A stretch of 12,354 nt of DNA from Nitrospinae bacterium RIFCSPLOWO2_12_FULL_45_22 (GTDB lineage Bacteria > 2-12-FULL-45-22). The notes beneath the pieces are model-generated. The model was not told the origin of the DNA. It saw only the letters and a program-made list of their open reading frames with translations, and did no database searches. The DNA lies in assembly GCA_001803565.1 (NCBI GenBank), contig MHDQ01000295.1, forward strand, positions 1 through 12,354, read 5' to 3'. The position numbers and the translations under genes are program-made. This document shows, in pieces, positions 1-12,354 of this stretch (position 1 is its first letter; each line of letters begins with the position of its first letter).

Positions 1-892
1 TACAAGTTCCCAAAAATTTTCTAGCAAAAGTTTGAGACAAATGACTCTTTTCCCTAGAGAGCCAGAAGAACCGCAGTGTTTGGTCCTTTCCCGGAAGCAC
101 ACTCCTGCGAGGTGGAGAAAGATAGTATCCAAGATTGCCCAGGGTAATGATTATTTTAGATCCGAAACTACTGACTGGAATATAACTTATAAATTTGGGC
201 CCTTTAAGGCCTCTCTTGCCCGAATACCAGAGGATGAAGATCGGTTTCCAGTCGCTCTTTGGACTAAAAATATTTTTATGGAAGGTATTCAGTTTCTCCA
301 GCTCAACAGCAGTGTAATGCGCTGGGCCTGCAGGCCGGATTTACCAGTAGTTTTTCAGTCAGACGGTTCCAATCTTCCAAAGGTAATTCAATACTTGAAG
401 AAAGAACAACCTGATTCCTTTGCCCGCTGGATACAACACATACAGACTGCCTTACCAGAAATCGAAGAAGTACAAATAAAAGAAAGGCCTGAAGACCGTT
501 TCTTATATCTTAATATTAGATACAACAATGGTTTAAAGCTGCCTTCCTGGGTTATCTCTGATGGTACTCTTCGCCTTCTTGCTCAAACGATTATTGCTTA
601 TCTACCGGAAAAGAATCGGATATACATGATTGAAGAGCCTGAGAATGGATTGCATCCTCTTGCTATCGAAAGTATATATCAATCCCTTTCATCAGTCTAT
701 GAAAACCAAATTTTTTTGGCAACTCATTCACCAGCAATATTGCGCCTGGCACAGCCGAAAGATATTCTATGTTTTTCAAAGACCACTTCTGGAGCGGTAG
801 ATATAATAGGGGGAGAAGAACATCCAAAGCTTAAGGACTGGAGAAGAGAGGTTGACCTTGCTACACTCCATGCAGCCGGGGTATTGCAATGA
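1..892 (+). CDS. ABC/SMC-like AAA ATPase, 3' part (5' end outside window), putative defence ATPase
   Basis: The reading frame is open to the left edge (first full codon at 2), so the gene is cut by the window. The TTG at 32 and ATG at 41 are probably internal. Counting from the TTG, the C-terminal ATPase lobe is clear: a signature-like SDGTLR at residues 177-181 where LSGGQ sits in ABC proteins, a Walker B IYMIEEPENGLHP at 197-209, and a switch-histidine segment ATHSP at 230-234. The Walker A motif must lie upstream of the window. This is the AAA_21/OLD-like ATPase type that often pairs with a nuclease or effector in anti-phage systems. The stop overlaps the next start (ATGA), so the two are translationally coupled. 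The closest system I can recall is MAD3 of the methylation-associated defence system, but the other MADS genes are not in view. The ATPase class is secure; the system assignment is tentative. Confidence 0.85.
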   Translation, partial: TSSQKFSSKSLRQMTLFPREPEEPQCLVLSRKHTPARWRKIVSKIAQGNDYFRSETTDWNITYKFGPFKASLARIPEDEDRFPVALWTKNIFMEGIQFLQLNSSVMRWACRPDLPVVFQSDGSNLPKVIQYLKKEQPDSFARWIQHIQTALPEIEEVQIKERPEDRFLYLNIRYNNGLKLPSWVISDGTLRLLAQTIIAYLPEKNRIYMIEEPENGLHPLAIESIYQSLSSVYENQIFLATHSPAILRLAQPKDILCFSKTTSGAVDIIGGEEHPKLKDWRREVDLATLHAAGVLQ

Positions 893-1500
893 AAGATCTG
901 ATCGTTTTGGTGCCCGATAAGAATGTACGGTTTGGAATTGATAGCCTACTTTCACGCTATGAATCGTTGAATATCAAGGACATTTTTTATGATATATTTG
1001 TCCATCCTTTACATGACGCTGGAGTTTATCATAATGCGGCTAATTTTTTAAGAGCATTTTCGAATCATTATTCGTATGCCCTTGTTTTCCTTGACCGAGA
1101 AGGGAGTGGGCAGGAACAAACTCTACCTAACAATATAGCCAATACAGTAAAAAAGGATGTTGAATCTAATGGCTGGCCAGATAGAGTGGAGGTTATCGTT
1201 TTTGATCCAGAACTTGAGATCTGGGTTTGGACGGAATCTCCATATACGGCAGCAGCACTTGGATGGGATAATTATCTGGACTTAAAGAAGTGGCTTAATG
1301 AGCAAGGATTCTGGGAACAAAATTCTTCTAAACCAAAACGACCTAAGGAAGCAGTAGAGAGCTCCTTGAAACTAAAAAGAATTCCCCGTTCATCATCTAT
1401 CTATAGGGAAATTGGTCAAAGGGTCAGCTTACATAGATGTCAGGATGAATCATTTAGAAGCTTTAGAAATATTTTGCAAAAATGGTTCCCAAAAAGTTGA
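889..1500 (+). CDS. Small partner protein of the ATPase, MAD4-like
   Basis: This 203-residue soluble protein starts at an ATG that overlaps the ATPase stop by four bases. It has no signal peptide or membrane segment. Conserved-looking patches are VPDKN near residue 9, an IFVHP segment near 36, ALVFLDREGSG near 64-74, DPELEIWVW near 106-114, KPKRPKEA near 148-155 and a C-terminal PRSSSIY followed by SLHRC. From memory these match a family annotated in public genomes as MADS protein MAD4, which sits beside an AAA ATPase. The acidic patches (LDREG, DPELE) also recall the TOPRIM/DUF4276 proteins that pair with OLD-like ATPases, so a nuclease-like effector role is possible but unproven. The canonical first TOPRIM glutamate motif (EGxTE) is absent; VPDKN occupies that place. 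The gene is AT-rich compared with purD downstream, consistent with acquisition by transfer. Confidence 0.75.
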   Translation: MKDLIVLVPDKNVRFGIDSLLSRYESLNIKDIFYDIFVHPLHDAGVYHNAANFLRAFSNHYSYALVFLDREGSGQEQTLPNNIANTVKKDVESNGWPDRVEVIVFDPELEIWVWTESPYTAAALGWDNYLDLKKWLNEQGFWEQNSSKPKRPKEAVESSLKLKRIPRSSSIYREIGQRVSLHRCQDESFRSFRNILQKWFPKS

Positions 1501-1547
1501 TAAAAATAGACCTATTACCCTCATAGAGGAAAAAACAACTGTACATG

Positions 1548-1553
1548 TATAAT
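1548..1553 (+). promoter_or_regulatory. Candidate -10 box of a purD promoter
   Basis: A perfect TATAAT hexamer lies about 76 bases upstream of the purD start, preceded by TG. No good TTGACA-like -35 box is visible 16-18 bases further upstream. It is therefore a weak candidate, supported mainly by its position at the boundary between two unrelated gene groups. Confidence 0.3.
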
Positions 1554-1614
1554 AGAGAGAAGGAAAACTCGGGTGAATCAATCTTTGCGGCTGGTTTAGA
1601 GAAGCTGGATAATG

Positions 1615-1619
1615 AGGTG
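1615..1619 (+). promoter_or_regulatory. purD ribosome binding site
   Basis: AGGTG within GAGGTG lies nine bases before the ATG at 1629. It supports that start codon, which also places the N-terminal VMVIGEGGREHA motif at the usual distance from the protein start. Confidence 0.6.
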
Positions 1620-1628
1620 TAAATAAAG

Positions 1629-2909
1629 ATGAAAGTTATGGTAATTGGCGAGGGGGGGCGAGAGCATGCCCTGGCCTGGAAAATAGCCCGGAGCCCCCTG
1701 GTTACTAGAGTTTATTGTGCCCCGGGTAATGCTGGCACGGCATTATTAGGGCAAAATATACCCTTAAAAGCGACCAACCTGGAAACGCTGAAAGAATTTG
1801 CCCTAAAAGAAGGAATAGACCTGACCGTGGTTGGGCCAGAACTGCCCCTGGCTATGGGGATAGTAGATGAGTTCCAGGAGGTGGGCTTAAAAGTCTTTGG
1901 CCCTAATAGAAAGACCACCGAGCTAGAGAGCAGTAAGGTCTTTGCCAAAGAAGTAATGACTACCGGCAGGATTCCCACTGCCCCCTATAAGGTAATAAAT
2001 ACCTTTAATGAAGCGATCGAATATATAGAGCAGGCCGAGCAGGCCTTAGTAGTCAAGGCCGATGGCCTGGCGGGTGGTAAGGGGGTTATAGTCTGTTCTA
2101 GTAAGGCAGAGGCTATAGCTGCGGCCAAATCATTGATGGTAGACAAGATATTTGCCGATGCCGGGAATAGATTAGTTATAGAAGAGAGGCTCTGGGGAGA
2201 AGAGGTATCTTTCCTCTGCCTTACTGATGGCGAGGATATTCTTCCGTTAGCTACCTCACAAGATCACAAGCAGATCTTTGACGGCGACCAAGGGCCCAAT
2301 ACTGGTGGTATGGGGGCCTATTCGCCGGCCCCGGTGGTCACCCCTGCCATGTTTGACCGGATAGTAGAAGAGATAGCTGAGCCCACTATCAAAACTATGG
2401 CCCAACTAGGCCGGTCATACCAGGGGGTGCTCTATATTGGTCTGATGATTGACCAGGAAGGGCCTAAGGTCCTGGAATATAATGCCCGTTTTGGCGACCC
2501 AGAGACCCAGCCCCTTATGCTACGGCTGGAGTCTGATTTGGTACCGCTCCTCAAGGCAACTATTACCGGCCAATTGAAGGATTGTCAGATCCATTGGAAA
2601 CCGCAGGCCTCGGTTTGCGTGGTGATGGCTGCGCAAGGCTATCCTGGCCCTTATGAAAAAGGTAAAGAGATCACCGGAATTGAGACCGCAGAAGCCCTGG
2701 AAGATATTGAGATATTTCATGCCGGTACTATAACGAAGGAAGGGAAAATATTTACTAATGGTGGCCGGGTACTGGGCGTGACCTCCTTAGGAGGAGATAT
2801 AGCCCAGGCAATAGAAAGGGCCTATGAAGGGGTTAAGAAGATCTTCTGGGACGGCGCCTACTATCGAGCCGATATTGGCCAAAAAGCCCTGAATAGGGCC
2901 TACCGATGA
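1629..2909 (+). CDS. purD: Phosphoribosylamine--glycine ligase (GAR synthetase)
   Basis: PurD joins glycine to 5-phosphoribosylamine using ATP, giving glycinamide ribonucleotide, the second step of de novo purine synthesis in the cytosol. The 426-residue length is normal for a monofunctional enzyme. The N-terminal domain opens with VMVIGEGGREHALAW (3-17) and continues with APGNAGT (31-37). The ATP-grasp fold shows VVKADGLAGGKGV (141-153), SQDHKQIFDGDQGPNTGGMGAYSP (210-233) and the metal-binding EYNARFGDPETQ (283-294). All key motifs are intact. No other pur gene is adjacent, so it stands apart from a purine operon here. Its stop overlaps the start of the downstream sigma-54 activator, which suggests co-expression. 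Identity is secure. Confidence 0.98.
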   Translation: MKVMVIGEGGREHALAWKIARSPLVTRVYCAPGNAGTALLGQNIPLKATNLETLKEFALKEGIDLTVVGPELPLAMGIVDEFQEVGLKVFGPNRKTTELESSKVFAKEVMTTGRIPTAPYKVINTFNEAIEYIEQAEQALVVKADGLAGGKGVIVCSSKAEAIAAAKSLMVDKIFADAGNRLVIEERLWGEEVSFLCLTDGEDILPLATSQDHKQIFDGDQGPNTGGMGAYSPAPVVTPAMFDRIVEEIAEPTIKTMAQLGRSYQGVLYIGLMIDQEGPKVLEYNARFGDPETQPLMLRLESDLVPLLKATITGQLKDCQIHWKPQASVCVVMAAQGYPGPYEKGKEITGIETAEALEDIEIFHAGTITKEGKIFTNGGRVLGVTSLGGDIAQAIERAYEGVKKIFWDGAYYRADIGQKALNRAYR

Positions 2910-4243
2910 CTATGGTTGAAGAACAGGCATTAATAGAATCTATATTGATAGAGAAGGATAACCTGGACCTTATCTTTGATTTTGTCTCTGACGGTATCTT
3001 TACCCATGACCAGCAGATGCTGATCACCAGCTTCAATACCGCGGCAGAAAAGATAACGGGCTTTAACCGGGCAGAAGCCATAGGTAAAAGGTGTCCGGAT
3101 ATATTCGCTGGGCCCCTTTGCGGTACCCATTGCATCCTCCATCAAGCTGCTAAGGCCAGCCGGTGGATAAAGGACCAAGAACTTCAGATAATGGATAAGA
3201 ACGGCCGCCCCCGGACTATTATCCTTAATACCGCCATTCTACATGATAAAGAGAAAAAACCGTGGGGAGTAGTGGCCATTTTTCGCGACATGACCGAGCT
3301 AGTCTCCTTGAAGAGGCAATTAAAGGAGCGGTTTCAATTCCATAAACTGATCGGGAAGAACCACCAGATGCAAGAGGTTTATAATTTGATTGAAGATATC
3401 GCCGATAGCGATGCTACGGTACTAATCCAGGGTGAAAGTGGTACTGGTAAAGAGCTAGTAGCCCAGGCTATTCACTATCAAGGACCGCGGACTAATAAAC
3501 CCTTTGTTAGGGTCAATTGTTCCACCCTGGCAGAAAGCCTATTGGAAAGCGAGTTGTTCGGCCATGTGAGAGGGGCTTTCACTGGGGCTATTCGGGATAA
3601 AATAGGCAGGTTTGAGCTAGCCCAGGGCGGCACTGCATTTCTGGATGAGATCGGCGATATAAGTCCGGCTATCCAGGTGAAGCTATTGCGGGTACTACAG
3701 GAAAAGGAGATCGAACGGGTAGGGGACACTAAGAGTATCAAGGTGGATGTGAGAGTTATAGCGGCTACAAACCATGATCTAAAAAGATTAATGCGAGAGG
3801 GAAAATTTCGGGAAGACCTCTTTTATCGCCTCTACGTCATCCCTATCCACTTGCCACCTTTGCGCGAGCGCAGGGAGGACATACCGCTCCTGGTAGAACA
3901 TTTTATAAGACAATTTAAGGGGCAAACCGGCAAAAAGATCGAAAGTATCTCCGAGGAAGCCCTGAAGCTCCTATTAGATTATTCCTGGCCTGGTAATGTT
4001 CGGGAATTAGAGAATGTTATAGAACATGCCTTTGTCAAGTGCCGTGTCCCCTTGATCCTCCCTGAACATCTCCCCCAGGAAATCCTCGGGGCAAAGATAG
4101 TTTTCGGTGCCCGAAAACGACCCCGCCTCACCGAAGAACAACTCCACCAAGCCCTTCAGGAAACCCGAGGCAATAAGGCCCGGGCTGCCAGGGAATTAGG
4201 TATAGGCCGAACGACCCTGTGGCGCAAGCTAAAAAAAGGGTAA
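2906..4243 (+). CDS. PAS-domain sigma-54-dependent transcriptional activator
   Basis: This is a 445-residue bacterial enhancer-binding protein without a receiver domain, so it is probably controlled by ligand or redox state and not by phosphorylation. A PAS domain spans about residues 18-130 and carries a cysteine cluster C63-x8-C72-x3-C76 that could bind metal, an Fe-S cluster or a redox signal. The AAA+ domain (about 148-390) is complete: Walker A GESGTGKE (176-183), the sigma-54 contact loop GAFTGA (223-228), Walker B GGTAFLDEIG (241-250) and arginines in the FREDLFYRL segment (301-309). The C-terminus (about 408-445) is a Fis-type helix-turn-helix with GNKARAARELGIGRTTLWRK. The start overlaps the purD stop (ATGA); an in-frame ATG at 2912 is an alternative. 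Its target is unknown, and no -24/-12 promoter was found in the non-coding parts of the window. Confidence 0.95.
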   Translation: MTMVEEQALIESILIEKDNLDLIFDFVSDGIFTHDQQMLITSFNTAAEKITGFNRAEAIGKRCPDIFAGPLCGTHCILHQAAKASRWIKDQELQIMDKNGRPRTIILNTAILHDKEKKPWGVVAIFRDMTELVSLKRQLKERFQFHKLIGKNHQMQEVYNLIEDIADSDATVLIQGESGTGKELVAQAIHYQGPRTNKPFVRVNCSTLAESLLESELFGHVRGAFTGAIRDKIGRFELAQGGTAFLDEIGDISPAIQVKLLRVLQEKEIERVGDTKSIKVDVRVIAATNHDLKRLMREGKFREDLFYRLYVIPIHLPPLRERREDIPLLVEHFIRQFKGQTGKKIESISEEALKLLLDYSWPGNVRELENVIEHAFVKCRVPLILPEHLPQEILGAKIVFGARKRPRLTEEQLHQALQETRGNKARAARELGIGRTTLWRKLKKG

Positions 4244-4266
4244 CTGTTTAGCCACGGTAGGCCTTC

Positions 4267-4391
4267 ACCGCAGACGCTGAGACGCAGAGTCTTCTTACGG
4301 ATCGTAAGGAGTAAGGTGTGAGGGGGCATCTCCTTGCGCCTAACGCTCTCACGCCTTACGGGTCTTCTCTGCGCCTCTGCGCCTCTGCGGT
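4267..4391. repeat. Nested palindromic repeat element (MITE/REP-like)
   Basis: The outer arms 4267-4289 and 4367-4391 are inverted copies built on a GCAGAGGC-type unit; both end in the form ACCGCAGA when read inward from the element edges. Inside them, 4311-4322 pairs with 4348-4359 (11 of 12 identical, the odd pair a G-T wobble), and a small perfect hairpin with a 6-bp stem and 3-base loop lies at 4294-4308. The whole would fold into a long hairpin in DNA or RNA. It fills almost all of the gap between the sigma-54 activator and the fusion gene. No ORF of note lies in it. It looks like a non-autonomous dispersed element and could also act as a bidirectional transcription barrier. Copy number cannot be judged from this window. 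Confidence 0.8.
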
Positions 4392-4404
4392 AAAATAATA
4401 CAAT

Positions 4405-6798
4405 ATGGAAGCAGTTAAAAAAGAGACTCTCAGCCAGGAGATTTATAATTTCGCAACCCTCGCTGCGTTGCGGGAAGCAGTCCTTAAGGTTGCTGAGGCA
4501 TCTGATAAAGACCCTTTGATCTATATCTTACCCAATGCCAGGCGAATACCCCTAAAAAGCCCCACTGGTCAAATAGGTATTTTCCCGGCTTCTTTCAACC
4601 CTTTAACCCTAGCCCATGTTGCCGTGATAGAAGAGGCCAGAAAAATCTTTAGCCTGGAAGAGATAATCCTGATCCTGGACATCAAAAACATTGATAAGGA
4701 CATATTTGGCGCTTCTTTAGAAGACCGGTTATTGATGCTCCAACTCTTCATTACTCCCTTCCCCTACTACAGGATAGGATTGGCCAGTCACGGCTTATTC
4801 CTCCATAAGCTCCAGGCCCTAAAGCGTATCTATCCAGAATCGCTCGGGTTCAATTTTATTGTGGGCTACGATACCATAGCAAGGGTCTTAGATAATAAGT
4901 ATTATGCTGATAGAGAGCGGGCCCTAGATGACTTATTCAGCCAGAGCCGGTTTCTGGTTGCTAATCGCTATGATAAAGGGGAGAAAGAGATAGAAGAGTG
5001 GCTTACTCGAAAAGAAAATAAAAGGTTCACCTGTCTACCGTGCCGGCACAGGCAGGGAGACCGGATAATACCCTTTAACATCCCGTCCCGCTATGCCTTT
5101 ATCACCTCTACTTATATTCGAGACTGGATAAAAGAAGGTAAGCCCATAACAGAACTGGCCCAGTGGGTGCCGGAAGAGGTTCTTTCTTTTATCCAGCAGA
5201 CCGGACTGTATCATCTGCCTCTTCTAATAGAGCGGGAGGGTGAAAAAATTACGATAGATAGATACGATTTGCGTATCCGACTCATCCATCACCTCTTTGC
5301 CCTGAATATCCCGGCTAATCAAAACATAGACCTGAAGAAGCTGATAGAAATAGCGACGTCTGATACCCCCCTGGGAGAGCAAATCAGAAAAATGCTGGCC
5401 ATCCCGTCCCACTGCCTCCCTCCCCGCCCTTATGTAGCCGCACCGTCTAACGGTGCCACATTACTAGGTAACTTCAGCTATAATAAAATCTCTTACTCTT
5501 TGCCCCAGGCCCTGGTAGAAGCTCAGCGCTGCTTGCAATGCCCTGAGCCACCCTGCCAGCGGGCCTGCCCGGATAATATCCCGATAAAACAGCTCCTGGA
5601 AAAAATTTCTAAAGGAGAATTTAAAGAACCAATTGATTGCCTCAGACAGAGACATCCTTTAGCTGGCATGACCGAATATCTCTGCCAAACCCAGGAGAAC
5701 TACTGTGAGGCCCATTGCCTCTTAGCCACCCTTCTAGGGCTAAACCACGGAGTAGCTATCCAGGAAGTATTGAAGACCATCCTCACAAAAGTGAGCCGTG
5801 AGCCGTTAGCAGTGAGCAGTACAGAGCCCGCGGGCTCTTCACTCCTTACTGCTTACTCCTCACCCCTCACACCTAAGATTGCCATTGTTGGTTCTGGTCC
5901 TGCGGGCTTAGCGGCTGCATTTGCCCTGGCCCGAATGGGCTATCAGGCGCATATATACGAGAGGAAAGATAAGATAGGCGGCATACCCCGCCATGAAATA
6001 CCACCTTTCCGGTTCCAGCCCCAACAAGTCTTTGAAGGAATAGAGGAAGAACTAGAATCCCAAGGCATAGAGGTATTTACTAATATCGTTATTGAAAAGG
6101 ATAAGGGCCTTAAAGAATTGCTAAGAGAGGGGTACCGGGCCATATTCCTTGCCACGGGTCTGATTAAGCCATTGCGACTAAATATCCCAGGAGAAGGATT
6201 ACCCCAGGTGATAACTTCGGTGGATCTCTTCACCCTCTATCATCAGCAAGGATTGGATTATTTACTAGACCGGTTCTCTGCTAAGCGGGTAATAATTACT
6301 GATAGTGGCAATACTGCTATGGATACCAGCCGGTTTTTGTTGCGATTAGGAGCGGAACCTATTATAATTCATTGGCGGGCGCACCCCCGGGCCTTACTTA
6401 AGGAAACCTGGGCTGCCCAAAGAGAAGGGGTGAAGTTCTTGCACCTCTGCCGGCCTATCCGGTTCATAGGGGATGATGCAGGAAACTTGAAGTATATCTT
6501 GGTCATCCGAACGGAATACGATAGCCAGACCCAGCAGGATAACCCTATCCCAGGTAGTGAATTTATCCTCCGGGCCGATTATGTGGTCCATGCCATAGGC
6601 TCGCTACCAGACCTGGTACTCCCGGGCTTAAACCTCACCCCTGAGGGCCATGTGATAGTGGAGCCGGAAACTATGGCTACTTCCCTCGACGGTGTATTTG
6701 CCGGGGGCGACTTAGTAGAGAAAGGGAATATATCAACCGCTATCAGGGATGGGAAGAGGGCAGCGCACAGCATTGCCAGTATCTTGGCAAAGGAATGA
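4405..6798 (+). CDS. Fusion: NMN/NaMN adenylyltransferase-like domain + Fe-S/FAD GltD-type oxidoreductase
   Basis: This 797-residue protein joins two normally separate proteins. After a roughly 57-residue leader of unknown role, residues 58-275 form a nucleotidyltransferase with GIFPASFNPLTLAH (58-71, matching the NadD/NMNAT GxFxPxTxxH site), VGYDTIARVLDNKYY in mid-domain and the C-terminal STYIR motif (235-239) followed by VPEEVLSFIQQTGLY. Residues about 365-460 are a GltD/dihydropyrimidine-dehydrogenase-type Fe-S domain with CLQCPEPPCQRAC (376-388) and a second cysteine group ending CEAHC. From 491 an FAD domain has IVGSGPAGLAAA, and GVFAGGD (763-769) closes the flavin site. The NAD(P)-binding Rossmann motif reads TDSGNTAMD (632-640), where GGGN is usual. 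Residues 463-489 are a low-complexity linker encoded by a palindromic repeat. The start is the first ATG after an in-frame stop at 4396; no Shine-Dalgarno is visible. The electron partner and exact pyridine nucleotide are unknown. Confidence 0.9.
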   Translation: MEAVKKETLSQEIYNFATLAALREAVLKVAEASDKDPLIYILPNARRIPLKSPTGQIGIFPASFNPLTLAHVAVIEEARKIFSLEEIILILDIKNIDKDIFGASLEDRLLMLQLFITPFPYYRIGLASHGLFLHKLQALKRIYPESLGFNFIVGYDTIARVLDNKYYADRERALDDLFSQSRFLVANRYDKGEKEIEEWLTRKENKRFTCLPCRHRQGDRIIPFNIPSRYAFITSTYIRDWIKEGKPITELAQWVPEEVLSFIQQTGLYHLPLLIEREGEKITIDRYDLRIRLIHHLFALNIPANQNIDLKKLIEIATSDTPLGEQIRKMLAIPSHCLPPRPYVAAPSNGATLLGNFSYNKISYSLPQALVEAQRCLQCPEPPCQRACPDNIPIKQLLEKISKGEFKEPIDCLRQRHPLAGMTEYLCQTQENYCEAHCLLATLLGLNHGVAIQEVLKTILTKVSREPLAVSSTEPAGSSLLTAYSSPLTPKIAIVGSGPAGLAAAFALARMGYQAHIYERKDKIGGIPRHEIPPFRFQPQQVFEGIEEELESQGIEVFTNIVIEKDKGLKELLREGYRAIFLATGLIKPLRLNIPGEGLPQVITSVDLFTLYHQQGLDYLLDRFSAKRVIITDSGNTAMDTSRFLLRLGAEPIIIHWRAHPRALLKETWAAQREGVKFLHLCRPIRFIGDDAGNLKYILVIRTEYDSQTQQDNPIPGSEFILRADYVVHAIGSLPDLVLPGLNLTPEGHVIVEPETMATSLDGVFAGGDLVEKGNISTAIRDGKRAAHSIASILAKE
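5791..5870. repeat. 80-base palindrome of heptamer repeats inside a coding sequence
   Basis: The left arm 5791-5830 and right arm 5831-5870 are inverted copies with no loop; 31 of 40 positions match by my count. The central 16 bases (5823-5838, AGAGCCCGCGGGCTCT) are a perfect palindrome. Each arm consists of about five degenerate 7-base units of the form GTGAGCC or GTAAGCA. The element is read through in frame and supplies residues 463-489 of the fusion protein, between the Fe-S domain and the FAD domain. It resembles a dispersed intergenic repeat that inserted at a domain boundary. Confidence 0.85.
6789..6794 (+). promoter_or_regulatory. Ribosome binding site that sets the start at 6803
   Basis: AAAGGA lies eight bases before the ATG at 6803 and overlaps the end of the upstream gene. 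It favours that ATG over an in-frame start at 6749 inside the upstream coding sequence. Confidence 0.65.
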
Positions 6799-6802
6799 TG
6801 AT

Positions 6803-7177
6803 ATGAAAGAGGCATTAAGATACTTAAAGAATGCCAGGGAGAGGTTAAAGTCTGCACCAGTAGAGGATAATACCTATACCGATGTTAAGCCGGTGCGGGA
6901 GGCATGTGGCACGGCTTATCTTGCTGTGCTTAAGGCCATTGACGACTATTTACTGGAAAAGGGTGTTGAGAGGAAGAAATTGCCTAAATCCTTTGAGGCT
7001 TACATGGAAATGTTCCGAAAATACGCCCTGATACATGATGGTAAACAGATACGAGAATTTGATAAACTTTATGACTTATTGCATATTGCTGGTTACTATC
7101 AGGGGCTCTTAAAGGATGTGGCGGTTGTTAAGGATGCTATAAAAGCTGCCGAGGACTTCATCAAAAAGCTAAAATAA
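6803..7177 (+). CDS. DUF5618-like small helical protein
   Basis: From the ATG at 6803 this encodes 124 residues, starting MKEALRYLKNARERL. The frame is open further upstream, but those extra 18 residues overlap the upstream gene and do not resemble the family. The sequence is predicted to be almost wholly alpha-helical and soluble. The N-terminal helix is followed by a YTDVKPVREACGTAYLAVLKAIDDYLLEKG segment in shorter conserved pieces, then YALIHDG, LYDLLHIAGYY and a VVKDAIKAAEDFI C-terminal helix. From memory this matches DUF5618, a HEPN-like helical-bundle family with no known activity. The RNase motif of active HEPN toxins (R-x4-6-H) is not present. It lies five bases after the fusion gene stop and nine before larE, so it is probably co-transcribed. 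Function unknown. Confidence 0.8.
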   Translation: MKEALRYLKNARERLKSAPVEDNTYTDVKPVREACGTAYLAVLKAIDDYLLEKGVERKKLPKSFEAYMEMFRKYALIHDGKQIREFDKLYDLLHIAGYYQGLLKDVAVVKDAIKAAEDFIKKLK

Positions 7178-7186
7178 GGGCAAGGA

Positions 7187-8002
7187 ATGAGCAAGCTGGA
7201 TGACCTAAAGAATATCCTTAGGGATATGGGCCGGGTGATGGTAGCCTTTTCTGGCGGAGTGGATAGCAGCTTTCTACTCCGGGTAGGTAAAGAGGTCCTG
7301 GGGGATAATATCCTGGCCGTGACTGCTCGCTCTGAAACCTACCCCCAGGCCGAGCTAGAAGAAGCTAAAAAAATCGCCCAGCTCATAGGCATAAGGCACC
7401 TGATTATAACCTCAGAAGAGTTAGAGATCCCGGGTTTTCAGGATAATCCCCCCAACCGATGCTACTATTGTAAGAAAGAGCTTTTTGAAAAGCTCAAGGA
7501 ATTAGCGGTTCAAGAAGGGATAGATTTTATTGCTGATGGCTCCAACTGTGATGATTTGGGAGACCATCGCCCCGGTATGTTGGCCGCCAGAGAGCTGGGT
7601 GTTCGTAGCCCCTTGAAAGAGGCTGGTTTAACCAAAAAAGAGATCCGAGAATATTCTTATGCACTGGGGCTCCCTACCTGGGAAAAGCCTTCTTTTGCCT
7701 GCCTGGCCTCCCGGTTTCCCTATGGCGAAAAGATCAGTCAGGAAAAGCTCCGCCGGGTTGACCGGGCAGAGGAGTTTTTGAGGGCTAAAGGGTTCAAGCA
7801 GTTACGGGTCAGGCATCATGATGGTATTGCCCGGATTGAGGTAGACAAAAAAGACCTGGGGAAGTTTTTGCAATACAACCTTGCTACAGAAGTGGTGGCT
7901 AAGCTGAAGGAATTAGGTTTCAATTATATAACCCTGGACCTGGAAGGGTATCGCATGGGCAGTATGAACGAAGTCCTTCCCCTGGAAATGAAAAGAAAAT
8001 GA
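7187..8002 (+). CDS. larE: ATP-dependent sulfur transferase LarE (nickel-pincer nucleotide synthesis)
   Basis: LarE inserts sulfur into the pyridinium dicarboxylate mononucleotide during synthesis of the nickel-pincer cofactor used by lactate racemase and related LarA enzymes. The 271-residue length is normal. The PP-loop ATP site FSGGVDSSF lies at 21-29. Cysteines C92 and C95 in NRCYYCKKELF and C172 in ACLASRFPYG are present together. That three-cysteine set is associated with the [4Fe-4S] form of LarE and not with the single sacrificial-cysteine form of Lactobacillus plantarum. An AAGGG and an AAGGA precede the ATG. The stop overlaps the next gene (ATGA). No larA, larB or larC lies in the window. 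A related ExsB/tRNA-thiolation role is less likely given the motif set. Confidence 0.92.
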   Translation: MSKLDDLKNILRDMGRVMVAFSGGVDSSFLLRVGKEVLGDNILAVTARSETYPQAELEEAKKIAQLIGIRHLIITSEELEIPGFQDNPPNRCYYCKKELFEKLKELAVQEGIDFIADGSNCDDLGDHRPGMLAARELGVRSPLKEAGLTKKEIREYSYALGLPTWEKPSFACLASRFPYGEKISQEKLRRVDRAEEFLRAKGFKQLRVRHHDGIARIEVDKKDLGKFLQYNLATEVVAKLKELGFNYITLDLEGYRMGSMNEVLPLEMKRK

Positions 8003-8250
8003 TCCGGAATCTGATCTTTATATTTCTAATCTTAGCCCTTTATCAGATGTGGAAGGGTTTCACCAGGGGCAGCAAAACAAAGCATTTCTCCCAAAATAAT
8101 GGGCTGAGACAGATAGATGATGAGATGGTAAAAGACCCTCACTGCCAGGTCTATATCCCTAAATCTAGCGCCATAAAGAGGCACATAGCTGGACAAGAGC
8201 ACTATTTCTGCAGCCCAACTTGCGCAGAAAAATTTAAAGAACAGGCTTAA
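7999..8250 (+). CDS. Membrane-anchored TRASH/YHS-like metal-binding small protein
   Basis: This 83-residue protein has one N-terminal hydrophobic segment (about residues 4-18), probably a membrane anchor, followed by a polar linker rich in Lys, Ser and Gln. The C-terminal part has C49-x21-C71-x3-C75 within DPHCQVYIP and HYFCSPTC. This spacing fits the TRASH-type treble-clef metal-binding motif (C-x19-22-C-x3-C). Families with the layout MVKDPxCxxYIP...FCSxxC are common small hypothetical proteins and may handle metals such as copper or zinc. It is translationally coupled to larE by an ATGA overlap, so it could be involved in nickel or sulfur handling, but that is only a contextual inference. 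Confidence 0.8.
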   Translation: MIRNLIFIFLILALYQMWKGFTRGSKTKHFSQNNGLRQIDDEMVKDPHCQVYIPKSSAIKRHIAGQEHYFCSPTCAEKFKEQA

Positions 8251-8459
8251 CAGACTAAACCTTTATTCTCCGACAATTCTCTGCGGCCTCAGACCCCAAT
8301 TATTTTTCTTTCCACTCTTCTATCTGACATTCAAGAGGTTTCCCTTAGTGCTTCATTTCATAAACACAGTTACGTATTATGCCTATTTTTTGCCTCTCCT
8401 GTATTCCTGGTTTCCTTATCATAAGCACTTTCTCTCAAATACGTCACCGTAATTATGGA
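8251..8459. other. Convergent intergenic gap
   Basis: This 209-base gap lies between the 3' ends of the plus-strand cluster and the minus-strand serA operon. I found no strong GC-rich stem followed by a T-run on either strand. A short T-run (8302-8309) occurs without a stem. A minus-strand 25-codon ORF (8447 down to 8370, GTG start) and other interrupted frames may be decayed coding remnants, but I recognise no family. Confidence 0.5.
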
Positions 8460-10043
8460 TTAGAGTTTGATCTTTTTGGCATAAAGGATAATAGGCCAGG
8501 CCCTGATCTCGGCCAGTACTGACTCTGGTATCTCAGCATCAACACTTACCAGGGCAGTAGCCATACCACCGATAGTCTTTCGGCCCAGGTTCATACCGGC
8601 AATATTTATCTTATTATTCCCCAGGATAGTGCCAATCTTTCCTATTACTCCAGGCATATCCTGATTGTAAAATACCAGCATGTGCCCTGACAGGATGGCT
8701 TCTAATGGAATGTTATTTATCTCTACTAGACGGGCATCCCGCCGGCCGTATAAAGTGCCTGCTACTGACCCGGTCTCTTTATCGGTAATTGCCTCCAGGC
8801 GAATCAGGCTGGAATAATTTTCCGTTTGGCTGAGGATAGTCTCTGTTACCTTAATACCCCGCTCTTTAGCTATTATGGCAGAATTAACTAGATTTATTCG
8901 CTCTTTTATAAAATGCTCCAGCAGTCCTTTCAGGAGAGAAGCGGTCAGGTAACGAGTCTCTAGCTCTGCTATCTCACCGTAATAATTTATCTTAACCTCT
9001 TTAAGGCCCCCCTCCAATAACTGGGCCTCCAGGCCCCCCAATTTCTCTGCCAGGGTTATATAGGGTCCCATACGGGCATAGAGCTCAGCATTCATAGAAG
9101 GGAGGTTCACCGCATTTTTAACCTCCCCATGCTTAAAAAAGCTGATCATCTGCTGGGCTATTTCTATCGCAACATTGTCCTGGGCCTCTTCGGTAGCAGC
9201 CCCTAAATGGGGGGTACAAATGACGGCATCAAGCTCTATAAGGGGGTTATCGCCGGGCGGTTCTTGCTCAAAGACATCCAGGGCAGCGCCCGCTACTTTT
9301 CCTGATACCATAGCCTCATAGAGGGCCTTCTCGTCTATGATACCTCCCCGGGCACAATTGATTATCCTTACCCCTTTCTTCATCTTTTCAAACTCTTTTT
9401 TCCCCAACAGATAAGCTGTTTCATTAGTCTTGGGGGTATGGACAGTAATATAATCAGAACGGGCCAGGAGTTCATCAAACCCTACCAGGGGTGCCCCTAA
9501 GCTCTGGGCCATATCGGAAGATATATAAGGATCATAAGCAATAGTGACCATGCCTAACCCCTGGGCCCTTTGTGCTACTAACCTACCAATACGCCCTAGA
9601 CCTATTATACCCAGGGTTTTGTTAAAGACCTCTACCCCCATGAACTTACCCTTTTCCCATTTCTTGCCCTTAATAGAGCTGGTGGCTTGAGGTATCTTCC
9701 TGGATAAGGCCAGCATGAGAGAGATAGTATGTTCTGCGGTGGTAATAGCATTCCCTTCCGGGGCATTCATAACGATAATACCCCGCATGGTGGCTGCCTC
9801 TAGATTAATATTATCCACCCCTATCCCGGCCCTACCAATAATCTTGAGATTATCGGCCGCCGCTATTATCTCGGCTGTGACTTTGGTACTGCTCCGAACA
9901 ATCAGGCCCTGGTATGGTGGCATCTCCTTGACCAATTCTGCTGGTGTTAAACCCGTCTTTACAGCAACCTCCAGACCGGCCCTTTCCTTTTGCAGGATCT
10001 CCAGACCCTTAGCGGATAATTTATCGCTAACTAAAATTTTCAT
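8460..10043 (-). CDS. serA: D-3-phosphoglycerate dehydrogenase, long ACT-domain form
   Basis: SerA oxidises 3-phosphoglycerate to 3-phosphohydroxypyruvate with NAD+, the first step of serine synthesis. The 527-residue length fits the long (type I) form. The dinucleotide-binding motif GLGRIG is at 148-153 with the acidic D171 after it. The catalytic trio is R232 (in CARGG), E261 (in DVFEQEP) and H279 (in TPHLGAAT). The segment about 310-450 is the intervening ASB domain, and residues about 455-527 are a C-terminal ACT domain (MLVFYNQDMPGVIGKIG, NIAGMNLGR) likely to bind serine for feedback control. The start codon overlaps the stop of the upstream aminotransferase by four bases, so the two are co-translated. 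All catalytic residues are present. Identity is secure. Confidence 0.97.
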   Translation of the reverse strand: MKILVSDKLSAKGLEILQKERAGLEVAVKTGLTPAELVKEMPPYQGLIVRSSTKVTAEIIAAADNLKIIGRAGIGVDNINLEAATMRGIIVMNAPEGNAITTAEHTISLMLALSRKIPQATSSIKGKKWEKGKFMGVEVFNKTLGIIGLGRIGRLVAQRAQGLGMVTIAYDPYISSDMAQSLGAPLVGFDELLARSDYITVHTPKTNETAYLLGKKEFEKMKKGVRIINCARGGIIDEKALYEAMVSGKVAGAALDVFEQEPPGDNPLIELDAVICTPHLGAATEEAQDNVAIEIAQQMISFFKHGEVKNAVNLPSMNAELYARMGPYITLAEKLGGLEAQLLEGGLKEVKINYYGEIAELETRYLTASLLKGLLEHFIKERINLVNSAIIAKERGIKVTETILSQTENYSSLIRLEAITDKETGSVAGTLYGRRDARLVEINNIPLEAILSGHMLVFYNQDMPGVIGKIGTILGNNKINIAGMNLGRKTIGGMATALVSVDAEIPESVLAEIRAWPIILYAKKIKL

Positions 10044-11194
10044 CCCTGCCCTCCACTGTTATAATAGACCTCTATGGCCGCTCCTACACCTTTACCAAAG
10101 GTAACTTCGTAACCAAGCTTTTTTAACACCATTTCTAAGGCAGCTATACCGGTAGTAATATCAAAGATGTCTACATAGCCTAAATGGGCAATCCTGAATA
10201 TCTTCCCTTTAGCCCGATCCTGCCCGCCAGCAATAGTGATGCCAAATTGCTCCCGCATCATCTTAGGAATAGCAGCGCCATCAATCCCAGGTGGTACTTT
10301 TACGGCTGTTACTGCATCGCTAGGAGAGTCTTTAGCATATAGTTCCAGGCCCAGGGCTTCCATAGCCGTCCGGGTAGCGCGGGCCAGCCGGGCATGGTGA
10401 GCAAGGACCTTCTCTAACCCCTCCCTTTTTATCTCTTCCAGGACTTCTTTAAGCCCTATGATAAGTGATACCGCCGGGGTATAGGCGCTTTGGTTTTTAG
10501 CCAGGGCCTTTCGCTCTTTGCGTAAGTCAAAATAGTATCTTGGACAGGTAGAAGTTTCTGCAAATCGCCAGGCCTTCTCGCTCAGGTTTACCATGGCCAA
10601 GCCGGGAGGCAGCATGAGGGCTTTCTGGGAGCCAGCTACGACTACATCCAGGCCCCATTGGTCGGGTAGGATAGGGAAGACCCCTAAGGCTGATATAGCA
10701 TCTACTATCAGGATAGTATTTTCGTATGGCCTGACGATCTCACCCAGGGCCTGCACATCATGCCTGACACCGGTAGAAGATTCACTGGCCTGGACAAATA
10801 CCCCTTTTATATCCGGGGATCTCTTTAGCGCCTCGGCAATCAGGCGGGGTTCTATGGCCTTGCCCCATTCTACATCTATATTAATAGTCTCTAAACCATA
10901 CACCTGACAGAGCTCGGCCCATCTCTCGCCAAATTTCCCTCCCCTGACTACCAGGGCTTTATCACCCGGGGAGAAGAGGTTGCAGACGGTGCCTTCCATC
11001 CCTCCCGTGCCAGATGAGCAGAGAACTAAGACATCGTTTTTAGTCTGGAACAGGTATTTCAAATCCTCTCGCACCTGAGCTAAAATAGCAGCGAATTCCG
11101 GGGCACGGTGATGGATAATAGGTTTGCCCATCTCCAGGACAGCGTCAGGAAATAGTGGTGTGGGGCCGGGGGCCAGTAAGTATTTTTTTTTCAC
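10040..11194 (-). CDS. Class V aminotransferase (AGT/SPT family), probable phosphoserine or serine transaminase
   Basis: This 384-residue PLP enzyme belongs to the alanine-glyoxylate/serine-pyruvate aminotransferase group of fold type I. It starts with YLLAPGPTPLFPDAV, typical of the family. The PLP phosphate-binding loop is SSGTGGME (60-67), the ring-stacking aspartate is D165 in IVDAISALG, and the Schiff-base lysine is K191 in AGSQKALMLPPG. A conserved arginine lies in FRIAHLGY near the C-terminus. Tight coupling to serA (ATGA overlap) suggests it converts 3-phosphohydroxypyruvate to phosphoserine in place of a canonical SerC. A serine- or alanine-glyoxylate transaminase role is the alternative. 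It also overlaps the upstream zinc-ribbon gene by four bases. Family is secure; substrate is inferred. Confidence 0.92.
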   Translation of the reverse strand: MKKKYLLAPGPTPLFPDAVLEMGKPIIHHRAPEFAAILAQVREDLKYLFQTKNDVLVLCSSGTGGMEGTVCNLFSPGDKALVVRGGKFGERWAELCQVYGLETINIDVEWGKAIEPRLIAEALKRSPDIKGVFVQASESSTGVRHDVQALGEIVRPYENTILIVDAISALGVFPILPDQWGLDVVVAGSQKALMLPPGLAMVNLSEKAWRFAETSTCPRYYFDLRKERKALAKNQSAYTPAVSLIIGLKEVLEEIKREGLEKVLAHHARLARATRTAMEALGLELYAKDSPSDAVTAVKVPPGIDGAAIPKMMREQFGITIAGGQDRAKGKIFRIAHLGYVDIFDITTGIAALEMVLKKLGYEVTFGKGVGAAIEVYYNSGGQG

Positions 11195-11931
11195 TTTGTC
11201 TCCTCCTCTTCATCTTCATCCAACGATAATTCCAGATCATCCGTACTATCTTCAAGACCCAGGAAAATTCCCTCCTCGGGTTGTTCTTTTTCCTCTTCTT
11301 CCAGTAGAATGATAAGCTCTTCTAGGGCCTCATCTAGCTCTTCTAATTGTAGGATAGGGGGATCTTCCTCCCCTCCCTCTAAATCCAGATGAATATCCTG
11401 TTTCTCTCCGTCTAATAAGAGCAATGGAGCAGACTCTTCGTCCGGTTCAGCGGAAACTTCAATAGCAATGGTCTCTATATCCTTATCCTCTCCCTCTTCT
11501 GCCGGAAATAGGAAATCAAGCTTAGCAGGTTCCTCTTCTAAGACTATTTCGTCCTGATCACCTGGCAGCAAGGCTGCGTATTCCCTTATCTCTTCCGCAG
11601 CATCCACGGGTTCTATTGGTTCTTCAAGCTCTTCCATCTGGGGTAACTCAATAGTTTCCATCTGACTGGCTTCTTCTGGTAATAGTTCTTCTAATACTGG
11701 GCTGGGGTCATATGCTGCCTCTGTTACTATGGCTGAAATCATTTCTTCCTCGGCAGATAGGCCCATGGATTCAAAGGGTGAATCCTCTGAAGGTAGGGAG
11801 TGGAGCTTTAGATTCCCGGGTTTAATCCCCCAGATATGTTTTTCCTTTTTAAACAGGACTAAATCCTTACCGCACTCTTTACACTTATCCAGATAATTAA
11901 AACTAACATAACCGCACTTGGGGCATTTCAT
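11191..11931 (-). CDS. Zinc-ribbon protein with long acidic tail, unknown function
   Basis: The 246-residue protein opens with a compact zinc ribbon, CPKCGYVSF then CKECG (C3, C6, C17, C20). A basic stretch KKEKHIWG follows at about 28-35. The rest, about residues 48-246, is strongly acidic and repetitive, with many Glu/Asp runs alternating with short Leu/Ile/Pro hydrophobic clusters, and is probably largely disordered. No membrane segment or signal peptide is seen. N-terminal ribbons of the form MKCPKCGYVSFDYLDKC occur in many anaerobic bacteria as hypothetical proteins. The start is well supported by an AGGAGGTG site. It sits between the ubiE/menG gene and the aminotransferase in a tight operon. 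Function is unknown; a scaffold or regulatory role is speculation. Confidence 0.85.
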   Translation of the reverse strand: MKCPKCGYVSFNYLDKCKECGKDLVLFKKEKHIWGIKPGNLKLHSLPSEDSPFESMGLSAEEEMISAIVTEAAYDPSPVLEELLPEEASQMETIELPQMEELEEPIEPVDAAEEIREYAALLPGDQDEIVLEEEPAKLDFLFPAEEGEDKDIETIAIEVSAEPDEESAPLLLLDGEKQDIHLDLEGGEEDPPILQLEELDEALEELIILLEEEEKEQPEEGIFLGLEDSTDDLELSLDEDEEEETK

Positions 11932-11940
11932 AACCTAGCC

Positions 11941-11948
11941 CACCTCCT
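11941..11948 (-). promoter_or_regulatory. Strong ribosome binding site of the zinc-ribbon gene
   Basis: On the minus strand AGGAGGTG lies nine bases before the ATG at 11931 and overlaps the last base of the ubiE/menG stop codon. It fixes the start of the zinc-ribbon protein. Confidence 0.8.
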
Positions 11949-12354
11949 CAGATTTTTTTTGCGGTATAAACCGCAGCAATACCACCGGTTAATGGATAAT
12001 AAGTTACCCCCTGGAATCCACCCTCTTCCAGTTTTTCCTTTAAAGCCTCTCCATAGGGAAAAGCTAGGACAGATTCCGGTAGATAGTGGTAGGCTTTGCG
12101 ATTCTTTGATACTACCCCACCCAGCCAGGGTAAGACCTTCAAGAAATAGAGGTAGTAAAGCCTCTTGAATAAATAATTTTCCGGGTTACTAAACTCCAAA
12201 ATAACTAAATAGCCCCCCGGTTGCATCACGCGGTACATCTCGATCAAGCCCCGGGCTGGGTCAGCAAGATTACGCAGGCCAAAGGCTATTATAATAGCAT
12301 TGGCCGTTTCTGTCATAAACGGTAAGGAGAGGGCATTAGCTAAAGATAGCTTTA
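11948..12354 (-). CDS. ubiE/menG: Demethylmenaquinone/ubiquinone methyltransferase, C-terminal part (5' end outside window)
   Basis: The frame stays open to the right edge, so the N-terminal part with the main SAM-binding GxGxG motif is missing. The visible part begins KLSLANALSLPF and includes the family hallmarks AFGLRNL, EMYRVMQPGGYLVILEFSNP, a YLYFLKVLPWLGG segment, the AYHYLPESVLAFP motif and the C-terminal GFQGVTYYPLTGGIAAVYTAKK. It methylates the quinone ring using S-adenosylmethionine in the last step of menaquinone synthesis (or a ubiquinone step). Menaquinone is more likely in an anaerobe, but the sequence alone does not decide. An internal ATG at 12316 is not the true start. It is followed after 16 bases by the zinc-ribbon gene, so it probably heads or lies within the same operon. 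Confidence 0.92.
   Translation of the reverse strand, partial: KLSLANALSLPFMTETANAIIIAFGLRNLADPARGLIEMYRVMQPGGYLVILEFSNPENYLFKRLYYLYFLKVLPWLGGVVSKNRKAYHYLPESVLAFPYGEALKEKLEEGGFQGVTYYPLTGGIAAVYTAKKI

Follow-up and report, generated by a model that had tools for sequence, protein, structure and literature searches.

A Pof1-like adenylyltransferase domain fused to a GltD-like Fe-S/FAD module with a rewritten NADP site

Why would a bacterium carry a nucleotide adenylyltransferase-like domain and a flavoprotein-like Fe-S/FAD module in a single polypeptide chain? The question is raised by a gene in the window, by which we mean the whole stretch of DNA analyzed, 12,354 bases that make up an entire contig (C295) of a 3.67-Mb draft genome that is 85% complete. 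The original prediction, made from the DNA alone, had described one unbroken frame of 797 codons in which NadD/NMNAT-type motifs precede those of a GltD/NfnB-type Fe-S and FAD module. ORF listing and translation confirmed the frame (4405-6798, plus strand, ATG to TGA) and placed all of the quoted motifs in the 797-residue protein: GIFPASFNPLTLAH at residues 58 to 71, STYIR at residues 235 to 239, CLQCPEPPCQRAC at residues 376 to 388, IVGSGPAG at residues 494 to 501, and GVFAGGD at residues 763 to 769. The gene and its parts are as follows.

4405..6798, plus strand: fusion gene, Pof1-type adenylyltransferase, connector and GltD-like Fe-S/FAD module, 797 amino acids (ORF, Pfam, full-length homologs)
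4567..5217, plus strand: putative Pof1-type NMNAT-like domain, residues 55 to 271 (family HMM, tree, fold search with Z about 20 to NadD/NMNAT)
4606..4617, plus strand: TxxH motif, T68-L-A-H71, corresponding to the T/HxxH catalytic motif of NMNATs (alignment; PMC13191266)
5104..5121, plus strand: SxxxxR-type motif, T234-STYI-R239, with S234 in the other two fusions (alignments; PMC13191266)
5221..5397, plus strand: connector, residues 273 to 331, a beta-hairpin and three helices, found in the fusions only and conserved in all three (alignment, model)
5470..5781, plus strand: Fer4_20 region, residues 356 to 459, with the Cys ligands C376, C379, C384, C388, C427, C434 and C438 (Pfam, alignment)
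5770..5772, plus strand: L456, with F in both other fusions, where ordinary modules have the Glu/Lys ligand to the proximal [4Fe-4S] cluster (alignment; PMC8097209, PMC10482914)
5884..5907, plus strand: FAD fingerprint IVGSGPAG, residues 494 to 501, intact (alignment)
6010..6012, plus strand: R536, aligned with T. maritima NfnB Arg187 (flavin N5 bond) and kept in all three fusions (alignment; PMC6405883)
6301..6405, plus strand: rewritten NADP site, residues 633 to 667 (alignment with ordinary modules)

The predicted order of an NMNAT-like domain, Fer4_20 and Pyr_redox is real, and homologs in other phylum-level groups keep it. Pfam places CTP_transf_like at residues 59 to 239 (1.1e-6, exceeding its cut-off), Fer4_20 at residues 356 to 459 (7e-19) and Pyr_redox_2 at residues 491 to 779 (1e-24). 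The predicted structural model shows an NadD/NMNAT fold for residues 53 to 271 (Z about 20) and an NfnB fold for residues 486 to 797 (Z 27). The connector of the window protein is modeled with a pLDDT of 83 to 91; the Fe-S region has low confidence, and domain contacts are not readable there.

The fusion is not confined to the window. A search of 60 relatives yielded a full-length homolog of 775 amino acids with 45% identity (E 6.7e-205) in CP070758.1 (G059, L025:5974-8298), a record titled "Gemmatimonadota bacterium bin29." A third copy, with 37% identity, was present among the 84 Poribacteria-phylum genomes searched (G389, L164:3978-6248, minus strand), where a 759-codon open frame was read as 757 amino acids. 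All three fusions, which come from three phylum-level groups, share the domain order and the conserved connector and contain no stops. The original prediction had made its case depend on a homolog with the same fusion, and two further genomes carry one at full length; these copies also rule out an assembly chimera or accident. The N-terminal half was absent (E 1e-8) from G001, the sole other genome of the window's phylum examined, which is 68% complete.

How often did the two halves become joined? In the tree, the C-terminal halves of the fusions group together with 100/100 support, apart from the 42 ordinary GltD-type modules, and monophyly of the N-terminal halves was not rejected (p-AU 0.115), as expected from one ancient fusion; on the same grounds, recent or independent fusions were set aside. 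A profile of the C-terminal subfamily gave 778 to 853 bits for the fusions and 322 bits for the next best match, and no member lacking the N-terminal half was found in 81 Poribacteria-phylum genomes or among the four candidates scored per genome in 386 relatives. We had also considered that Poribacteria with a stand-alone Pof1-like gene might encode the C-terminal half as a separate partner, and no free copy of the subfamily was found there. A mobile origin was rejected: viral contigs contained no relative, plasmid and phage records gave no match covering 80% of the protein, and a plasmid match to the N-terminal half was not found either. The three copies are most simply explained by a single old fusion that was then retained or handed on in a small number of lineages, although this account is not firm.

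The N-terminal half had been described as NadD/NMNAT type, and the NMNAT part of this description stands while the NadD part does not. Proteins of the NMNAT fold with T/HxxH and SxxxxR motifs adenylylate mononucleotides. In the fold search the predicted model matched NMNAT/NadD structures with Z 16 to 20, above PPAT (Z 13), and the half retains TxxH (TLAH, residues 68 to 71), SxxxxR and GxD; the hexapeptide TSTYIR (residues 234 to 239) begins with Thr in the window copy and with Ser in the other two fusions. It thus has the fold of NadD and motifs of the HxxH and ISSTxxR types in common with it. However, it scored 64.3 bits against TIGR00482 (NadD) in the genome search and 61.4 bits in the scan, below the cut-off of 112.45, and the tree separates the NadD rows with 100/99. 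Three residues that are invariant in all 14 NadD rows, namely, the first His of HxxH, the His of PPHK and the conserved Trp, are replaced by T68, D97 and N164 in the window protein (the last position is P in the other two fusions), as are other NadD residues. Each fusion host has a separate, ordinary NadD above the cut-off (3/3), including a true NadD of 170 bits in the window's genome. By these comparisons, the N-terminal half is a member of a separate, Pof1-like family and not NadD.

Among characterized proteins, yeast Pof1 comes closest. It is an NMNAT with specificity for NMN that requires its T/HxxH motif to synthesize NAD; its H43 was tested, and the T/HxxH and SxxxxR motifs were described, in the same work (PMC13191266). 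Pof1 (YCL047C) shares T/HxxH, SxxxxR, N-x-D-K and VGxDTxxRxxDxKYY with the N-terminal half, and the two group together apart from NadD, but Pof1 is a stand-alone protein of about 258 amino acids without an Fe-S/FAD half, and the fusions have Thr in place of the first His. Residues common to the fusions, the Poribacteria proteins and Pof1, as opposed to NadD, include N95, D97, K135, T157, R160 and Y166-Y167. We took the sequence used for the comparison to be that of Pof1; it carries the published H43 and R227 (PMC13191266). The family HMM gave 88 bits with this sequence and 81 bits with the NadD of the same genome, so that the profile alone is undecided; in BLAST, the E-values of single family members went as low as 2e-18, against 0.004 at best for NadD controls. 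In the tree, the Pof1 sequence lies within the family on a long branch. By analogy, the N-terminal half probably makes NAD from NMN and ATP, with the preference for NMN drawn from Pof1 only.

A family profile run over 386 genomes found members of at least 145 bits in 11 of them, while the other, NadD-like matches did not exceed 85 bits. Most members are stand-alone, including those in 73 of 84 Poribacteria-phylum genomes and in one Tectomicrobia genome; among the 74 Poribacteria-phylum carriers, the gene is fused only in G389. At 48 of 74 Poribacteria loci (L026-L081, e.g., L063:4987-5775), a set in which some loci are the same genome counted twice, mazG precedes the stand-alone gene on the same strand, and endonuclease V often comes after it. 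This setting looks like a nucleotide-housekeeping neighborhood. In one genome of the Poribacteria phylum (G390, L167:3360-6653), nfnA, nfnB and the stand-alone Pof1-type gene are consecutive on one strand, and the nfnB is ordinary (GAGN, YRR). This gene row connects a Pof1-type gene with Nfn independently of the fusions, albeit in a single case. The Tectomicrobia genome G049 (L023, L079; 88% complete) encodes a stand-alone Pof1-type protein and no NadD above the cut-off, and hence its principal enzyme may be the Pof1-type one.

The assignment of the C-terminal half to the GltD/NfnB type was well founded. GltD-like modules carry FAD and two clusters. As in the modules of glutamate synthase beta, NfnB, StnC, DPD and AegA, Fer4_20 is followed by FAD and second Rossmann domains. 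In both fold and sequence, NfnB is the nearest of these modules: residues 486 to 797 of the model match NfnB with a Z of 27.2 and an rmsd of 2.9 over 300 residues (sequence match to T. maritima NfnB, E 2e-67). We built an alignment of the three fusions and 42 ordinary GltD-type modules. All three keep the seven Cys (C376, C379, C384, C388, C427, C434 and C438), the FAD GxGxxG (GSGPAG, residues 496 to 501), E519, the GGD motif and R536, the Arg at the flavin N5; in T. maritima NfnB, the bond to N5 is made by Arg187 (PMC6405883).

Against this shared framework, the NADP site and the ligand of the proximal cluster are replaced. The first Gly of the second GxGxxA (G633) and Tyr-Arg-Arg (657 to 659) are both present in 42/42 ordinary modules; the fusions have D/D/E at the former and WRA/WED/WEK at the latter, so that the Tyr and the second Arg are gone from all three and the first Arg from two, R658 being kept in the window protein. 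The Glu of EMPA (E663), likewise invariant in the 42 ordinary modules, is A/A/S in the fusions, and Gly531 and Arg425 of the ordinary modules are lost as well. NfnB binds the extra phosphate of NADP with two conserved Arg residues (PMC6405883), and in our own reading of the alignment these would be the YRR pair. The proximal [4Fe-4S] cluster has a Glu/Lys ligand (PMC8097209, PMC10482914), for which the ordinary modules supply E (35) or K (7); the fusions have L/F/F there. Replacing the corresponding Lys170 of StnC, where NfnB has Glu, with Ala or Cys causes a severe loss of activity (PMC10482914).

Did this half simply decay? At 25 positions, all three fusions have the same residue and at most 2 of the 42 ordinary modules have it; these include P528, E531, F537, W657, P661, R662, K666, E772, N775 and R781. 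Such residues point to a new constraint and not to decay, and the C-terminal half looks re-specialized. Both the alignment and the tree set it apart as a GltD-like subfamily of its own, which in the genomes searched occurs in the fusions alone, and it scored 251 bits against TIGR01316 (NADPH-dependent glutamate synthase small subunit/NfnB), short of the cut-off of 471.75. The NfnA-NfnB fusions of the PRK12778 type (NF009414), of about 750 amino acids, set a precedent for an N-terminal partner on a GltD-type module, but their partner is a PyrK-like NfnA flavoprotein and not an adenylyltransferase; our protein scored 245 bits with this model, for which the cut-off is 1103. HdrA-type flavoproteins also appeared in the fold search (Z 20). 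These proteins bind FAD in a comparable fold and exchange electrons via Fe-S clusters and not, as far as is known, via NAD(P)H, and hence provide a precedent for a module of this fold that works without NADPH.

We tentatively propose that the fusion is an NMN adenylyltransferase with an NADPH-blind flavin/Fe-S module that gates NAD synthesis or couples it to the cellular redox state. The Pof1-type N-terminal half would convert NMN and ATP to NAD, supplementing the route from NaMN through the separate NadD. The C-terminal half would be a descendant of the GltD/NfnB electron-transfer module that, as judged by its residues, has kept FAD and at least the all-Cys [4Fe-4S] cluster, with new conserved residues in place of the NADPH site and of the non-Cys ligand of the flavin-proximal cluster. 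With both replaced, the usual uptake of hydride from NADPH is not expected. Ferredoxin, or a different ligand bound at the rewritten site, might load the half instead, and the half would act on the attached adenylyltransferase as a redox-responsive partner. Both activities and their coupling we infer; the architecture, its recurrence and the motifs kept and lost can be read from the three proteins directly. That the rebuilt site serves the flavoprotein half to act on the substrate or product of the attached NMNAT, or that the flavin or cluster gates the NMNAT by its redox state, is possible, if somewhat unlikely.

Other explanations draw on the same residues. The original prediction supposed that an ordinary GltD-type module oxidizes or reduces NAD(P) and receives NAD or NaAD by channeling from a NadD-type domain. 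Although the NfnB fold match (Z 27), the FAD fingerprint and the Cys residues would suit such a module, both the redox reaction with NAD(P) and the channeling are weakened by the changed NADP site, where the binding Gly and the second Arg are gone in 3/3, and by the loss of the proximal-cluster ligand; moreover, the N-terminal half is not NadD-like in its signature residues, and NaAD needs NadE, which is absent from the protein. We disfavor simple NAD(P)H oxidation or channeling and consider this model very unlikely. Could another pyridine nucleotide bind at the rewritten site, such as NAD(H) or a mononucleotide (NMN or NaMN, oxidized or reduced), with a single protein then carrying out both the redox reaction of the nucleotide and its adenylylation? 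The site looks rebuilt rather than decayed, with the new conserved basic residues R662 and K666, as well as W657 and P661, beside the lost YRR, and two of the three fusions have E658. In related reductases, an acidic residue at such a place favors NAD over NADP. The Asp or Glu at the first Gly of GxGxxA, however, should repel the pyrophosphate, and R658 of the window copy does not fit a switch to NAD, and we regard this possibility as doubtful.

A different role for one of the halves has also to be weighed. The N-terminal half might not primarily make NAD, the family working in nucleotide housekeeping and the C-terminal half tethering or regulating it. The mazG and endonuclease V setting in Poribacteria is consistent with this idea, as are the NadD possessed by every fusion host and the low NMNAT activity and proposed ATPase role of yeast Pof1 (PMC13191266). 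However, the motifs are NMNAT motifs, the fold matches NMNATs better than PPAT (Z about 20 versus 13), and the neighborhood is lineage specific and absent around the fusions, which leaves housekeeping an unlikely role. Still less probable is that the C-terminal half serves as an electron conduit to a separate protein, with the adenylyltransferase carried along or structural. GltD-like modules do normally pass electrons to partner proteins (PMC8097209), but no neighbor is conserved, the NADPH entry and the proximal-cluster ligand are lost, and the adenylyltransferase motifs are kept as they are in stand-alone copies.

If the two halves of an NMN adenylyltransferase with an NADPH-blind module are indeed active and communicate, redox state would determine within one chain how large the NAD pool is, and redox control of this pool is usually inferred from whole-cell data. 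NadR, an NMNAT fused to a kinase, and NadM-Nudix, another NMNAT fusion, resemble our protein in joining an NMNAT to a further domain of NAD metabolism. We know of no fusion of these types with a redox flavoprotein, nor of any NAD-synthesizing enzyme with a redox flavoprotein of its own. The original prediction named no characterized protein with this domain order, and we found no description of one in the open-access literature, which misses most subscription journals. What is new is the domain combination together with a private, apparently re-specialized GltD-like subfamily. A GltD-type module working without NADPH would, if true, extend a well-studied modular family. The work also places relatives of yeast Pof1 in bacteria, in a family that is nearly universal in Poribacteria.

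The surroundings of the three fusion genes have no neighbors in common that would indicate a conserved operon, and no gene in the neighborhoods names an electron donor. The contig starts (window 32-1500) with two genes whose matches are MADS3 and, weakly, MADS4, both of the methylation-associated defense system; of the MADS3 model, the frame covers just the final two thirds. A PAS/sigma-54 activator (PrdR-like) is encoded directly upstream of the fusion gene (window 2906-4243), and no sigma-54 promoter was found before the fusion gene. The intervening gap (window 4244-4404) contains stretches like accgcagacgctgagacgcagag ... ctctgcgcctctgcgcctctgcggt, which resemble a dispersed repeat; the repeat finder detected no inverted repeat in it. 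Downstream lies a DUF5618 gene (window 6803-7177) with a possible start four bases past the stop codon of the fusion, and hence the two genes may be cotranslated.
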